NCBI RefSeq assembly: GCF_002807665.1
Contig: NZ_PEAY01000001.1
Location: 124,001 to 188,000 of the forward strand
Direction of reading: 5' to 3'
From: Neoalteromonas facilis
GTDB lineage: Bacteria; Pseudomonadota; Gammaproteobacteria; Enterobacterales; Alteromonadaceae
Length of the DNA: 64,000 nt
Shown here: positions 1 to 64,000 of the stretch, piece by piece
Numbering within the stretch: position 1 is the stretch's first letter
Layout of the letters: every line of letters starts with the position of its first letter
Made by a program: the position numbers and the translations under genes
Notes under the pieces: generated by a model
The model's database searches: none
What the model saw: the letters and a program-made list of their open reading frames with translations, nothing else
What the model was told of the DNA's origin: nothing

Positions 1-1962
1 CTCTACGGTTTCGATATTACGACCGATGACACTTCATATCAGATACTGGATCCGTATTTATTTCAGCAAGAAGCGTATCATGCGGTGCATTATATCGACC
101 ATGCCCCTGAAAATTTGTATCAACAAGCGGGAGCGCAGTTATGCTCACTTGAGGTACCTGATTTCGGCTTGGTCAATGGCGTAAGGTTTGCGGTTTACGC
201 ACCGAACGCGTCAGCGGTATCGTTGATTGGTGAGTTTAACCTTTGGGATGGCAGCTGCCACCCGATGCAAAAAACAGACTTGGGCTTTTGGGTGCTGTTT
301 GTACCCGGGTTGCAAAGCGGTACGCAGTATAAATATCAAATTAAGGATTCAGCTGGAAATGAGTTGCCGCATAAGGCAGACCCATTAGGTTTTAGCGCCG
401 AACAATACCCATCGCATGCTTCACGGGTTTATGATCATACAGTGTATGAATGGCATGATTCTGAGTGGATGAATCGCGAGCATAAAGATCCTTATTCACT
501 GCCCATGAGTGTCTACGAATGCCACTTAGGTTCATGGAAGCGGCCTAGCGAAGGATCTGGCGAGCGATATCTGACCTATCGTGAGCTTGCCGCAGAGTTG
601 ATACCATACTTGGTCGACATGCATTACACCCACGTAGAACTTTTGCCTATATCCGAGTACCCCTTTGATGGTTCATGGGGCTATCAACCGGTGGGTTTAT
701 TCGCACCAACCAGTCGTTTTGGCCATCCTGATGACTTTAAGTATTTTGTTGATCAATGCCATCAAAACGGTATCGGCGTGATCATTGATTGGGTGCCTGC
801 CCACTTCCCGGAAGATGGACATGGATTAGCGCGTTTTGATGGTAGTTGTGTTTACGAATATGAAGATCCACGCAAAGGCTGGCATCCCGACTGGAATTCG
901 TGCATATATGATTTCGGTAAACAAACGGTGCGTCAATTTTTGGTGTCTAACGCATTGTATTGGTTAGATAAGTTTCATATTGATGGATTGCGTGTCGATG
1001 CTGTGGCGTCAATGCTTTATCTCGATTATTCACGCAATGATGGTGAGTGGATCCCCAATGTGGACGGCGGCAATCACAATTATGAAGCGATTAGTCTATT
1101 GCAGTGGATGAACCAAGAGGTTTACAGCAAGTTTCCACACGCTATGACGATAGCGGAAGAGTCAACATCCTTCGCCAAAGTGTCTCGACCAGTGTTTGAT
1201 GGCGGTCTTGGTTTTGGATTTAAGTGGAATATGGGCTGGATGCATGACTCATTACATTTCATCAGCAAAGACCCTGCATATCGTCGCTATCATCACGGCG
1301 AAATTACGTTTTCGATGGTGTACGCCTTTGATGAGAACTTTGTGCTGCCCTTATCTCACGATGAAGTGGTGCACGGTAAGGGCTCTATGCTACGCAAAAT
1401 GCCCGGCGATGAATGGCAGCAAGCCGCTAACTTACGCAGCTTCGCAGCATTCATGTTTGCTCATCCGGGTAAAAAGTTAAATTTCATGGGCAACGAACTG
1501 GGCCAAGCGAACGAATGGAACCATGACGCTCAATTACAGTGGGACTTGTTGGCATTTGATAAACACAAAGGCATACAAGCTCTCTATCGCACTTTAAATA
1601 AGCTGCATTGTGACTACCCTGCACTGCATCAGTTAGATTTTGACCCTTCAGGCTTTGCATGGATTGATCACGACAATGCTGACCAAAGTATTTTGTCTTT
1701 TGTACGCATGAGTAAAAACGGCAAACAAAAGGTTTATGCCGTAAGTAATTTTACACCTATTCCTCGTGATAACTTTAGGCTAGGCGTGCAAGACAAAGGG
1801 CAATATAAGTTGATTCTGAACACTGATGCTCAGATGTATTGGGGAAGTCACTACGCAATGCAAGATGTTGTGACCTCTGAACCGCATGGATGGCACCATC
1901 AACCGCATTCTATTTGTTTTAATTTACCGCCATTAGCTACATTATATATCGTCTTTGAATAA
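1..1962 (+). CDS. glgB: 1,4-alpha-glucan branching enzyme GlgB (5' end outside window)
   Basis: Glycogen branching enzyme: cuts alpha-1,4-glucan and re-attaches the piece by an alpha-1,6 bond, in the cytoplasm. The reading frame is open from base 1, so the true start lies upstream; 653 codons are visible against about 730 for the family, which means only part of the N-terminal domain is missing. Seen in order: the end of the N1 region, the CBM48 domain ([22 protein letters not shown]), then the GH13 barrel with the motifs [21 protein letters not shown] (nucleophile Asp codon at 997-999), AEEST (acid/base Glu near 1156-1161) and [10 protein letters not shown]. The stop lies 18 bases before glgX, so the two probably form one glycogen operon that continues upstream of the window. 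Function by family is very secure. Confidence 0.97.
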
Positions 1963-1980
1963 CGCTGGGTAACTGCGCAT

Positions 1981-4026
1981 ATGGTAAGAATCGAGCTTGG
2001 CACTCCAGACCCTCTAGGGTCTAGCCTTGTCGACGAAGGTGTTAATTTCGCCGTATATGCGCCAGACGCGAAACTGGTTTATGTGTGCTTATTTGATCCA
2101 GATTCTGAAGCCCCAACAGCGGAATATCCGATGTTGGGTAAAACGGGTCATGTTTGGCATGTATGCGTAGAAGGGCTGAAAGCCGGACAGTTTTATGGCT
2201 ACCGTGTTGATGATGGCGTTCCCGCTAATAAAAGTATCGATAAGCTGCTTATTGACCCCTACGCAAAGCAGATAAGCCGCGCGTGTCATTGGGATAAAAA
2301 ACGCTACAAAGGCGACAGTCATCAAATGGTGCCCAAGTCAGTTGTCATGCCTGCCGATAGGCCTGCTAAGCCACATAAGCTTCTTGATAAAGAATCGCCA
2401 CGCATTATATACGAAGCTCACGTAAAAGGACTCACACAACTACACCCTGATGTACCAACTGAACTTCGCGGCACTTATCTAGGGGCGAGTCATCCGTCTG
2501 TGATTGAGCATTTACGTTTGCTGGGTATTACAACGGTTCAGTTTCTGCCTTGCGCTAGCTTTATGCCAGAGCCGTACATCACGCAATTAGGACTGACTAA
2601 TTACTGGGGTTACAACCCAGTTAATTTCTTCGCTGTTGAACCACGCTATGCCCTCAAAGACCCGCTATCTGAATGTCAGCAAATGATACGTGCTTACCAT
2701 GATGCCGGGATTGAGGTCATCATGGATGTTGTCTTTAACCATACTGCAGAGGGTGGGGAAGGCGGTCCAGTATTGAGCTTCAAAGGGCTGCAGGGCTCTC
2801 AAGCATATTTATATCAGCATATGGAAGATGGAAGTCGCAGCTTTATCAATAATTCGGGCTGTGGCAACAGTATTAATACGGCTCAGCCACAAATGCTGCG
2901 CCTTATAATGGATGCTCTGCGATTTTGGGTTCAGGTCATTGGTGTCGATGGCTTCCGTTTCGACTTGGCTGCGAGCCTAGGCCGAGACCCGTTAGTGTTC
3001 TCTCCTTGCGCCGCTATTTTCCGAGCGATTGAGCAGGACCCAGTATTGCGTGACGTGTTACTGATTGCAGAGCCCTGGGATATTGGGTTAGGTGGTTATC
3101 AAGTCGGTGGATTTCCCAACGGCTGGCGTGAATGTAATGACAAGTTTCGAGATACAGTACGAGCATTCTGGCGAGGGGATAGAGGACTCACCAGTGATTT
3201 CGCTACTCGCTTAATGGGATCTCGCGATATCTTTCATAAAGGCTTCAAGCCGGTATGTACCTCAGTCAATATGGTGACCTATCATGATGGCTTCACTTTG
3301 CATGATGTCGTGACGTATGCAGAAAAACATAACCAAGCCAATTTGGAAGAAAATCGAGACGGGCATTCACATAATTTGTCGGCCAATTATGGGCATGAAG
3401 GGGAAACCGATAACCCTAAAATTAATTCGTTAAGAGAGCGTCAAAAGCGCAACCTGTTTACTACATTATTACTGTCACAAGGTACGCCGCATATTTTAGG
3501 TGGTGATGAACTGAGTCGCTCGCAACAAGGCAACAATAATGCGTATTGTCAGGATAATTCAATAAATTGGTTTAATTGGCAGCTAGATGCTAATCAAGCA
3601 TGCTTTCTTAAATTTTGCCGCGAAGTAATAGCATTGCGTAACAGCAGTCAATTGCTTAAAGGCTTGCAATTAGAGGACGACGGATATTACTGCAACCGTA
3701 ACCCTGCCACCGTTCATTGGTATAAAACTGATGGTACAAACAAAGCACCGCATGACTGGCATGAGAGCGAAAATCAGGCATTTGCAGTGGAAATACGGGG
3801 TTTATCTTGTGATAAAGAGCATATTCGCCCAGAACACTGGCTGATATGCGTGAATGCCAGTGACGATGATGTGCGTTTTGCGTTGCCATTTTTTGCCCCG
3901 AAAGCTGGCTGGACATTGCGTTTGGATACGCGTTATGCCGACATTTCACAAACCCCTAAAGTGTGTGTTAATCAATTGTTTTTACAAGCAGGTAAATCAA
4001 TTGCAATTTTCACCTACTCCTATTAA
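1981..4026 (+). CDS. glgX: glycogen debranching enzyme GlgX
   Basis: GH13 isoamylase-type debranching enzyme that hydrolyses alpha-1,6 branches of glycogen limit dextrin. The 681 residues are close to the family length. An N-terminal CBM48 domain (about residues 10-110) precedes the barrel, where the catalytic motifs read DVVFNHTAEG, DGFRFDLAAS (nucleophile Asp328), IAEPWD (acid Glu364) and TYHDGFTLHD (Asp436). It starts with ATG 18 bases after glgB, so co-transcription and joint glycogen turnover are likely. I see no good Shine-Dalgarno sequence; translational coupling to glgB is possible. An alternative reading as another isoamylase or trehalose-pathway TreX is less likely given the glgB neighbour. 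Confidence 0.95.
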   Translation: MVRIELGTPDPLGSSLVDEGVNFAVYAPDAKLVYVCLFDPDSEAPTAEYPMLGKTGHVWHVCVEGLKAGQFYGYRVDDGVPANKSIDKLLIDPYAKQISRACHWDKKRYKGDSHQMVPKSVVMPADRPAKPHKLLDKESPRIIYEAHVKGLTQLHPDVPTELRGTYLGASHPSVIEHLRLLGITTVQFLPCASFMPEPYITQLGLTNYWGYNPVNFFAVEPRYALKDPLSECQQMIRAYHDAGIEVIMDVVFNHTAEGGEGGPVLSFKGLQGSQAYLYQHMEDGSRSFINNSGCGNSINTAQPQMLRLIMDALRFWVQVIGVDGFRFDLAASLGRDPLVFSPCAAIFRAIEQDPVLRDVLLIAEPWDIGLGGYQVGGFPNGWRECNDKFRDTVRAFWRGDRGLTSDFATRLMGSRDIFHKGFKPVCTSVNMVTYHDGFTLHDVVTYAEKHNQANLEENRDGHSHNLSANYGHEGETDNPKINSLRERQKRNLFTTLLLSQGTPHILGGDELSRSQQGNNNAYCQDNSINWFNWQLDANQACFLKFCREVIALRNSSQLLKGLQLEDDGYYCNRNPATVHWYKTDGTNKAPHDWHESENQAFAVEIRGLSCDKEHIRPEHWLICVNASDDDVRFALPFFAPKAGWTLRLDTRYADISQTPKVCVNQLFLQAGKSIAIFTYSY

Positions 4027-4070
4027 CCGAGCTTTGGTATTATGCCGCCCCATTATGCGATGGGGAAAAC

Positions 4071-5624
4071 ATGATGAATCAACCGAACCAAACCATAGCT
4101 GACGATAATTTGTGTGATATCGGATTTATCGGGCTAGGCGTAATGGGCAAAAACCTTACCTTAAACCTGGCGGATAACGGATATCGTATCGCTTGCTTTG
4201 ATCTTGACCAGTCAAAAGTTGATGGCATCATCGCGCAAGATACGCTGGAGCGTGGCGATAAGGCGCCTCGTGTCGTCGCGTGTCGTTCTTACACTGAGCT
4301 ACTCAGTAAATTAAAAGCGCCTCATTTAATCATTCTGTCGGTACCTGCGGGCGAGCCGGTTGATCACGTTTGTCACCATCTTATCGATTCAGGCATCGCG
4401 CCAGATGACATTGTGGTTGATACAGGCAACAGTTTATGGACTGATTCGGTCGAGCGTGAAAAACAGTACAAAGGCAAGTTCATATTCTTCTCAACCGCTG
4501 TATCTGGCGGAGAAGTAGGTGCTCGATTTGGACCATCCTTAATGCCGTCAGGCGACCCTTATGCCTGGACGCGCCTTGAACCCGTGTTTAAATCTATTGC
4601 TGCAAAGGTTGACCCTAAAACGGGTAAGCCTCTTGAGTCCAATATACCCGGTCAACCCGTAACAGAAGGTGAGCCGTGTGCGACTTATATTGGCCCGGTT
4701 GGTGCTGGTCATTACGTCAAAATGGTCCACAACGGGATTGAATATGCCGACATGCAATTGATTTGCGAGGCTTACCACATTATGCGTTTGGCTTTAGGTA
4801 TGACCCCAAGTCAAATCGCTGATGTGTTCCGTGAATGGAATGAGGGCGAATTGAACAGTTATCTTATTGAGATCAGTGCTGAAGTACTGGATCAAATGGA
4901 CGAAGAAACTGACACGCCATTGGTTGATGTTATTCTTGACCGAGCAGGCCAAAAGGGAACAGGCCTTTGGACCGCCGTGAGCGCGCTAGAAGTCGGAAGT
5001 CCGGCTCAAACTATTGCGCAAGCCGTGTTTGCCAGAAGCTTATCCAGCTTGAAAAAAGAACGCGTTGCTGCCAGTAAATGTTTGGCGGGACCTGCGTTAC
5101 CTGAATACAGTGAAGCGCAAAAAGCTGAGATTATTGCAGCATTAAAACATGCGCTCTATTGCAGCAAGATCTGTGCATATGCACAAGGTTTCCAGCTCAT
5201 GGACATCGCTGCCAAAGAGCACGGCTGGAAGTTGGATTTTGCCGAAATCGCCAAGATCTGGCGTGCCGGTTGTATAATTAGAGCAGTTTTCTTGCAGTCC
5301 ATCACGCAAGCATACGAGCAGGATGAAAAACTGGCAAACTTGCTGGTCGACCCATTCTTTACGCAACAAATCGTGACCTACCAGCAAGATTGGCGTAGTG
5401 CGATAAGTCATGCAGTATTGTCAGGCGTCCCGTGTCCTGCCATGACGTCTGCGTTGAGCTATTACGATTCCTATCGTATGGCTGTGCTGCCGGCGAACTT
5501 GTTGCAAGGACAGCGTGACTTCTTTGGCGCACATACGTTCCAACGCACAGATAAGCCGGAAGGCAAGCGCTACCATATAGAGTGGAATGATCCACAACGT
5601 CCACAAGTGATTATTAAAAAATAA
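4071..5624 (+). CDS. gnd: 6-phosphogluconate dehydrogenase, decarboxylating
   Basis: Oxidative pentose-phosphate enzyme that converts 6-phosphogluconate to ribulose 5-phosphate and CO2 with NADP+. The 517 residues contain the N-terminal Rossmann motif [12 protein letters not shown] (about 18-29), the substrate-binding [18 protein letters not shown], the catalytic segment [15 protein letters not shown] and the C-terminal helical domain ([32 protein letters not shown]). It is longer than the roughly 470-residue E. coli enzyme. Two adjacent ATGs (4071, 4074) follow the sequence GGGGAAAAC; either could start translation. A small hairpin covers this ribosome-binding region (4048-4065). The gene follows glgX by 44 bases, so glycogen breakdown and pentose-phosphate flux may be co-expressed; that link is inferred. 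Confidence 0.95.
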
Positions 5625-5646
5625 ATCGCAAGAAATGGGAGTTAGT

Positions 5647-6030
5647 ATGAGAAAGACCGATGATGAATGGAAAGCACAACTAACTCCCGAACAATTTCGC
5701 GTGTGTCGTGAACGCGGTACTGAGCGTCCTTTTACGGGCGAATTGCTAAATCAATTTGCACCGGGAACCTATCACTGTACATGTTGCGGAGCGGAATTGT
5801 TTGAAGCGCAAGCTAAGTTTGAATCGGGGGGCGGCTGGCCGTCATTTTATGCTCAAACAGATGCGGGGAATGTTGGCTATCAAGAAGATCACAGCCATGG
5901 CATGCACCGCATAGAGATCGTGTGTCAGCAATGTGATGCGCATTTAGGTCATGTGTTTGATGATGGTCCAGCGCCGACCGGAAAGCGCTATTGCGTGAAT
6001 TCTGTATCATTGCAATTCACTCCCAAGTAA
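5647..6030 (+). CDS. msrB: peptide-methionine (R)-S-oxide reductase MsrB
   Basis: Reduces methionine-R-sulfoxide in proteins, a repair function. I start it at ATG 5647 (127 residues) because GGGAG lies 5 bases upstream; an in-frame ATG at 5635 would destroy that site's role. SelR domain: the zinc-binding pairs are C44/C47 (CTCC) and C93/C96 (CQQC), the substrate-pocket motif is GGGWPSF at about 61-67, and the catalytic Cys116 lies in RYCVNS. It is a stand-alone MsrB with no MsrA fusion. It lies 22 bases after gnd and is probably the last gene of that unit. Confidence 0.95.
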
Positions 6031-6234
6031 CGTTCTAGGTTAATCAGATCTGCAACAATGTTGCGTAATGATCGATGTAAGTGCGGCGAAAACGCCAGCA
6101 TTGAGCTCTCTGTGGCTTTCAAACGTTGAAGATTTTGTTGCTTGGTGGCTCAAACAGCCTTTCCAAATGATAGATTTGGGCAAGCAACGGGCAAATAAAT
6201 GCACTAAATAACCAAAATATGTCAATTTTTTGAT

Positions 6235-6267
6235 ACGCCAAACTGAAATTTACTTTCAGTTAGGCGT
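6235..6267. terminator. long hairpin between convergent genes
   Basis: A 14-bp stem with one mismatch (ACGCCA AACTGAAA / TTTCAGTT AGGCGT) closes on a 5-base loop and overlaps the stop codon of the minus-strand lipoprotein gene. No T-run follows on either strand, so it is not a classical intrinsic terminator. It could end transcription from both sides or stabilise mRNA 3' ends. The 204 bases between msrB and this hairpin hold no other gene or motif that I recognise. Confidence 0.5.
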
Positions 6268-7072
6268 TAAATGTAAATTCCCTAGATTCAATATTGCTAT
6301 GGATGCTATCTGCACGCTGTTGCAGGTAATCGAAGTCTAATCCAGCGTCTGATGCCATACTTTGCAGGGTTGCAAAGTCAACTTCATTCTCTTCATACTC
6401 CGCTGCAATTAACGCCCATACAATTGCCATTTCCACTTCATCTCTCGATTTGTGTAATGTGTAAAGCGATATAAAAATATCGGGGTCGATTTCCTCGTCT
6501 TCTTGGTACAGGCTTAACGCCGTGTAAAGTGCGTTGATGGCTTTACCTGTGTCACGCTTTGCATGATAACTGGCTAACCCAACTTGCAAAGGAGCCGTAT
6601 TGAGTTGACCATTTTTCTCATAGCGCAAAAAGCGTGAAAGTGCGTCGTCATGGCCATGGCGAGACCATTGGTAAAAGCTTAAGTATGGATCATCGGTGTT
6701 GCGTGTTTCTCTAGCTAAGCGTTTAAGTTCATTTTGTGCGGTTAGCAAACCCTTCATACGACCACTTTCTTTCTCTCTCAATTCTTTATGCCTGATTTGA
6801 GCAGCCTTTGCGATGCATTGCTGGTAGTCTTCAAAGAACAAAATCATTTGATATTGCTCTTTGTTGCTGGGCGGGTTAGATAATGAATATCGGTGTTTAA
6901 TGATGTCGGCTTTTTCTGCACGGCACCACGCATCAGGATTTAGGTCATTGCAAATTGACGGATCTTCTTTGCACATTTGCGCGACGGTTTTCGCGGTAAA
7001 TTCCGTACAGCCAGACAACCACAATAAACATGAAAGTGTAACAAGTGACGGAAAATAACGTAAAAAATTCAA
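6260..7072 (-). CDS. putative DUF2989-type lipoprotein
   Basis: The 270 residues begin with a lipoprotein signal peptide ending LWLSGC (lipidated Cys22), so the protein is exported and probably membrane-anchored. After it come a Cys-containing segment (MCKEDPSICNDLNPDAWC), a charged helical part, and a repeat-like helical C-terminal region with the look of TPR/Sel1 helices (paired Ala-rich helices around residues 165-235). The pattern resembles the DUF2989 family known from Alteromonas, Shewanella and Vibrio, whose function is unknown. It is transcribed alone, convergent with msrB and divergent from the GAPDH-like gene. The family name is from memory and should be confirmed by a profile search. 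Confidence 0.75.
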   Translation of the reverse strand: MNFLRYFPSLVTLSCLLWLSGCTEFTAKTVAQMCKEDPSICNDLNPDAWCRAEKADIIKHRYSLSNPPSNKEQYQMILFFEDYQQCIAKAAQIRHKELREKESGRMKGLLTAQNELKRLARETRNTDDPYLSFYQWSRHGHDDALSRFLRYEKNGQLNTAPLQVGLASYHAKRDTGKAINALYTALSLYQEDEEIDPDIFISLYTLHKSRDEVEMAIVWALIAAEYEENEVDFATLQSMASDAGLDFDYLQQRADSIHSNIESREFTFNA

Positions 7073-7281
7073 ATTACCCTCGGCTATTTAACTAAAACTG
7101 AAATTTTTCAACAATTTGGCGTTCTTCAAATGCTTCATTACAATACCGCCCGATTTTAGTGAGGGCGTCACGGCGATTTATCACAACATCAGTGTAGCGT
7201 ATTTGGTGAACAAAAATGAATCGATACTGCGGATGTATGCGTGGCGTTAAGTATAGCGAATGATTACTATCTAGGTGGGGC

Positions 7282-8739
7282 ATGAATCAGCAATTCGAAC
7301 AAGAGTTACAATCCAGTTGGCAAGAGCGCCAAGAATATGCAGAAATGATGTTGCCGTTGATTGGCAAGTTGTACCGCAATCACGCAGTTGAAATTTCAAT
7401 TTACGGTCGCCCTCTGTTAAACGCTAGCGCAATCGATGTGATTAAAGCACACCGTACTGTTCGTTTGCACGAAGGTGTCAAATTACGTTTGCGTGAAAGC
7501 TGGCCGATTTTGGAAGCTTTGAGCAACATGACGCTTGCCCCAGCGCAAATTGATATCGGTAAGTTGGCGTTCGATTTCCATTACGGTAGCGCTGTAGATA
7601 ATAATGACCTAGACGGTTACCTACGAGCTGCGCTTGCTGACGTGATTGACCGCACCGATGACCAAGAGCCACAAGATGTTGTGTTGTATGGTTTCGGTCG
7701 TATTGGTCGTTTGCTTGCACGCTTAATGATTGAGCGTCAGGGTACAAGCAACAAACTGCGCTTACGTGCAATTGTTGTGCGTGGTGGTCGTGAAGGCGAT
7801 TTAGAAAAGCGAGCGAGTTTATTGCGTCGCGATTCAGTTCATGGGCCTTTCAACGGTAGTATCACTATCGATAATGAACGCAAAGCTATCAAAGCGAACG
7901 GTTCATATATTCAGGTTATTTACGCCAACAGCCCAGACGAAGTCGATTACACTCAATACGGTATTAATAATGCGATCATCATTGATAATACTGGTATTTG
8001 GCGTGACCGCGATGGCTTAGGCTTACACCTAAAAGCTAAAGGTGCATCTAAAGCAATCCTAACGGCACCAGGTAAAGGTGACATCAAAAATATCGTACAC
8101 GGCGTAAACCATGGCGATATTGACACAAGTGATACTATTTTGAGTGCCGCAAGCTGTACAACAAATGCGATTACGCCAGTATTGAAAGCGATTGATGAAG
8201 AGTACGGTATTACCAGCGGACACGTTGAAACGGTTCACTCGTATACAAACGACCAAAACTTGATTGATAACTATCACAAAGCCGAACGTCGTGGTCGCAG
8301 TGCTCCATTAAATATGGTAATCACTGAAACGGGTGCTGCTAAAGCGGTAGCTAAAGCCTATCCAAAACTAGCCGGTAAGCTAACGGGTAATGCGATTCGA
8401 GTGCCGACACCTAATGTATCTATGGCGATCCTTAATCTAAACCTTGAAAAGGCGACAGATAAAGTTTCTATCAACGAATACTTGCGTGATGCGGCGTTGT
8501 TCTCAGATCTGCAACATCAAATTGATTACACTGCATCGACAGAAATCGTATCAACCGACTTAGTGGGCGCACGTGCGGCAGCTGTGGTTGATAGTCAGGC
8601 AACAATTGTCGCTGACAACCGCGTGACATTGTACGTTTGGTACGATAACGAGTTTGGTTATAGCTGTCAGGTTATGCGCGTTGTGCGTGACATGGCAGGG
8701 CTAGACTTCCCATCGGTGCCAGCTAATACACGAAACTAA
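7282..8739 (+). CDS. glyceraldehyde-3-phosphate dehydrogenase-like protein with N-terminal extension
   Basis: The 485 residues divide into about 130 N-terminal residues without an obvious known fold, then a complete GAPDH domain. The Rossmann motif YGFGRIGRLLAR starts near residue 136, the catalytic Cys292 lies in SAASCTTNAITP, and the C-terminal part ends with WYDNEFGYSCQV, all typical of GAPDH. Classical GAPDH is about 335 residues, so the extension accounts for the extra length. This long form is known in Vibrio, Shewanella and Alteromonas beside an ordinary gapA; its cofactor and direction are not certain from sequence. The ATG follows AGGTGGGG. Transcribed alone, with its own terminator just downstream. 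The 209 bases upstream are a divergent promoter region in which I see no confident -35/-10 pair. Confidence 0.88.
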   Translation: MNQQFEQELQSSWQERQEYAEMMLPLIGKLYRNHAVEISIYGRPLLNASAIDVIKAHRTVRLHEGVKLRLRESWPILEALSNMTLAPAQIDIGKLAFDFHYGSAVDNNDLDGYLRAALADVIDRTDDQEPQDVVLYGFGRIGRLLARLMIERQGTSNKLRLRAIVVRGGREGDLEKRASLLRRDSVHGPFNGSITIDNERKAIKANGSYIQVIYANSPDEVDYTQYGINNAIIIDNTGIWRDRDGLGLHLKAKGASKAILTAPGKGDIKNIVHGVNHGDIDTSDTILSAASCTTNAITPVLKAIDEEYGITSGHVETVHSYTNDQNLIDNYHKAERRGRSAPLNMVITETGAAKAVAKAYPKLAGKLTGNAIRVPTPNVSMAILNLNLEKATDKVSINEYLRDAALFSDLQHQIDYTASTEIVSTDLVGARAAAVVDSQATIVADNRVTLYVWYDNEFGYSCQVMRVVRDMAGLDFPSVPANTRN

Positions 8740-8760
8740 GTTTAGTTTTCTGGTAGATAC

Positions 8761-8790
8761 AAACGCCCGCTAAATCAGCGGGCGTTTTCG
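8761..8790 (+). terminator. rho-independent terminator of the GAPDH-like gene
   Basis: A perfect 10-bp stem (AACGCCCGCT / AGCGGGCGTT) with an AAATC loop is followed by a short T-rich tail, starting 22 bases after the stop codon. Confidence 0.85.
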
Positions 8791-8880
8791 TATATACTGC
8801 CTCCGGCTTTTACGAATGACTGAAATACAAACGCAATCGTGCGGGTCAGTTCTTTTACGCAGTTTCTATAAGGGCAACAT

Positions 8881-9396
8881 ATGACGTTAGCGGGACAAAA
8901 ATGGACTATTTGGGTACGGGATATTCTCATCGGGGGAGCGATCGTAATAGCCGTTTTGTTGTGGCAACAGCGGGATATGTTGACATCCAATACCAGTGTT
9001 GGGGTGAATAATCGCCACTACGCTACAACACATGGCACTAGCGAGCCGTTATTAGCAGATGGTAAACCGACATTGGTTTATTTTTTCGCGCCTTGGTGTC
9101 AGGTTTGTCATCTGAGTATTGGCAATCTCGAGTACATCGACAATGAGAATATTAGGATTGTCCGTGTTGCACTGGACTACGCGTCCGAAGACGATGTGTT
9201 AGCATTTGCACAACAACACAATATTCAAGCCCCCATCTTATACGGCAACGAGCAGCTCAAAAGCCAATTTAAAGTTGATGCATACCCGACTTATTATATG
9301 GTGAATGCATCGCATGAAATTGTGTCGGGCACGCGAGGCTATAGCACTGCAGTAGGCCTTAAAGTGCGAGAATATTTAACGCAATACAAAGGCTAA
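8881..9396 (+). CDS. membrane-anchored thioredoxin-fold protein
   Basis: The 171 residues carry one N-terminal membrane segment (about 14-28, ILIGGAIVIAVLLW) and a periplasm-facing thioredoxin domain. The active site is FFAPWCQVC (Cys73/Cys76), and the cis-proline loop reads VDAYPTYYMVN. This arrangement is like TlpA/ResA/ScsD-type thiol-disulfide proteins, which reduce or exchange disulfides outside the cytoplasm. The exact partner cannot be read from the sequence: no cytochrome-maturation or Dsb gene is adjacent. The ATG at 8881 follows AAGGGCAACAT. Confidence 0.85.
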   Translation: MTLAGQKWTIWVRDILIGGAIVIAVLLWQQRDMLTSNTSVGVNNRHYATTHGTSEPLLADGKPTLVYFFAPWCQVCHLSIGNLEYIDNENIRIVRVALDYASEDDVLAFAQQHNIQAPILYGNEQLKSQFKVDAYPTYYMVNASHEIVSGTRGYSTAVGLKVREYLTQYKG

Positions 9397-9478
9397 ATTG
9401 GTAGAGTTATCGAATTGCTATTGAGTGATCATAGGCAAGACGTTTACACTAACGTTTTTATCGAATAACGGACTCTAC

Positions 9479-10606
9479 ATGCACATTTCCGCTAACTTCG
9501 ACAGTGGCAATATCAATGTCATCAGTGCTGAAGCGCCAGATAATATTCAACTTAGTATTCGCAAAGACAATCAATCTGACTTTTATCAATGGTTCCATTT
9601 TCGCCTACAAACAACGGCTTACCAAGAACACAAAATTACGATTAATGACCTTAAAGCGTCAGCTTATCCTGATGGCTGGGATGGTTACGATGTTGTGGCA
9701 AGCTACGACCGAGATGAATGGTTTCGTGTTGAATCAACATTTGATGGTGAAAGCTTAACGGTAGAGTTTACACCTGAGCATTCATGTATCTATTTCGCGT
9801 ACTTTGCACCCTATAGCTATGAGCGCCATTTGGACTTGATCAGTCATGCGCAAACCTCACTCGATTGTGAGCATAAATTATTGGGTGAAACATTAGATGG
9901 TCGCGATATGTCATTGCTGGTGATCGGTGAACCAGCGGAAGGAAAAAAACGTGTATGGATAACAGCACGTCAACATCCCGGAGAGACAATGGCTGAATGG
10001 TGTGCTGAAGGCCTCATCACGCGATTGTTAGATGAACAAGACGGACTTGCACGTGCGCTACTGCAGGATGCGGTGTTTTATATCGTACCGAACATGAACC
10101 CTGACGGTGCCGCAAGGGGGCATTTACGCACCAATGCTGTTGGCGCGAACTTAAACCGAGAATGGGCCACGCCAACGCTAGAACGTAGTCCTGAAGTGTA
10201 TTATGTTCTAGAAGAAATGAAGGCGACTGGCGTTGACATGTACTTGGATCTGCATGGTGATGAAGCGCTGCCATATAACTTTGTTGCGGGCAGTGAAGGG
10301 GTACCCAGTTTTGATGCACGTATGAAGCATTTAGAAGATACCTTCCGCAATACGTTATTGAACGTAACACCGGAATTTCAGGTTGAACACGGTTATCCAA
10401 AAGATGAAGCGGGGAAAGCCGATTTAACCATTGCATCAAATGCGGTTGCAGAACGCTTCAATTGCATGGGATTAACCTTTGAAATGCCGTTTAAAGATAA
10501 TGCGAATGTACCCGATCCTGCATACGGTTGGTCTCCGCAGCGCTGCATGCAATTAGGCGAAGATATATTGGTAGCAGTGCGTGCAGTTGTGCACGAACTG
10601 GGTTAA
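9479..10606 (+). CDS. M14-family zinc carboxypeptidase (cytosolic carboxypeptidase type)
   Basis: I start it at ATG 9479 (375 residues), since homologous proteins begin with the beta-sandwich N-domain seen here (ISANFDSGNINVIS); a GTG at 9425 would add an unlikely tail. The N-domain (1-125) precedes the peptidase domain. Zinc ligands are seen as His166 and Glu169 in RQHPGE and His259 in LDLHGDE; the substrate-binding NMNPDGAARGHLRTN and NLNREW follow the M14 pattern, and the general base is Glu335 in TFEMPF. No signal peptide is visible, so it is probably cytoplasmic. It resembles the CCP/AGBL subfamily, whose bacterial substrates are mostly unknown. Confidence 0.9.
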   Translation: MHISANFDSGNINVISAEAPDNIQLSIRKDNQSDFYQWFHFRLQTTAYQEHKITINDLKASAYPDGWDGYDVVASYDRDEWFRVESTFDGESLTVEFTPEHSCIYFAYFAPYSYERHLDLISHAQTSLDCEHKLLGETLDGRDMSLLVIGEPAEGKKRVWITARQHPGETMAEWCAEGLITRLLDEQDGLARALLQDAVFYIVPNMNPDGAARGHLRTNAVGANLNREWATPTLERSPEVYYVLEEMKATGVDMYLDLHGDEALPYNFVAGSEGVPSFDARMKHLEDTFRNTLLNVTPEFQVEHGYPKDEAGKADLTIASNAVAERFNCMGLTFEMPFKDNANVPDPAYGWSPQRCMQLGEDILVAVRAVVHELG

Positions 10607-10657
10607 TCTTGGGCAGTTTACACTCACACGACAACAATAAGAACAAAGGGGAATACC

Positions 10658-12319
10658 TTGGAAGGTTTGTATAATTTTCTCGTCGATTTAGATGGATTAC
10701 TGGGGGGCGCATTTTGGTTTCCGTATGTACTCCTTGGTGTTGGTTTATTTTTCACCATTTATTTGAAGTTTCCGCAAATTCGCTATTTCAAACATGCTTG
10801 TAAAGTTATATCGGGCAAGTACGACAAAGATAATGATCCAGGCGATACCAGTCACTTTAGAGCGCTAACGACTGCGTTGTCAGGTACCGTCGGTACGGGG
10901 AATATCTCTGGTGTGGCATTTGCTATCTTCCTCGGCGGCCCTGCTGCGCTATTTTGGATGTGGGCAACGGCATTCTTGGGTATGACCACGAAGTTTGTCG
11001 AAGTTACCCTGTCACATAAATACAGAGTTAAAACTGAAGACGGTACGATGGCAGGTGGTCCAATGTATTACATGGATCGCCGTTTGAACATGAAATGGTT
11101 AGCTGTTGCTTTTGCTATCGCGACGGTGATCAGTTCGTTTGGTACGGGTAACTTACCGCAGAGTAATGGTATTGCGACCAGTATCGAGTCTACCTTTGGT
11201 ATCGATGCTTACATAGTCGGTTGGACGTTAGGTATTTTGTTGGCGCTTGTTATTTTGGGCGGTATTCAACGTATCGCAGCCGTTACAGCGCGTATTGTGC
11301 CGTTAATGGCGGTTATCTACATGATTGGTGCATTTGCGGTTATTTTCGCCAATGTTGAAAACATCGGCCCAGCGTTTATGGCAGTGATTGGTGACGCCTT
11401 TACCGGTTCAGCCGCTGCTGGTGGTTTCTTAGGGGCTACGCTTGCTTACGCATTTAACCGTGGTGTTAACCGTGGCTTGTTTTCTAACGAAGCCGGTCAG
11501 GGTTCAGCACCCATTGCACACGCCGCAGCGCGTACTAAAGAGCCAGTATCAGAAGGTATGGTGTCAATCCTAGAGCCATTTATCGATACCATTATTATTT
11601 GTACGATCACCGGTCTTGTAATCCTTTCATCAGGCGTATGGAAAGAGAAGCATCAAAATATCTTTGATCGTTCTGATATGTTGTTTGTGAGCGGTCAATA
11701 TGCAGAATCTGATGCAGCAAGCGTTGATCAGTTATACCGCTATTTAAATGGTGTTGATGGTCACACGGTTGAGGCCTACAACGGTCAGGTTTCTGTCGTG
11801 AATGGTGTTGCAGTATCAGGCGGGTACACGCTTATCAATTCTCGTTCTGTTGCCGAAGATGTGGTGTATCGTGTTAACAATGAAGACTTGTTCTCCGGCA
11901 TGTTGGAAATAGTAGACGGCAAGCCAGTGCGCGAAAACTTGCAAGTATCAGGTAAGTCATTGGTTCACTCTGCACCGTTAACCGCCATTGCCTTTACGCG
12001 TGGATTCTTTGGTGACTTTGGTCAGTATATTGTATCCATAGGCTTACTTCTGTTTGCATTCTCAACGGCTATCGCGTGGTCATATTACGGTGACCGGGCA
12101 ATGACTTATTTATTAGGTCCACGCTCCGTCATGCCGTACCGTGTAATTTACTGTGCAGGTTTTGTTTGGGCATCGTTCTCAGACACGACCCTAGTGTGGG
12201 CACTTTCAGCCGTCGCTATTGTGGTTATGACGTTACCTAACTTATTCGGCATAATGTTGTTGCGTAAGGAAATGAAAGAGTCAGTTAACGATTACTGGCA
12301 ACGTAATCAAGACAAGTAA
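10658..12319 (+). CDS. sodium:alanine symporter family (AGCS) transporter
   Basis: Inner-membrane Na+-coupled uptake of alanine or glycine by family. It starts at TTG 10658, supported by AAGGGG six bases upstream; no ATG is better placed. The 553 residues show about ten membrane segments and AGCS signatures ([46 protein letters not shown] cut here to its core [13 protein letters not shown]). The family is usually about 450 residues: here a soluble insert of about 110 residues (about 327-437) separates the last membrane helices. The substrate is inferred from the family only. It is followed by its own strong terminator. Confidence 0.9.
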
Positions 12320-12335
12320 CCTTAAGTGAAGAAAC

Positions 12336-12369
12336 AGAGGCATCAGTGTATACTGATGCCTCTTTTTTA
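12336..12369 (+). terminator. rho-independent terminator of the AGCS transporter
   Basis: A 12-bp perfect stem (AGAGGCATCAGT / ACTGATGCCTCT) with a GTAT loop is followed by TTTTTAT. Confidence 0.92.
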
Positions 12370-12466
12370 TTGGCTTATCACTTCATCTCGCAAAACCATT
12401 TGCGTCATTAAGCCGTAATTACCGTGCACGTTGTGATGTCTGCACGAGATTGAATAGGAGTCGACA

Positions 12467-12793
12467 ATGGCATTAATAGACTGCCCATCATGTAATAAGA
12501 AAATTTCCGATAAAGCGAAAAGCTGTTCACATTGTAACTTTGCGATAGGCAACGCGAGTGAAGAAGATATCGCGAGAAAACAGCAAATGCAGCGCTTCAA
12601 TAAGCGTCAAAGTCTGCAAAACCAGTCAATGCTCGCTATGTTGATGTTCGTTTCAGGGTTTGGTTTATGGTATTGGGGCGGAGTAGAACCAACAGATTTA
12701 CAACAGAACATCGCGGTAGGTTGCTCCGTACTGGGTTTCATTTGGTACCTTATCAATCGTGCACGTTTGGTGCTATTGAAACGTTTCTCATAG
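12467..12793 (+). CDS. small zinc-ribbon membrane protein
   Basis: The 108 residues begin with a zinc ribbon: CPSC at residues 6-9 and CSHC at 20-23, 14 residues apart. A charged linker follows, then two predicted membrane segments (about 54-72 and 79-97) and a basic C-terminus, giving a cytoplasmic zinc ribbon on a membrane hairpin. The start is secure: AGGAG lies 8 bases before the ATG. It leads a tight group with the YeaC-like and DUF349 genes (9-base gap). I do not recognise a named family and no function can be assigned. Confidence 0.8.
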   Translation: MALIDCPSCNKKISDKAKSCSHCNFAIGNASEEDIARKQQMQRFNKRQSLQNQSMLAMLMFVSGFGLWYWGGVEPTDLQQNIAVGCSVLGFIWYLINRARLVLLKRFS

Positions 12794-12802
12794 AGCAAAT
12801 AA

Positions 12803-13090
12803 ATGCAGCTAGAACAACTCATCACCTCGTTGACGCCGGAATTGTATGAACGCATTAAGTTATTAGTCGAAACCGGCAAGTGGTTTGACGGTACGGCGTT
12901 GTCATCTGAACAAAGAGATACGCTGTTGCAAGCCGTAATGGTGTACCAGTCAAAAGTTGAGCAATCAGGGGAACACATGACCATCGGTGCCGATGGTGAG
13001 ATTGTGCAAAAGTCCCGTCAAGAGCTTAAAAATGAAATGAAAATGGCCCAAGAGTCATTAATTGCAAGGTTTAAAAAGCATGATATTTAG
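12803..13090 (+). CDS. DUF1315 (YeaC-like) protein
   Basis: The 95-residue soluble protein matches the pattern of E. coli YeaC: a TPELYERIK helix, GKWFDGTALSSEQR, a VMVYQSK segment and a HMTIGADGEIVQKSRQELK block. YeaC has no established biochemical role. The stop overlaps the start of the DUF349 gene by 11 bases (13080-13090), which suggests translational coupling. Confidence 0.85.
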   Translation: MQLEQLITSLTPELYERIKLLVETGKWFDGTALSSEQRDTLLQAVMVYQSKVEQSGEHMTIGADGEIVQKSRQELKNEMKMAQESLIARFKKHDI

Positions 13091-15887
13091 CCGTTTGTTT
13101 GCTCCGAAACATACTCATGCCGATCCAGAGGTTCGAATACAGGCAATCGCGACACTGGATCCTGTGCAATCAGAGGATAAGTCTCGGTTGCATGAGCTCG
13201 CTTTTAATGACGCTGATGCAGATGTTAGTTTGGCGGCACTCGCTCGTCTGGGCTCGTTTGATTTGTGGCTGAAAATGTCCCAAATTGCGCGTGATCCTAA
13301 GGTTAAAAAAGCGGCACAAAAAGAAGTCATTACTACGCTATGTGATGAACAGTTAACCACATTAAGTGCGGCGCAACGCAAAGCAAACGCTTTAGAGATA
13401 AAGGATGTTACAGTCTTAAAAGCGGTGCTGGAGAATACCACATTGTTTGCGTCAGATGCGCAATCGCTAAATGCAATATTACGTCATATTCATGAGCCTG
13501 ACTTTACGCGGAAAGTTATCGTCAATATCGAAGACACAGGCGTTCAGCAAAACCTCATCGAGTCAATCAACGAAACGGGTCAGTTGAATAAGCTGCGCAA
13601 GTCGATTAAAAACACTGAAACGCTTGAGTATATTGATAAGCGCCTTGATGAGCTTCATCAAAGGGCCCAGCGCCCAATTATCCTGCAACAACAATTAACC
13701 TTGTCTTTATCAAAATTACTCGCATTAGCAGACAATGGCGACTATTTATCATGGCAGGACAAACGTGCGGCGCTTACACAGGAAATTAATGCTTCCCTTG
13801 AAGAGCTCGCCACCTTAGCATCAGAACAAGCGGCGGTGTTGCGCGAGAAACGAGACACTATCCAATCTAGATTAGACGCTATTTATGTCAGTATCGCGGA
13901 AAAAATTGCCAGCGTTTCTGAGCAGGCAAGGCAGCAAGCACTTGTAGATCAGTGGAAAGAAACACGCAAAGCCCTTTTGCAAACGGCCAAAGGCATGCTC
14001 GAAGACGGATTGGCTAGCAAGCAGAGTCTTGATACCACAGCTGTGCGCGCCGACATCGAGCAACACATGGTGACGATGGATGACTATGCATGGGTCGATG
14101 GCGCACAAAAAGGCGACTTGTTAAGCGCGCTTCGAAAAACTGCCGCAGAACTAGCAAAGTTACCTGAGCATATTGCTGTAATTACCAATATTGAAGAGAA
14201 GCTGGCAATCTTAAAACAAGAGAACAATGCTGAGCCGCCAGCCGTAATGTCAGATGAAGCCGTACGCACTTTTAACGGATTAAATGACGATATTAAAAAG
14301 GTGCTTAAAACAGCAAGTGGATCGCTTAAAGCCCCTGTTATTACCGAATGGTATGCCATCCGAAAGGCGTGGCAACAAGCGCTAACTGATTATGACAATC
14401 AACTGCAAGCACAGCGTACGTTTTGCAAAAATAAAATACGCACGGGACTTGCGTTAATTAAACAAGGTAAGTTTAAAGCGGCCATTTCGATCTATGCCAA
14501 AGTTCAACATGCGTTCGCAGAACTTAGTGAAAGCGCACGTAAGCCGCTTATTCGCCAGTATGAACAATTCAGTGATGAAGTGGCACAACTTAAAGATTGG
14601 CAAAGTTACGTAGCAACCCCACGCAGACCTGAACTCGTTAAGCAAATGATAGCGCTCGCTGATAACATCACTGATGATATAGAGGCGCGCCGCAAAGCGA
14701 TCTCTACGTTACGAGCAGATTGGCAGTCACTTGGGCCGATTGATAGTAATAGTGAGCTAGCCGTGGCTTTTGATGAAGCGGCTGAAAAAGCCTATGCGCC
14801 TTGCAAAGCATTTTTTGCCAAGCAAGCGGAATTAAGAGAAGGCAACAAGCAAAAAGCGATCACGTTACTCGCTGCGCTGGAAACACTCAGTACATGTGAG
14901 CAAAATGATGAATTTATTTCGCGGTATATGCAGTTACGAAAAGATTGGTTTGCATTAGGGGAGATAGGCCGTAAGGACTGGCAATCACTCAAGCAACGGT
15001 TTAATGAGCTTTGTCAGCCACTGCAGCAACGAGCCAATGATATTCAAAAAGAACACGCGCAACAAAAACTAGCGTTGATCGAACAAGCTAAACAGATTGC
15101 AGAGACATTACCGTGTAATACCGCGGCATCTCTTAAAGCATTACAAGAAGCATGGAAATCGGTCGGCTATGCTGGGCAAGGAAAAGATCATCGATTGTGG
15201 CAGCAGTTTAAAAGCGTGAATGATGAAGGTTACGCCAAGCTAAAAGCATTGAAAGTCGAGCATGCACAAAAGTCCAATGAAGTGCTGGATGAAATGAATG
15301 CGGCCATAAATGCGATAAACGTAGATGTGGACGTTGCAGACGCTACAAAGCCGTGGTTATCTCAGGTGGAGCAGGCGCTAGAGACGGTGCGACAAACACT
15401 AATAGCGGCAAAAGATGATAGTGAAACACGCTTGCAGCTTAAGCATGTGCGTCAAATCGAGGCAAGTTTAAGCCATCTGCATAAAACGGCAAAAGCTAAG
15501 AATGCAGAGCATTATGCCAAGCAACAAGCTGATGTGACGAATAGCGCTTTCGAGTATTTGCAGAGTATTGTGGGTACCGATACAACGTTGGACAATAATC
15601 CGAACATACCGTTTAAAGTATTGGCACCGAATACTGATGAGGACATTAGTCGTCATGCGTTAACGCTGCAAATGGAAATCATTGCACAACTAGATTCGCC
15701 GGCTCAAGACATTGCGTTACGTGAGCAACAACAGCTTCAACTGATGACGCGTAAGTTGCAAGAAGGCGAAAGTGTGTCGATGGATGACCTCTGGTCTGCT
15801 TGGTTGTCGCTAGGCCCAATCAGTCAAACTGAGGCAGCTCTATTGGAAAGAGCGAAATTGGCCTATACGCAAGCGAAGCAAGGGTAG
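13080..15887 (+). CDS. large DUF349 repeat protein
   Basis: I start it at ATG 13080, inside the end of the YeaC-like gene, with AAGG about 10 bases upstream; this gives 935 residues. The sequence is nearly all helical and charged, rich in Ala, Gln, Glu and Lys, with several DUF349-type units, recognisable by W-x3-G repeats such as RADWQSLGPI (about residue 545), RKDWFALGEIG (about 620) and EAWKSVGYAG (about 695), plus LWSAWLSLGPI near the C-terminus. The N-terminal 120 residues resemble helical repeats. DUF349 proteins are cytoplasmic and of unknown function. No membrane or signal segment is visible. Confidence 0.85.
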   Translation: MIFSRLFAPKHTHADPEVRIQAIATLDPVQSEDKSRLHELAFNDADADVSLAALARLGSFDLWLKMSQIARDPKVKKAAQKEVITTLCDEQLTTLSAAQRKANALEIKDVTVLKAVLENTTLFASDAQSLNAILRHIHEPDFTRKVIVNIEDTGVQQNLIESINETGQLNKLRKSIKNTETLEYIDKRLDELHQRAQRPIILQQQLTLSLSKLLALADNGDYLSWQDKRAALTQEINASLEELATLASEQAAVLREKRDTIQSRLDAIYVSIAEKIASVSEQARQQALVDQWKETRKALLQTAKGMLEDGLASKQSLDTTAVRADIEQHMVTMDDYAWVDGAQKGDLLSALRKTAAELAKLPEHIAVITNIEEKLAILKQENNAEPPAVMSDEAVRTFNGLNDDIKKVLKTASGSLKAPVITEWYAIRKAWQQALTDYDNQLQAQRTFCKNKIRTGLALIKQGKFKAAISIYAKVQHAFAELSESARKPLIRQYEQFSDEVAQLKDWQSYVATPRRPELVKQMIALADNITDDIEARRKAISTLRADWQSLGPIDSNSELAVAFDEAAEKAYAPCKAFFAKQAELREGNKQKAITLLAALETLSTCEQNDEFISRYMQLRKDWFALGEIGRKDWQSLKQRFNELCQPLQQRANDIQKEHAQQKLALIEQAKQIAETLPCNTAASLKALQEAWKSVGYAGQGKDHRLWQQFKSVNDEGYAKLKALKVEHAQKSNEVLDEMNAAINAINVDVDVADATKPWLSQVEQALETVRQTLIAAKDDSETRLQLKHVRQIEASLSHLHKTAKAKNAEHYAKQQADVTNSAFEYLQSIVGTDTTLDNNPNIPFKVLAPNTDEDISRHALTLQMEIIAQLDSPAQDIALREQQQLQLMTRKLQEGESVSMDDLWSAWLSLGPISQTEAALLERAKLAYTQAKQG

Positions 15888-15893
15888 GCGAGT

Positions 15894-16112
15894 ATGGTTA
15901 CCCAAATTATTGAGTTTGTGTTTGATGCCGAGCCCGTTGCATACCGTTTTTTGAATACCGTAAAGAACTGGCACCAAGATGGGTTAAAGGCTGAATATGG
16001 TAGTGACTCTGCCTGCGTAAAGGTCAGTTATTTACCTGCGAACGCGGGGTTTGACGATACGCTATCTAGATTGGATCGATTAGCTGATGATATGGGAGGG
16101 CGGGCACTCTAG
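15894..16112 (+). CDS. 72-residue hypothetical protein
   Basis: It starts six bases after the DUF349 stop, and GGCGAG in that gap can serve as ribosome-binding site. The sequence alternates beta-like (IIEFVFDAEP; CVKVSYLP) and helical (YRFLNTVKNWHQDG; TLSRLDRLADDMGG) stretches, suggesting a small alpha/beta fold. I do not recognise a family. Its placement suggests it is the last gene of the 12467-16112 unit; no terminator hairpin is seen before the convergent ansA. Confidence 0.6.
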   Translation: MVTQIIEFVFDAEPVAYRFLNTVKNWHQDGLKAEYGSDSACVKVSYLPANAGFDDTLSRLDRLADDMGGRAL

Positions 16113-16145
16113 TGCGCCGCCTCATTGCTACTGATTGCTGTTTAA

Positions 16146-17150
16146 TTAGCTCAACTCGCCACATAAATCTTGCTGCAGAAGCTCGCGAATGGTGTCGTAA
16201 TCATACCCTTGCGAAAGCAAAAAGTGCAGCTTCGCTAAGGCTGCTTCAGGCGTCATATCTGAGCCCGAAACTACCCCTAATTCATTCAATACATGACCAT
16301 TGGCGTAGCCACTCATGTCAACTTTGCCCCGCGCACATTGAGTACAATTAACCACCACAATTTGTTGCTCTCTGGCAAAGCGAAGTGGCGCTAAAATCGC
16401 GTCAGATTGTGGCGCATTACCGACACCATAACTCAAGAGAATCAGCGCTTTTACTGGTTGTTGCAGAATATTCTGGATCACATCCGCTGAAATCCCAGGG
16501 TATAGACTGATCAAGCCAATTGGTTGTGGGTAAATCGGTTTGACGCTCAATGACTTATTTTCAGCAACACAACGATGATGCTCGGTGACCTGAATTTTAA
16601 TGCCAGCGTTGATCAAAATAGGGTAGTTGGGTGAGTCAAATGCATCGAAGCCATTGGCATCGACTTTTCGAGCTCTATTGCCGCGTAATAACTTGTTGTT
16701 GAAGAACAGCGTTACTTCAGGAATGGGATAGTTTGCCGCAATATACAAAGCGTTTAACAAATTTTCTTGACCGTCCGAACGTAGTTCTGCCAAGGGGATC
16801 TGTGAACCAGTCACAATGACCGGTTTTGACAAACCGTCAAACATAAAGCTCAGTGCTGATGCCGTGTAAGCCATTGTGTCTGTGCCATGGAGAATAATGA
16901 AGCCATCATAGTTATCATAATTGGCGGCGATATCATCTGCCATTTGTTGCCAGTCAGCGGGTGTCATATCGGATGAATCAATTAAGTTTTCATACTCGTG
17001 AATATGAAACTCAGGCATCTCCGGTCGATTAAACTCTGGCATACCCGCCAGCGTATCGGTTAAAAAGCCGGGAGCAGGCACGTAACCGCGTGGCGACGGG
17101 CGCATGCCAATGGTGCCGCCGGTATAGGCAATGTAGATTTTTTTACGCAT
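16146..17150 (-). CDS. ansA: type I (cytosolic) L-asparaginase
   Basis: Hydrolyses L-asparagine to aspartate and ammonia. I use ATG 17150 (334 residues), giving the family start MRKKIYIAYTGGTIG; an upstream extension to 17291 would overlap the divergent gene and has no family support. The catalytic set is complete: Thr13 in TGGTIG and Thr90-Asp91 in HGTDTM. The absence of a signal peptide places it in the cytoplasm, unlike the periplasmic type II enzyme. It is transcribed alone, away from the methyltransferase gene, with 130 bases between the two starts. Confidence 0.93.
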   Translation of the reverse strand: MRKKIYIAYTGGTIGMRPSPRGYVPAPGFLTDTLAGMPEFNRPEMPEFHIHEYENLIDSSDMTPADWQQMADDIAANYDNYDGFIILHGTDTMAYTASALSFMFDGLSKPVIVTGSQIPLAELRSDGQENLLNALYIAANYPIPEVTLFFNNKLLRGNRARKVDANGFDAFDSPNYPILINAGIKIQVTEHHRCVAENKSLSVKPIYPQPIGLISLYPGISADVIQNILQQPVKALILLSYGVGNAPQSDAILAPLRFAREQQIVVVNCTQCARGKVDMSGYANGHVLNELGVVSGSDMTPEAALAKLHFLLSQGYDYDTIRELLQQDLCGELS

Positions 17151-17216
17151 GATTTTACTTATGCTGACGTTATCTAAGCGCACACTGTAATGAAAGCACA
17201 CAGACGTGCAACCGTT

Positions 17217-17245
17217 TTCGAAATAAATCGTACAGGTACTATAAG
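17217..17245 (+). promoter_or_regulatory. candidate promoter of the methyltransferase unit
   Basis: TATAAG (17240-17245) has five of six consensus bases; TTCGAA 17 bases upstream is a poor -35 element. It lies 36 bases before the methyltransferase start, in the 130-base gap between divergent genes. Weak evidence on its own. Confidence 0.3.
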
Positions 17246-17280
17246 ATAAGCTATTCTTTTGTGCTTTAGTAAACCCGTCA

Positions 17281-18075
17281 ATGAGTAACAATCAGTTGAA
17301 AAAAGGCTCGATAACCTGTGTCGGTACAGGCATGACCATCGGTGCTCACATGAGTATTCGTTGCAAAAACCACATTTCCCAAGCGGATGTGGTGTTCAGT
17401 AGTTGCCACCCAGTAATGCAGCAGCACATTGAGCGGCTTAATCCGAATACTCACTCTCTACAATATTTGTACTCGAGCGATAAACCGCGCAATCAAACGT
17501 ATATTGATATGGTAGAGGTCATGATGGACGAGGTACGCCAAGGAAAGCGTGTCGTGGGCGCTTTTTATGGGCACCCAGGCGTATTTGCGCGCGCACCACA
17601 CAATGTTATTCGTCAGGCTAGAGAAGAAGGTTACAGTGCTGTTATGGAGCCGGGAATTTCTGCCGAGGACTGTTTGTATGCTGATGTGGGTATCGACCCA
17701 GGGGATGTCGGCTGCCAGCATTATGAAGCAAGCCAGTTTATGTTTTATCAACACCGCTATGATGCGTCGGCTTACTTAGTGTTGTGGCAGATAGCATTAG
17801 CCGGTGAGTTATCTCTAACTACGAAAGTCAGTTCATCCCAACATGTAACTATCTTATGTGAATTGCTATATGAACACTATGCGCCATCACATCAGGTGAT
17901 CTTATATGAATGCCCTACATTACCCACTGACGACGCTAGGATTGACTATATTTCGCTGGCTGATTTACCTACCGCAGATATGTCGCCCATTACAACGCTT
18001 ATTGTACCGCCTGCTTATAAACCAATACAGAATGCGAAGGTTTTGCAAAAACTGAGGCTGTTAACAAGTAATTAA
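17281..18075 (+). CDS. borosin-type peptide alpha-N-methyltransferase (tetrapyrrole-methylase fold)
   Basis: The 264-residue SAM-dependent methyltransferase has the features of borosin enzymes that methylate peptide backbone amides. In order: GSITCVGTGMTIGAH (9-23, SAM site), YLYSSDKPRNQTYIDM (62-77), where Arg70 and Tyr74 keep the Arg-x3-Tyr spacing of the catalytic pair in OphMA, FYGHPGVFARAPH (95-107), EPGISAEDCLYADVGIDP (123-140) and YEASQFMF (148-155). YGHPGVF and the PGxSAED/EA blocks are shared, as I recall them, with OphMA and with the free-standing SonM of Shewanella. Unlike OphMA it ends after the methylase domain (TTLIVPP), with no clasp and no fused core, so the substrate must be a separate protein; the next gene fits. 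Generic tools would call it a tetrapyrrole methylase or uroporphyrinogen methyltransferase, but no cobalamin or siroheme gene is near. The ATG has a poor ribosome-binding site. Confidence 0.85.
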   Translation: MSNNQLKKGSITCVGTGMTIGAHMSIRCKNHISQADVVFSSCHPVMQQHIERLNPNTHSLQYLYSSDKPRNQTYIDMVEVMMDEVRQGKRVVGAFYGHPGVFARAPHNVIRQAREEGYSAVMEPGISAEDCLYADVGIDPGDVGCQHYEASQFMFYQHRYDASAYLVLWQIALAGELSLTTKVSSSQHVTILCELLYEHYAPSHQVILYECPTLPTDDARIDYISLADLPTADMSPITTLIVPPAYKPIQNAKVLQKLRLLTSN

Positions 18076-18158
18076 TACTTTTATCACACGCGGTTTCAGG
18101 CATAATTTGTGCTCAATAAAAAGCTATCACTTAAACGCACGTAAACGAGAACATAGTA

Positions 18159-18407
18159 ATGACAATGTTAGAAAAACAATACGCTACGGAAGCTTTAGAA
18201 ATACTGATTGAATTAGGGGAAAATCCTGCATCTCAGGACATCATATTAACACCAGAACAGCAAGCGATCCTTGACGCTTATAAAGCGGATGCACAAAGTG
18301 CCGAGCTGTTAATGATTATCACGACGCCACCAGAGCCGGGCAAAGAAGAAGATGATGAAGATGACAAGGAAGATGACTCTGAAAAACCAGCGGATAGGGT
18401 TGCTTAA
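18159..18407 (+). CDS. putative split-borosin precursor peptide
   Basis: This 82-residue protein lies 83 bases after the methyltransferase. Residues 4-45 look like a small helical recognition domain: EALEILIELGENP, then ILTPEQQAILDAYKAD. The LTxEQ element echoes the recognition domain of SonA (LTDEQ, from memory). A hydrophobic stretch LLMIITTPPEP (50-60) follows and is the best candidate for the backbone-methylated core, then a very acidic tail (EEDDEDDKEDD, 63-73). There is no Cys, signal peptide or membrane helix. The assignment as precursor rests on position, size and architecture, not on a sequence match, and the core limits are a guess. ATG 18159 or 18165 could be the start; the ribosome-binding site (CGAGA, 9 bases upstream) is modest. 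An ordinary small acidic protein is the main alternative. Confidence 0.65.
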   Translation: MTMLEKQYATEALEILIELGENPASQDIILTPEQQAILDAYKADAQSAELLMIITTPPEPGKEEDDEDDKEDDSEKPADRVA

Positions 18408-18437
18408 CAGTTCCATTTCATTTTTTAAGTCGTAGTT

Positions 18438-20168
18438 GTGCTCAATTATAAATTTATAGCTACATTGTTGCTCGGCTTCAGTGTGCTATTTAACGTTGCT
18501 CGTGCCTCAGATTTCGAACGTTTAGTTGAGGCTGAGGCACTGCGCTTGTCTGATCAAAAACGAGCAGGTGAATTAATGTCTGAGATTAATCCAGACAATT
18601 TACCGTTGCTACAAAAGCAAACTTATCAATACTTAAAAGCCTATTTTCGCCTATACAGCGGCGAGTTCGAAGAGGCGCTTGCCGACAATCTGGGTTTATT
18701 GCAACAGGTGTCGAATCCTGCATTACGCCTTAAAATTAAATCTTCCATTTTAAACGCCTATATTGCGTTAAACCGTTGGCAAGATGGAATTTTGCTGTCA
18801 AATGATATGCTGGAAGAGTTTGCAGACATCACGGATCCCAACTTACTCGCCTATTTTACTTCGATAAGTACATTTTATTATTACCTTGGGGATTATGAGA
18901 CGGCGCTACTTCACGTTGAAAGGCTATTGCCAGTCGGTGTTCCAGCAGACTCTCTTTGCATATTGCTACACCTGAAGATTGATTCAAATTACAAGTTATA
19001 TGCGTCAGAGGGGGTTTCAGCGACTGAGTATGCCAATACCAACGATGTTTGCGAAAAAGCTAATAATCGCGTCATGCAGGCCATTGTTAATCGTGTTTGG
19101 GCACAAGTACTGCTCGATCGTGAAAAGCCTAAGGAGGCATTGAAGGTTCTCGATGATACTCAACAATTGCGTGAAGAAGCGAATTACGTTTTGGAAGACT
19201 TGTATACAAAAACGGTATACGCAGAAGCCTACCTTCAATTGTCTGACTTCAGCATGGCTGAACAGTATGCTCGCGACATGTTGGCTCATGAAGCGAGTCA
19301 TAGTTACAGTATAGGTCGCATACGAGCATTGAACGTACTGTGGCAAGCGTTAAAACAGCAACAGGCGTTCGATGAGGCTTTATCGGTTTTCGAGCAATAT
19401 GTTGAGTTAAAACAGAAGAAAACCGAAACCGACACAGTGAAGCTACGAATCATTCAGCAAGTAAATGCTGATATTGCTGCCAAAGAAGCCGATATTGAAC
19501 GACTGGACCAACAAAATAGGTTGTTACGTACTGAGAAAGATTTAGCCACGGAGAGAATCGAAAACAGTATTCTGGCATTTATTCTTTTGAGTACACTGCT
19601 AACAATATTAATGTTTTGGTCCTATCGCGGTCGAAAATTGCAGAAGCGTTTTGAATATCTGGCAAAAACTGATGGCCTCACGGGGATCAATAATCGTTCT
19701 GAATTTATTGAACAGGGTACGCAAATGCTGCAAAAAGCGCATAAACGTTTCGCGCCTGTATCATTAATATTACTCGATTTAGATAAATTCAAACATGTTA
19801 ACGACACCTATGGTCATAAAGCCGGAGATGACGCGTTACAGCTCACAGTGAAGAGCATAGAGGCGCTGTTGGATACATCCATGTTATTTGCGCGTATGGG
19901 CGGTGAAGAGTTCGCGATTTTGAAAGTGGGCTATGCGCAAGATCAAGCCGCTAAATTTGCGGAGCATTGTCGTGAAGCGCTAGAGCGAATAGATACCAAA
20001 GACACGGGGCATAATTTTAAAATAACGGCCAGCTTTGGCGTAACTGATAGCACTTTGGCGGGATATAAGCTGGATACATTGCTTGCGTCTGCAGACTTGG
20101 CGTTATATCAGTCGAAACACTTCGGACGTAATCAAGTTTTTAAATACAACGCCAGATTAGCGCAGTAG
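18438..20168 (+). CDS. TPR-sensor diguanylate cyclase (GGDEF protein)
   Basis: The 576 residues start at GTG 18438, 30 bases after the small acidic gene, with no terminator between. An N-terminal signal peptide (1-23) leads to a periplasmic helical region with TPR-like repeats (about 30-330), a coiled coil (about 335-375, TDTVKLRIIQQVNADIAAK and on), one membrane segment (about 376-396) and a cytoplasmic GGDEF domain. The active-site loop is GGEEF (488-492), with LLDLDKFKHVND and YGHKAGD upstream, so c-di-GMP synthesis is likely. No RxxD inhibitory site precedes GGEEF. The periplasmic TPR part probably senses a protein or peptide; a link to the neighbouring borosin pair is only inferred from gene order. 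Confidence 0.9.
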   Translation: MLNYKFIATLLLGFSVLFNVARASDFERLVEAEALRLSDQKRAGELMSEINPDNLPLLQKQTYQYLKAYFRLYSGEFEEALADNLGLLQQVSNPALRLKIKSSILNAYIALNRWQDGILLSNDMLEEFADITDPNLLAYFTSISTFYYYLGDYETALLHVERLLPVGVPADSLCILLHLKIDSNYKLYASEGVSATEYANTNDVCEKANNRVMQAIVNRVWAQVLLDREKPKEALKVLDDTQQLREEANYVLEDLYTKTVYAEAYLQLSDFSMAEQYARDMLAHEASHSYSIGRIRALNVLWQALKQQQAFDEALSVFEQYVELKQKKTETDTVKLRIIQQVNADIAAKEADIERLDQQNRLLRTEKDLATERIENSILAFILLSTLLTILMFWSYRGRKLQKRFEYLAKTDGLTGINNRSEFIEQGTQMLQKAHKRFAPVSLILLDLDKFKHVNDTYGHKAGDDALQLTVKSIEALLDTSMLFARMGGEEFAILKVGYAQDQAAKFAEHCREALERIDTKDTGHNFKITASFGVTDSTLAGYKLDTLLASADLALYQSKHFGRNQVFKYNARLAQ

Positions 20169-20190
20169 CTGACCACTGCGCCTTTTATTT
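20160..20190 (+). terminator. rho-independent terminator after the GGDEF gene
   Basis: The stem GCGCAGT / ACTGCGC (8-base loop) overlaps the GGDEF stop codon and is followed by CTTTTATTT. It closes the methyltransferase-small peptide-GGDEF unit before the convergent lipA. Confidence 0.7.
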
Positions 20191-20195
20191 ATCGC

Positions 20196-21158
20196 TTACT
20201 TAACTTCTTCGCCGGCTGCTTGTTTGTCGGCATGATAGCTTGAGCGTACCATTGGACCACACGCAGCGTGGCTAAATCCAATTTCTTTCGCATACTCGCC
20301 AAGCGCATCAAACTCTTGCGGTGGTACATAACGTTTTACCGGATAGTGGTGCTTGCTTGGCTGAAGGTACTGGCCTAACGTCAACATATCCACATCATGA
20401 GCGCGTAAATCGTCGAGTACAGTTTGGATTTCATCGTTGGTTTCACCCATGCCCATCATTAAACCTGACTTGGTTGGAATGTCTGGATGTTGCTGCTTAA
20501 ACTTCTTCAATAGATCTAAAGACCACTGATAATTTGCCCCAGGTCGACATTCACGGTAAAGGCGTGGAATGGTTTCTAAATTGTGGTTAAACACATCAGG
20601 CACACCATTTTTGAATATCTCTAATGCGCGATCCATACGACCACGAAAATCTGGCACCAGTACTTCAATCGTGGTTGACGGCGAATGCTCTCTTATCGCG
20701 TTAATGCAATCAACAAAGTGTTGTGCGCCGCCATCACGTAAATCATCCCTATCGACCGAGGTGATCACCACATAGCGTAGATTCATTTCTTTTATTGTGG
20801 TGGCAAGTTTTAAAGGCTCTTCCGCTGATGGTGGAAGCGGTTTACCGTGGGCAACGTCACAGAATGGACAACGACGAGTACAAATATCACCTAAAATCAT
20901 AAAGGTGGCTGTGCCGTGATTAAAACATTCAGCTAGGTTAGGGCAGCTGGCTTCTTCGCATACAGAGTGAAGTTTGTTTTTACGCAGAGTTTGCTTGATC
21001 TGGTCAATGCGGTCGGTATTGCGTGGTAACTTGATTTTTATCCATTCAGGCTTGCGTAGCATATCCTCTTTTTCTGTCGGAATAATAGTGACAGGAATGT
21101 GCTTAACTTTTTCGTCATCGCGGAGTTTGACTCCAGCCCTTGGTTTTACGTTACTCAT
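20196..21158 (-). CDS. lipA: lipoyl synthase LipA
   Basis: Radical-SAM enzyme that inserts two sulfur atoms into protein-bound octanoyl groups. I start it at ATG 21158 (320 residues), with GAAGG a few bases upstream; the codon before it is TTG. The auxiliary cluster cysteines are C67, C72 and C78 ([12 protein letters not shown]), and the radical-SAM cluster is C93, C97, C100 (CTRRCPFC). The start overlaps the lipB stop by 8 bases, so the two are translationally coupled, matching their consecutive steps in lipoylation. Confidence 0.97.
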
Positions 21159-21813
21159 CAAAGCCTTCTTTAAATTCTATCGATTGCACGCCTATCAGCG
21201 TGCAAAAATGATTAATCAATGGTTTAGCCACGCTGGCGATTGAATCGGGGCCGCCAACGCGCGCACAATCTACCATTTCCAAGCCGGCATAGCCACAGGG
21301 ATTGATACGTTGGAAAGGGCTAAGATCCATATTCACGTTGAGAGCCAGGCCATGGAATGAACAGCCCTTTCGAATTCTTAAACCCACTGAGCAGATTTTC
21401 TTCTCATTAATATACACGCCGGGAGCATCAGGCTTGGCGTACGCTTCAATATTGTAGTCGGCCAACAGGTTAACGATGCATTGCTCTAGTGCGGTGACTA
21501 AATGGCGTACACCCAACTTCGCTCGCTTAATATCAATTAAGCAATACAGCATTTGCTGACCCGGACCGTGATAGGTTACTTGGCCACCACGATCTACTGG
21601 CACAACTGGTATGTCGCCTGGCATCAGTATATGTTCTGCTTTACCCGCTTGGCCCTGTGTAAACACGGCTTCATGCTCTAACAGCCATATTTCATCAGTG
21701 GTATCGGTGTTTCGTTCATCGGTAAAGGTTTGCATACGTTGCCACATGGGCAAATATGATTGCAGGCCTAATTGACGAACGATAATGCGAGGGATTTGCT
21801 GCGTGTCACTCAT
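21151..21813 (-). CDS. lipB: octanoyltransferase LipB
   Basis: Moves octanoate from acyl carrier protein to lipoyl domains, the step before LipA. 220 residues. The substrate loop [12 protein letters not shown] lies at about 75-86; the catalytic pair is Lys139 (KKICSVGLR) and Cys173 (NPCGYAG), matching the E. coli Lys135/Cys169 with a constant offset of four. It lies 3 bases after ybeD and overlaps lipA. Confidence 0.97.
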
Positions 21814-21816
21814 TAA

Positions 21817-22080
21817 TTACAGAACAACACGCACTAGTTCGAGCTTAGATAGCTCGGTATAAATGGTTTCCATGTGGTCTTTGCTGGTGACTTTTACACT
21901 CAAGGATAAGGAGTGGTAATTCCCCTTACTACTTGGTTTTACACTGGGCACATAGTCCCCCGGTGCAAGCTCTTGTAAACGGCTGATAACCACCGAAGGT
22001 AGGCTCTCGTGAGCCACACCCATTATTTTAAATGTTTGATAACATGGAAACTCTAACAGTTCGTCAAAACGTGTATCCAC
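21817..22080 (-). CDS. ybeD: YbeD/DUF493 family protein
   Basis: An 87-residue protein with the ACT-like alpha/beta pattern of YbeD: FPCYQTFKIMG at the start, then SLSVKVTSKDHMETIYTELS and a final strand VRVVL. A regulatory role in lipoylation has been suggested for the family because it regularly lies beside lipB, but it is not established. Position and length are typical. Confidence 0.92.
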   Translation of the reverse strand: MDTRFDELLEFPCYQTFKIMGVAHESLPSVVISRLQELAPGDYVPSVKPSSKGNYHSLSLSVKVTSKDHMETIYTELSKLELVRVVL

Positions 22081-22111
22081 GATAATCTCCTGCGTATTCG
22101 CGTTTGGTTAC

Positions 22112-23272
22112 TTAACTATCAAAGCCAAGCTGTAGCTTGATGTAATCGACAGCGCGATCAAAGAAACCACCTTCATTTACCTCTTGAAGCGCTACGAGTG
22201 GGTACTCTGCAATGTCTTCGCCTTCAAGTTGGATAAATAATTTGCCTACTACTTCACCTTTTGCCAAAGGCGCCTCTAACTTTTCATCTAATACAAAATT
22301 AGCTTCTAAGTTTTTCACTTGACCTCTGGGTATAGTAATGGGGGTTGCTTGGTTAATTCCCAAGTCTACGGTTTCTCTGTCACCCATAAAAATGCGGTGG
22401 GCAACAAAGCTTGTACCGGCCTCATACGGCGTGACTGTTTCATAAAAGCGGAAACCATAGCGCAATAATTTTTTGTTTTCTTCTTTACGCGAACGTTCGC
22501 TATCAGTGCCCATCACAACTGAAATTAGGCGCATATCTCCTTGCGTAGCAGAGGTAATTAAACTGTAACCCGCATCAGATGTGTGCCCGGTTTTAATTCC
22601 GTCAACATTAAGACTTTTATCCCACAACAAACTGTTGCGGTTGTACTGTTTGATGTTGTTATAAGTAAATTCTTTTTCGCTGTAAATCGCATACATTTCC
22701 GGCACTTCGTTGATCAGAGCCGCTGATAAAATGGCCATGTCGCGTGGGGTAGTATAGTGGTCAGGATCATGTAAGCCGTGACTGTTGACAAAATGCGTAC
22801 CGGTCATGCCAAGCGCTTCGGCGTGTGCATTCATCATATTGGCAAAAGCACTTTCACTGCCGGCAATATGTTCTGCCATAGCGACACAGGCATCATTACC
22901 TGATTGCACCATAATACCGCGCAATAAGTCAGACACCGATACTTCAGTATTCACCTCAATAAACATTTTAGAGGAGTCTGGGAAGTTTTTAGCCCATGCG
23001 TTTTCAGAAATCTTAACCTTATCGTTAATTGAAATGTTACCAGCTTGTATCTCTTTACCGATAACATACACCGTCATTATTTTAGTTAAACTTGCAGGTG
23101 CAAGGCGCATGTCTGCGTTGTTTTCGGTGATGACCGTGTCTGTCGCAGGATCAATTAACAAATGACCTTCTGCCGCCACGGACGGTGGAGGTGGGATAAC
23201 CACGGCCGCTTGCGTTAGTGGAGTAATGGCCAAACAGAATACGGCTGATAGATAACGAAATTTTGAAAGCAT
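22112..23272 (-). CDS. dacA: D-alanyl-D-alanine carboxypeptidase (PBP5/6 type)
   Basis: Periplasmic DD-carboxypeptidase that trims peptidoglycan pentapeptides. The 386 residues begin with a signal peptide (1-23). The active-site triad is complete: SLTK (Ser61, Lys64), SGN (MVQSGNDACVA) and KTG (DGIKTGHTSDAGY). A C-terminal beta domain ends with the amphipathic helix DRAVDYIKLQLGF that anchors PBP5 to the inner membrane. It lies between rlpA and ybeD as in related genomes, but with an unusually long upstream gap. Confidence 0.95.
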   Translation of the reverse strand: MLSKFRYLSAVFCLAITPLTQAAVVIPPPPSVAAEGHLLIDPATDTVITENNADMRLAPASLTKIMTVYVIGKEIQAGNISINDKVKISENAWAKNFPDSSKMFIEVNTEVSVSDLLRGIMVQSGNDACVAMAEHIAGSESAFANMMNAHAEALGMTGTHFVNSHGLHDPDHYTTPRDMAILSAALINEVPEMYAIYSEKEFTYNNIKQYNRNSLLWDKSLNVDGIKTGHTSDAGYSLITSATQGDMRLISVVMGTDSERSRKEENKKLLRYGFRFYETVTPYEAGTSFVAHRIFMGDRETVDLGINQATPITIPRGQVKNLEANFVLDEKLEAPLAKGEVVGKLFIQLEGEDIAEYPLVALQEVNEGGFFDRAVDYIKLQLGFDS

Positions 23273-23558
23273 GAAACTACCGTTTTTTTAGTTATGGTTT
23301 TGGGGCTTATTACCCCTTTTATTAGCGCACATCTTCTACAAAGATAAGGCGTTATAATATCGCAAAACGCTACCTTTGGACTAGGCTAAGACAATAAAAA
23401 TTTAGAAAAGTTTATGTCATCTGCGTTGGTTATTGCAGAAGTTTTATCTGATACGGATATCAGGAAAAAGTTTGCTGTATTACCAACTGTGTGCGGAGAG
23501 TGCTAATTGGCGCAAAAGTGCCACGGCGATTGGCGATTTCTCAGGATGAATAGGCTTA
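23273..23558. other. 286-base gap between dacA and rlpA
   Basis: Both neighbours are on the minus strand, so this is the dacA leader region. I see a short GGGG-CTTATTA-CCCC hairpin near 23301-23315 and, on the plus strand, TATAAT at 23353-23358 upstream of a 30-codon frame (23414-23506). No confident promoter pair or known gene remnant is visible. Confidence 0.4.
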
Positions 23559-24422
23559 TTATTGCGCGGAAATACTAAAGGCTTCGGGAAAGCCTGATGT
23601 ACGTAATTCGTCTAGCAATAGGTCTGCCAAATGCTGATTGCTGATAGGGCCCAAACGTAATCGGTAGATCCGTTCTTGATTCAAAGTGATGGTAGGAACT
23701 TGAAAACGGCGGCTTAAATCATCTGAAATTTGTTGGATCTTAGTCGCGTCGCTGAGCGCTGCGACTTGGATATACAAGCCATCTGCCACTGTAGTGTCTC
23801 GTTCTTCGACTGTCTGAGAAGGCTGAGTCGGGACCTCAATACCTGCATACTCTGCATAGGAAACAGTTGGGCCATTACCAACGGTAACACGGTTTTGTTC
23901 GTCAAAATGGATGACTTCCAGTGACACGTTCGCCGTTCCCGTTTTCAAAAAATCGAGTTTTTTCGCCGCAGCAAAAGACAAATCGATGATCCTATCTCCG
24001 TGAAACGGACCACGATCATTCACGCGCACAACAACTTGCTTCCCGTTGGCTTTATTGGTTACACGCACAAACGAGGGAAGTGGCAATGTTTTATGTGCAG
24101 CGGTCATGCCGTACATGTCATATATCTCGCCATTCGAGGTGAGGTGACCGTGAAACTTTTGCCCATACCATGATGCTTGGCCTTGTTCTGTAAAGCCTTT
24201 ACCAGTTTGTAATGGGTAATACCGTTTGCCTAACACGGTGTAGGGTCGACTATTCCATTCTCGATAAGGCTCATAATGCGGGATCGCACTCTCTCTGGCT
24301 ATGGAGTGGGGAACGTAGGTCGGTGCAGAATCATGGCGCTGCGAGTATCGCCCGCCATACTGACACCCAAACGTAAGGCTGAGTGTAGTGATATAAACCA
24401 GAGTTGTGAGTATTTTTTTCAT
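23559..24422 (-). CDS. rlpA: septal-ring lipoprotein RlpA
   Basis: Lipoprotein with a lytic-transglycosylase-type domain acting on peptidoglycan at the division site. The signal peptide ends LTFGC (Cys20). The DPBB domain (about 80-170) includes GQASWYGQKFHG and the catalytic-type RVNDRGPF / RIIDLSFAAAKKL elements; a C-terminal SPOR domain (about 215-285, YIQVAALSDATK) binds denuded glycan. 287 residues. The gene lies 4 bases after rodA. Confidence 0.94.
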   Translation of the reverse strand: MKKILTTLVYITTLSLTFGCQYGGRYSQRHDSAPTYVPHSIARESAIPHYEPYREWNSRPYTVLGKRYYPLQTGKGFTEQGQASWYGQKFHGHLTSNGEIYDMYGMTAAHKTLPLPSFVRVTNKANGKQVVVRVNDRGPFHGDRIIDLSFAAAKKLDFLKTGTANVSLEVIHFDEQNRVTVGNGPTVSYAEYAGIEVPTQPSQTVEERDTTVADGLYIQVAALSDATKIQQISDDLSRRFQVPTITLNQERIYRLRLGPISNQHLADLLLDELRTSGFPEAFSISAQ

Positions 24423-24426
24423 TTTG

Positions 24427-25542
24427 TTAGCGCGACATTAATCTGGTTTGCGTACTAATAGCCATTAGAATGCCAAATCCTGCGAGCAGTGTCACCATAG
24501 AAGTGCCGCCGTAACTCACTAAAGGCAATGGTACGCCGACTACAGGTAACAAGCCTGAAACCATCCCCATATTTACGAACACATAGACAAAGAAGGTTAG
24601 GGTTATGGCACCAGCAAGCAATTTACTAAAGGCGTCTTGGGCACGCGAGGCTATCCACATGCCACGTAAGATAATAAATGCGTATATGCCAAGCAGTCCA
24701 ATAACGCCCATCAAACCAAACTCTTCACTGAACACCGCAAAGATAAAGTCAGTATGGCGTTCTGGCAGAAATTCCAACTGTGATTGAGTACCCTGCAACC
24801 AACCCTTGCCCTCAATGCCGCCTGAACCAATTGCAATCTTGGATTGAATGATGTGATAACCAGAACCGAGGGGGTCGCTTTCAGGGTTCAAAAACGTTAA
24901 TACGCGTTGTTTTTGGTAATCTTTCATCAAGAAAAACCACATGATAGGCGCAAATGCTCCGGCCATCACTGACACTACGGATATCAATTTCCACGCCATG
25001 CCGGCCAAAAATAGGGCGAAAATGCCTGAGCTGGCAATCAATAATGAGGTACCTAAATCGGGCTGTTTAGCAATGAGGACAGTCGGTATTGCCACTAATA
25101 TAAAACCAATAATGATGTGATGTGTGCGCGGCGGTAGCGTGAATTTACTGATATACCAAGCCACCATCATGGGGACCGCCAGTTTCATGATTTCCGAAGG
25201 TTGAAACCGCATAAAGCCGAGATCGAGCCAACGTTGTGCACCTTTACCCACAACGCCAACCACTAAGACGGCTATAAGCATCATAAGCCCAATAGCATAA
25301 AAATATATTGCCATGCCGCGGTACATCATGGGGGGAACCTGCGCGAGTACAAACATCACGAACAATGCTAAACCTAACCGGATCAATTGGCGCTGGATCA
25401 AAGCAGGGTCCTGCCCGCCGGCTGAATAGATTGTAACCAATCCAACCCCCATTAGAACCAGTAAACCGATTAACAATACACCGTCGATGTGTAGCTTGCG
25501 TAATAGGCTGACTTTATTTGGATTTATGGGAGTTCGGTTCAT
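24427..25542 (-). CDS. rodA: peptidoglycan glycosyltransferase RodA
   Basis: SEDS-family polymerase of the elongasome, in the inner membrane. 371 residues with about ten membrane segments. Typical blocks are VGKGAQRWLDLG, QPSEIMKLAVPM, KQPDLGTSLLI, LQGTQSQLEFLPERHTDFIF and PLPLVSYGGTSM. It overlaps its partner mrdA by 4 bases (ATGA). The lytic transglycosylase mltB, often found between rodA and rlpA, is not here. Confidence 0.95.
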   Translation of the reverse strand: MNRTPINPNKVSLLRKLHIDGVLLIGLLVLMGVGLVTIYSAGGQDPALIQRQLIRLGLALFVMFVLAQVPPMMYRGMAIYFYAIGLMMLIAVLVVGVVGKGAQRWLDLGFMRFQPSEIMKLAVPMMVAWYISKFTLPPRTHHIIIGFILVAIPTVLIAKQPDLGTSLLIASSGIFALFLAGMAWKLISVVSVMAGAFAPIMWFFLMKDYQKQRVLTFLNPESDPLGSGYHIIQSKIAIGSGGIEGKGWLQGTQSQLEFLPERHTDFIFAVFSEEFGLMGVIGLLGIYAFIILRGMWIASRAQDAFSKLLAGAITLTFFVYVFVNMGMVSGLLPVVGVPLPLVSYGGTSMVTLLAGFGILMAISTQTRLMSR

Positions 25543-27443
25543 TGTACTTCGCCATTAGTCAGGGTAATTTCGCTTTGCGGCGGTTCAAAAACATGATTTC
25601 TAAAATAAAAGTCCATTATTTGCCTAGCGAGTGGGGCGGCATTGCTACTACCACCACCGGCATTCTCAAGCACAACCGTAACCGAGATTTCAGGTTTTTC
25701 ATACGGCGCAAAACCGATATACATCGCATTGTCGCGCAAATGGCTGGCGACTTCTTCGGCAACATATTCTTCATCCTGAGCAACAGTAAACAACTGTGCA
25801 GTACCGGTTTTACCCGCTGATATATAGGGCGTATTTTTGAAAGCATTCCGCGCAGTGCCATGTTCTCTATTGACTGTGCCGTACATCGCGTCAAGCGCAA
25901 CGTCCCAATTGGCGTCATTTTCAACCGTAATTGGGCGTGAGGTTTTAATACCTTCTAATTTGATAGTGTCTGACGTTTTCACGCCGCGCAGCAATTGAGG
26001 GATAATCTTTTCCCCATGATTAATCAATGTATTCACAGACGCACTAATTTGGATAGGTGTGGCAGTCCAAAATCCCTGACCAATGCCGACAGGGATGGTA
26101 TCGCCAATATACCAAGCCTCGTTCATTTGTGCGCGCTTCCATCCACGAGAGGGCATGTTAGCGTCTGATTCCTCTGCGATGTCTATACCGGTGTAATCCC
26201 CAAAACCAAATTCATTCATCGATTCACTGATGGCATCGATACCGAGATTAAACGCCAAATCATAAAAAAACGTATCACAACTCACTTCTACAGCCTTGGT
26301 AACATTAACTTCGCCATGTCCTCCGCGTTTCCAGTCTCGCCAAACATGATCGACATTGTCGATGCGATAGCGACCATAATCCTTCATGGTAAAGTCTAAA
26401 TCGATGATTTTCTTTTCTAAACCAACCAATGCTAGATGAGGTTTAATTGTTGACGCTGGCGGATATTGCCCCTGCGTTGTGCGGTTTATGAGGGGGCGAG
26501 CCGCAGAGTTGAGTAATGCATTGTAGTTGCGCGAACTGATCCCGTGTACAAATAGGTTGGGGTCATAACTGGGGTTTGAATAAAGGCTTAAGACGGCGCC
26601 AGTCGCAGGCTCAGATACAATAATTGCTGCGCGTCGTTCACCCACTAAGCGCTGCACCTCAAGTTGTAGCTCTAAGTCGATATTCAAAACAAGGTCTTCA
26701 CCCGGGATCGGCGGTTGAAAGTCGAGTGTACGCAATATACGGCCTTGATTGTTCACTTCCACTTGTTGATAGCCTACTTGTCCGTGTAAACGTTCTTCAT
26801 AAAACCGTTCAATGCCTAATTTGCCAATATCATGTGTGGCGTCGTAATTGGCTTCTTGACCAGATTCGATGAGTTTATTTAAATCATTTTTGTTGATCCG
26901 CGCAACGTAGCCGAGTGCATGTGTCAACGCTGAACCGAAAGGGTAATGACGCGCGAGACGAGCGTTGATGCTAACACCAGGGAATTTGTGTTGGTGTACA
27001 GAAAACTTGGCAACTTCGTCATGCTCTAGGCGTGATTTCAATGCCACTGGCTTAAATCGTCGTTGGCTTTTTAAGTTCTTTTTAAAATCGTCGATTTGTT
27101 CATCGGTGATGTCCAGTATTGCTTTTACATCAACCAACATCTGATCAATGTCTTCCACTTCTTCCGGGATCACTTCTAAACTAAAAACCGGTACATTTTC
27201 AGCCAGTATAATGCCGTTTCTATCTAGAATGAGGCCTCTATTGGGGGCAACCGGCAATACCTTGATGCGGTTTCCATTTGAGCGCGTTTGATAATCTTCG
27301 AACTGCGTGACTTGCAAGTGATACAGGTTACTGATCACTATCCCAATCAATGTGGATACGATAATGAGAGCGATGACGGCACGTCGTGCAAAAAGGTTTG
27401 CCTCTGCGGTGTGATCACGTATGGTTTGGCGCTTTCTCGGCAC
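25539..27443 (-). CDS. mrdA: penicillin-binding protein 2
   Basis: Peptidoglycan DD-transpeptidase for cell elongation, working with RodA. The 634 residues have an N-terminal membrane anchor (about 21-45), a pedestal domain and a transpeptidase domain. The catalytic Ser331 is in PPASTIK, followed by the SxN-like SCDTFFYD and the KTG motif SAGKTGTAQ. It starts 3 bases after the rlmH stop. Confidence 0.95.
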   Translation of the reverse strand: MPRKRQTIRDHTAEANLFARRAVIALIIVSTLIGIVISNLYHLQVTQFEDYQTRSNGNRIKVLPVAPNRGLILDRNGIILAENVPVFSLEVIPEEVEDIDQMLVDVKAILDITDEQIDDFKKNLKSQRRFKPVALKSRLEHDEVAKFSVHQHKFPGVSINARLARHYPFGSALTHALGYVARINKNDLNKLIESGQEANYDATHDIGKLGIERFYEERLHGQVGYQQVEVNNQGRILRTLDFQPPIPGEDLVLNIDLELQLEVQRLVGERRAAIIVSEPATGAVLSLYSNPSYDPNLFVHGISSRNYNALLNSAARPLINRTTQGQYPPASTIKPHLALVGLEKKIIDLDFTMKDYGRYRIDNVDHVWRDWKRGGHGEVNVTKAVEVSCDTFFYDLAFNLGIDAISESMNEFGFGDYTGIDIAEESDANMPSRGWKRAQMNEAWYIGDTIPVGIGQGFWTATPIQISASVNTLINHGEKIIPQLLRGVKTSDTIKLEGIKTSRPITVENDANWDVALDAMYGTVNREHGTARNAFKNTPYISAGKTGTAQLFTVAQDEEYVAEEVASHLRDNAMYIGFAPYEKPEISVTVVLENAGGGSSNAAPLARQIMDFYFRNHVFEPPQSEITLTNGEVQ

Positions 27444-27445
27444 GA

Positions 27446-27916
27446 CTACTCTCTGTGATAAGGGTGATTATTATTAACACTCCAAGCGCGGTATAACGAT
27501 TCAGCCAAAATAACGCGTACCATAGGGTGAGGCAGGGTTAAATCTGACAAAGACCATTGTTGTTCCGCTGCTGCGATACATGACGGTGCCAATCCTTCTG
27601 GACCGCCAACCAATAAACTAACATCACGTCCGTCATGTTGCCACTCATACATTTTTTGTGCGAGTTGTGGTGTACTCCAGCGTTTGCCGGTGACAGCCAA
27701 TGCAACAATACGATTTCCTTTGCCCACAGCCTTTAACATCAGCTCGCCCTCTTTGTCGAGAATACGCGCGATGTCGGCGTTCTTACCTCTTTTCCCCGGC
27801 GGGATTTCAGTTATTGTAACGGGCATGTCGGGTGGGAACCGGCGTAAGTATTCATTACTGCCTTCAGACACCCATTGCGGCATCTTGTTCCCCACTGCGA
27901 TGATCTGGATCCGCAT
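27446..27916 (-). CDS. rlmH: 23S rRNA pseudouridine1915 N3-methyltransferase RlmH
   Basis: SPOUT methyltransferase acting on pseudouridine 1915 of 23S rRNA in assembled ribosomes. 156 residues, the family length. The C-terminal knot is visible as [11 protein letters not shown] and [18 protein letters not shown]. The ATG directly follows the rsfS stop (TAAATG), so the two are coupled. Confidence 0.96.
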
Positions 27917-28234
27917 TTAGCCCCAGAGTTTTTCTAATTGATAGAAATCACGTGTTTCGTCCTGCATCACATGCACAACAACATCACCTAAGTCCACTAA
28001 CACCCACTCTCCCGTGTCCTTACCTTCAATACTAAGCGCTGGATTGCCTTCAGCTTTGCACGATAATGTAACGTGCTCAGCAATAGAAATGACGTGGCGT
28101 TTTGAATTGCCTGAACAAATAAGTAAGGTGTCGGTAATGCTGGATTTGCCGGATACATCAAGTTCAATGATGTCACGACCTTTCATGTCGTCGATTTTGT
28201 CTTTAACAAACTCTACTAATTCTGCGTGATTCAA
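27917..28234 (-). CDS. rsfS: ribosomal silencing factor RsfS
   Basis: Binds ribosomal protein L14 and blocks subunit joining in starved cells. I choose TTG 28234 as start (105 residues): AGGAG lies 6 bases upstream and the product then begins like E. coli RsfS, also 105 residues, with the [12 protein letters not shown] block in register. A GTG at 28249 would overlap nadD but would place the Shine-Dalgarno sequence inside the gene. Core motifs are [11 protein letters not shown] and [12 protein letters not shown]. Confidence 0.95.
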
Positions 28235-28245
28235 GTTTTCTCCTG

Positions 28246-28914
28246 TCACATTAACGTGTTGTCTAAATAAAGCTTATGGGCGCGGCAATAATTAAGCACC
28301 GAAGACGGAATGACGTCTGCTAACGGGTTTTCTGGTAGCGCCTGATTTAACACTTTTCGTATAAGTGTAGATGATACCTCTGTAATAGGGCTTTCTGCAA
28401 AAAATAGCTGACCTGATGCGGTACTTTGGAGCAAACCTGTATCTGTTTGCCGATATCGTTTAATCCACTGTTTCAACTTTTCGCTTGGCGCTGGCAATGT
28501 GTCTTTGCGCGGCATCACAATTATATGGCTCAACTCGAGTATACGTTGCCACTCGTACCAGCTATCCAGCGTGTTAATCGAGTCTTGCCCCATAATGAAC
28601 ACAATACTTCTATCAGGGAATTGCTGCCTGAAGTGTTGTAGGGTTCTTACTGTGTATGAGGGTTCGGGGAGCTGCGTCTCAATGAGGTCAAGGGTAAATT
28701 GTGGGTATTCCTCGCATACCAACTTCAACATATCGAGACGTTGGCTGAAGGTCGCACCATCAACTGATTTATGTGGCGGAATAGGGGACGGTAATAGCCT
28801 CACTTCAGTTAATTGAAACTCGTCAATTAACGCGAGCAATGGGTTTATATGGCCAAAATGAGGAGGATTAAAGGTACCGCCAAATAGCGCTAAACAGGGT
28901 CCTGTGTAATTCAT
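28246..28914 (-). CDS. nadD: nicotinate-nucleotide adenylyltransferase NadD
   Basis: Makes deamido-NAD from nicotinate mononucleotide and ATP. ATG 28914 (222 residues) overlaps the holA stop (ATGA), the usual coupling in this cluster; a longer form up to 28965 would lie inside holA. Nucleotidyltransferase motifs: [13 protein letters not shown] near the N-terminus and SSTLIRK near the C-terminus. Confidence 0.95.
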
Positions 28915-29930
28915 AGACTCATTGCAGATAGCGGCGCAGGCAAAAACAGTAAGCAAAGGTGGCACAAGGTTACATATGGCTTACTGACGACTGATTGTTT
29001 GAATTGAAGATCGGCAACGGCTAGCTTTTGTTGCATCTGCGCTAAATCGTCCATATTTAAACGGTGCAATGCCGAGGAATATAGCCCTTGACGGTTTTGC
29101 CATATACGGTGTTTCTGCCATTGTGGTTGTTGGCCCGCTTGCATGGCGTGTTTCAAGGCCCAGAGGTTTTGCCATTCTCTGATCAGCGCCCAAATAACAA
29201 TGTTGGGTTCAACACCTTCGCTTTCTAAACGGTAAAGAATTTTAATACCACGTTGTATATCGCCTGATAGCAATGAGTCGACCAGTTGAAATACGTTGAA
29301 ACGCGATTGGTCGACAGTGGCGTTACCCACGTGTTCTCGGTTAAGGTGTGCGTTAGGGTAAATTAACGAAAGTTTTTCTATTTCTTGCCGTGCAGCAAGT
29401 AAATTGCCTTCACAGTTGTCTGCTAGCAATGCAATGGCATCAGGATCAGCACTTAACTGGTTACGTTGTATACACTGTGAAATCCACTGCTGTAACCGCT
29501 GGCCTTCTTGTGGGAAGCAGGGCGTATAGAATCCTAGGCCTAAAAGTGATTTAAACCATTTGGTATTTTGCACATCTTTGCCAATTTTACCGCCATGGAT
29601 CAGTACCAATAAATCGGTAAAATCAGCTTTGGCAAGTTCAGCGAGCACTTTGGCGCCGGCTGCCCCGGGTTTTCCTGTCGGAAGCTCTAACTCTATATAC
29701 TGCTTATCGGCAAACAGCGACATAGATTGGGTAGCATCGAGCAACAGTGACCAATCAAAATCACTGTCAGCGATAAGTGTTTGGCGTTCCAAAAAGCCTT
29801 GCTTTACGGCTAAAGCGCGAAGGTGATCGATGCATTCAATCTTCTGTTGTGGTTCATCACCAAAAACAAGCACCACACTGGGCAGTGCCTTTTCTATTTG
29901 GGCGAGGAAGCGGTCAGGGTAAACTTGCAT
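28911..29930 (-). CDS. holA: DNA polymerase III delta subunit
   Basis: Clamp-loader subunit that opens the beta clamp. 339 residues, close to the E. coli length. The N-terminal AAA-like fold lacks a P-loop, as usual (ALPSVVLVFGDEPQQK), and the C-terminal collar region includes RFNVFQLVDSLLSGD and the clamp-loader helices. Its start lies 6 bases after the lptE stop. Confidence 0.94.
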   Translation of the reverse strand: MQVYPDRFLAQIEKALPSVVLVFGDEPQQKIECIDHLRALAVKQGFLERQTLIADSDFDWSLLLDATQSMSLFADKQYIELELPTGKPGAAGAKVLAELAKADFTDLLVLIHGGKIGKDVQNTKWFKSLLGLGFYTPCFPQEGQRLQQWISQCIQRNQLSADPDAIALLADNCEGNLLAARQEIEKLSLIYPNAHLNREHVGNATVDQSRFNVFQLVDSLLSGDIQRGIKILYRLESEGVEPNIVIWALIREWQNLWALKHAMQAGQQPQWQKHRIWQNRQGLYSSALHRLNMDDLAQMQQKLAVADLQFKQSVVSKPYVTLCHLCLLFLPAPLSAMSL

Positions 29931-29936
29931 AGCGCT

Positions 29937-30455
29937 TTATTCGACAGCAGGCGAAGCAGCCTGACTGGCCATCAAGCGGATGATCCTATCTGCTGCGTCG
30001 GCGCGCATTTCACTTAAGATCAAATCCAGTTCACGTGATTTTGCCAGTACCTGATCAGGATCATCTTGGTATTCACGTAAAACTTCAACGCTTGAATCAA
30101 AGGGATCGGCTTGTGGAAAGGTAACACGGTAATCGACACGATATATCAGTTCATACTCTGCCACTTGGCCTGTTCTAAATACTGACAGCAAACGTCGATC
30201 TAGATTTTCTGGGCGCAACTCAATGATGACTGTATTGTTCAACATATCGCTCGCAGCCGCTCGAGTGTAATCTAACTGGTAAACGCGCAAACGCTCTGCG
30301 AGTGCAAGAGCCTGGGGATCATGATCAGATAAACTGCGCACTTCGACTTGTTTTATGTGTTCTGGAAACTGTTGCGAGCCACGCAGCGTAAAGCCACAAC
30401 TGCTCAACGTAAACACGATGAGCACACAAGTAAATGCACGCAGGAGTTTTATCAT
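29937..30455 (-). CDS. lptE: LPS-assembly lipoprotein LptE
   Basis: Outer-membrane lipoprotein plug of the LptD translocon. I start it at ATG 30455 (172 residues), giving a proper signal peptide ending TLSSC (Cys20); the in-frame TTG at 30476 adds a short charged tail before it. The mature part begins GFTLRG, the family signature. It sits 17 bases after leuS, in the conserved leuS-lptE-holA order. Confidence 0.94.
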   Translation of the reverse strand: MIKLLRAFTCVLIVFTLSSCGFTLRGSQQFPEHIKQVEVRSLSDHDPQALALAERLRVYQLDYTRAAASDMLNNTVIIELRPENLDRRLLSVFRTGQVAEYELIYRVDYRVTFPQADPFDSSVEVLREYQDDPDQVLAKSRELDLILSEMRADAADRIIRLMASQAASPAVE

Positions 30456-30472
30456 CCAATCTTTTCCCGATA

Positions 30473-33082
30473 TCAATTGGCTACGATATTGACCAGTTTA
30501 CCTGGCACAACAATCACTTTACGTACGGTCTTATCTGCGATGAAGTTTTGCACGTTATCGTGCTCCATTGCTGTTGCTTTGACGCTGTCTTGGTCAGCAT
30601 CCGCGGCAACCGTTATTTTCGCACGAACCTTACCGTTAACCTGTACGATGATAAGTTTCTCATCTTCAACCATTGCTGATGCATCAGCCGTTGGCCAACC
30701 GGCAAACTCGATAGAACCTTCATGCCCTAACGTTTCCCATAAATGCTGACAAATATGTGGGGTTACCGGATTCAACAAACGGATCATGGCGTGAATGCCT
30801 TCATTCAACAGGGCAATATCGGCATCACTTTGAGTATCAGCTTTTTGCAGCTTGTTGAGCAATTCCATCACCGCCGCAATAGCGGTGTTAAAGGTTTGTC
30901 TACGGCCTAAATCATCAGTGATTTTTTCAATCGTCTTGTGAATATCACGGCGTAACGCTTTTTGCTCTTTAGTTAACGAACTCACGATTTCAGACGTGAT
31001 TTGTTTCGACGCTTTAAGCGCATCGAGGTTATCCATAACTAAGCGGTACAGACGTTTCAAGAAGCGGTGAGCCCCTTCAACACCAGAGTCAATCCACTCT
31101 AGCGTTTGTTCAGGCGGCGCAGCAAACATAGTAAACAATCGAACGGTGTCCGCACCGTACAAATCGATAACGTGTTGAGGGTCAATCCCGTTATTTTTGG
31201 ATTTTGACATTTTCGTCATACCGCCGGGTATGACTTCTTCGCCGTCAGCCGTTAATGCTGCTTTGATCACACGGCCTTTATCATCGCGGGTCAATTCAAC
31301 TTCGGTGGGCGAAAACCAGGTTTTCTTGCCGCTTTCATCTTCACGATAAAATGACTCTGCTAACACCATACCTTGGCAAAGCAGACGCTTAAATGGTTCA
31401 TCAGAATCAACTAAACCTTCATCACGTAAAAGCTTATGGAAGAAGCGAGAGTACAATAAGTGTAAAATGGCGTGCTCAATGCCGCCGACATATTGGTCAA
31501 CCGGCAACCAATAATTGCTTTCTTTTGGATCTAACATCGCATCAGAGGGGGCAGATGCATAACGCGCGTAATACCAACTGGATTCCATAAAGGTATCGAA
31601 TGTGTCTGTTTCACGTTGTGCAGCTTGCCCGTCAACAGTCACTTGAGACCACTGTTTATCGGCTTTGATAGGGCTTGTGACGCCGTCCATAACCACATCT
31701 TCAGGTAATTCAACCGGAAGATTTTCTGCTGCCACAGGCACTTCTGAGCCATCTGGCATATTGATCATGGGGATAGGAGCACCCCAATAGCGCTGGCGTG
31801 AAACACCCCAGTCACGTAAGCGATAATTGGTTGTGCGCGTACCTTTACCTTTGGCCTCTAATGCCTGACATATGCCGTTGAATGCATCTTCAAACGCAAG
31901 ACCGCTAAACTCGCCTGAGTTTATGAGTTCACCTTTATCAGTGATTGCCGCGTGCTCGATAGAACTGATTTCTGCCCCGTCTGCTGCCTTGACCACTTGC
32001 GTGATAGGTAACTGATACTTAGTTGCAAACTCCCAGTCGCGTTGGTCGTGGCCTGGAACTGACATAACAGCGCCAGAGCCATATTCCATAAGGACAAAGT
32101 TTGCTACCCACACCGGGACTTTTTCACCCGTTAACGGATGGACTACTTCAAGACCTGTATTGCAGCCACGCTTTTCCATTGTCGCTAGTTCTGCTTCTGC
32201 GACTTTAGTGTGTTTGTTGTCTTCAATGAAGGCGGCTACATCTGGATTCGATTGCGCAGCATGCTGTGCGAGCGGGTGCTGAGCAGCGACGGCAACATAG
32301 GTCACGCCAAACAGTGTATCTGGACGCGTGGTATAAACGTCGACGCTGTCGATGCCGGCGATTGGGGCAGGTAATGCAAACGTGATATTGGCGCCTTCTG
32401 ATTTACCAATCCAGTTACGTTGCATGGCTACAACCTGTTCTGGCCACTCATCCAGCCCGTCTAAATCACTGAGTAAGGCTTCTGCATAATCGGTAATTTT
32501 AATAAACCATTGCGGAATTTCTTTTTGTTCAACAACAGCGCCGCTACGCCAGCCTCTGCCATCGATAACCTGTTCATTTGCCAATACGGTTTGGTCCACC
32601 GGATCCCAGTTAACCGTAGACAGTTTTTTATACACCAAACCTTTTTCATAAAGGCGGGTGAAGAACCATTGTTCCCAGCGATAATAATCAGGTTTACAGG
32701 TAGTCACCTCACGCGACCAGTCATAGCCAAAGCCCAGTGATTTCAACTGTTGCTTCATATATTCAATGTTGGCATATGTCCACTTGGCCGGCGCGGTCTT
32801 ATTGTTGATCGCCGCATTTTCTGCTGGTAGGCCAAACGCATCCCAACCCATTGGTTGAAGTACGTTTTTACCTTGCATACGTTGGTAGCGACTGATCACG
32901 TCACCAATGGTGTAGTTACGCACGTGCCCCATATGCAGCTTGCCGCTAGGGTATGGGAACATTGATAAGCAGTAGAACTTCTCTTTTGACTCGTCCACGT
33001 CAACTTTAAACGTGTCGTTATTTTGCCAGTGTTGTTGAACCTGTTGTTCTATTTCTCGGTGGTCGTATTGCTTTTCTGACAT
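30473..33082 (-). CDS. leuS: leucyl-tRNA synthetase
   Basis: Charges tRNA-Leu. 869 residues, full length. HMGH (50-53) within [11 protein letters not shown] and KMSKS (about 625) form the ATP site. The editing domain is intact: [18 protein letters not shown] includes its conserved Asp. The C-terminal domain ends [15 protein letters not shown]. It is the first gene of the long minus-strand cluster, so the promoter should lie in 33083-33223. Confidence 0.98.
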
Positions 33083-33223
33083 GCAGCGTAGAATTCCGTA
33101 TTGGTGTTATAACTTAACATTGTTAGCCGATTTATTTGCGGCGACATAAAGCCCGTTAGAATACCTCAGTGTGGCATTCAACAACAGATCCAAACCCTTC
33201 ATTTGTGAAAAAAACTTGTGAAC

Positions 33224-33254
33224 TTGACACATTCGTTTTGTCGCGGTGTACACT
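33224..33254 (+). promoter_or_regulatory. candidate promoter of the Lon-like protease gene
   Basis: A perfect TTGACA (33224-33229) and TACACT (33249-33254) are 19 bases apart, a little long. It lies about 28 bases before the start codon. I do not see a heat-shock-type element here. Confidence 0.45.
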
Positions 33255-33281
33255 GATAAAAAATGAATTCGATTTGTCTAC

Positions 33282-35678
33282 ATGAAAAAAAAGCCACAGG
33301 ACGTGATTGCATTAACGCCTGAACAGCTCAATGCAGCTCCTCAATTAGAAAAAATCACTCAAGCACTTGCTGACGAAACGGCAATGCAAGCTACCTTCGT
33401 TGGCCAAGCGAGAGCGCGTGAAGCCCTAAGTTTTGGCTTAGGTATCGACGCGACAGGCTACAATTTGTACGTTATGGGTGAACAAGCAACCGGCCGGTAT
33501 ACATTAGTTCACGATTATGTAGCTAAAGCGGTGACCCATAAACCGACGCCTGATGATTGGATTTACCTCAATAATTTCGACGATGAACGTCAGCCGTTTA
33601 CTTTGAGATTGCCCGCTGGAGACAGCAAGCGTTTGGTGGAAGATATAGAGGGCCTCATTGATGATGTGCTTGATACTTTCCCAGCTGCGTTTGATAACCC
33701 GGGATATCAACGCAGAAAAGCCGCGTTGGGGCGTCAATTTGAGCTTCAATATGACCATGCGATAGATGAAGTAGAAAAATACGCTCAAACCAAGGGCGTT
33801 GCGTTATACGAAGATGCCGGCAGTATTTCTTTTTCGCCCATTATTAATGGTGAACCCATTAATGATACTCAGTTTAGCCAGTTAGATGATGCGCAAAGAG
33901 CTCATTTTTATGAACTGATAGATACGCTAGAAACGCGTCTAAGTGATGCTTTGATTGAGCTGCCATTATGGAAACGCCAGCACAGTGAAAAGCTCCGAGA
34001 GCTCAAACGAATGACGGCTGAGCAGGGGATCCGTCCATTGCTCAAGCATCTTGAACATAAATATGCATCTCAGCTGGGCGTGCTCAAATACTTGCGTCAA
34101 ATGAAGACCCCGATGATCGACGCCGTACTTGAGCTGCTAATGGTAGAAGCTAAGGACGATAAACCCGAAGAGTTTGACCGCCGCGCAATCCTTGAAGAGC
34201 AGTTTCTGCCCAATGTCGTCGTGTCTCATCGCATCACTGATGGGGCGCCTGTAGTTTACGAGCCGAACCCCACGCATCAAAATTTATTCGGTAAGGTTGA
34301 ATATAATAGTAGTCAGGGCGTGGCTTACACCAATTACAGTATGATCCAAGGTGGCGCTTTACATCGCGCCAATGGCGGCTATTTGTTGCTAGACGCGGAT
34401 AAAATGGTGCACCAGCCTTATGTATGGGAATCACTGAAACTGGCACTTAAGTTTTCGAGTCTGAAAATGGATTCACCGCAGCAAGATATTGGTATGGTAA
34501 ATGCCATTACACTGACGCCTCAAGCAATAGAGTTAAACGTAAAAGTGATCCTGATGGGGTCACGCGAACTCTATTACACGCTGCAAGATTACGATGATGA
34601 ATTTGATGAGCTGTTTCGAGTATTGGTCGACTTTGACCACGAAATTCAACTCAGTGACGACAATCTAAAAGATTTTGTTGGTCGCGTTCGCCATCAACTG
34701 GCGTTGTTAGGCCTGAACAGCATTGAACACGCCGCAATGGTTAGATTAGTCACCTATTCGATGAGAATGGCTGAACATCAATGCAAGTTATCAGCGCGTT
34801 TTTCCGATGTCATCGAGTTATTAAAAGAAGCTAATTACTTTGCATTGCAAGCCAAGGATGCAGAATTGCGTTTAGTGCATATTGAAGAAGCGCTGGCGGC
34901 AAAGAAAAAACGCTCGGGTCGCGTAAAAGGTGCCTTGTTTGATGACATCACAGAAGGGCATGTACTGATTGATACGCAGGGCAAAGCAATTGGTAAAGTG
35001 AATGGCCTAACCGTGTTAGAAATCGGCGATACAACCTTTGGTACGCCGGCACGGATAACCTCTACAGTTTATGCGGGCGCCTCTGGCGTGGTTGATATCG
35101 AACGTGAAGTCGAGTTGGGGCAACCGATCCACAGTAAAGGGGTTATGCTACTGACCGGGTATCTAGGCAACAAATATGCTCAGTATTTTCCCTTAACCTT
35201 GTCAGCCAATATTGCGTTAGAGCAATCCTACGGTCATATCGATGGTGACAGCGCGTCTTTGGGCGAATTATTAGCGTTATTGTCAGCACTGACCGAGATC
35301 CCCGCGACGCAAGAACTTGCCGTTACCGGTTCAATCAACCAATACGGAGAAGTACAAGCCGTAGGTGGTGTGAATGAAAAGATCGAAGGGTTTTTCGACC
35401 TGTGCCAATACAGAGGGCTTACTGGCAAACAGGGTGTGATAATACCGGCTTCAAATCAAATTAATTTGATGTTAGATGGGCCCGTAATTGACGCGATCAC
35501 GCAAGGGCAATTTCATATTTATCCAGTAGCGACCGTTGATCAGGCGATAGAACTATTGATGCAGCAAGAGGCGGGAGAGTTGAACTCTAAAGGGCGCTAT
35601 CCTAAGGGAAGTGTCAATTACCATGCGGTAAATCGTTTGTATAACATCGCTAATATAGTGAATGGCGCGCAAGATTAG
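33282..35678 (+). CDS. Lon-like ATP-dependent protease (LonB/YcbZ type)
   Basis: 798-residue soluble protein with an N-terminal AAA-like region and a C-terminal Lon protease domain. The proteolytic dyad is Ser657 in GDSASLGE and Lys700 in GGVNEKIEG. The nucleotide-binding loop reads GEQATGRYT (66-74): the usual P-loop lysine is Arg. The middle (about 190-300) is a helical insert, then AAA elements such as NGGYLLLDAD. It lacks the LAN domain of classical Lon. Substrates are unknown. It is transcribed alone, divergent from leuS; the ATG has a weak Shine-Dalgarno sequence. Confidence 0.9.
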   Translation: MKKKPQDVIALTPEQLNAAPQLEKITQALADETAMQATFVGQARAREALSFGLGIDATGYNLYVMGEQATGRYTLVHDYVAKAVTHKPTPDDWIYLNNFDDERQPFTLRLPAGDSKRLVEDIEGLIDDVLDTFPAAFDNPGYQRRKAALGRQFELQYDHAIDEVEKYAQTKGVALYEDAGSISFSPIINGEPINDTQFSQLDDAQRAHFYELIDTLETRLSDALIELPLWKRQHSEKLRELKRMTAEQGIRPLLKHLEHKYASQLGVLKYLRQMKTPMIDAVLELLMVEAKDDKPEEFDRRAILEEQFLPNVVVSHRITDGAPVVYEPNPTHQNLFGKVEYNSSQGVAYTNYSMIQGGALHRANGGYLLLDADKMVHQPYVWESLKLALKFSSLKMDSPQQDIGMVNAITLTPQAIELNVKVILMGSRELYYTLQDYDDEFDELFRVLVDFDHEIQLSDDNLKDFVGRVRHQLALLGLNSIEHAAMVRLVTYSMRMAEHQCKLSARFSDVIELLKEANYFALQAKDAELRLVHIEEALAAKKKRSGRVKGALFDDITEGHVLIDTQGKAIGKVNGLTVLEIGDTTFGTPARITSTVYAGASGVVDIEREVELGQPIHSKGVMLLTGYLGNKYAQYFPLTLSANIALEQSYGHIDGDSASLGELLALLSALTEIPATQELAVTGSINQYGEVQAVGGVNEKIEGFFDLCQYRGLTGKQGVIIPASNQINLMLDGPVIDAITQGQFHIYPVATVDQAIELLMQQEAGELNSKGRYPKGSVNYHAVNRLYNIANIVNGAQD

Positions 35679-35686
35679 CGCGCCAT
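35662..35686. terminator. hairpin between the convergent lon-like and SDR genes
   Basis: A 9-bp perfect stem (ATGGCGCGC / GCGCGCCAT) with a 7-base loop overlaps the lon-like stop codon and ends 7 bases before the SDR stop. There is no T-run; it may act on both strands. Confidence 0.5.
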
Positions 35687-35693
35687 CATGCTA

Positions 35694-36473
35694 TTACTTA
35701 GGTGGCATTCTCAATGCACCATCCAAACGGATGGTTTCACCGTTAAGGTAAGCATTTTCAAACATATGGACCGCTAGGTTCGCGTATTCAGCCGGTAACC
35801 CTAAACGGTTAGGGAAGGGCACGTTAGCTTTCAATGCATCTTGAACATGTTCAGGCATCGCTAGCAGCATGGGAGTGCCCATAATGCCGGGTGCAATAGT
35901 ATTTACACGAATTCCTACTTTCGAAAGGTCACGTGCCATTGGCAATGTGAGCGCAATAATACCGCCTTTACTGGCTGCATATGCGGTTTGTCCGATTTGA
36001 CCTTCATAACCGGCAACAGACGCCGTATTGACAATCAAGCCTCGTTCTTGTGCTTCACCCACAGGGTCGAGTTTAGCCATATAACTTGCTACAACTCTCG
36101 CTACGTTGAATGAACCTACAAGGTTTATGTCGATCACGGATTGAAAGCTATCCAGTGGCATAGGGTTGCTTTCTCTATCCAGTAAACGTTTCGCTGGCGC
36201 CACACCTGCACAGTTAACGCACATGCGGATATTACCGAAATTCTCATTTACCTGAGCCACTGCTTGTTCAATTGAATCGGCATTGCGCACGTCAACCGCG
36301 CAAAACATGGTGTCCTTTGCACCGAGCTCTTCGACGCGTTGTGCACCCACTTCTTCATTCATGTCAAAGATCGCGACGCGAAAACCCGCTTCTCGTAGTG
36401 TTATCGCAGTGGCATGGCCGAGACCTGAGCAACCGCCGGTCACGATAGCCGTCATGTTGTTTGAAATTTGCAT
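35694..36473 (-). CDS. short-chain dehydrogenase (3-hydroxyacyl-CoA dehydrogenase type II-like)
   Basis: 259-residue SDR enzyme. The cofactor site TGGCSGLG is at 12-19, Asp37 after the second strand favours NAD(H), NCAG is at 87-90, and the catalytic set is Ser152, Tyr165 and Lys169 (YAASK). NTIAPGIMGTPML and the overall sequence are like HSD17B10-type 3-hydroxyacyl-CoA dehydrogenases, which oxidise short or branched 3-hydroxyacyl-CoA. No other beta-oxidation gene is nearby, so the substrate remains an inference. Confidence 0.85.
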   Translation of the reverse strand: MQISNNMTAIVTGGCSGLGHATAITLREAGFRVAIFDMNEEVGAQRVEELGAKDTMFCAVDVRNADSIEQAVAQVNENFGNIRMCVNCAGVAPAKRLLDRESNPMPLDSFQSVIDINLVGSFNVARVVASYMAKLDPVGEAQERGLIVNTASVAGYEGQIGQTAYAASKGGIIALTLPMARDLSKVGIRVNTIAPGIMGTPMLLAMPEHVQDALKANVPFPNRLGLPAEYANLAVHMFENAYLNGETIRLDGALRMPPK

Positions 36474-36510
36474 ATTATTTTTCTTCTGTCGTTATTGTAG
36501 GGTTCTATTA

Positions 36511-36807
36511 TTACCGTCTAGGCAGGACGATTTTGGGTTCTTTAGCCGGTTTATATAACACCAGTGTATGGCCAATAATCTGAATTTGTGCAGCTTGCGT
36601 TTCACGCGCAATTGCTTCAGCAATAAGCTTCTTTTCGTCACGATCGTCAGTGGGGATTTTCACTTTGATCAGCTCGTGATGGCCCAAAGCGTTGTCAATT
36701 TCAGCTAATACACCTTCGGTAAGGCCATTATTACCAAGCTGAACGATTGGTTTTTTGTCATGCGCCAGCCCTTTGAGGAACTGCTTTTGTTTAGTCGTTA
36801 GATTCAT
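36511..36807 (-). CDS. yhbY: ribosome-associated YhbY, CRM-domain protein
   Basis: 98-residue RNA-binding CRM protein associated with pre-50S ribosomes. It begins with the helix TTKQKQFLKGLAH, then the GxxG loop in VQLGNNGLTEGV, and strands around IQIIGHTLVLYKP. It is the expected divergent neighbour of the rlmE-ftsH unit, which is how the ruined rlmE was located. Confidence 0.95.
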   Translation of the reverse strand: MNLTTKQKQFLKGLAHDKKPIVQLGNNGLTEGVLAEIDNALGHHELIKVKIPTDDRDEKKLIAEAIARETQAAQIQIIGHTLVLYKPAKEPKIVLPRR

Positions 36808-36844
36808 CGTACCAATTTTCTTACAATTAGATGACGTAATGTCA

Positions 36845-36873
36845 CTTGAAAAGCGCTATTCTAACGCCATCTA
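36845..36873 (+). promoter_or_regulatory. candidate sigma-32 (heat-shock) promoter upstream of rlmE remnant and ftsH
   Basis: CTTGAA (36845-36850), 14 bases, then CGCCATCTA (36865-36873). This matches the sigma-32 pattern CTTGAA-N11-15-CCCCATnTA with a single mismatch. In E. coli rlmE-ftsH is heat-shock controlled, so the position is as expected. It would now drive ftsH through the dead rlmE. Confidence 0.6.
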
Positions 36874-36904
36874 AGTTGCAATACGACAATCATCGCGATT
36901 AATA

Positions 36905-37256
36905 ACGAAAAAGAAGCACTCAGCGAGTCGTTAACGCGAGTTAAAAGATCATGTTTACAATGAGTAAAGGGCAGACGTCCTACAAAGCTGATTTGAGTTA
37001 AGTGCTTATATGGATAGCGTTAATCCATCTGTTAAGCAGGTGCGTATTGTATATATGTAAATTAGCACTTAGTGCGTTATATATAGTGATAAAGCCTAAC
37101 GAGGCATTTGTTATTAAGGTATTCCAAGGCGAAGGATTCGATGAATTCTTTGGCGACGTCAAAACGCGTTTAAAAATAGTTAAAACGCGTAAACCAGACT
37201 GTTTACATGCACGTTTTCAAGGTATGTATTTAGTGGCGACTGGTTACAAGGTGTAG
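36905..37256 (+). pseudogene. rlmE: rlmE (ftsJ/rrmJ) remnant: internal deletion, stops, lost start
   Basis: RlmE methylates the 2'-OH of U2552 in 23S rRNA and is about 209 residues. Two fragments remain here, in different frames. N-terminal part from 36905: ACG (probably the former ATG), then K-K-K-H-S-A-S-R-stop-R-E-L-K-D-H-V, which aligns column by column with the E. coli start KKRSASSSRWLQEHF; further stops follow (36965, 36989). C-terminal part (about 37062-37256): KVFQGEGFDEFFGDVK and KTRKPD...YLVATGYKV correspond to the E. coli end KVFQGEGFDEYLRE and KVRKPD...YIVATGRKP. The central SAM-binding part (DLGAAPGGWSQ in E. coli) is gone; about 350 bases remain of 630. It lies exactly between yhbY and ftsH, where rlmE belongs. 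The 84-codon open frame at 37002-37256 is this remnant, not a gene. Confidence 0.9.
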
Positions 37257-37359
37257 TATTGTGTACTACTTCGCGACGAGAGTTTTACGTTCACGTTCAG
37301 GAACATTTGCTGAGTGTGGGCATCGAAATCCCTAGCAATTATTTACGAGGTTTAATGCG

Positions 37360-39306
37360 TTGAGCGACATGGCAAAAAATTTAATCCTTTGGCTGGTTAT
37401 CGCCGTGGTATTGATGTCAGTTTTCCAGAGTTTTTCTCCCGGTGAGTCAACTCGTGCGCAAACTGATTACACGACGTTTATCAATCAGGTTAATCAAGGC
37501 AATATTCGAGAAGTGCGGATCAACAGTGATGCACGCGAAATCCGTGGCACCAGAAGTAATGGTGATACTTTTGTCACTTATATTCCTTATTTTGATGAGC
37601 AATTAATTTCAGACTTAATTAAACAAGACGTTCGAGTATTAGGCGAGCCACCAGAGTCACCTTCATTATTAGGTACGATCTTTATTTCATGGTTCCCAAT
37701 GCTGCTGTTAATCGGTGTGTGGATTTTCTTCATGCGTCAAATGCAAGGCGGCGGTGGTCGTGGCGCAATGTCGTTTGGTAAAAGTAAAGCGCGCTTGTTA
37801 GGTGAAGACCAAATCAAAACAACCTTCGCAGATGTTGCCGGTTGTGATGAAGCGAAAGAAGATGTTGCAGAATTAGTCGACTTTTTACGTGACCCATCAA
37901 AATTCCAAAAGCTAGGCGGAAAAATCCCCAAGGGTGTTTTAATGGTGGGCCCTCCTGGTACGGGTAAGACGTTACTAGCGAAGGCGATTGCGGGTGAAGC
38001 TAAAGTACCATTCTTCACTATTTCGGGCTCTGACTTCGTTGAAATGTTCGTGGGTGTTGGTGCAAGCCGTGTTCGAGACATGTTTGAACAAGCTAAGAAA
38101 TCTGCACCGTGCATTATCTTTATTGACGAAATTGATGCCGTTGGACGTCAGCGTGGTGCTGGTTTAGGCGGTGGTCACGATGAACGTGAACAAACACTTA
38201 ACCAAATGTTGGTTGAGATGGATGGTTTTGAAGGTCATGAAGGTATTATTGTAATTGCAGCTACCAACCGACCAGACGTATTAGATCCGGCGCTATTGCG
38301 TCCAGGTCGATTCGACCGTCAAGTGGTTGTGGGCTTGCCAGACATTCGTGGCCGTGAACAGATCCTTAAAGTTCATATGCGTAAAGTGCCGATCAGCGAT
38401 AACGTTGAAGCATCTGTAATTGCGCGTGGAACACCAGGCTTTTCCGGAGCTGACCTAGCCAACCTTGTTAACGAAGCTGCATTATTTGCTGCGCGTTCTA
38501 ACAAGCGATTGGTTTCAATGGAAGAATTCGATAAAGCCAAAGATAAGATCATGATGGGCTCAGAACGCAAATCAATGGTTATGTCTGAAGCAGAGAAGAC
38601 CATGACGGCCTATCATGAAGCTGGTCACGCTATTGTAGGCCGCTTAGTGCCAGAGCATGATCCGGTTTACAAAGTGTCTATCATTCCACGCGGTCGAGCG
38701 TTGGGTGTGACCATGTATTTACCAGAGCAAGATCGCGTTAGCCATAGTAAACAGCATCTAGAAAGTATGATTTCAAGCTTGTTTGGTGGTCGTATTGCTG
38801 AACAGATCATATACGGTGATGATAAAGTGACGACAGGCGCGTCAAACGACATTGAACGTGCAACTGAAATTGCACGCAAAATGGTGACTCAATGGGGCTT
38901 ATCGAGCAAAATGGGTCCTATGCTATATGCAGAAGAGGAAGGTGAAGTATTCCTTGGGCGCAGTATGTCTAAAGCGAGCCACATGTCTGATGATACGGCG
39001 CGTGCTATTGACGCAGAAATTAAATCGTTGATTGACCGTAACTATGAGCGTGCTGAAAACATCTTAAAAGAAAACATCGATATTCTTCATTCAATGAAGG
39101 ACGCATTGATGAAGTATGAAACGATTGATGCCAAACAAATCGATGATTTGATGGAGCGTCGTGATGTACGCCCACCGGCTGACTGGGATAGCTCAAAATC
39201 GAATGATAATGATAAGCCCAGTGGTGGAGCAGAGGTTAAACAAGACGTAAATGATAACGAATCGTCTGACACAACCAATGCCAAGCCAAATGATGCAACG
39301 AGCTGA
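37360..39306 (+). CDS. ftsH: ATP-dependent zinc metalloprotease FtsH
   Basis: Membrane-bound AAA+ protease for quality control of membrane proteins and LpxC turnover. I start it at TTG 37360 (648 residues), with GAGG 9 bases upstream; the product begins LSDMAKN, parallel to MSDMAKN of E. coli, so ATG 37369 is an alternative. Two membrane segments (about 6-24 and 101-123), Walker A GPPGTGKT (197-204), Walker B IIFIDEID, the second region of homology, and the zinc site HEAGH (419-423). The C-terminal tail is Ser/Asp/Asn-rich. Expression probably comes from the heat-shock-type promoter 490 bases upstream. Confidence 0.98.
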
Positions 39307-39328
39307 TTATTGAATCATGCTAATAAAG

Positions 39329-39351
39329 CGCCAGCGTAAGCTGGCGTTTTT
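39329..39351 (+). terminator. rho-independent terminator after ftsH
   Basis: The stem CGCCAGC / GCTGGCG with a GTAA tetraloop is followed by TTTTTG. folP begins 29 bases later, so read-through or a promoter inside this gap is needed for folP expression. Confidence 0.85.
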
Positions 39352-39379
39352 GTATTAAAAAAGGAGTCGCTGAGGCAAT

Positions 39380-40198
39380 ATGTTTTCGCTGACGCAAATT
39401 ACATCCCCGAGTGTAATGGGGATTTTAAATGTTACCCCTGATTCATTCTCCGACGGGGGGATTAATACCCATGTAGAGCGCGCCGTAGAAAATGCACTGC
39501 TTATGGTAGAGCAAGGTGCTGCTATTATTGATATTGGTGGAGAATCCACTAGACCCGGTGCGCAAGCCGTTGATATTGATTCTGAGCTGGCGCGTGTGGT
39601 GCCAGTTGTGGAGCAGCTTCGGCGACATACCGATATACCGATATCCATTGATACGCACAAGCCTGAAGTGATGCGTGCAGGTATTGGCGCGGGCGCAAAC
39701 ATGATTAACGATATTAATGCGCTCAGAACACCTGGCGCACTTGACGCTGCTGCAGACTTAGGCGTACCCGTGTGTTTGATGCACATGCAAGGTGAGCCAC
39801 GCACTATGCAACATGATCCACGTTATGGACAGGTTGTTGACGATGTCACTGCATTTCTTCTTGAGCGCGTGCAAATGTGTGTAGACGCGGGCATTAAAAA
39901 ATCTGAAATAGCGTTGGATCCTGGTTTTGGATTTGGTAAAACGGTACAACACAATTACGCATTGTTTAATGCAATACCTCAAATGTTAGAACTTGGTTAC
40001 CCATTGCTTGTGGGCGTATCAAGAAAATCGATGTTAGGGGTTGTTACACATAAAACGGTAGAAAAACGATTGGCCGCCAGTATTGCTGCGGCTACACTTG
40101 CGGCTCAGTGGGGGGCGCATATTATCCGTGTACATGATGTTGATGAAACGGTAGATGCTATCCGCATAGTCGAAGCGATTAAAAATAATAACCAATAG
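39380..40198 (+). CDS. folP: dihydropteroate synthase
   Basis: Joins para-aminobenzoate to the pterin diphosphate in folate synthesis; target of sulfonamides. 272 residues, TIM barrel. Pterin-binding motifs: [15 protein letters not shown] near the start and [18 protein letters not shown] and a later [10 protein letters not shown] carry the usual catalytic lysine and binding residues. GAGG lies 6 bases before the ATG. glmM follows at 11 bases. Confidence 0.97.
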
Positions 40199-40209
40199 GT
40201 AGTAGGGAC

Positions 40210-41553
40210 ATGGGGCAAAGAGAATTTTTTGGAACTGATGGAATTCGCGGCAAAGTAGGCGAAAGCGCAATTAACCCTGAATTTGTCACAAAGCTTGGTT
40301 GGGCTGCCGGTAAAGTGCTTGCCGGTCAAGGCACAAACAAAGTATTGATTGGTAAAGATACTCGAATTTCAGGTTATATGCTCGAGTCAGCTCTCGAAGC
40401 GGGCTTGTCTGCTGCGGGTATTAATATTGGCCTGCTTGGACCAATGCCTACCCCTGCTATCGCCTACTTAACCAAAACGTTTCGTTCAGAGGCCGGGATC
40501 GTTATCAGTGCATCGCACAACCCTTATTACGACAATGGCATTAAATTCTTTTCAGCCAATGGCTTTAAATTAGACGATTCTATTGAATTGGCTATTGAGG
40601 CCCAAATGAAGCAACCGATGACATGTGTTGCCTCAGATAAACTGGGTAAAGCGATCCGCATTAATGATGCCGCAGGTCGCTATATCGAGTTTTGTAAAGG
40701 TACCTTCCCATCCGACCTTTCGCTTAAGGGCATGAAGATAGTCGTTGATTGTGCGCATGGCGCAACCTATCACATTGCACCAAACGTACTCAGTGAACTC
40801 GGTGCTGAAGTGATTGAAATTGGCACTAATCCAAACGGTACAAACATAAACCACAAAGTTGGTGCAACCAGCATGAAAGCCATTGTCGATGAAGTATTGG
40901 CTTCTGGAGCTCATTTGGGAATGGCATTAGACGGTGATGGTGACCGCATCATGATGGTAGACCATCTCGGCAATGTTATCGACGGAGATCAAATTATATA
41001 TATCATCGCGCGCGATGCACTTAAGTCCGGTCGTTTGTCTGGCGGTGTTGTTGGTACTTTGATGAGTAATCTCGGGCTAGAGAACGGTTTGGCAAAGTTA
41101 GGCGTTCCTTTTGCGCGAAGCAAAGTTGGCGATCGTTATGTCATGGAATTACTGCAAGAGAAAGGTTGGCATATAGGCGGTGAAAATTCTGGCCATGTGC
41201 TTAATCTGGCAACCTCATCAACGGGTGATGGTATAATCGCGGGTCTGCAAGTTTTAACCTCGATGTTACGTGCTGATATGAGTTTACATGATTTATCGAG
41301 TGGTTTTGAAAAGTATCCGCAGGTCTTAGAGAATGTTCGCTTTGAAAATACCAACGTTGACCCACTCACTCATGCAGATGTGAGCAAAGCGGTTAAGGAA
41401 GCTGAAGCAGCACTAGGCAAAAACGGTCGAGTCTTGCTGAGAAAGAGCGGAACAGAGCCTCTTATTCGGGTTATGGTCGAATCCAATGACAATGATATGT
41501 CAACACGTTGGGCACTGCATATTGCTGAAGTTGTTCAAGCAGTAACCGCTTAA
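40210..41553 (+). CDS. glmM: phosphoglucosamine mutase
   Basis: Interconverts glucosamine 6- and 1-phosphate for UDP-GlcNAc synthesis. 447 residues. The active-site Ser102 is in [16 protein letters not shown], the metal loop is DGDGDR and the phosphate-binding end is [12 protein letters not shown]. The start [14 protein letters not shown] is typical. The folP-glmM pair is the conserved order after ftsH. Confidence 0.98.
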
Positions 41554-41679
41554 ATCCGCGATGTTGCTAGTATTGCTCCTAGTCGCAATAAATTAGCCTA
41601 ATTTGTCGTTTAGATACTTGTATATTATGAGTGGAATCGTTAATATCTCGCCCGCTTTGAAGCGGCACAAGGATTGATT

Positions 41680-42438
41680 ATGCAGAATTCTCGAAAGCCG
41701 CTGGTGGCTGGAAATTGGAAAATGAATGGCAACAACGCGTTGTTGTCCTCATTCGCTGACCATTTTGACAGCGTGTCAGCATTAACCTGTGAGGCAGTGC
41801 TATGCCCGCCGGCACCTTACATTACTATTGCTGCGCAAAAATTGGGCCCGTCAGGGTTTCTGGTTGCAGCGCAAAATGTGAGTGAGCTAGGCGAGGGCGC
41901 TCATACAGGTGATGTAAGCGCTGCAATGTTGGCCGATGTTGGTTGTCAGTACACGATAGTAGGTCATTCTGAGCGCCGTACCGATCATGGTGAATCCAGT
42001 CAGCAGGTTGCCAGCAAAGCAAAAGCATTATTGGCACAAAATGTTACGCCAATTATCTGCGTGGGTGAACCACTGGATGTACGCGAAGCCGGTAATGAAG
42101 AAACTTATGTATTAAGCCAGTTGCAAGCTGTGTTTGAAGTGCTGTCCGCCGAAGAGCTTGCTACTGTCGTAATTGCCTATGAGCCTATTTGGGCAATAGG
42201 AACAGGCAAAACAGCGTCGCCACAGCAGGCGCAAGCAATGCATGCCTACATACGTGATGCATTAGCCAAAGTTAGTGCTGATGCAGCTAAAAGCGTCAGG
42301 TTGTTATATGGCGGCAGTGTGAAAGCGGATAATGCAAGAGAACTGTTTTCCCAAGCTGACATTGATGGTGGTTTGATAGGTGGTGCAAGCCTAAAACCAG
42401 AAGAATTTGAAGCGATTTGTCGTTCAACGATGTTGTGA
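41680..42438 (+). CDS. tpiA: triosephosphate isomerase
   Basis: Glycolytic isomerase. I start it at ATG 41680 (252 residues) with AAGGA 7 bases upstream; a TTG two codons earlier is less well placed. Catalytic residues: Asn12 and Lys14 in GNWKMNG, His in VGHSERR and Glu in AYEPIWAIGTG; the phosphate loop ends LYGGSVK. Placed between glmM and secG, as in several gammaproteobacteria. The 126 bases before it hold no terminator that I can support. Confidence 0.97.
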   Translation: MQNSRKPLVAGNWKMNGNNALLSSFADHFDSVSALTCEAVLCPPAPYITIAAQKLGPSGFLVAAQNVSELGEGAHTGDVSAAMLADVGCQYTIVGHSERRTDHGESSQQVASKAKALLAQNVTPIICVGEPLDVREAGNEETYVLSQLQAVFEVLSAEELATVVIAYEPIWAIGTGKTASPQQAQAMHAYIRDALAKVSADAAKSVRLLYGGSVKADNARELFSQADIDGGLIGGASLKPEEFEAICRSTML

Positions 42439-42462
42439 CGAGTCGCAGGAGAGTAAAAAAAC

Positions 42463-42816
42463 ATGTTATATGAAGTTTTGATTGTCGTTTATTTGTTAGT
42501 TGCTTTGGTATTGATTGGTATCGTTTTGATCCAACAAGGTAAAGGTGCTGACATGGGTGCTTCGTTTGGCTCTGGTGGTTCAAACACTGTGTTTGGTTCA
42601 TCTGGCTCAGGTAATTTCATGACACGCACTACTGCTATTTTGGCAACCTTGTTTTTCTTAATCAGCTTGACGCTTGGAAATATGACGGCGAATAGAGAGA
42701 AAGCAGTTGATGAATGGCAAAACCTAGAAGTGCCAGTGGCTGAAACCGTCCCAGCAACAGATGTTCCAGCTGAAGAAACACAGCCAGCATCAGACGACTC
42801 TGACGTACCAAACTAG
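42463..42816 (+). CDS. secG: protein-export membrane protein SecG
   Basis: Small subunit of the SecYEG channel. 117 residues, two membrane segments (about 3-22 and 53-73) joined by a Gly/Ser-rich loop GASFGSGGSNTVFGSSGSG; the C-terminal tail is acidic. GGAGAG precedes the ATG. The following tRNA-Leu is the conserved neighbour. Confidence 0.96.
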   Translation: MLYEVLIVVYLLVALVLIGIVLIQQGKGADMGASFGSGGSNTVFGSSGSGNFMTRTTAILATLFFLISLTLGNMTANREKAVDEWQNLEVPVAETVPATDVPAEETQPASDDSDVPN

Positions 42817-42822
42817 AATTTA

Positions 42823-42908
42823 GCGGATGTGGTGGAATTGGTAGACACGCTATCTTGAGGGGGTAGTGAGCTATGCTCGTGAGGGTTCAAGTCCCTCCAT
42901 CCGCACCA
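42823..42908 (+). tRNA. leuU: tRNA-Leu (anticodon GAG)
   Basis: 86 bases including an encoded CCA end. The acceptor stem GCGGATG pairs with CATCCGC, the D-arm has TGGTGGAATTGGTAGACACG, the anticodon loop is CTTGAGG, there is a long variable arm (class II tRNA) and the T-arm reads GGGTTCAAGTCCC. It starts 6 bases after the secG stop, as leuU does in E. coli. Confidence 0.97.
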
Positions 42909-42915
42909 ATAAAAT

Positions 42916-42947
42916 AAGGCCAGCATATGCTGGCCTTTTTGCTTTTT
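42916..42947. terminator. bidirectional rho-independent terminator after tRNA-Leu
   Basis: The palindrome AAGGCCAGCA/TGCTGGCCTT is followed by TTT-GC-TTTTT on the plus strand and TATTTTATT on the minus strand, so it can also end the convergent HPF-like gene. Confidence 0.88.
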
Positions 42948-42982
42948 GTTGCACAGTTAGCACTGCCAACACTTTCTGTTGT

Positions 42983-43336
42983 TCACTCGCTTTTTAGTCT
43001 ACTGTATTGCATCATATTGGCCCGATGGGTTTTAGTGCGACTTGTATAAAAATGCCTCTCAATTTTTCGCTTAGCTTTATAGCTGCAAGCCTGCACAGTG
43101 AGGTACATATCTCGGCCTTGCTCTTCTGCTACCAAGGTTTTGTATTGATTCAGTTTAACCTTAATCACACATATACACTGTAATTCGCCATTGTTTGATC
43201 GCGTTTGGCTTATTGAGAAAATGACCACGCGTATTCGCTGCGCAAACCGGCTTAACGAGAACCCGATTTTTTCATTGATAAACGCTTTTAAGGTAGGCGT
43301 GACTGCATAGTCACGAACATTATATTTGATGCGCAT
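42983..43336 (-). CDS. HPF/RaiA-family ribosome-associated protein
   Basis: 117-residue protein whose first 95 residues fit the S30AE fold of ribosome hibernation factors: a helix AFINEKIGFSLSRFAQRI, strands VVIFSIS and CICVIKVKL, then DMYLTVQACSYKAKRKIERHF. The remaining tail is short and basic, unlike the long dimerisation tail of long HPF. It sits where the rimP-nusA-infB block would be expected. An alternative is a related S30AE protein of other function. Confidence 0.75.
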   Translation of the reverse strand: MRIKYNVRDYAVTPTLKAFINEKIGFSLSRFAQRIRVVIFSISQTRSNNGELQCICVIKVKLNQYKTLVAEEQGRDMYLTVQACSYKAKRKIERHFYTSRTKTHRANMMQYSRLKSE

Positions 43337-43439
43337 CTACATTTGCCTTAACGGTTACTAAAACTGTCGATTTTGTTTGACTACTACCGGCTCACAACGC
43401 ATATTTAACCAATCCGATTAAAGCAAGAAAAATCGTTTG

Positions 43440-43452
43440 ATAGCGATGCTAT
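43440..43452. promoter_or_regulatory. candidate LysR-type operator upstream of nhaR
   Basis: The inverted repeat ATAGC-GAT-GCTAT lies about 43 bases before the nhaR ATG, in the gap shared with the divergent HPF-like gene. LysR regulators often bind such dyads near their own promoter. Short, so it could be chance. Confidence 0.3.
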
Positions 43453-43494
43453 ACATCGAAAAAAATTTAAAAAGTGTAATTGGAAAAAATCTCA

Positions 43495-44397
43495 ATGGCA
43501 GAAAATATTAACTATAAACACCTTCATTACTTTTGGGTTGTCGCAAAGGAGGGCTCGATAGCAAAAGCTGCTGCAAAGTTACATATAACGCCGCAAACTA
43601 TCAGCGGCCAACTTAGCATGTTAGAAGATCGCATTCGTCAACCGTTGTTTGACCGTGTAGGGAGGGGATTGCAGCTAACCGAGACGGGTAGATTAGTGTT
43701 GCGGTATGCTGATGAAATCTTTGAATTAGGCAGAGAGCTGAGTGATGTGTTGCGCGGAGCGCCACAAATCGGTGCGTCAGAGTTTATTGTCAGTGCGGCA
43801 AGTGCAATACCCAAGACCATTGTATACAAGATCTTAGAACCGGCTTTAAACTTGGATGAAGATATTCATTTGATCAGCAAAGAAGGGCCGATAGACGCCA
43901 TTTTAGCTGATTTAGCGGTTCACGAAGTGGATATGGTGTTAACTGACACACCATTGTCATCTGCGTTTAGTATAAAGGCGTATAATCATTTCTTGGGAGA
44001 GTCGGGATTGTCGTTTCTTGCTGCACCGTCGTTGAAGCAGAAACTCAGTGGTACATTCCCACATAATCTCAACCATGCACCTATGTTACTACCCACCAAA
44101 CAGTATGCGATTCGTCAATTATTTGATCGTTGGTCAAGTGATAACGATATTTTTCCATTACTGCGGGGGCAGTATGATGACAGTGCATTAATGAAATCTT
44201 TTGGTATGTCCGGTTTTGGTGTGTTTTTTATGCCAACCGTGATTGAAGAAGAAGTATGCGAACAGTTTAAGGTTGAAGTGATTGGTAGAACGGATGAAAT
44301 TAAACAGCGATTCTATGCTATTTCTTCAGAGCGTAAAGTCACTCACCCTGCGGTTGCGGCTATTTGTGACAAAGCACGGGATATTATCTTTAAATAA
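43495..44397 (+). CDS. nhaR: LysR-family transcriptional activator, NhaR-like
   Basis: 300 residues from ATG 43495 (TTG 43480 would add five residues). The N-terminal winged helix (about 1-65) reads HYFWVVAKEGSIAKAAAKLHI and on; the effector domain follows. The NhaR-like features are LHYFWVVAKEGSIAKA, VLTDTPLSSAF and FGMSGFGVFFMPT. NhaR activates the Na+/H+ antiporter gene nhaA in response to Na+ in E. coli; no antiporter is adjacent here, so the target is unknown. Confidence 0.85.
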   Translation: MAENINYKHLHYFWVVAKEGSIAKAAAKLHITPQTISGQLSMLEDRIRQPLFDRVGRGLQLTETGRLVLRYADEIFELGRELSDVLRGAPQIGASEFIVSAASAIPKTIVYKILEPALNLDEDIHLISKEGPIDAILADLAVHEVDMVLTDTPLSSAFSIKAYNHFLGESGLSFLAAPSLKQKLSGTFPHNLNHAPMLLPTKQYAIRQLFDRWSSDNDIFPLLRGQYDDSALMKSFGMSGFGVFFMPTVIEEEVCEQFKVEVIGRTDEIKQRFYAISSERKVTHPAVAAICDKARDIIFK

Positions 44398-44484
44398 CGT
44401 TTTGTGCATAGCCATAGCGTGTGATGACCGGTATACTATGCGCCGCATTAAAAAGCGATAATAGATTAATAGAAAGGAATAATA

Positions 44485-46620
44485 GTGAATCCTATTACAA
44501 AAACATTTACGTATGGACAACATACGGTCACCTTAGAAACAGGTGTAATTGCACGTCAAGCATCAGCTGCTGTTATGGCGAGCATGGACGACACTTCAGT
44601 GCTAGTCACTGTCGTTGGTAAAAAAGAAGCGAAAGAAGGTCAAGACTTTTTCCCGTTAACAGTAAATTATCAGGAAAAAACATACGCTGCGGGTAAAATC
44701 CCAGGTGGTTTCTTCAAGCGCGAAGGTCGTCCTTCAGAAAACGAAACCCTAACGGCACGTTTAATCGATAGACCGATTCGTCCGCTTTTCCCTGAAGGGT
44801 TTAAAAACGAAGTGCAAGTTGTTATCACGGTGGTTTCTTCAAACCCAGAGATCCCAACTGACATTATTTCTATGATCGGTACATCTGCTGCGTTAGCTAT
44901 TTCAGGTATACCTTTCAATGGCCCAATTGGTGCTGCTCGTGTTGGCTACACTGATGGTCAGTACATCCTTAACACGCGTGCATCTGAGCAAGAACAGAGC
45001 GAGCTAGACCTCGTAGTTGCCGGTACTCAAGGTGCCGTATTGATGGTTGAATCAGAAGCCAACATGCTGAGCGAAGACGTTATGCTTGGCGCAGTAATGT
45101 TCGGTCACGAGCAGATGCAAGCCGTTGTCAATGCAGTAAATGAGTTTGCAGCAGAAGTTGCTACGCCTAAATGGGAATGGCAGCCAGAAGCTGAAAATAC
45201 AGAATTAAAAGATAAAGTAGCTGCGCTTGCTAAAGAAGGCATGACAGCGGCTTATCAGATTTCTGACAAAATGGAGCGTAAAGATGCAGTAACTGCCGTT
45301 ACTGAGAAAGCGCTAGCGGAAATCTTAGCTGCAGATGCAGAGCAAGACAGCAATGAAGTGCTTGGCTTATTGCATGACCTTGAAAGTGAAGTTGTTCGTT
45401 CTCGTATTTTAGCGGGTGAGCCACGTATCGATGGTCGTAGCCCAGACATGATCCGTGCATTAGACGTAGCAACAGGTTTATTGCCACGTACACACGGTTC
45501 TGCTTTGTTTACACGTGGTGAAACGCAAGCCTTGGTTGTAGCAACTTTAGGTACTGAGCGTGATGCACAGATGATCGACGAGCTAGCTGGTAAGCGTGAT
45601 AGCCGTTTCATGTTGCACTATAACTTCCCTCCATACTGTGTTGGTGAAACTGGCATGATCGGTTCACCTAAGCGTCGTGAAATTGGTCACGGCCGTTTAG
45701 CGAAGCGTGGTATTCAAGCGGTTATGCCGACTGAAGCTGAGTTCCCGTATGTTGTGCGTGTGGTTTCAGAAATTACTGAATCAAACGGTTCATCGTCTAT
45801 GGCGTCAGTTTGTGGTACTTCATTAGCACTTATGGATGCTGGTGTACCGATTAAAGCATCAGTTGCGGGTATCGCAATGGGTTTGGTTAAATCTGATGAC
45901 AACTTCGTCGTATTATCTGACATTCTAGGTGATGAAGATCACTTGGGTGATATGGACTTTAAAGTAGCGGGTACAACTAATGGTATTACCGCTCTTCAAA
46001 TGGATATCAAGATCGAAGGTATTACGCAAGAAATCATGCAACAAGCACTTAAGCAAGCAAAAGAAGCACGTTTGCATATCTTGGGTGTAATGGATGAAGC
46101 TATCTCTGGTCACCGTGAAGAAATGTCTGAATTCGCACCACGAATTTATACACTGAAGATTGACCAAGATAAGATCCGTGATGTCATTGGTAAAGGTGGC
46201 GCCATGATCCGTTCAATCACTGAAGAGTCTGATACCAACATCGAAATTGAAGATGACGGTACTATCAAAATCTTCGCGACTGAGCGTGCTAAAGCCGAAA
46301 TTGCGATTGCTAAAATTGAACAAGTTACGGCAGAAATTGAAGTAGGCAAAACGTACCACGGTAAAGTGACGCGTATTGTTGATTTCGGTGCATTCGTTGA
46401 AGTGTTGCCAGGCAAAGAAGGCCTTGTTCACATCTCACAAATTGCTCACGAGCGTGTAGCTAAGGTATCTGATTACCTTTCAGAAGGTCAGATGGTTGAC
46501 GTGAAAGTAATGGAAATCGATCGCCAAAACCGTGTTCGTTTAAGCATCAAAGAGTTGCTAGAAAAGCCGGTAAAAGAAGAAGCTGAAGAGTCAAATGACG
46601 AGCCAAATGGCAATCAGTAA
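44485..46620 (+). CDS. pnp: polyribonucleotide nucleotidyltransferase (PNPase)
   Basis: 3'-5' phosphorolytic exoribonuclease of the degradosome. 711 residues; GTG start with AAGGA 8 bases upstream. Two RNase PH domains with a helical linker (about 1-550; [10 protein letters not shown] and [12 protein letters not shown]), a KH domain ([15 protein letters not shown]) and an S1 domain ([18 protein letters not shown]). rpsO, the usual upstream neighbour, is absent. A strong terminator follows. Confidence 0.98.
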
Positions 46621-46638
46621 TCTCTTGTAATGTTCTTA

Positions 46639-46666
46639 AAAAGCCAGCCTTGCGCTGGCTTTTTTA
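46639..46666 (+). terminator. rho-independent terminator after pnp
   Basis: The stem AAAGCCAGC / GCTGGCTTT (loop CTTGC) is followed by TTTT, 18 bases after the stop codon. Confidence 0.9.
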
Positions 46667-46698
46667 TGTCAAAAATTAAGTAGAAAGAGTTGTTACAT

Positions 46699-47286
46699 AT
46701 GTTGGAACAGCAGTTAGCATTTATTCAAGAACTGGATAAATTAAAAGCGGTTTATCGAAAAGCGCTTATTAAGAATGACAACAATCGATACGAAAACAGT
46801 GCCGAACACAGTTGGCATATCGCCCTTATGGCTCAAGTTCTATCACCCTACGCGGAGGAACCTATCGACATCGGTCGCGTTATATTAATGCTTTTGATCC
46901 ACGATATCGTAGAAATAGATGCCGGTGATACCTTTGCATTTGCGCCTACTGAAATGTTAGCGCAACAATCTGACAAAGAAATGCTAGCAGCAAAACGTAT
47001 TTTCGGTTTATTACCTGAAACACAGGCGCAAACCCTATTGAGTTTATGGTGTGAGTTTGAAGCAGCAGAGACTGCCGATGCCTGTTTCGCCAAAGCGATG
47101 GACCGCGTGTTGCCGCTGATACAAAATATGCAAAATGGCGGTGGCAGTTGGTCGCAAAATAAGGTTAAAAGACAACAAGTTATCAATCGAAATAAACATT
47201 TAGAACGATCTGCGCCGAAACTCTGGTCGTATGTACTTGAACAAATTGATTTAGCCACACAAAACGGATGGCTAACCGAAGAGTAA
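46699..47286 (+). CDS. HD-domain hydrolase (YfbR/HDDC2-like)
   Basis: 195 residues from ATG 46699 (a TTG at 46690 is possible). Metal-binding HD pattern: ENSAEHSWH (His37, His40), LLIHDIVEIDAGD (His68-Asp69) and a later AKAMDRVLP Asp. This matches the HDDC2/YfbR group of 5'-deoxynucleotidases, which dephosphorylate nucleoside monophosphates; the substrate is by family only. The downstream DUF1244 gene starts 12 bases after the stop. Confidence 0.85.
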   Translation: MLEQQLAFIQELDKLKAVYRKALIKNDNNRYENSAEHSWHIALMAQVLSPYAEEPIDIGRVILMLLIHDIVEIDAGDTFAFAPTEMLAQQSDKEMLAAKRIFGLLPETQAQTLLSLWCEFEAAETADACFAKAMDRVLPLIQNMQNGGGSWSQNKVKRQQVINRNKHLERSAPKLWSYVLEQIDLATQNGWLTEE

Positions 47287-47297
47287 GGAATACGTCT

Positions 47298-47600
47298 ATG
47301 GAAAATGAAACCACACTGAAAATTGAATCAGCTGTATTTAACCGCCTGCTTCAACACCTCGATGAAAATAAGGATGTGCAAAATATAGACTTGATGATTC
47401 TCGCTGACTTTTGCCGGAATTGTTTGGCTAAATGGTACGTGGCGGCTGCTAAGGAACAGGATGTTTCTGTAGACTATGAACAAGCCAGGGAACGTATATA
47501 CGGTATGCCCTATAGCGAGTGGAAAGAGAAGTTTCAACAACCTGCATCGCCTGAACAGATCGCCGCGTTTGAAAGTCGTCAGGCGAAAAAAGGTTGTTAA
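47298..47600 (+). CDS. DUF1244 family protein
   Basis: 100 residues from ATG 47298, with AAGGA 8 bases upstream. The family core is recognisable: ESAVFNRLLQHL, DVQNIDLMILADFCRNCLAKWY and YGMPYSEWKEKF. The CRNC pair could bind a metal. Function unknown. Its end overlaps the convergent cdd gene by 4 bases. Confidence 0.88.
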   Translation: MENETTLKIESAVFNRLLQHLDENKDVQNIDLMILADFCRNCLAKWYVAAAKEQDVSVDYEQARERIYGMPYSEWKEKFQQPASPEQIAAFESRQAKKGC

Positions 47601-48004
47601 TTTAAGCTGAAGCTGGCGGGAAGAAGCTCACCAACTGTCAGAATTTCATACTGCCCAGAGTGACTTTGCATGGTTACTTTGACTTCTGGCTGGCTAAATT
47701 CAGCCAGCTTTTGTCGACAACCACCGCATGGATAGCACGCTTGATCAGCGCTACCTACGATAAAGACCTCATTGATTGAAGTGGCACCATCCGCGATCAT
47801 TGCACTGATAGCACCGCCTTCAGCGCAAGTACCTAACGGGTAAGCTGCATTTTCAACATTACAGCCGGCGTAAATTTTACCATTGGATGCCAAAATTGCG
47901 GCACCCACTTTAAAGTTGGAGTAGGGCGCGTAGGCGTTTTCTTGAACTTTTAATGCAGCGTCACGCAATGCTGTTTGTGTTGCAGATATTTTGCTAGTAT
48001 TCAT
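47597..48004 (-). CDS. cdd: cytidine deaminase (short, tetrameric type)
   Basis: Converts cytidine and deoxycytidine to uridine forms in pyrimidine salvage. 135 residues, the small homotetramer class rather than the long E. coli-type dimer. Zinc site: Cys60 with Glu62 in TCAEGGA, and Cys93/Cys96 in PCGGC. The substrate motif NFKVGAA and GCNVENAAYP are intact. Confidence 0.95.
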   Translation of the reverse strand: MNTSKISATQTALRDAALKVQENAYAPYSNFKVGAAILASNGKIYAGCNVENAAYPLGTCAEGGAISAMIADGATSINEVFIVGSADQACYPCGGCRQKLAEFSQPEVKVTMQSHSGQYEILTVGELLPASFSLN

Positions 48005-48099
48005 AGAACATCATTTAAATTGTTAGTGTCCTTTTTAACATGAAATAGGCTAGTTCGCATAGTCTTGAAAGGGCCACGTCTTTACCCAAAAGGTTTACG

Positions 48100-48984
48100 T
48101 TGCAAAAACTTATCTTCACGATTGTATTGATACTGTTACTACTGGGCGGCTGTGCTCAAGTACCGCAAGAAAGAACTGCTCAGATGGGCAATCTATTATT
48201 GGTTGAGCCTATTCCGGCCAATCCGCGCACTCAATTGGCCATTGCGCGTTTTAACTACATTCTGAATCAAGCGGATATCGCCGAACAGGAGCGGGCAGAA
48301 CTTTTGTATCAGCGTGGAATGCTGTATGACAGCATCGGCCTTACCAGTCTCGCGCAGTTTGATTACAGTCAAGTTTTGCAATTGCAGCCGACTATGGCTG
48401 AAGCGTACAACTCTATTGGTATCCATTACACCCAGCAGCAAGAATTTATACAGGCGTATGAAGCGTTCGACTCATCAATAGATTTAAAGCCGGAATATGA
48501 ATACGCGTTCTTGAATCGAGGCATTGCACTGTATTACGGCGGTGAGCCTAGATTGGCCGTAGATGATTTAACTCGCTTTAGAGACAATGATGCGTCTGAC
48601 CCATACCGTGCGATTTGGTTGTATATCGCTCAGCGGGAAGTCGACCCCGTTGCAGCAAAGCAAGCTCTGCGAGAAATAAGACCACAATTGAATCCAGAGA
48701 TGTGGGCAAATTACATCGTTGATTTTTACCTAGAAGACATCGATGAAAGCACGCTATTGGGCTTATTAATTGAAAATATCTCGAATCGTACTGAACTCAA
48801 CAATCGTGTATGCGAAGCTTATTTCTACATTGGCAAGTATCACAGTGCGTTAGGTCATCGTGGCAAAGCCAGCAATTATTTCAAGCTCGCACTGAGCACT
48901 AACGTGTATGAGTTCGTTGAACATCGCTATGCTAGGCTGGAACTGGAGCGACTTAGCGAACGCACCGAAACAACGGATTCATAG
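48100..48984 (+). CDS. nlpI: TPR lipoprotein NlpI
   Basis: Outer-membrane lipoprotein adaptor that, in E. coli, scaffolds peptidoglycan hydrolases with the Prc protease. TTG start with AAAAGG 6 bases upstream; the signal peptide ends LLGGC (Cys18). 294 residues, the exact family length; TPR units such as AEAYNSIGIHYTQQQEFIQA and YAFLNRGIALYYGGEPRLA. In E. coli it follows pnp directly; here three genes intervene. Confidence 0.93.
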   Translation: MQKLIFTIVLILLLLGGCAQVPQERTAQMGNLLLVEPIPANPRTQLAIARFNYILNQADIAEQERAELLYQRGMLYDSIGLTSLAQFDYSQVLQLQPTMAEAYNSIGIHYTQQQEFIQAYEAFDSSIDLKPEYEYAFLNRGIALYYGGEPRLAVDDLTRFRDNDASDPYRAIWLYIAQREVDPVAAKQALREIRPQLNPEMWANYIVDFYLEDIDESTLLGLLIENISNRTELNNRVCEAYFYIGKYHSALGHRGKASNYFKLALSTNVYEFVEHRYARLELERLSERTETTDS

Positions 48985-48999
48985 GGGCAAATTGCCTAA

Positions 49000-50529
49000 A
49001 TGAAGCGCTATCTAAGCATTGCCGCTGTATGCAGCGCGATACTCGTTTGCTTGCCGTCTTCACAGTCCTTTGACGCGCAATATCTGCACTTGTTAACCGG
49101 TGATGAACGCGCACAGCTTGAGCTTAAGCGTCTTCACTTCGGTGTGGATGGCGACATTTCAAAATTGCGTGATATTGCTGTTCGTGCTGGCGATGACTAC
49201 TGGTTAATGGAGTTAGCCTCAAAAGATGACGTCACGTCAATGCTGGTGTTAGCTGAACGCAGTACCAGAGAATCTACACGCATAAACTGGTTAGCTCGCG
49301 CTGCTAATCTCGGCTCTGCTGAGGGGCAGTTTCAACTTGCACTAGAGTCAGACAGTGTCAATAAGCGCTTGTCTTTATTGTTATCCAGTGCGCAGGCAGG
49401 GCATCTGCCTGCACAACACGCGTTGGCAAACTGGTTTATCATGAATCAGTCCGTCGATGACGCATTGCCATGGTTAGAAAAAACGGCGAATCATTACCCT
49501 GACGACGCATTTGCTTTGGCTAAATATTATTGGCAGATGGCTCGAGTTGAGGAAGCAAAAGCGTATTTTTTGCTTGCTAAAGACATGGGAGAGCAACGTG
49601 CTGAGTCTTATTTACAAACTGTAATTGAAGGTCCCTCCACAGTTGATGCCATTGTTTCGAGCAAGATGGTATATACCAATATTGATCGCACACCCTCCGA
49701 TACAAAAGCCTGCGCTATGAACTTATTGCCTGTTGCGAAAAGTCTAGCGAATCAAGTACAAGCGCAACAGATGATCACACAATTGCAACAAGACAAACGG
49801 CTTTCCTCACTGCCTATTTGTGTTAGTCCGCCAGTGTGGCTTGAAGATAGTGAATTGACCTGTGAGGTTAAATTACGTTCTGGGGCACAGCGAATGATGT
49901 GTGATCTAACCCAGCTTGAACCAATCGTGACACAACATAATGTTACCCATGTGATTGTGTTTAACCCTGTTGGGCGGGCATACGTCGACATGGGCGCTAT
50001 GTATTTGGACTTGAATGACACCTATGCCGTATTCGTACATGAACTCGCTCATTTTGCGGGTTTTGCTGACGAATATCCCATGTCTGAACATTTAGCTGAT
50101 ATTCATTGTGAGCAGCAAACCGCGCCCAACTTATTATTTGCTGGTGAAATTGCCTACGAACCCCATACACGTGCGGCAGAATGGCAACGGATTATCGAAT
50201 TAAGTGATGGAAAATCTTTGGGGATCCACTCTGCTCGAACCTGCAATAATGTCAATCGTAAGGCTTATAAGCTCACTGCTGCACGCACATTTTTGGAGTT
50301 TCACGACAGTGAATACATTCCGGAAGTGTATCGTACTTTGTGGCGAGAGCAGTTGTTGGCAAAGCGGCAATGGTACCCAGTATCGATTAATATTGCCCAC
50401 CTGTACCAGGAGCGGGGAATGCAATCATCGGCATCCCATTGGTTTAACGTAGCCTACAATCAAAGCCTACAACCAGCAGAGCAATTACAAGGCGTTATCG
50501 ATCAGAACGCTGAAATTGCGCCAAAGTAA
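49000..50529 (+). CDS. exported Sel1-repeat protein with zincin-like HExxH motif
   Basis: 509 residues with a signal peptide (about 1-23). The first half carries Sel1/TPR-like helical repeats (INWLARAANLGSAEGQFQLA; LLSSAQAGHLPAQHALANW). The second half holds VFVHELAHFAGFADEYP: HExxH at 347-351 followed by Gly354 and Asp-Glu-Tyr at 357-359, like the zinc site of M64-type and related metallopeptidases. A third domain ends with TPR-like helices. I do not recognise the family. It starts 15 bases after nlpI, so it may share the envelope job of that adaptor; this is inferred. Confidence 0.8.
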   Translation: MKRYLSIAAVCSAILVCLPSSQSFDAQYLHLLTGDERAQLELKRLHFGVDGDISKLRDIAVRAGDDYWLMELASKDDVTSMLVLAERSTRESTRINWLARAANLGSAEGQFQLALESDSVNKRLSLLLSSAQAGHLPAQHALANWFIMNQSVDDALPWLEKTANHYPDDAFALAKYYWQMARVEEAKAYFLLAKDMGEQRAESYLQTVIEGPSTVDAIVSSKMVYTNIDRTPSDTKACAMNLLPVAKSLANQVQAQQMITQLQQDKRLSSLPICVSPPVWLEDSELTCEVKLRSGAQRMMCDLTQLEPIVTQHNVTHVIVFNPVGRAYVDMGAMYLDLNDTYAVFVHELAHFAGFADEYPMSEHLADIHCEQQTAPNLLFAGEIAYEPHTRAAEWQRIIELSDGKSLGIHSARTCNNVNRKAYKLTAARTFLEFHDSEYIPEVYRTLWREQLLAKRQWYPVSINIAHLYQERGMQSSASHWFNVAYNQSLQPAEQLQGVIDQNAEIAPK

Positions 50530-50577
50530 ATGGACATGACCTAGCGGTCACGCCCAGTAGAAACGTCAGGGTCAACG

Positions 50578-51342
50578 TTAGTCTTTAGGTAAAGGTGGAT
50601 ATTGATTGCGGAATTGGTCAACCCACATGGCAGTGGCACCACATATCGCAACTGGCATGACTAAAAAATTCAAGATAGGAACCATAGACGCGACGCTGAC
50701 CATCATACCAAATGAGAAGCTTCGGCTTCTTTTTTGCTGCAGCGCGTGCTTCATTTCAGCGAAACTAACCTTATGATTATCAAATGGATAATCACAGTAC
50801 TGAATAGCCATCATCCAAGCTGAAAATAAAAACCATATCACTTGGCCAAATACCGGCACGAATAAAAATATTAAGAAGAAACCGATTGCACGTGGTAAAT
50901 AGTACACGAGTTTCGAAAACTCTCGGCCAAGCGTGCGGGGAATATCTTTTATAATTGATAGCAGACCTTCATCGCCGAGATCTTGCCCTGTTAAATGCCG
51001 TTCTACTTTTTCTGATAGTAAACCATTGAAGGGAGCGGCTATCCAATTTGCCAGTGTGCCAAATATTAACGCGAAGACTAATAACACGCTAATGACCGCA
51101 AGAGGCCATAAGATAAAGGCCAAAACTTCTTTTAACCAGCCTAGCCATTCAGGAATTAAATTAACCAGCCACGTAATGCTACTGGCTATTTCACCAAATA
51201 AAAAATAAAACGCGGTAATGAATAACACTAAGTTAATCGCAAGAGGGACCAGTACAAAGCGTTTTATACCTTTGGTTTGGATGAGTGAAAAGCCACTCAT
51301 AAAATAACTCATTCCGCTGACATTGGGGCTATTGTTGTGCAT
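50578..51342 (-). CDS. cysZ: CysZ-family sulfate transporter
   Basis: Inner-membrane sulfate permease by family. I start it at ATG 51342 (254 residues), with AGAGG 4 bases upstream; the longer frame up to 51465 runs into smc territory. Four to six hydrophobic segments, with FVLVPLAINLVLF, NWIAAPFNGLLSEKVE and WMMAIQYCDYPFDNH as family blocks. Divergent from smc, next to zipA-ligA, as in E. coli where cysZ neighbours zipA. Confidence 0.92.
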   Translation of the reverse strand: MHNNSPNVSGMSYFMSGFSLIQTKGIKRFVLVPLAINLVLFITAFYFLFGEIASSITWLVNLIPEWLGWLKEVLAFILWPLAVISVLLVFALIFGTLANWIAAPFNGLLSEKVERHLTGQDLGDEGLLSIIKDIPRTLGREFSKLVYYLPRAIGFFLIFLFVPVFGQVIWFLFSAWMMAIQYCDYPFDNHKVSFAEMKHALQQKRSRSFSFGMMVSVASMVPILNFLVMPVAICGATAMWVDQFRNQYPPLPKD

Positions 51343-51498
51343 GAAACCTCTGTTGTTGCATCTTCTCAGATAAAGTGTATCGAGAATTTCATCAGTATGA
51401 AAAGGCCAATTGTTACAAGTGATTAGTTTTGTTACATTCGAGGTAATTGATGTTGAGTTATGCAACCTTCGCTCAATGAGTATAAGAAAAATAAACCC

Positions 51499-54400
51499 AT
51501 GCGCTTAAAACGAATAAAGCTGGCTGGCTTTAAATCATTTGTCGACGCCACAACGATCCCATTTCCAGGTGAAATGACTGCGATAGTGGGACCGAATGGT
51601 TGCGGCAAGTCAAATGTGATTGATGCCGTTCGTTGGGTGTTGGGGGAAAGCTCGGCAAAGAATTTGCGTGGTGATGCAATGACTGACGTTATTTTCAACG
51701 GCAGTTCGGCGCGCAAGCCGGTGTCACAATGTAGTGTAGAACTCGTATTCGACAATACCTCCAATCGCGTGCAGGGCGAATTTGCTAAATACAATGAGCT
51801 CTCGGTTAAGCGCATCGTAACGCGCGATGCAGTTTCCACTTACTTACTTAATGGCACTAAATGTCGCCGTCGAGATGTTACCGATATATTTCTTGGTACA
51901 GGCTTGGGCCCTCGCAGCTACGCAATCATTGAACAGGGTATGATTTCACGCCTTATTGAATCTAAACCTCAAGAATTGCGAGTATTTATAGAAGAAGCTG
52001 CGGGCATATCTAAGTATAAAGAACGAAGACGAGAAACTGAAAATCGCATACGCCATACCCGAGAGAATCTAGAACGTTTATCAGATGTAAGAGGAGAGTT
52101 AGCCACGCAACTCGACAAGTTGCAGCGACAAGCTGCGGCAGCAAAACGTTATAAAGAACTTAAACGGCGTGAGCGCGAATTAAAAGCGCAATTGGCGGCT
52201 ATGCGTTGGTTAGGATTCAGCGAAAAAGTCAGTACTTTGCAGCAACAAATTGAGGAAGGTGAAACACAAATAGAGTCTCTGATAGCAGAACAACGTGGTG
52301 ACGAAAGAAAGTTAATCGAGCAGCGACAACGGCAGTTTGAATTAAAACAAGCTTTGGATGCGCTGCAGAAGAAAATGTTTGATGTCAGTACAGAAATCGC
52401 GCGATTAGAGCAGAATCAAAAGTTCGTAACCCAACGTTCAGAACAGATCAATCGAGAACTGACTGAGCTGGAGGAAAAAGCGCTGCACCTGCGTGAAACC
52501 TATGAACAGAATCAGTTATTGTTAGAAGAGTTATTGGCGAGTGAAATCGAATTAGCTCCTGAACACGAGATGAGTTTGGAGCGATTGACGGTTGCGACGG
52601 AACAGCGCGATAGCGCTGAAACAGCCTTGATGGAGTTTAATCAGCAGTTTCGCCAACAGGAACAGACTTATCAACAGTTAAAGCAACAAAGTCAATCTTG
52701 TCATAGTCAAATTCAATCCACTATGAGCATGCAGTTACGCACGCAACAACGCTTAAGTGAAGTCACAAATGAGCTGGAGCAATTGTCACATGATCATGTG
52801 ATCGAGCAGCTAGAGAGTATGCAAGAGCAATTGCTTATCTGTGATCATCAACTTGCAGATGCACAGCAAAATGAACAAGAGTTACAACATAAAAAAGTGA
52901 CCCAAGCCGATGTTGTTAAAGATTATCAAGAGCAATTAAACCAGCATCAGCAGCATCAGCACAGACTTAGCGCAGAGCGCGAGGCCCTGCTTAGTCTGCA
53001 GCAAGAGCAAGATGAGTTTGTAATTGACGATCCCGGGGTTGTGAGTGTGTGGCAATCTATCCGGGTTAAAGCCGGAGCAGAAGCCTTGGTGGACACAGCA
53101 ATGGCCAGCTTGCAATCAGCCTATGTAATAGATAATGAAGACCAGATAAAACACGAGTGGAACCAAGCAGGCCATTTATCGTTATTACTCAGTGACTACT
53201 GGACATCAGAAAAAGAGGCCGGCAGTGTTGCCGCATTGATAGAATCTTCGCAAGTACCAGTGCGATTCAATCATATCTTTGTCGCCGACGATCGAGATCA
53301 TGCAGATACGTTAGCCAAGGAATTGCAGCCACACCAATGGGCGATCACTGCAGACGGATATTGGCGTGGTAAGGATGCGGTTATCTTTGCTTCCAATATC
53401 AAGCAAGGTGGCGCAAGCCGAGCCGCAAAGATAGAAAAATTGTCGATGCAAGCAGATGAGCAAGCAGACAAAATTGCCGGATTAAGTGAGCAACTCAGCA
53501 TCGCGATGCTAGAAAATGAGCAGTTGCTTCAGGCCGCTAGCGATGCTGACCATGCGGTGCGTCAAGCACAGTTAGCAAAACAACAACTGCAAAGCCAAGT
53601 CGGTATGCTTGAATTACAAGCAGAACAAACAGCGGCGCGACAGCGTAAGCTTGCAGAAGACAAGGAAGTACAGCAGCAGTTACTGGATAAAGAACAGTTA
53701 CAACTCGAAGAGTTGTCAGTAAAGCTCGAAGTTATAGAGGAGCAGCTCCTCGACCATGAATCAAGTCAATTGCATGCTGAAAGTGATCGCGAAAAAATGG
53801 AATTAAAAGTGCAAGACTCTCGCGCACAAGTTGAGCAGTTAACGCAACAAAAACACCAATTGGATATTCAGTACCAACAATTAAAAAATCAGATTGAAGG
53901 TGCAAAGCAGCAACTGGATATTCAACGTCAACAAGTTCAGGATACTGAGCAACGTCAGCAATCGTTGCAGCAGGAACTATCAGAACTGCACCAACCTCAA
54001 GACGCTAGTGATGCGCGTATTGCAGAATTATTGGCAATGCGAGAGACGTTGAGCGTAGAGCAACGAGATAAAAGCGATGATTTGGCCCAAGTCGAAGCCG
54101 TAATCAACGATGCACAACGCGATTCTCAAGGTTTGAATGAACGTTTACAGCAGCGTCGCTCTCAATTAGAAAGTTTAAAGTTGGAATCTCAAGGGTTTCA
54201 AGTAAGAGCCTCTGGGGTTTTGGAACAATTTGCTGAAACGCAGCAGAACCTTAAAACAACCTTGGAAACTCTGCCGCCAGAAGCTGAAGAAGGCGCATGG
54301 CAAAATGAGCTTGAGAAAACCCAAGCGGGCATAAGCCGGTTGGGGGCTGTAAACCTTGCTGCCGTGGAAGAATTTGAGGCACAAGCGGAGCGCAAGCAGC

Positions 54401-54954
54401 ACTTAGATACTCAGTTTGATGATTTGCAGGCGGCATTGGACACCCTCGAAGATGCAATCCGTAAGATTGATAAAGAAACGAAAACCCGATTCAGACACAC
54501 GTATGATCAGGTAAATGATGATCTTAAACAGCTGTTCCCAAAAGTGTTTGGCGGCGGCAGTGCCTATCTTGACTTAACCGGAGATGATTTACTTGAAACC
54601 GGTGTGACAATCATGGCACGGCCACCCGGCAAGAAAAATAGTACTATTCATCTCCTCAGTGGTGGAGAAAAAGCGCTAACCGCATTATCATTAGTATTTG
54701 CGATTTTTAGATTGAATCCTGCACCGTTTTGTTTGTTGGACGAAGTCGACGCTCCGCTAGATGATGCGAACGTAGCGCGTTTTTGTCGTTTAGTGTCTGA
54801 GATGTCGAAAACCGTGCAGTTTATTTACATCACCCATAATAAAATCGCGATGGAAATGGCGGAACATCTAACCGGGGTAACCATGGCAGAGCCCGGTGTG
54901 TCACGTATGGTGGCAGTAGATGTTGAAGAAGCTGTAGCCATCGCAAATGCATAA
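51499..54954 (+). CDS. smc: chromosome segregation protein SMC
   Basis: DNA-condensing ATPase. I start it at ATG 51499 (1151 residues), giving the canonical MRLKRIKLAGFKSF; an upstream ATG at 51460 adds 13 residues not typical of the family. Walker A GPNGCGKS (31-38), two long coiled coils (about 170-500 and 660-1000, very Gln-rich), a hinge between, the signature LSGGEKAL (about 1053) and Walker B CLLDEVD (1078-1084). The ScpA/ScpB partners are not in this window. It starts the smc-zipA-ligA unit. Confidence 0.96.
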   Translation: MRLKRIKLAGFKSFVDATTIPFPGEMTAIVGPNGCGKSNVIDAVRWVLGESSAKNLRGDAMTDVIFNGSSARKPVSQCSVELVFDNTSNRVQGEFAKYNELSVKRIVTRDAVSTYLLNGTKCRRRDVTDIFLGTGLGPRSYAIIEQGMISRLIESKPQELRVFIEEAAGISKYKERRRETENRIRHTRENLERLSDVRGELATQLDKLQRQAAAAKRYKELKRRERELKAQLAAMRWLGFSEKVSTLQQQIEEGETQIESLIAEQRGDERKLIEQRQRQFELKQALDALQKKMFDVSTEIARLEQNQKFVTQRSEQINRELTELEEKALHLRETYEQNQLLLEELLASEIELAPEHEMSLERLTVATEQRDSAETALMEFNQQFRQQEQTYQQLKQQSQSCHSQIQSTMSMQLRTQQRLSEVTNELEQLSHDHVIEQLESMQEQLLICDHQLADAQQNEQELQHKKVTQADVVKDYQEQLNQHQQHQHRLSAEREALLSLQQEQDEFVIDDPGVVSVWQSIRVKAGAEALVDTAMASLQSAYVIDNEDQIKHEWNQAGHLSLLLSDYWTSEKEAGSVAALIESSQVPVRFNHIFVADDRDHADTLAKELQPHQWAITADGYWRGKDAVIFASNIKQGGASRAAKIEKLSMQADEQADKIAGLSEQLSIAMLENEQLLQAASDADHAVRQAQLAKQQLQSQVGMLELQAEQTAARQRKLAEDKEVQQQLLDKEQLQLEELSVKLEVIEEQLLDHESSQLHAESDREKMELKVQDSRAQVEQLTQQKHQLDIQYQQLKNQIEGAKQQLDIQRQQVQDTEQRQQSLQQELSELHQPQDASDARIAELLAMRETLSVEQRDKSDDLAQVEAVINDAQRDSQGLNERLQQRRSQLESLKLESQGFQVRASGVLEQFAETQQNLKTTLETLPPEAEEGAWQNELEKTQAGISRLGAVNLAAVEEFEAQAERKQHLDTQFDDLQAALDTLEDAIRKIDKETKTRFRHTYDQVNDDLKQLFPKVFGGGSAYLDLTGDDLLETGVTIMARPPGKKNSTIHLLSGGEKALTALSLVFAIFRLNPAPFCLLDEVDAPLDDANVARFCRLVSEMSKTVQFIYITHNKIAMEMAEHLTGVTMAEPGVSRMVAVDVEEAVAIANA

Positions 54955-54972
54955 CAAAGGGCGAGTGTCTTA

Positions 54973-56295
54973 ATGGAAGACTTACGATTTGCGCTATTAG
55001 TGGTCGGTGGCTGTGCCATTTTAGCTATTCTTGCACATGGTTTGTGGAGTTTACGAAAAGGAAATTCCAAACCGGCTAATAAGCCACGTATAGAACCGGC
55101 TCAGCAACAGTCTCGTGTAGAAGGTTTTGACGAGTTTGGGTTAGGGGAAGTACGCGTTGTCAGCCAATCTAAAGTCAATGAGCCAAGCAAACAAACTAGC
55201 GCTTTCGATGAAGAAGATCCATACGAGTCCGTTGAAGCGCCGAGTTTTTCATCTTTAAATGAGAACGAAGAGCTTGAGCCTGACCCGGTGCCATTGATCC
55301 AGGATGAAGACATTGACTCACTAGGTGCGCATACAGATTTACCTAACAACAGTAAAAAAGACTCACAGGACGCTGTGGTTGATAAAGAGACGAGCAGCGT
55401 TAAGGTAGAGCCAGAAAAACCTAAAAAGTTATATGCATCAGTCGTATCTAATCCTAAACCGACGATGGTTAAACCAGAAGAAAAGGTTGAAGCAACGGTT
55501 ACGCCCATAGCACAGCATACTATCCCAGAGCCGCCGCCGTTTTTATTACAAGAAGACGATTTAACCGTTACTGAAAGCTCAAAAGCAGAAACGCCCACAG
55601 CGTCTGAAAGCGATCATGAGGTCGAGGACTTTAGTCTCGATCAAGCGCCATTAGAGCCGAACAACACTGAAACCGTCGGTGTCTCAGACAATCAAGACGT
55701 TGCAAGCGTTGAAGATAAAAAGCCTGCGCCCCGCAAGCGCACTAAGTCAATGTTCAGAAAGCGAATTGAGCCCACGCTAGGTGATGACCAAATGCGCATG
55801 TCGTTTGACGAAGAACGCAATATCGAAAACGTTGACGAAGTGCAGAATGATGCTCCACCGCCTGAGCAGGAAGTCTTGGTGTTAAATGTAAGAGCTCCTC
55901 AAGGAGAGGAAATCCCAGGCGCTGCTTTACTGCCGATGTTGCTAACCCTCGGTTTTAAGTTTGGCGATCAGGATATTTTTCATCGTCATGTTAACAGCAA
56001 CGGTAAAGGTCCGGTGCTGTTTAGTTTGGCGAACATGTTTAAACCAGGTGTGTTTGATATCGACAACCTAGAAAATTTCACTACGCAAGGCGTATCGTTA
56101 TTTATGATCTTACCAATCGAAGGTGATCCACATCAGGTTTTCAATATGATGCACAATGCAGCACGTAAACTCGCAGAAGAGTTTTCTGGGCAAATTTTAG
56201 ATGGACGACGCAGTGTATTGACTAAGCAGGGTCTTCAACAATATGTTGAGAAGATCAGAGAGTTTGAGCGTCGACGTATGATCTCACGAACTTAA
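54973..56295 (+). CDS. zipA: cell division protein ZipA
   Basis: Bitopic anchor that ties FtsZ to the membrane. 440 residues: an N-terminal membrane helix (about 5-24), a basic patch (LRKGNSKPANKPR), a long acidic Pro/Glu/Ser-rich linker (about 40-300) and the C-terminal FtsZ-binding domain (about 305-435, VLNVRAPQGEEIPGAALL; FKFGDQDIFHRH). The linker is longer than in E. coli ZipA (328 residues), which explains the length. Confidence 0.94.
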   Translation: MEDLRFALLVVGGCAILAILAHGLWSLRKGNSKPANKPRIEPAQQQSRVEGFDEFGLGEVRVVSQSKVNEPSKQTSAFDEEDPYESVEAPSFSSLNENEELEPDPVPLIQDEDIDSLGAHTDLPNNSKKDSQDAVVDKETSSVKVEPEKPKKLYASVVSNPKPTMVKPEEKVEATVTPIAQHTIPEPPPFLLQEDDLTVTESSKAETPTASESDHEVEDFSLDQAPLEPNNTETVGVSDNQDVASVEDKKPAPRKRTKSMFRKRIEPTLGDDQMRMSFDEERNIENVDEVQNDAPPPEQEVLVLNVRAPQGEEIPGAALLPMLLTLGFKFGDQDIFHRHVNSNGKGPVLFSLANMFKPGVFDIDNLENFTTQGVSLFMILPIEGDPHQVFNMMHNAARKLAEEFSGQILDGRRSVLTKQGLQQYVEKIREFERRRMISRT

Positions 56296-58341
<2,046 letters not shown>

Positions 58342-58351
58342 ATGACCAAGG

Positions 58352-58375
58352 CAGCGCCGATTACTTTCGGCGCTG
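58352..58375. terminator. hairpin between convergent ligA and DUF2062 genes
   Basis: A 9-bp stem (CAGCGCCGA / TCGGCGCTG) with a 6-base loop begins 10 bases after the ligA stop and overlaps the end of the DUF2062 gene. T-runs are poor, so efficiency is uncertain. Confidence 0.5.
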
Positions 58376-58876
58376 TTGGCGCGCCTGCCAGGATTTCACT
58401 ACAGACCAACGCCATAGCGCATTTAATCCGTAATACCCTACGATCCCGCCGATCACGGAGCAGATCGCACAGCCTAATAGGAAGGCCGGCCCAATGCTGG
58501 ACAAACTATTTACTACCCATTCCCAGCTCAATTCAAACGCAAAGGTACTCATTTCGGCCCCCAGTACAGTACTGCCTATTTTATAAGCTGCGTAAAATAT
58601 AGGGGGCATTGTAAAGGGGTTTGTGATCCATACGGTTGCAATGGAGAGTGGCAAATTTACACGGAACGGAATGGCTGCTGCCGCTGCTAACCACATCTGA
58701 AAGGGGACTGGCCAAAAGGCAAAGAATAGTCCGATGGCAAAAGCACCTGCGGCACTACGTCGATTCAAGTGCCATAAATTGGGATCATGCAACAGTTGAC
58801 CAAACAATGCGATAAATCGGTTTTCAAGCACTGACTTATGGTCGGGTAATAAGCGACGAATAAACTTTTTAGGCAT
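58361..58876 (-). CDS. DUF2062 membrane protein
   Basis: 171 residues with three or four hydrophobic segments. Family blocks: RRSAAGAFAIGLFFAFWPVPFQMW and IATVWITNPFTMPPIFYAAYKIG (given in part). The role of DUF2062 proteins is unknown; they are often found next to comEC, as here, where the two starts are 23 bases apart and diverge. Confidence 0.9.
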   Translation of the reverse strand: MPKKFIRRLLPDHKSVLENRFIALFGQLLHDPNLWHLNRRSAAGAFAIGLFFAFWPVPFQMWLAAAAAIPFRVNLPLSIATVWITNPFTMPPIFYAAYKIGSTVLGAEMSTFAFELSWEWVVNSLSSIGPAFLLGCAICSVIGGIVGYYGLNALWRWSVVKSWQARQQRRK

Positions 58877-58899
58877 GATGGAGCAGCCACAGCGGATTC

Positions 58900-61335
58900 A
58901 TGGAGCACGCAAAAACTTTTTGGCTTAAGCAGCCAGTGTCGCCGTTGCAATCAGTATTGCTAAGTTTCATTGGTGTTTACATCACTTCTATGTTGTGGCC
59001 GCGTTTACCCAGCATATTTGCTTTGGTTGTTGTAGCCACAATCGTTGCACTGCTCACGCTATGCATAATGCTTTGCCGGCGATTATATCGGAATTTAAAT
59101 ATTTTCCTATGCATAATCGGTGGGTTAAGCGGTCTTTTTTGGGCTTCAGTCGTAGGACATTGGTATTATACATGGCAGATACAGGGAATAGCGTTTCAGC
59201 AAAGTGTGGTTATTTCGGGACGGATAACAGAGGTTAAGCAAACACCTTTCGGGCTATCATTTTCATTGGCAGCAGATCGGATAGCAGAACATAATTTTGT
59301 ATTTTCCCGACACATTCTCTTACGCTGGTTTGAACCCGATCAAACAGTTGAATACGGCGATCATGTTCGGCTAGTTACATCGCTAAAGCCGGCTCAAGGC
59401 TTGGGTAATCCACATAGCTTTGATTATAAACGCTGGTTGCTATCAAAAAATGTGATCGCGAGTGGGAATATAAAGGGCGGTGATATTAGCGTCGTATCTA
59501 AAAGTCTGCCAACACTGCGTCAGCAAATCATAAATAAAATTCAACAACTAGAGCTGTCCCATCAACGCTGGTTACTGGCGCTAACAATTGGTTATCGCGA
59601 CCAATTAAGTGATGATGATTGGCAACTGTTACAGCGTACTGGACTGAGTCACTTATTCGCTATTTCAGGATTACATTTAACCGTCATTTCGGGCTTTATA
59701 TTTGCTATTTTGGCACTTGGAATACGCGGTATCGGAGTGCTATTTGCATCAATAGCTTCAAAATCGGCCACTCAGACCAAAATATCCCAAAATCCATATA
59801 ACGCATTGATAATTATAATAACAATGCTTGGTTCTTTAGGTTACGCGTACCTGTCTGGGTGGCAGATTCCAGTGGTCAGAGCGTTTTACACTTTGTGTAT
59901 TGTCAGTACTTTACTGTGCGTTCGGTTGGTTCGCCATGCTACTACCATAATATTGGTTGCACTGTTTACAATCGTCTTATTTGAGCCTTACAGCATTTAT
60001 GCGCTTTCATTTTGGCTAAGTGTATTTGCGGTATGCAGCATTGTGTTTATTGCTTGGCGATTAGATTGGTCCTCTAAATCGAGCATGTCTTGGCTAAAGC
60101 TAGCCATATTATCGCAAGTTTGTTTGACGTTTATGTTACTGCCTATGGGACTGTATCATTTCAATACGCTTTCTTTGGTTAGCGTATTTGCCAATCTAGC
60201 GCTAGTACCAGTTGTAACACTCATTTTGTTACCGTTGAGTTTAATGGCGGTAATGGCGCTTATGGCTGGCTTTGTGATGGGAGAAGAATTGCTCACATTG
60301 GCAAATTTAATCTTCCAGGTACTGATATCACTGCTAACTAGCATCAGTGAGTGGTCGATGTCTGCGCTGCAAGATATTGTGGTTCCTGTGTATGTGTTGG
60401 TATTTTCTTTTTCTGGTTTTGTTGTACTGGCGCTACCGACGTTTAAAACTCAACGTCGAACAACTGCGCTTTTGTTTGTGCCACTCTTGGTGAGTTTTTT
60501 GCCAAAAGAGCAAAGCCCAAATGATTGGCAGGTCCACGTGTTTGATGTTGGGCAGGGGACGGCTGTTGCGATCACACAAGGTCAACGTGCGTTACTTTAT
60601 GATACTGGACCGGGTGTTCCTGAGCGCAGCAGTATTGCGCGTCAGGTTATTCTTCCATTTATGCATGCGCATGGGATCTACACTCTTGATTTTTTGATCG
60701 TCAGTCATTTTGATAATGATCATGCAGGGGGATTACATGACGTTTCAACAGCGCTTAGTATTCATCAGCATATTGATGCGCATGATTGCTCGCGCCGTGA
60801 ACCTGTTATGTGGGGGCGGCTCAGTATTCAGGTGATGTGGCCAATTGCCGCGTCAAAGCATGCGCGAGAACAACAAGAGAATACCTATTCGTGTGTGGTT
60901 AAAGTGAGTGATGGCACTACAAGTGTATTATTAACAGGTGATATCGATAACGATGCTGAATTAGCGTTAGTGAGACATCAGGTTGCGACGCGTCAGGCTG
61001 ATTTAAAGGCTGAAATACTGATCGCTCCGCACCATGGCAGTAAAACCAGTTCCAGCTATGCTTTTATAGGCGCTGTACAACCCGAACACGTGATATTTAC
61101 GACTGGCTTTTTAAACCGTTGGGGCTTTCCAAATAAAGATGTTCAAAAGCGCTATGACCACCTTGAGATCAATACGCTCAATACAGCAAACGAGGGCTAT
61201 ATTCGATTTCGTATTGAATATTGTGAGCGAGACGCTAATCAAGCGCCATGCTACACGTACGCTCAGACTCAACCCATTACCTATGATTCCTTTAAACGGA
61301 CGATCTCACCGCGATGGTATCGACAGATAAACTAA
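58900..61335 (+). CDS. comEC: DNA internalization protein ComEC/Rec2
   Basis: Inner-membrane channel for DNA uptake during natural transformation. 811 residues, full length: N-terminal DUF4131 region (about 20-190), the Competence domain with many helices and the signature HLFAISGLHLTVISG (about 250), and a C-terminal metallo-beta-lactamase-like domain (about 545-800) with VSHFDNDHAGG and APHHGSKTSSS intact. No sign of decay. Whether the cell is transformable depends on pilus genes outside this window. The ribosome-binding site is weak. Confidence 0.94.
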   Translation: MEHAKTFWLKQPVSPLQSVLLSFIGVYITSMLWPRLPSIFALVVVATIVALLTLCIMLCRRLYRNLNIFLCIIGGLSGLFWASVVGHWYYTWQIQGIAFQQSVVISGRITEVKQTPFGLSFSLAADRIAEHNFVFSRHILLRWFEPDQTVEYGDHVRLVTSLKPAQGLGNPHSFDYKRWLLSKNVIASGNIKGGDISVVSKSLPTLRQQIINKIQQLELSHQRWLLALTIGYRDQLSDDDWQLLQRTGLSHLFAISGLHLTVISGFIFAILALGIRGIGVLFASIASKSATQTKISQNPYNALIIIITMLGSLGYAYLSGWQIPVVRAFYTLCIVSTLLCVRLVRHATTIILVALFTIVLFEPYSIYALSFWLSVFAVCSIVFIAWRLDWSSKSSMSWLKLAILSQVCLTFMLLPMGLYHFNTLSLVSVFANLALVPVVTLILLPLSLMAVMALMAGFVMGEELLTLANLIFQVLISLLTSISEWSMSALQDIVVPVYVLVFSFSGFVVLALPTFKTQRRTTALLFVPLLVSFLPKEQSPNDWQVHVFDVGQGTAVAITQGQRALLYDTGPGVPERSSIARQVILPFMHAHGIYTLDFLIVSHFDNDHAGGLHDVSTALSIHQHIDAHDCSRREPVMWGRLSIQVMWPIAASKHAREQQENTYSCVVKVSDGTTSVLLTGDIDNDAELALVRHQVATRQADLKAEILIAPHHGSKTSSSYAFIGAVQPEHVIFTTGFLNRWGFPNKDVQKRYDHLEINTLNTANEGYIRFRIEYCERDANQAPCYTYAQTQPITYDSFKRTISPRWYRQIN

Positions 61336-61399
61336 ATGCTGGGGTTTATGCTTAATTCTGCGTACAATCAAACACACATTAAATTTGTTTTGCTGGTAG

Positions 61400-63160
61400 A
61401 TGATTACAGATCAACAAAAGCCGAACGATCCGCGTCATGTAAAGCGTTTCTTCAGTTATCTCAAAGACTTTAAACTTCCTTTCATCATAGCCATCTTGGG
61501 CATGGTGGGTTATTCAGGCGTCGATACGTTTGTCTTTTTCCATTTACAACCGATTATTGACGAGAGCCTGGGTCAGAAAAACTACGATATGCTGCGGATG
61601 GCGGCCTATTTGATCGTGCCGATCTTTATTCTACGCGGCATTTTCAATTTTATGGGGAATTACTCGCTGGCTTGGGTCAGTACCCAAGTTGTAATGAAAA
61701 TGCGTCAGCAATTATTTGATAAGTACATCCATTTGCCGGTTAGCTTTCACGACGAAAAATCTGCCGGTACTTTAATATCCAAAGTCACCTATGATACTGA
61801 ACAGGTTGCAAATGCAGCGGGCAAGGCATTATTGATCCTTGTGCGCGATGGCGCGTTTGTTATCGGTCTTCTCGGCTCAATGTTCTATTACTCGTGGCAA
61901 CTGTCTTCAATATTCTTACTTATTGCGCCTCTGGTAGCGATTATCGTGTCATTTGTCAGTAAACGTTTTCGTGCGGTCAGCCGCAATATTCAACAAGCCA
62001 TGGGAAATGTCACGACAGCCGTAGAGCAAGCAGTTAAAGGCCATAAAGTGGTTTTAATGTTTGGTGGTCAATCGATCGAACATAACCGTTTTAAGGACAA
62101 AAATAACCACAATCGTCAGCAAAATATGAAGCTAACGAACACGTCGATACTCAGCGTTAGTGTTATTCAGATCATTGCGTCTATCGCATTGGCGGTAGTC
62201 CTGTTTATTGCCGGGACACCGGGCATGATCGACGATCTTAGTGCGGGCGTGTTTCTATCTGTGGTTATTTACATGGTTATGCTATTGAAGCCTTTGAAGC
62301 AACTCACTACTGTAAACAATGAGTTTCAACGCGGGATGGCGGCCTGTGCCAGTATTTTTGAAATACTGGATCAGGAAGAGGAAAAAAATAACGGCACCTT
62401 TGTGATGGAGCGAGCCAAAGGCCAAATCGATATCCAGCATGTTACGTTTCACTATCCGCAGCAAGCGCGTGCAGCGTTAAAGGACATCGATTTATCCATA
62501 ATGCCAGGGCAATCAGTGGCATTAGTGGGGCGTTCTGGTAGCGGGAAATCAACCCTATCAAGCTTGCTGACACGGTTTTACTCACCGCAACAAGGTCAAA
62601 TTCTGTTAGATGGTAAACCCTTAGATGAATTTGAATTAAAATCATTACGACGCCAATTCGCCTTGGTATCCCAGCAGGTCACGCTGTTTAACGATACGGT
62701 GGCGAATAATATCGCCTATGGTGCGCGTGCCAATGCGTCACGAGAAGAGATTATTGAAGCCGCAAAAATTGCCCATGTAGACGAGTTCGTACAACAACTT
62801 AGTGATGGCTACGATACGTTAGTGGGTGAAAACGGTTTGATGCTATCGGGTGGTCAACGCCAGCGTTTAGCCATCGCTCGTGCAATATTGGTTAATGCGC
62901 CGATTTTAATATTGGACGAAGCAACGTCAGCGCTGGATACCGAAAGTGAAAAACTTATTCAGGATGCGCTTGAACAGTTGCAAAAACGCTGTACCAGCAT
63001 TGTGGTAGCGCATCGTCTATCGACGATTGAGAATGCTGATTTGATTGTTGTGATTGATCAGGGCCAAATTGTAGAGCAGGGTGCGCATAAAGCATTGTTG
63101 GCGAAAAACGGGGCCTATGCACAATTACATAACATGCAATTTGGTAACGACGACGCCTGA
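61400..63160 (+). CDS. msbA: lipid A export ABC transporter MsbA
   Basis: Flips lipid A-core across the inner membrane. 586 residues: six membrane helices (about 20-310) then the ATPase domain with Walker A GRSGSGKS, signature LSGGQRQR, Walker B ILILDEATSALD and the H-loop VAHRLST. The stop overlaps the lpxK start by one base (TGATG), the usual msbA-lpxK pairing. Confidence 0.96.
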   Translation: MITDQQKPNDPRHVKRFFSYLKDFKLPFIIAILGMVGYSGVDTFVFFHLQPIIDESLGQKNYDMLRMAAYLIVPIFILRGIFNFMGNYSLAWVSTQVVMKMRQQLFDKYIHLPVSFHDEKSAGTLISKVTYDTEQVANAAGKALLILVRDGAFVIGLLGSMFYYSWQLSSIFLLIAPLVAIIVSFVSKRFRAVSRNIQQAMGNVTTAVEQAVKGHKVVLMFGGQSIEHNRFKDKNNHNRQQNMKLTNTSILSVSVIQIIASIALAVVLFIAGTPGMIDDLSAGVFLSVVIYMVMLLKPLKQLTTVNNEFQRGMAACASIFEILDQEEEKNNGTFVMERAKGQIDIQHVTFHYPQQARAALKDIDLSIMPGQSVALVGRSGSGKSTLSSLLTRFYSPQQGQILLDGKPLDEFELKSLRRQFALVSQQVTLFNDTVANNIAYGARANASREEIIEAAKIAHVDEFVQQLSDGYDTLVGENGLMLSGGQRQRLAIARAILVNAPILILDEATSALDTESEKLIQDALEQLQKRCTSIVVAHRLSTIENADLIVVIDQGQIVEQGAHKALLAKNGAYAQLHNMQFGNDDA

Positions 63161-64000
63161 TGAGTGTGCAAAAGCGTATCGAACAAGCCTGGTACCAAGG
63201 GGCAGCATGGACATATTGCTTATTTCCTTTGGCCATAATATTCGCCTTTATAACCGCAATAAGACGGGCGTGTTATCGCTGGGGGATATTGTCATCGTCT
63301 AAGCCACCTATACCTGTCATTGTTGTGGGAAACCTCAGCGTAGGGGGAAATGGTAAAACGCCGGTGGTGTTAGCCTTATGCGAGTATTTGTCGAGCCTGA
63401 ATCGAAAAGTTGGCGTCTTGAGTCGCGGTTACGGCGGCATGCAACGTCAATTTCCCTATTGTGTAAGCCCAAAGGATAGCGCTGAATTAGTCGGTGATGA
63501 GCCAGCGCTTATGGCTCGCCGAGTTAACTGCAACGTGGTCATTGATCCAAACCGTCAACGCGGTGCCGACTATTTATTTCAAATGGGATGCGACATTATT
63601 GTGTGTGATGATGGATTACAACACTACGCATTGAAGCGTGACATTGAATGGGTCGTCATGGATGAACGATTGACCGGCAACGGGTTTTTATTACCCATGG
63701 GACCGTTGCGTGAGGGCATAGGCCGTTTAAAGTCTGTTGATGGCGTCATCGTGAATGGAAATGCGAACGTCGCTATGGATGTTGCGTATGTTGCCCATAT
63801 GAGTTTACATGCCGATCAAATCGTCAACGTGGGCGATCCGTCTTTACGTATGAGCGTTGAAGAATTTAAACAACGATATTCCAACGTGACCGCTGCCTGC
63901 GCAATTGGTAATCCGCAACGCTTTTATCAAACCCTTAGTGCATTGACGGTTAACGTCAGTCAGCAAAAAGAATTCCCCGATCATCACCAATTTACACCTG
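63160..64000 (+). CDS. lpxK: tetraacyldisaccharide 4'-kinase LpxK (3' end outside window)
   Basis: Phosphorylates the lipid A precursor at the inner membrane. 280 codons are visible with no stop before the window edge; the full protein is usually about 330. One N-terminal hydrophobic segment (about 18-35), then the P-loop VGGNGKTP in VVGNLSVGGNGKTP, LSRGYGG, DEPALMARR, DDGLQHYAL and LPMGPLREG, all LpxK landmarks. Translation is probably coupled to msbA. Confidence 0.96.
   Translation, partial: MSVQKRIEQAWYQGAAWTYCLFPLAIIFAFITAIRRACYRWGILSSSKPPIPVIVVGNLSVGGNGKTPVVLALCEYLSSLNRKVGVLSRGYGGMQRQFPYCVSPKDSAELVGDEPALMARRVNCNVVIDPNRQRGADYLFQMGCDIIVCDDGLQHYALKRDIEWVVMDERLTGNGFLLPMGPLREGIGRLKSVDGVIVNGNANVAMDVAYVAHMSLHADQIVNVGDPSLRMSVEEFKQRYSNVTAACAIGNPQRFYQTLSALTVNVSQQKEFPDHHQFTP

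Follow-up and report, generated by a model that had tools for sequence, protein, structure and literature searches.

A predicted split borosin pair and its conserved TPR-sensor diguanylate cyclase partner in Neoalteromonas facilis

What is made, and for what use, when a putative peptide N-methyltransferase is encoded directly ahead of a small protein, and does the gene that follows belong with the two? The question is raised by a locus of Neoalteromonas facilis in a stretch of 64,000 nucleotides (contig NZ_PEAY01000001.1, positions 124,001 to 188,000), referred to here as the window. An earlier note, made from the letters of this DNA, had taken the first two genes to be a split borosin pathway, with a separate enzyme and a separate peptide substrate. 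That reading of the pair stood, and it was incomplete, because a diguanylate cyclase with a TPR sensor encoded at 18438-20168 had been overlooked. Taken together, the comparisons reported below led us to read the locus as a split borosin pair with a dedicated TPR-cyclase partner, at a probability of roughly 0.85. The set comprises three genes, all on the forward strand, and the features of the locus are as follows (positions in the window).

17281 to 18075, forward strand: SonM-type borosin alpha-N-methyltransferase (predicted), 264 aa, matching SonM at E=1e-70 with four SonM residues matched
18159 to 18407, forward strand: putative borosin precursor, 82 aa, with leader at about 1-48, core at about 50-60 and acidic follower at 61-82
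18306 to 18338, forward strand: predicted core LLMIITTPPEP, from the alignment to SonA
18339 to 18404, forward strand: acidic C-terminal tail of the precursor, shared by related precursors
18438 to 20168, forward strand: TPR-sensor diguanylate cyclase, 576 aa, GTG start, GGDEF match at E=8.7e-37
18510 to 19562, forward strand: TPR sensor region with Cys174 and Cys205, from alignment and fold model
19662 to 20135, forward strand: GGDEF domain (residues 409-566) with a GGEEF motif and no RxxD at the inhibitory-site position
20160 to 20181, forward strand: terminator-like hairpin, by consensus match only, at the third gene's 3' end

The stop codon of the enzyme gene is separated from the precursor start by 83 bp and the precursor from the third gene by thirty bases, and the three genes are likely to form one operon. 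Terminator-like hairpins in the region, called by consensus match only, numbered 4 against 3.4 expected from shuffles, and promoter matches numbered 3 against 7.5 expected. Upstream of the set lies a divergent type I asparaginase gene, and downstream lie opposite-strand genes which we take to be lipA and lipB. Alteromonas-type relatives carry the set at the same genomic site as in the window, and the neighbour clusters common to other loci included asparaginase (11/81, a count without the copy in the window, the one that overlaps the enzyme ORF), lipA (14/81) and lipB (14/81). In a 12-kb stretch from a relative (L302), a TPR cyclase gene (5640-7370) lies between the asparaginase gene (ansA) and lipA with the pair absent, and thus the cyclase can exist alone.

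In the 264-residue product of the first gene, the sequence motifs from which the borosin reading had started were all present, with FYGHPGVF at residues 95-102, EPGISAEDCLYADVGIDP at residues 123-140 and the Arg70/Tyr74 pair. Among solved structures the nearest to the enzyme was SonM, followed by dbOphM, OphMA and MroMA (4e-47 to 1.6e-39), and no clustering with CobA/CysG-type methylases was seen, tetrapyrrole methylases of known structure matching at E>0.03 only. As the earlier note had foreseen, automatic annotation is less specific: Pfam assigned the enzyme to TP_methylase (E=6.6e-18) and gave no match for the small protein. This assignment, with NCBIfam likewise putting the enzyme in the tetrapyrrole methylase superfamily, is what speaks for the enzyme being a tetrapyrrole methylase beside an unrelated small ORF; however, the NCBIfam scores were far under cut-off (43.8 against 525 bits, and 20.9 against 185 for TIGR01469) and, together with the structure matches, they led us to reject this identity as wildly improbable. 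Window residues Y64, R70, Y74 and Y96 align to Y58, R67, Y71 and Y93 of SonM and are invariant across 21 aligned enzyme sequences; the four SonM residues were examined by mutation, according to the main text of the SonM/SonA paper (PMC8429565). The methyltransferase is common in the set drawn at the level of the order Enterobacterales and is no rarity, homologues (E<=1e-20) being found in 95 of 394 genomes of the order and in 9 of 369 genomes of a class-wide draw. Relatives of the enzyme also occurred in 12 of 72,556 plasmid records, all below 60% identity, and among IMG/VR contigs one distant relative was confirmed, 32% identical to it and lying at 6001-6765 of a contig classed as viral (L120).

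The 82-residue protein carries LLMIITTPPEP at residues 50-60, and its helical N-terminal half, remarked on in the earlier note, was borne out as a prediction, the structural model (of moderate confidence, pLDDT 73) having helices at 3-21 and 32-46 and none regular past 46; the boundaries of leader, core and follower are a reading of the alignment. When searched alone against the PDB the peptide had no match, and its two-helix model gave in Foldseek one unrelated match (E=5.2) and no SonA five-helix bundle. Relatives were found by sequence. Across the 295 whole genomes searched from the family, four matches other than itself were found for the window peptide at E<=0.01 (7e-6 to 1e-3), and all four adjoin a methyltransferase homologue (genomes G224, G106, G418 and G590), while a phmmer search of 7160 small ORFs near methyltransferases gave 16 other matches (E<=1, best 5.5e-7), every one a member of the precursor family. 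A precursor profile, assembled from ORFs that closely follow methyltransferases and applied at a limit of 1e-3, placed a family member within 2.5 kb of 77 of the 80 named methyltransferases, which are the best 80 of 578 loci and are biased towards the window, and of 121 of 153 other methyltransferases; with this profile 35 enzymes had no precursor within 2.5 kb, 32 of them among the 153. Shuffled ORFs gave no match at 1e-3 or below. When the window peptide was omitted from the profile it was recovered at E=0.0016, just beyond the limit, ranking 229 of 241 matches under E=10. An acidic-tailed profile lacking SonA-like rows placed seven SonA sequences at the top (E 0.005 to 0.02), and the addition of SonA-like rows brought SonA to E=3e-14. 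The comparisons thus support identification of the 82-aa protein as a divergent borosin precursor. The match of the enzyme and the membership of the small protein in a precursor family encoded beside methyltransferases support the original proposal, and on this evidence from sequence the pair is a type IV split borosin.

The closest characterised system is the type IV pair SonM/SonA of Shewanella oneidensis (PMC8429565; PDB 7ltc and 7lte), which likewise has a separate enzyme of about 264 aa. The window enzyme has counterparts of all four SonM residues named above, and the window precursor resembles SonA in being adjacent and small and in having a leader with LG and LT-x-E/D motifs and a hydrophobic core. 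The two precursors also differ: from the LG motif to the core the leader of the window falls about 19 residues short of that of SonA, a deficit made up in part by an N-terminal extension of 8 residues, and the window core continues into PPEP and a long acidic tail, both of which SonA lacks. In relatives, SonA-like precursors too can be followed directly by a TPR cyclase gene (e.g., L179 and L185). The methyltransferase domain of fungal OphMA is homologous to the window enzyme (E about 2e-45); OphMA, however, carries its core and clasp as a fusion with the enzyme, as stated in the same main text (PMC8429565), whereas in the window the two proteins are separate ORFs of 264 and 82 aa. In the precursor alignment, Met52 and Ile54 of the window align with Leu63 and Ile65 of SonA, which that text gives as the two residues methylated in crystals (PMC8429565). 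Over 13 related precursors including that of the window, entropy was low at positions 52 (0.96 bits) and 54 (1.14 bits), both conserved as hydrophobic, and higher at positions 51, 53 and 55 (2.87, 2.10 and 2.57 bits), and Pro57 was invariant. The conserved pattern at 52 and 54 would fit alternate residues entering the hydrophobic pocket of the enzyme, and backbone N-methylation is predicted to fall most likely on Met52 and Ile54.

Two hydrophobic segments are encoded by the third gene, the first at the N-terminus (from residue 6) and the second from residue 377; the TPR region lies between them, and the GGEEF-containing domain follows the second. In the whole protein TPR_12 matched at 6.4e-6, below cut-off, and it rose above cut-off when the sensor was searched alone. 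By a hydropathy rule the first segment was found in 114 and the second in 150 of 152 borosin-linked cyclases, a redundant set made up of 74 named, 72 order-wide and 5 other cyclases and that of the window. Cys174 and Cys205 are present without exception in the 64 sensors aligned, whose mean identity is 27%, and the pair would fit a periplasmic disulphide in the sensor. Given the two hydrophobic segments and the invariant cysteines, the TPR sensor domain is predicted to be periplasmic.

The model of the sensor was confident (pLDDT 93). Its best structural matches by E-value were TPR domains of LGN/Pins and of Bacillus or phage Rap receptors, several of them peptide-bound; the top TM score among the best 50 matches belonged to a Rap protein (0.61), with LGN chains ranking equally high, and sequence profiles gave LGN at 3e-14 followed weakly by Rap (E 3e-4) and AimR (1e-3). 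Since TPR folds are generically alike, the likeness to Rap is a weak match, compatible with a peptide ligand and no more. Rap proteins act in the cytoplasm as phosphatases or regulators, and RRNPP receptors as a group are cytoplasmic, with DNA-binding or Rap-type phosphatase output. The TPR fold of the sensor model resembles that of the Rap/RRNPP proteins solved with peptides in PDB 4gyo and 8rst (TM 0.60-0.61). In contrast to these, sensors of the window type are predicted to be periplasmic and have GGDEF, histidine kinase or no output. The TPR sensor is not a member of RRNPP, and by analogy it may have a similar mode of action.

How closely this sensor is tied to the methyltransferase was determined across relatives. 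With a sensor profile, 133 of 141 order-wide methyltransferases were found to have a sensor relative no further than 6 kb away, and in 108 of the 141 the sensor gene is on the same strand and starts no more than 1.3 kb downstream of the enzyme; among class-level enzymes the figure was 2 of 7, and the link therefore fades outside the order. Because the window and 63 of the 74 usable named-locus cyclases went into this profile (A4), the presence of a sensor near 78 of the 80 named loci is partly by construction; the 141 order-wide enzymes are a fairer sample, yet share some loci with the named ones (e.g., L050, and L265 from an added genus set). The window genome has 55 places in its 3.9 Mb that match the cyclase protein, mostly through the GGDEF part. 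A same-strand match to the cyclase lies within 4.5 kb downstream of 79 of 153 enzymes against about 3% expected by chance, the remainder comprising 19 with a near match in another arrangement, 52 with none and 3 that are cut. Of the 152 borosin-linked cyclases, a set with redundancy in which the one of the window is counted, 139 were matched by the sensor region of the window, against none of the 28 cyclases of its own genome that are whole genes among the other 54 places.

Sensor and enzyme also go together by genome and by sequence. Across genomes of the order, 91 had both enzyme and sensor, 4 the enzyme only, 13 the sensor only and 286 neither (Fisher p=2e-69, uncorrected for ancestry). Over 135 loci, sensor identity and enzyme identity were correlated (Spearman 0.63, likewise uncorrected for ancestry), a value reached in 0 of 500 permutations, of which the highest gave 0.14. 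Within genomes having at least two loci, and with near-identical sensor pairs excluded, the correlation was positive in 39 of 40 comparisons, which are not independent where genomes are related; one of the positive values was 0.08 and the exception was -0.18. Where a genome's loci differ in their likeness to an enzyme of another genome, the closer locus thus tends to hold the sensor closer to that genome's sensor too. The nearest sensor in another genome was accompanied by the same precursor class (acidic or non-acidic) in 107 of 114 cases. These results show joint inheritance of enzyme, precursor and sensor as one unit; binding is not thereby implied. At 14 sensor loci chosen for lying away from methyltransferases, neither enzyme nor precursor was found in any. 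Conservation and co-variation across relatives show that the TPR cyclase is a dedicated partner of the pair and not a chance neighbour.

The part of the partner protein that follows the sensor was found to vary. Beside the 141 order-wide enzymes, 87 neighbours combined TPR with GG(D/E)EF and 20 combined it with kinase motifs, 19 consisted of TPR alone (<450 aa) and 7 had another or degenerate GGDEF, the seven degenerate proteins being judged by eye from sequence; 8 enzymes had no such neighbour. A total of 109 proteins kept the cysteine pair, namely all 85 aligned GGDEF-type sensors (two opposite-strand cyclases were left out of this alignment), all 7 degenerate ones, 15 of the 19 short sensors and 2 of the 20 of kinase type. 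Motifs defined the kinase type in all 20, and Pfam bore it out for eight of them, as well as for L259 and L266 outside the order set; Pfam showed histidine kinase or hybrid kinase output in 8 of 10 GGDEF-less proteins tested and in L142. Only L133 and L142 among the kinase-type neighbours have the cysteine pair; the other 18 of the 20 lack it and look like a more distant TPR group. Both L133 and L142 join a histidine kinase to a sensor of the same type, which is as near to the profile as the sensors of cyclases (E=7e-91 for L133 and 2e-86 for L142), and in L133, which is cut by the contig end, Pfam showed HisKA alone. Within the TPR-alone class of 19, L217 is truncated where its contig stops, and L207, after which a GGDEF match comes, probably represents a broken cyclase. 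Stand-alone sensors of about 350-370 aa are frequent in genus g25, with up to four consecutive; at L208, four successive stand-alone TPR proteins of 354-361 aa without a GGDEF motif follow the methyltransferase. The sensor is thus more constant than its output, which may be a cyclase, a histidine kinase or none.

Gene numbers differ among the relatives as well. Three loci (L152, L153 and L154) have two methyltransferase genes in a row with a precursor apiece (one precursor acidic, the other not) and only one TPR cyclase after them, and two others (L126, at 4919-5665, and L189) have one methyltransferase with two precursors, those of L126 being nearly identical. L126 also has a GGDEF match downstream without a sensor match. 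In L042, L043, L044, L046, L047 and L048, tandem GGDEF genes come after the precursor, the second of them being split in L048.

Genes that might serve in maturation were recorded at other loci. GNAT acetyltransferases form neighbour clusters near 48 of 81 loci (family checked on one member) and pepsin-like aspartyl proteases occur in 21 of 81 (e.g., L053, 4604-5902, upstream of the methyltransferase; PF00026 in the one member tested), neither being at the window locus. Such a protease is a possible leader peptidase, and Lee (2024) is reported to have found that shewasin A, which is homologous to pepsin, has a borosin precursor as its native substrate. The window genome itself gave no pepsin match, either by PF00026, which matched 0 of 14 control genomes as well, or with the protease of a relative, a search made without a positive control.

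In the mechanism that we propose, the SonM-type enzyme would bind the helical leader of the separate 82-aa precursor, as homology supports, and would methylate backbone nitrogens of the core LLMIITTPPEP. A trimmed N-methylated peptide would then reach the periplasm, be bound by the TPR sensor and change its cyclic di-GMP output, a course of events that we hold tentatively, at a shade under even odds. The main competitor, itself improbable on balance yet a serious contender, is that the split borosin yields a secreted bioactive or metal-related natural product and that the cyclase is merely a regulator answering another cue. RiPP clusters often carry their own regulators, cyclases of the same sensor family occur without the pair, and the pepsin-like proteases and GNAT acetyltransferases at many loci fit a maturation pathway, all of which would suit this explanation; however, it leaves aside that the sensor tracks the enzyme within genomes and stays beside it while the joined output changes.

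A further possibility is that no peptide is released, with the TPR protein or some other partner as the substrate of the enzyme, or with the intact methylated precursor controlling the cyclase from the cytoplasm. The three-gene set has no protease gene, and searches of the genome, whose controls were silent, yielded no pepsin homologue, which speaks for such an arrangement. The hydrophobic segments (from residues 6 and 377) and the cysteine pair suggest, however, that the TPR domain is periplasmic and so beyond a cytoplasmic enzyme, and the precursor family is conserved beside the enzyme; we consider control without release unlikely. Signalling by a released, N-methylated peptide remains the function that we favour for the pair and its partner. 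Extended beyond this locus, the same reading would make gammaproteobacterial split borosins a form of ribosomal peptide signalling, with an N-methylated ligand, a cysteine-paired periplasmic TPR receptor and outputs swapped in the course of evolution (cyclic di-GMP synthesis, histidine kinase or stand-alone), and this wider proposal is a conjecture that we rate a little below the one for the single locus.

With regard to published work, a GGDEF-sequence-containing domain is listed in the Figure 1 legend on borosin types of PMC11395268, which means that, by that legend, some borosin type with a GGDEF component has already been published; among the papers searched this was the only one to contain both 'borosin' and 'GGDEF'. 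The main text of the SonM/SonA paper (PMC8429565) does not contain 'GGDEF', 'diguanylate' or 'signal'. In the literature searched, which did not take in key borosin papers, 'borosin' was not found together with 'diguanylate' or 'tetratricopeptide', and 'borosin' co-occurred with 'histidine kinase' once, in unrelated passages.

The TPR partner is more interesting than the pair itself. A conserved receptor-like protein with exchangeable outputs gives the locus a testable function, namely a peptide signal perceived through the TPR domain, and the function of bacterial borosins becomes a question of binding. From a limited literature search, we know of no backbone-methylated peptide signal in bacteria and of no diguanylate cyclase with a peptide ligand. 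If the proposal is true, it would add a backbone-methylated class to the bacterial peptide signals and would provide diguanylate cyclases with a peptide ligand.
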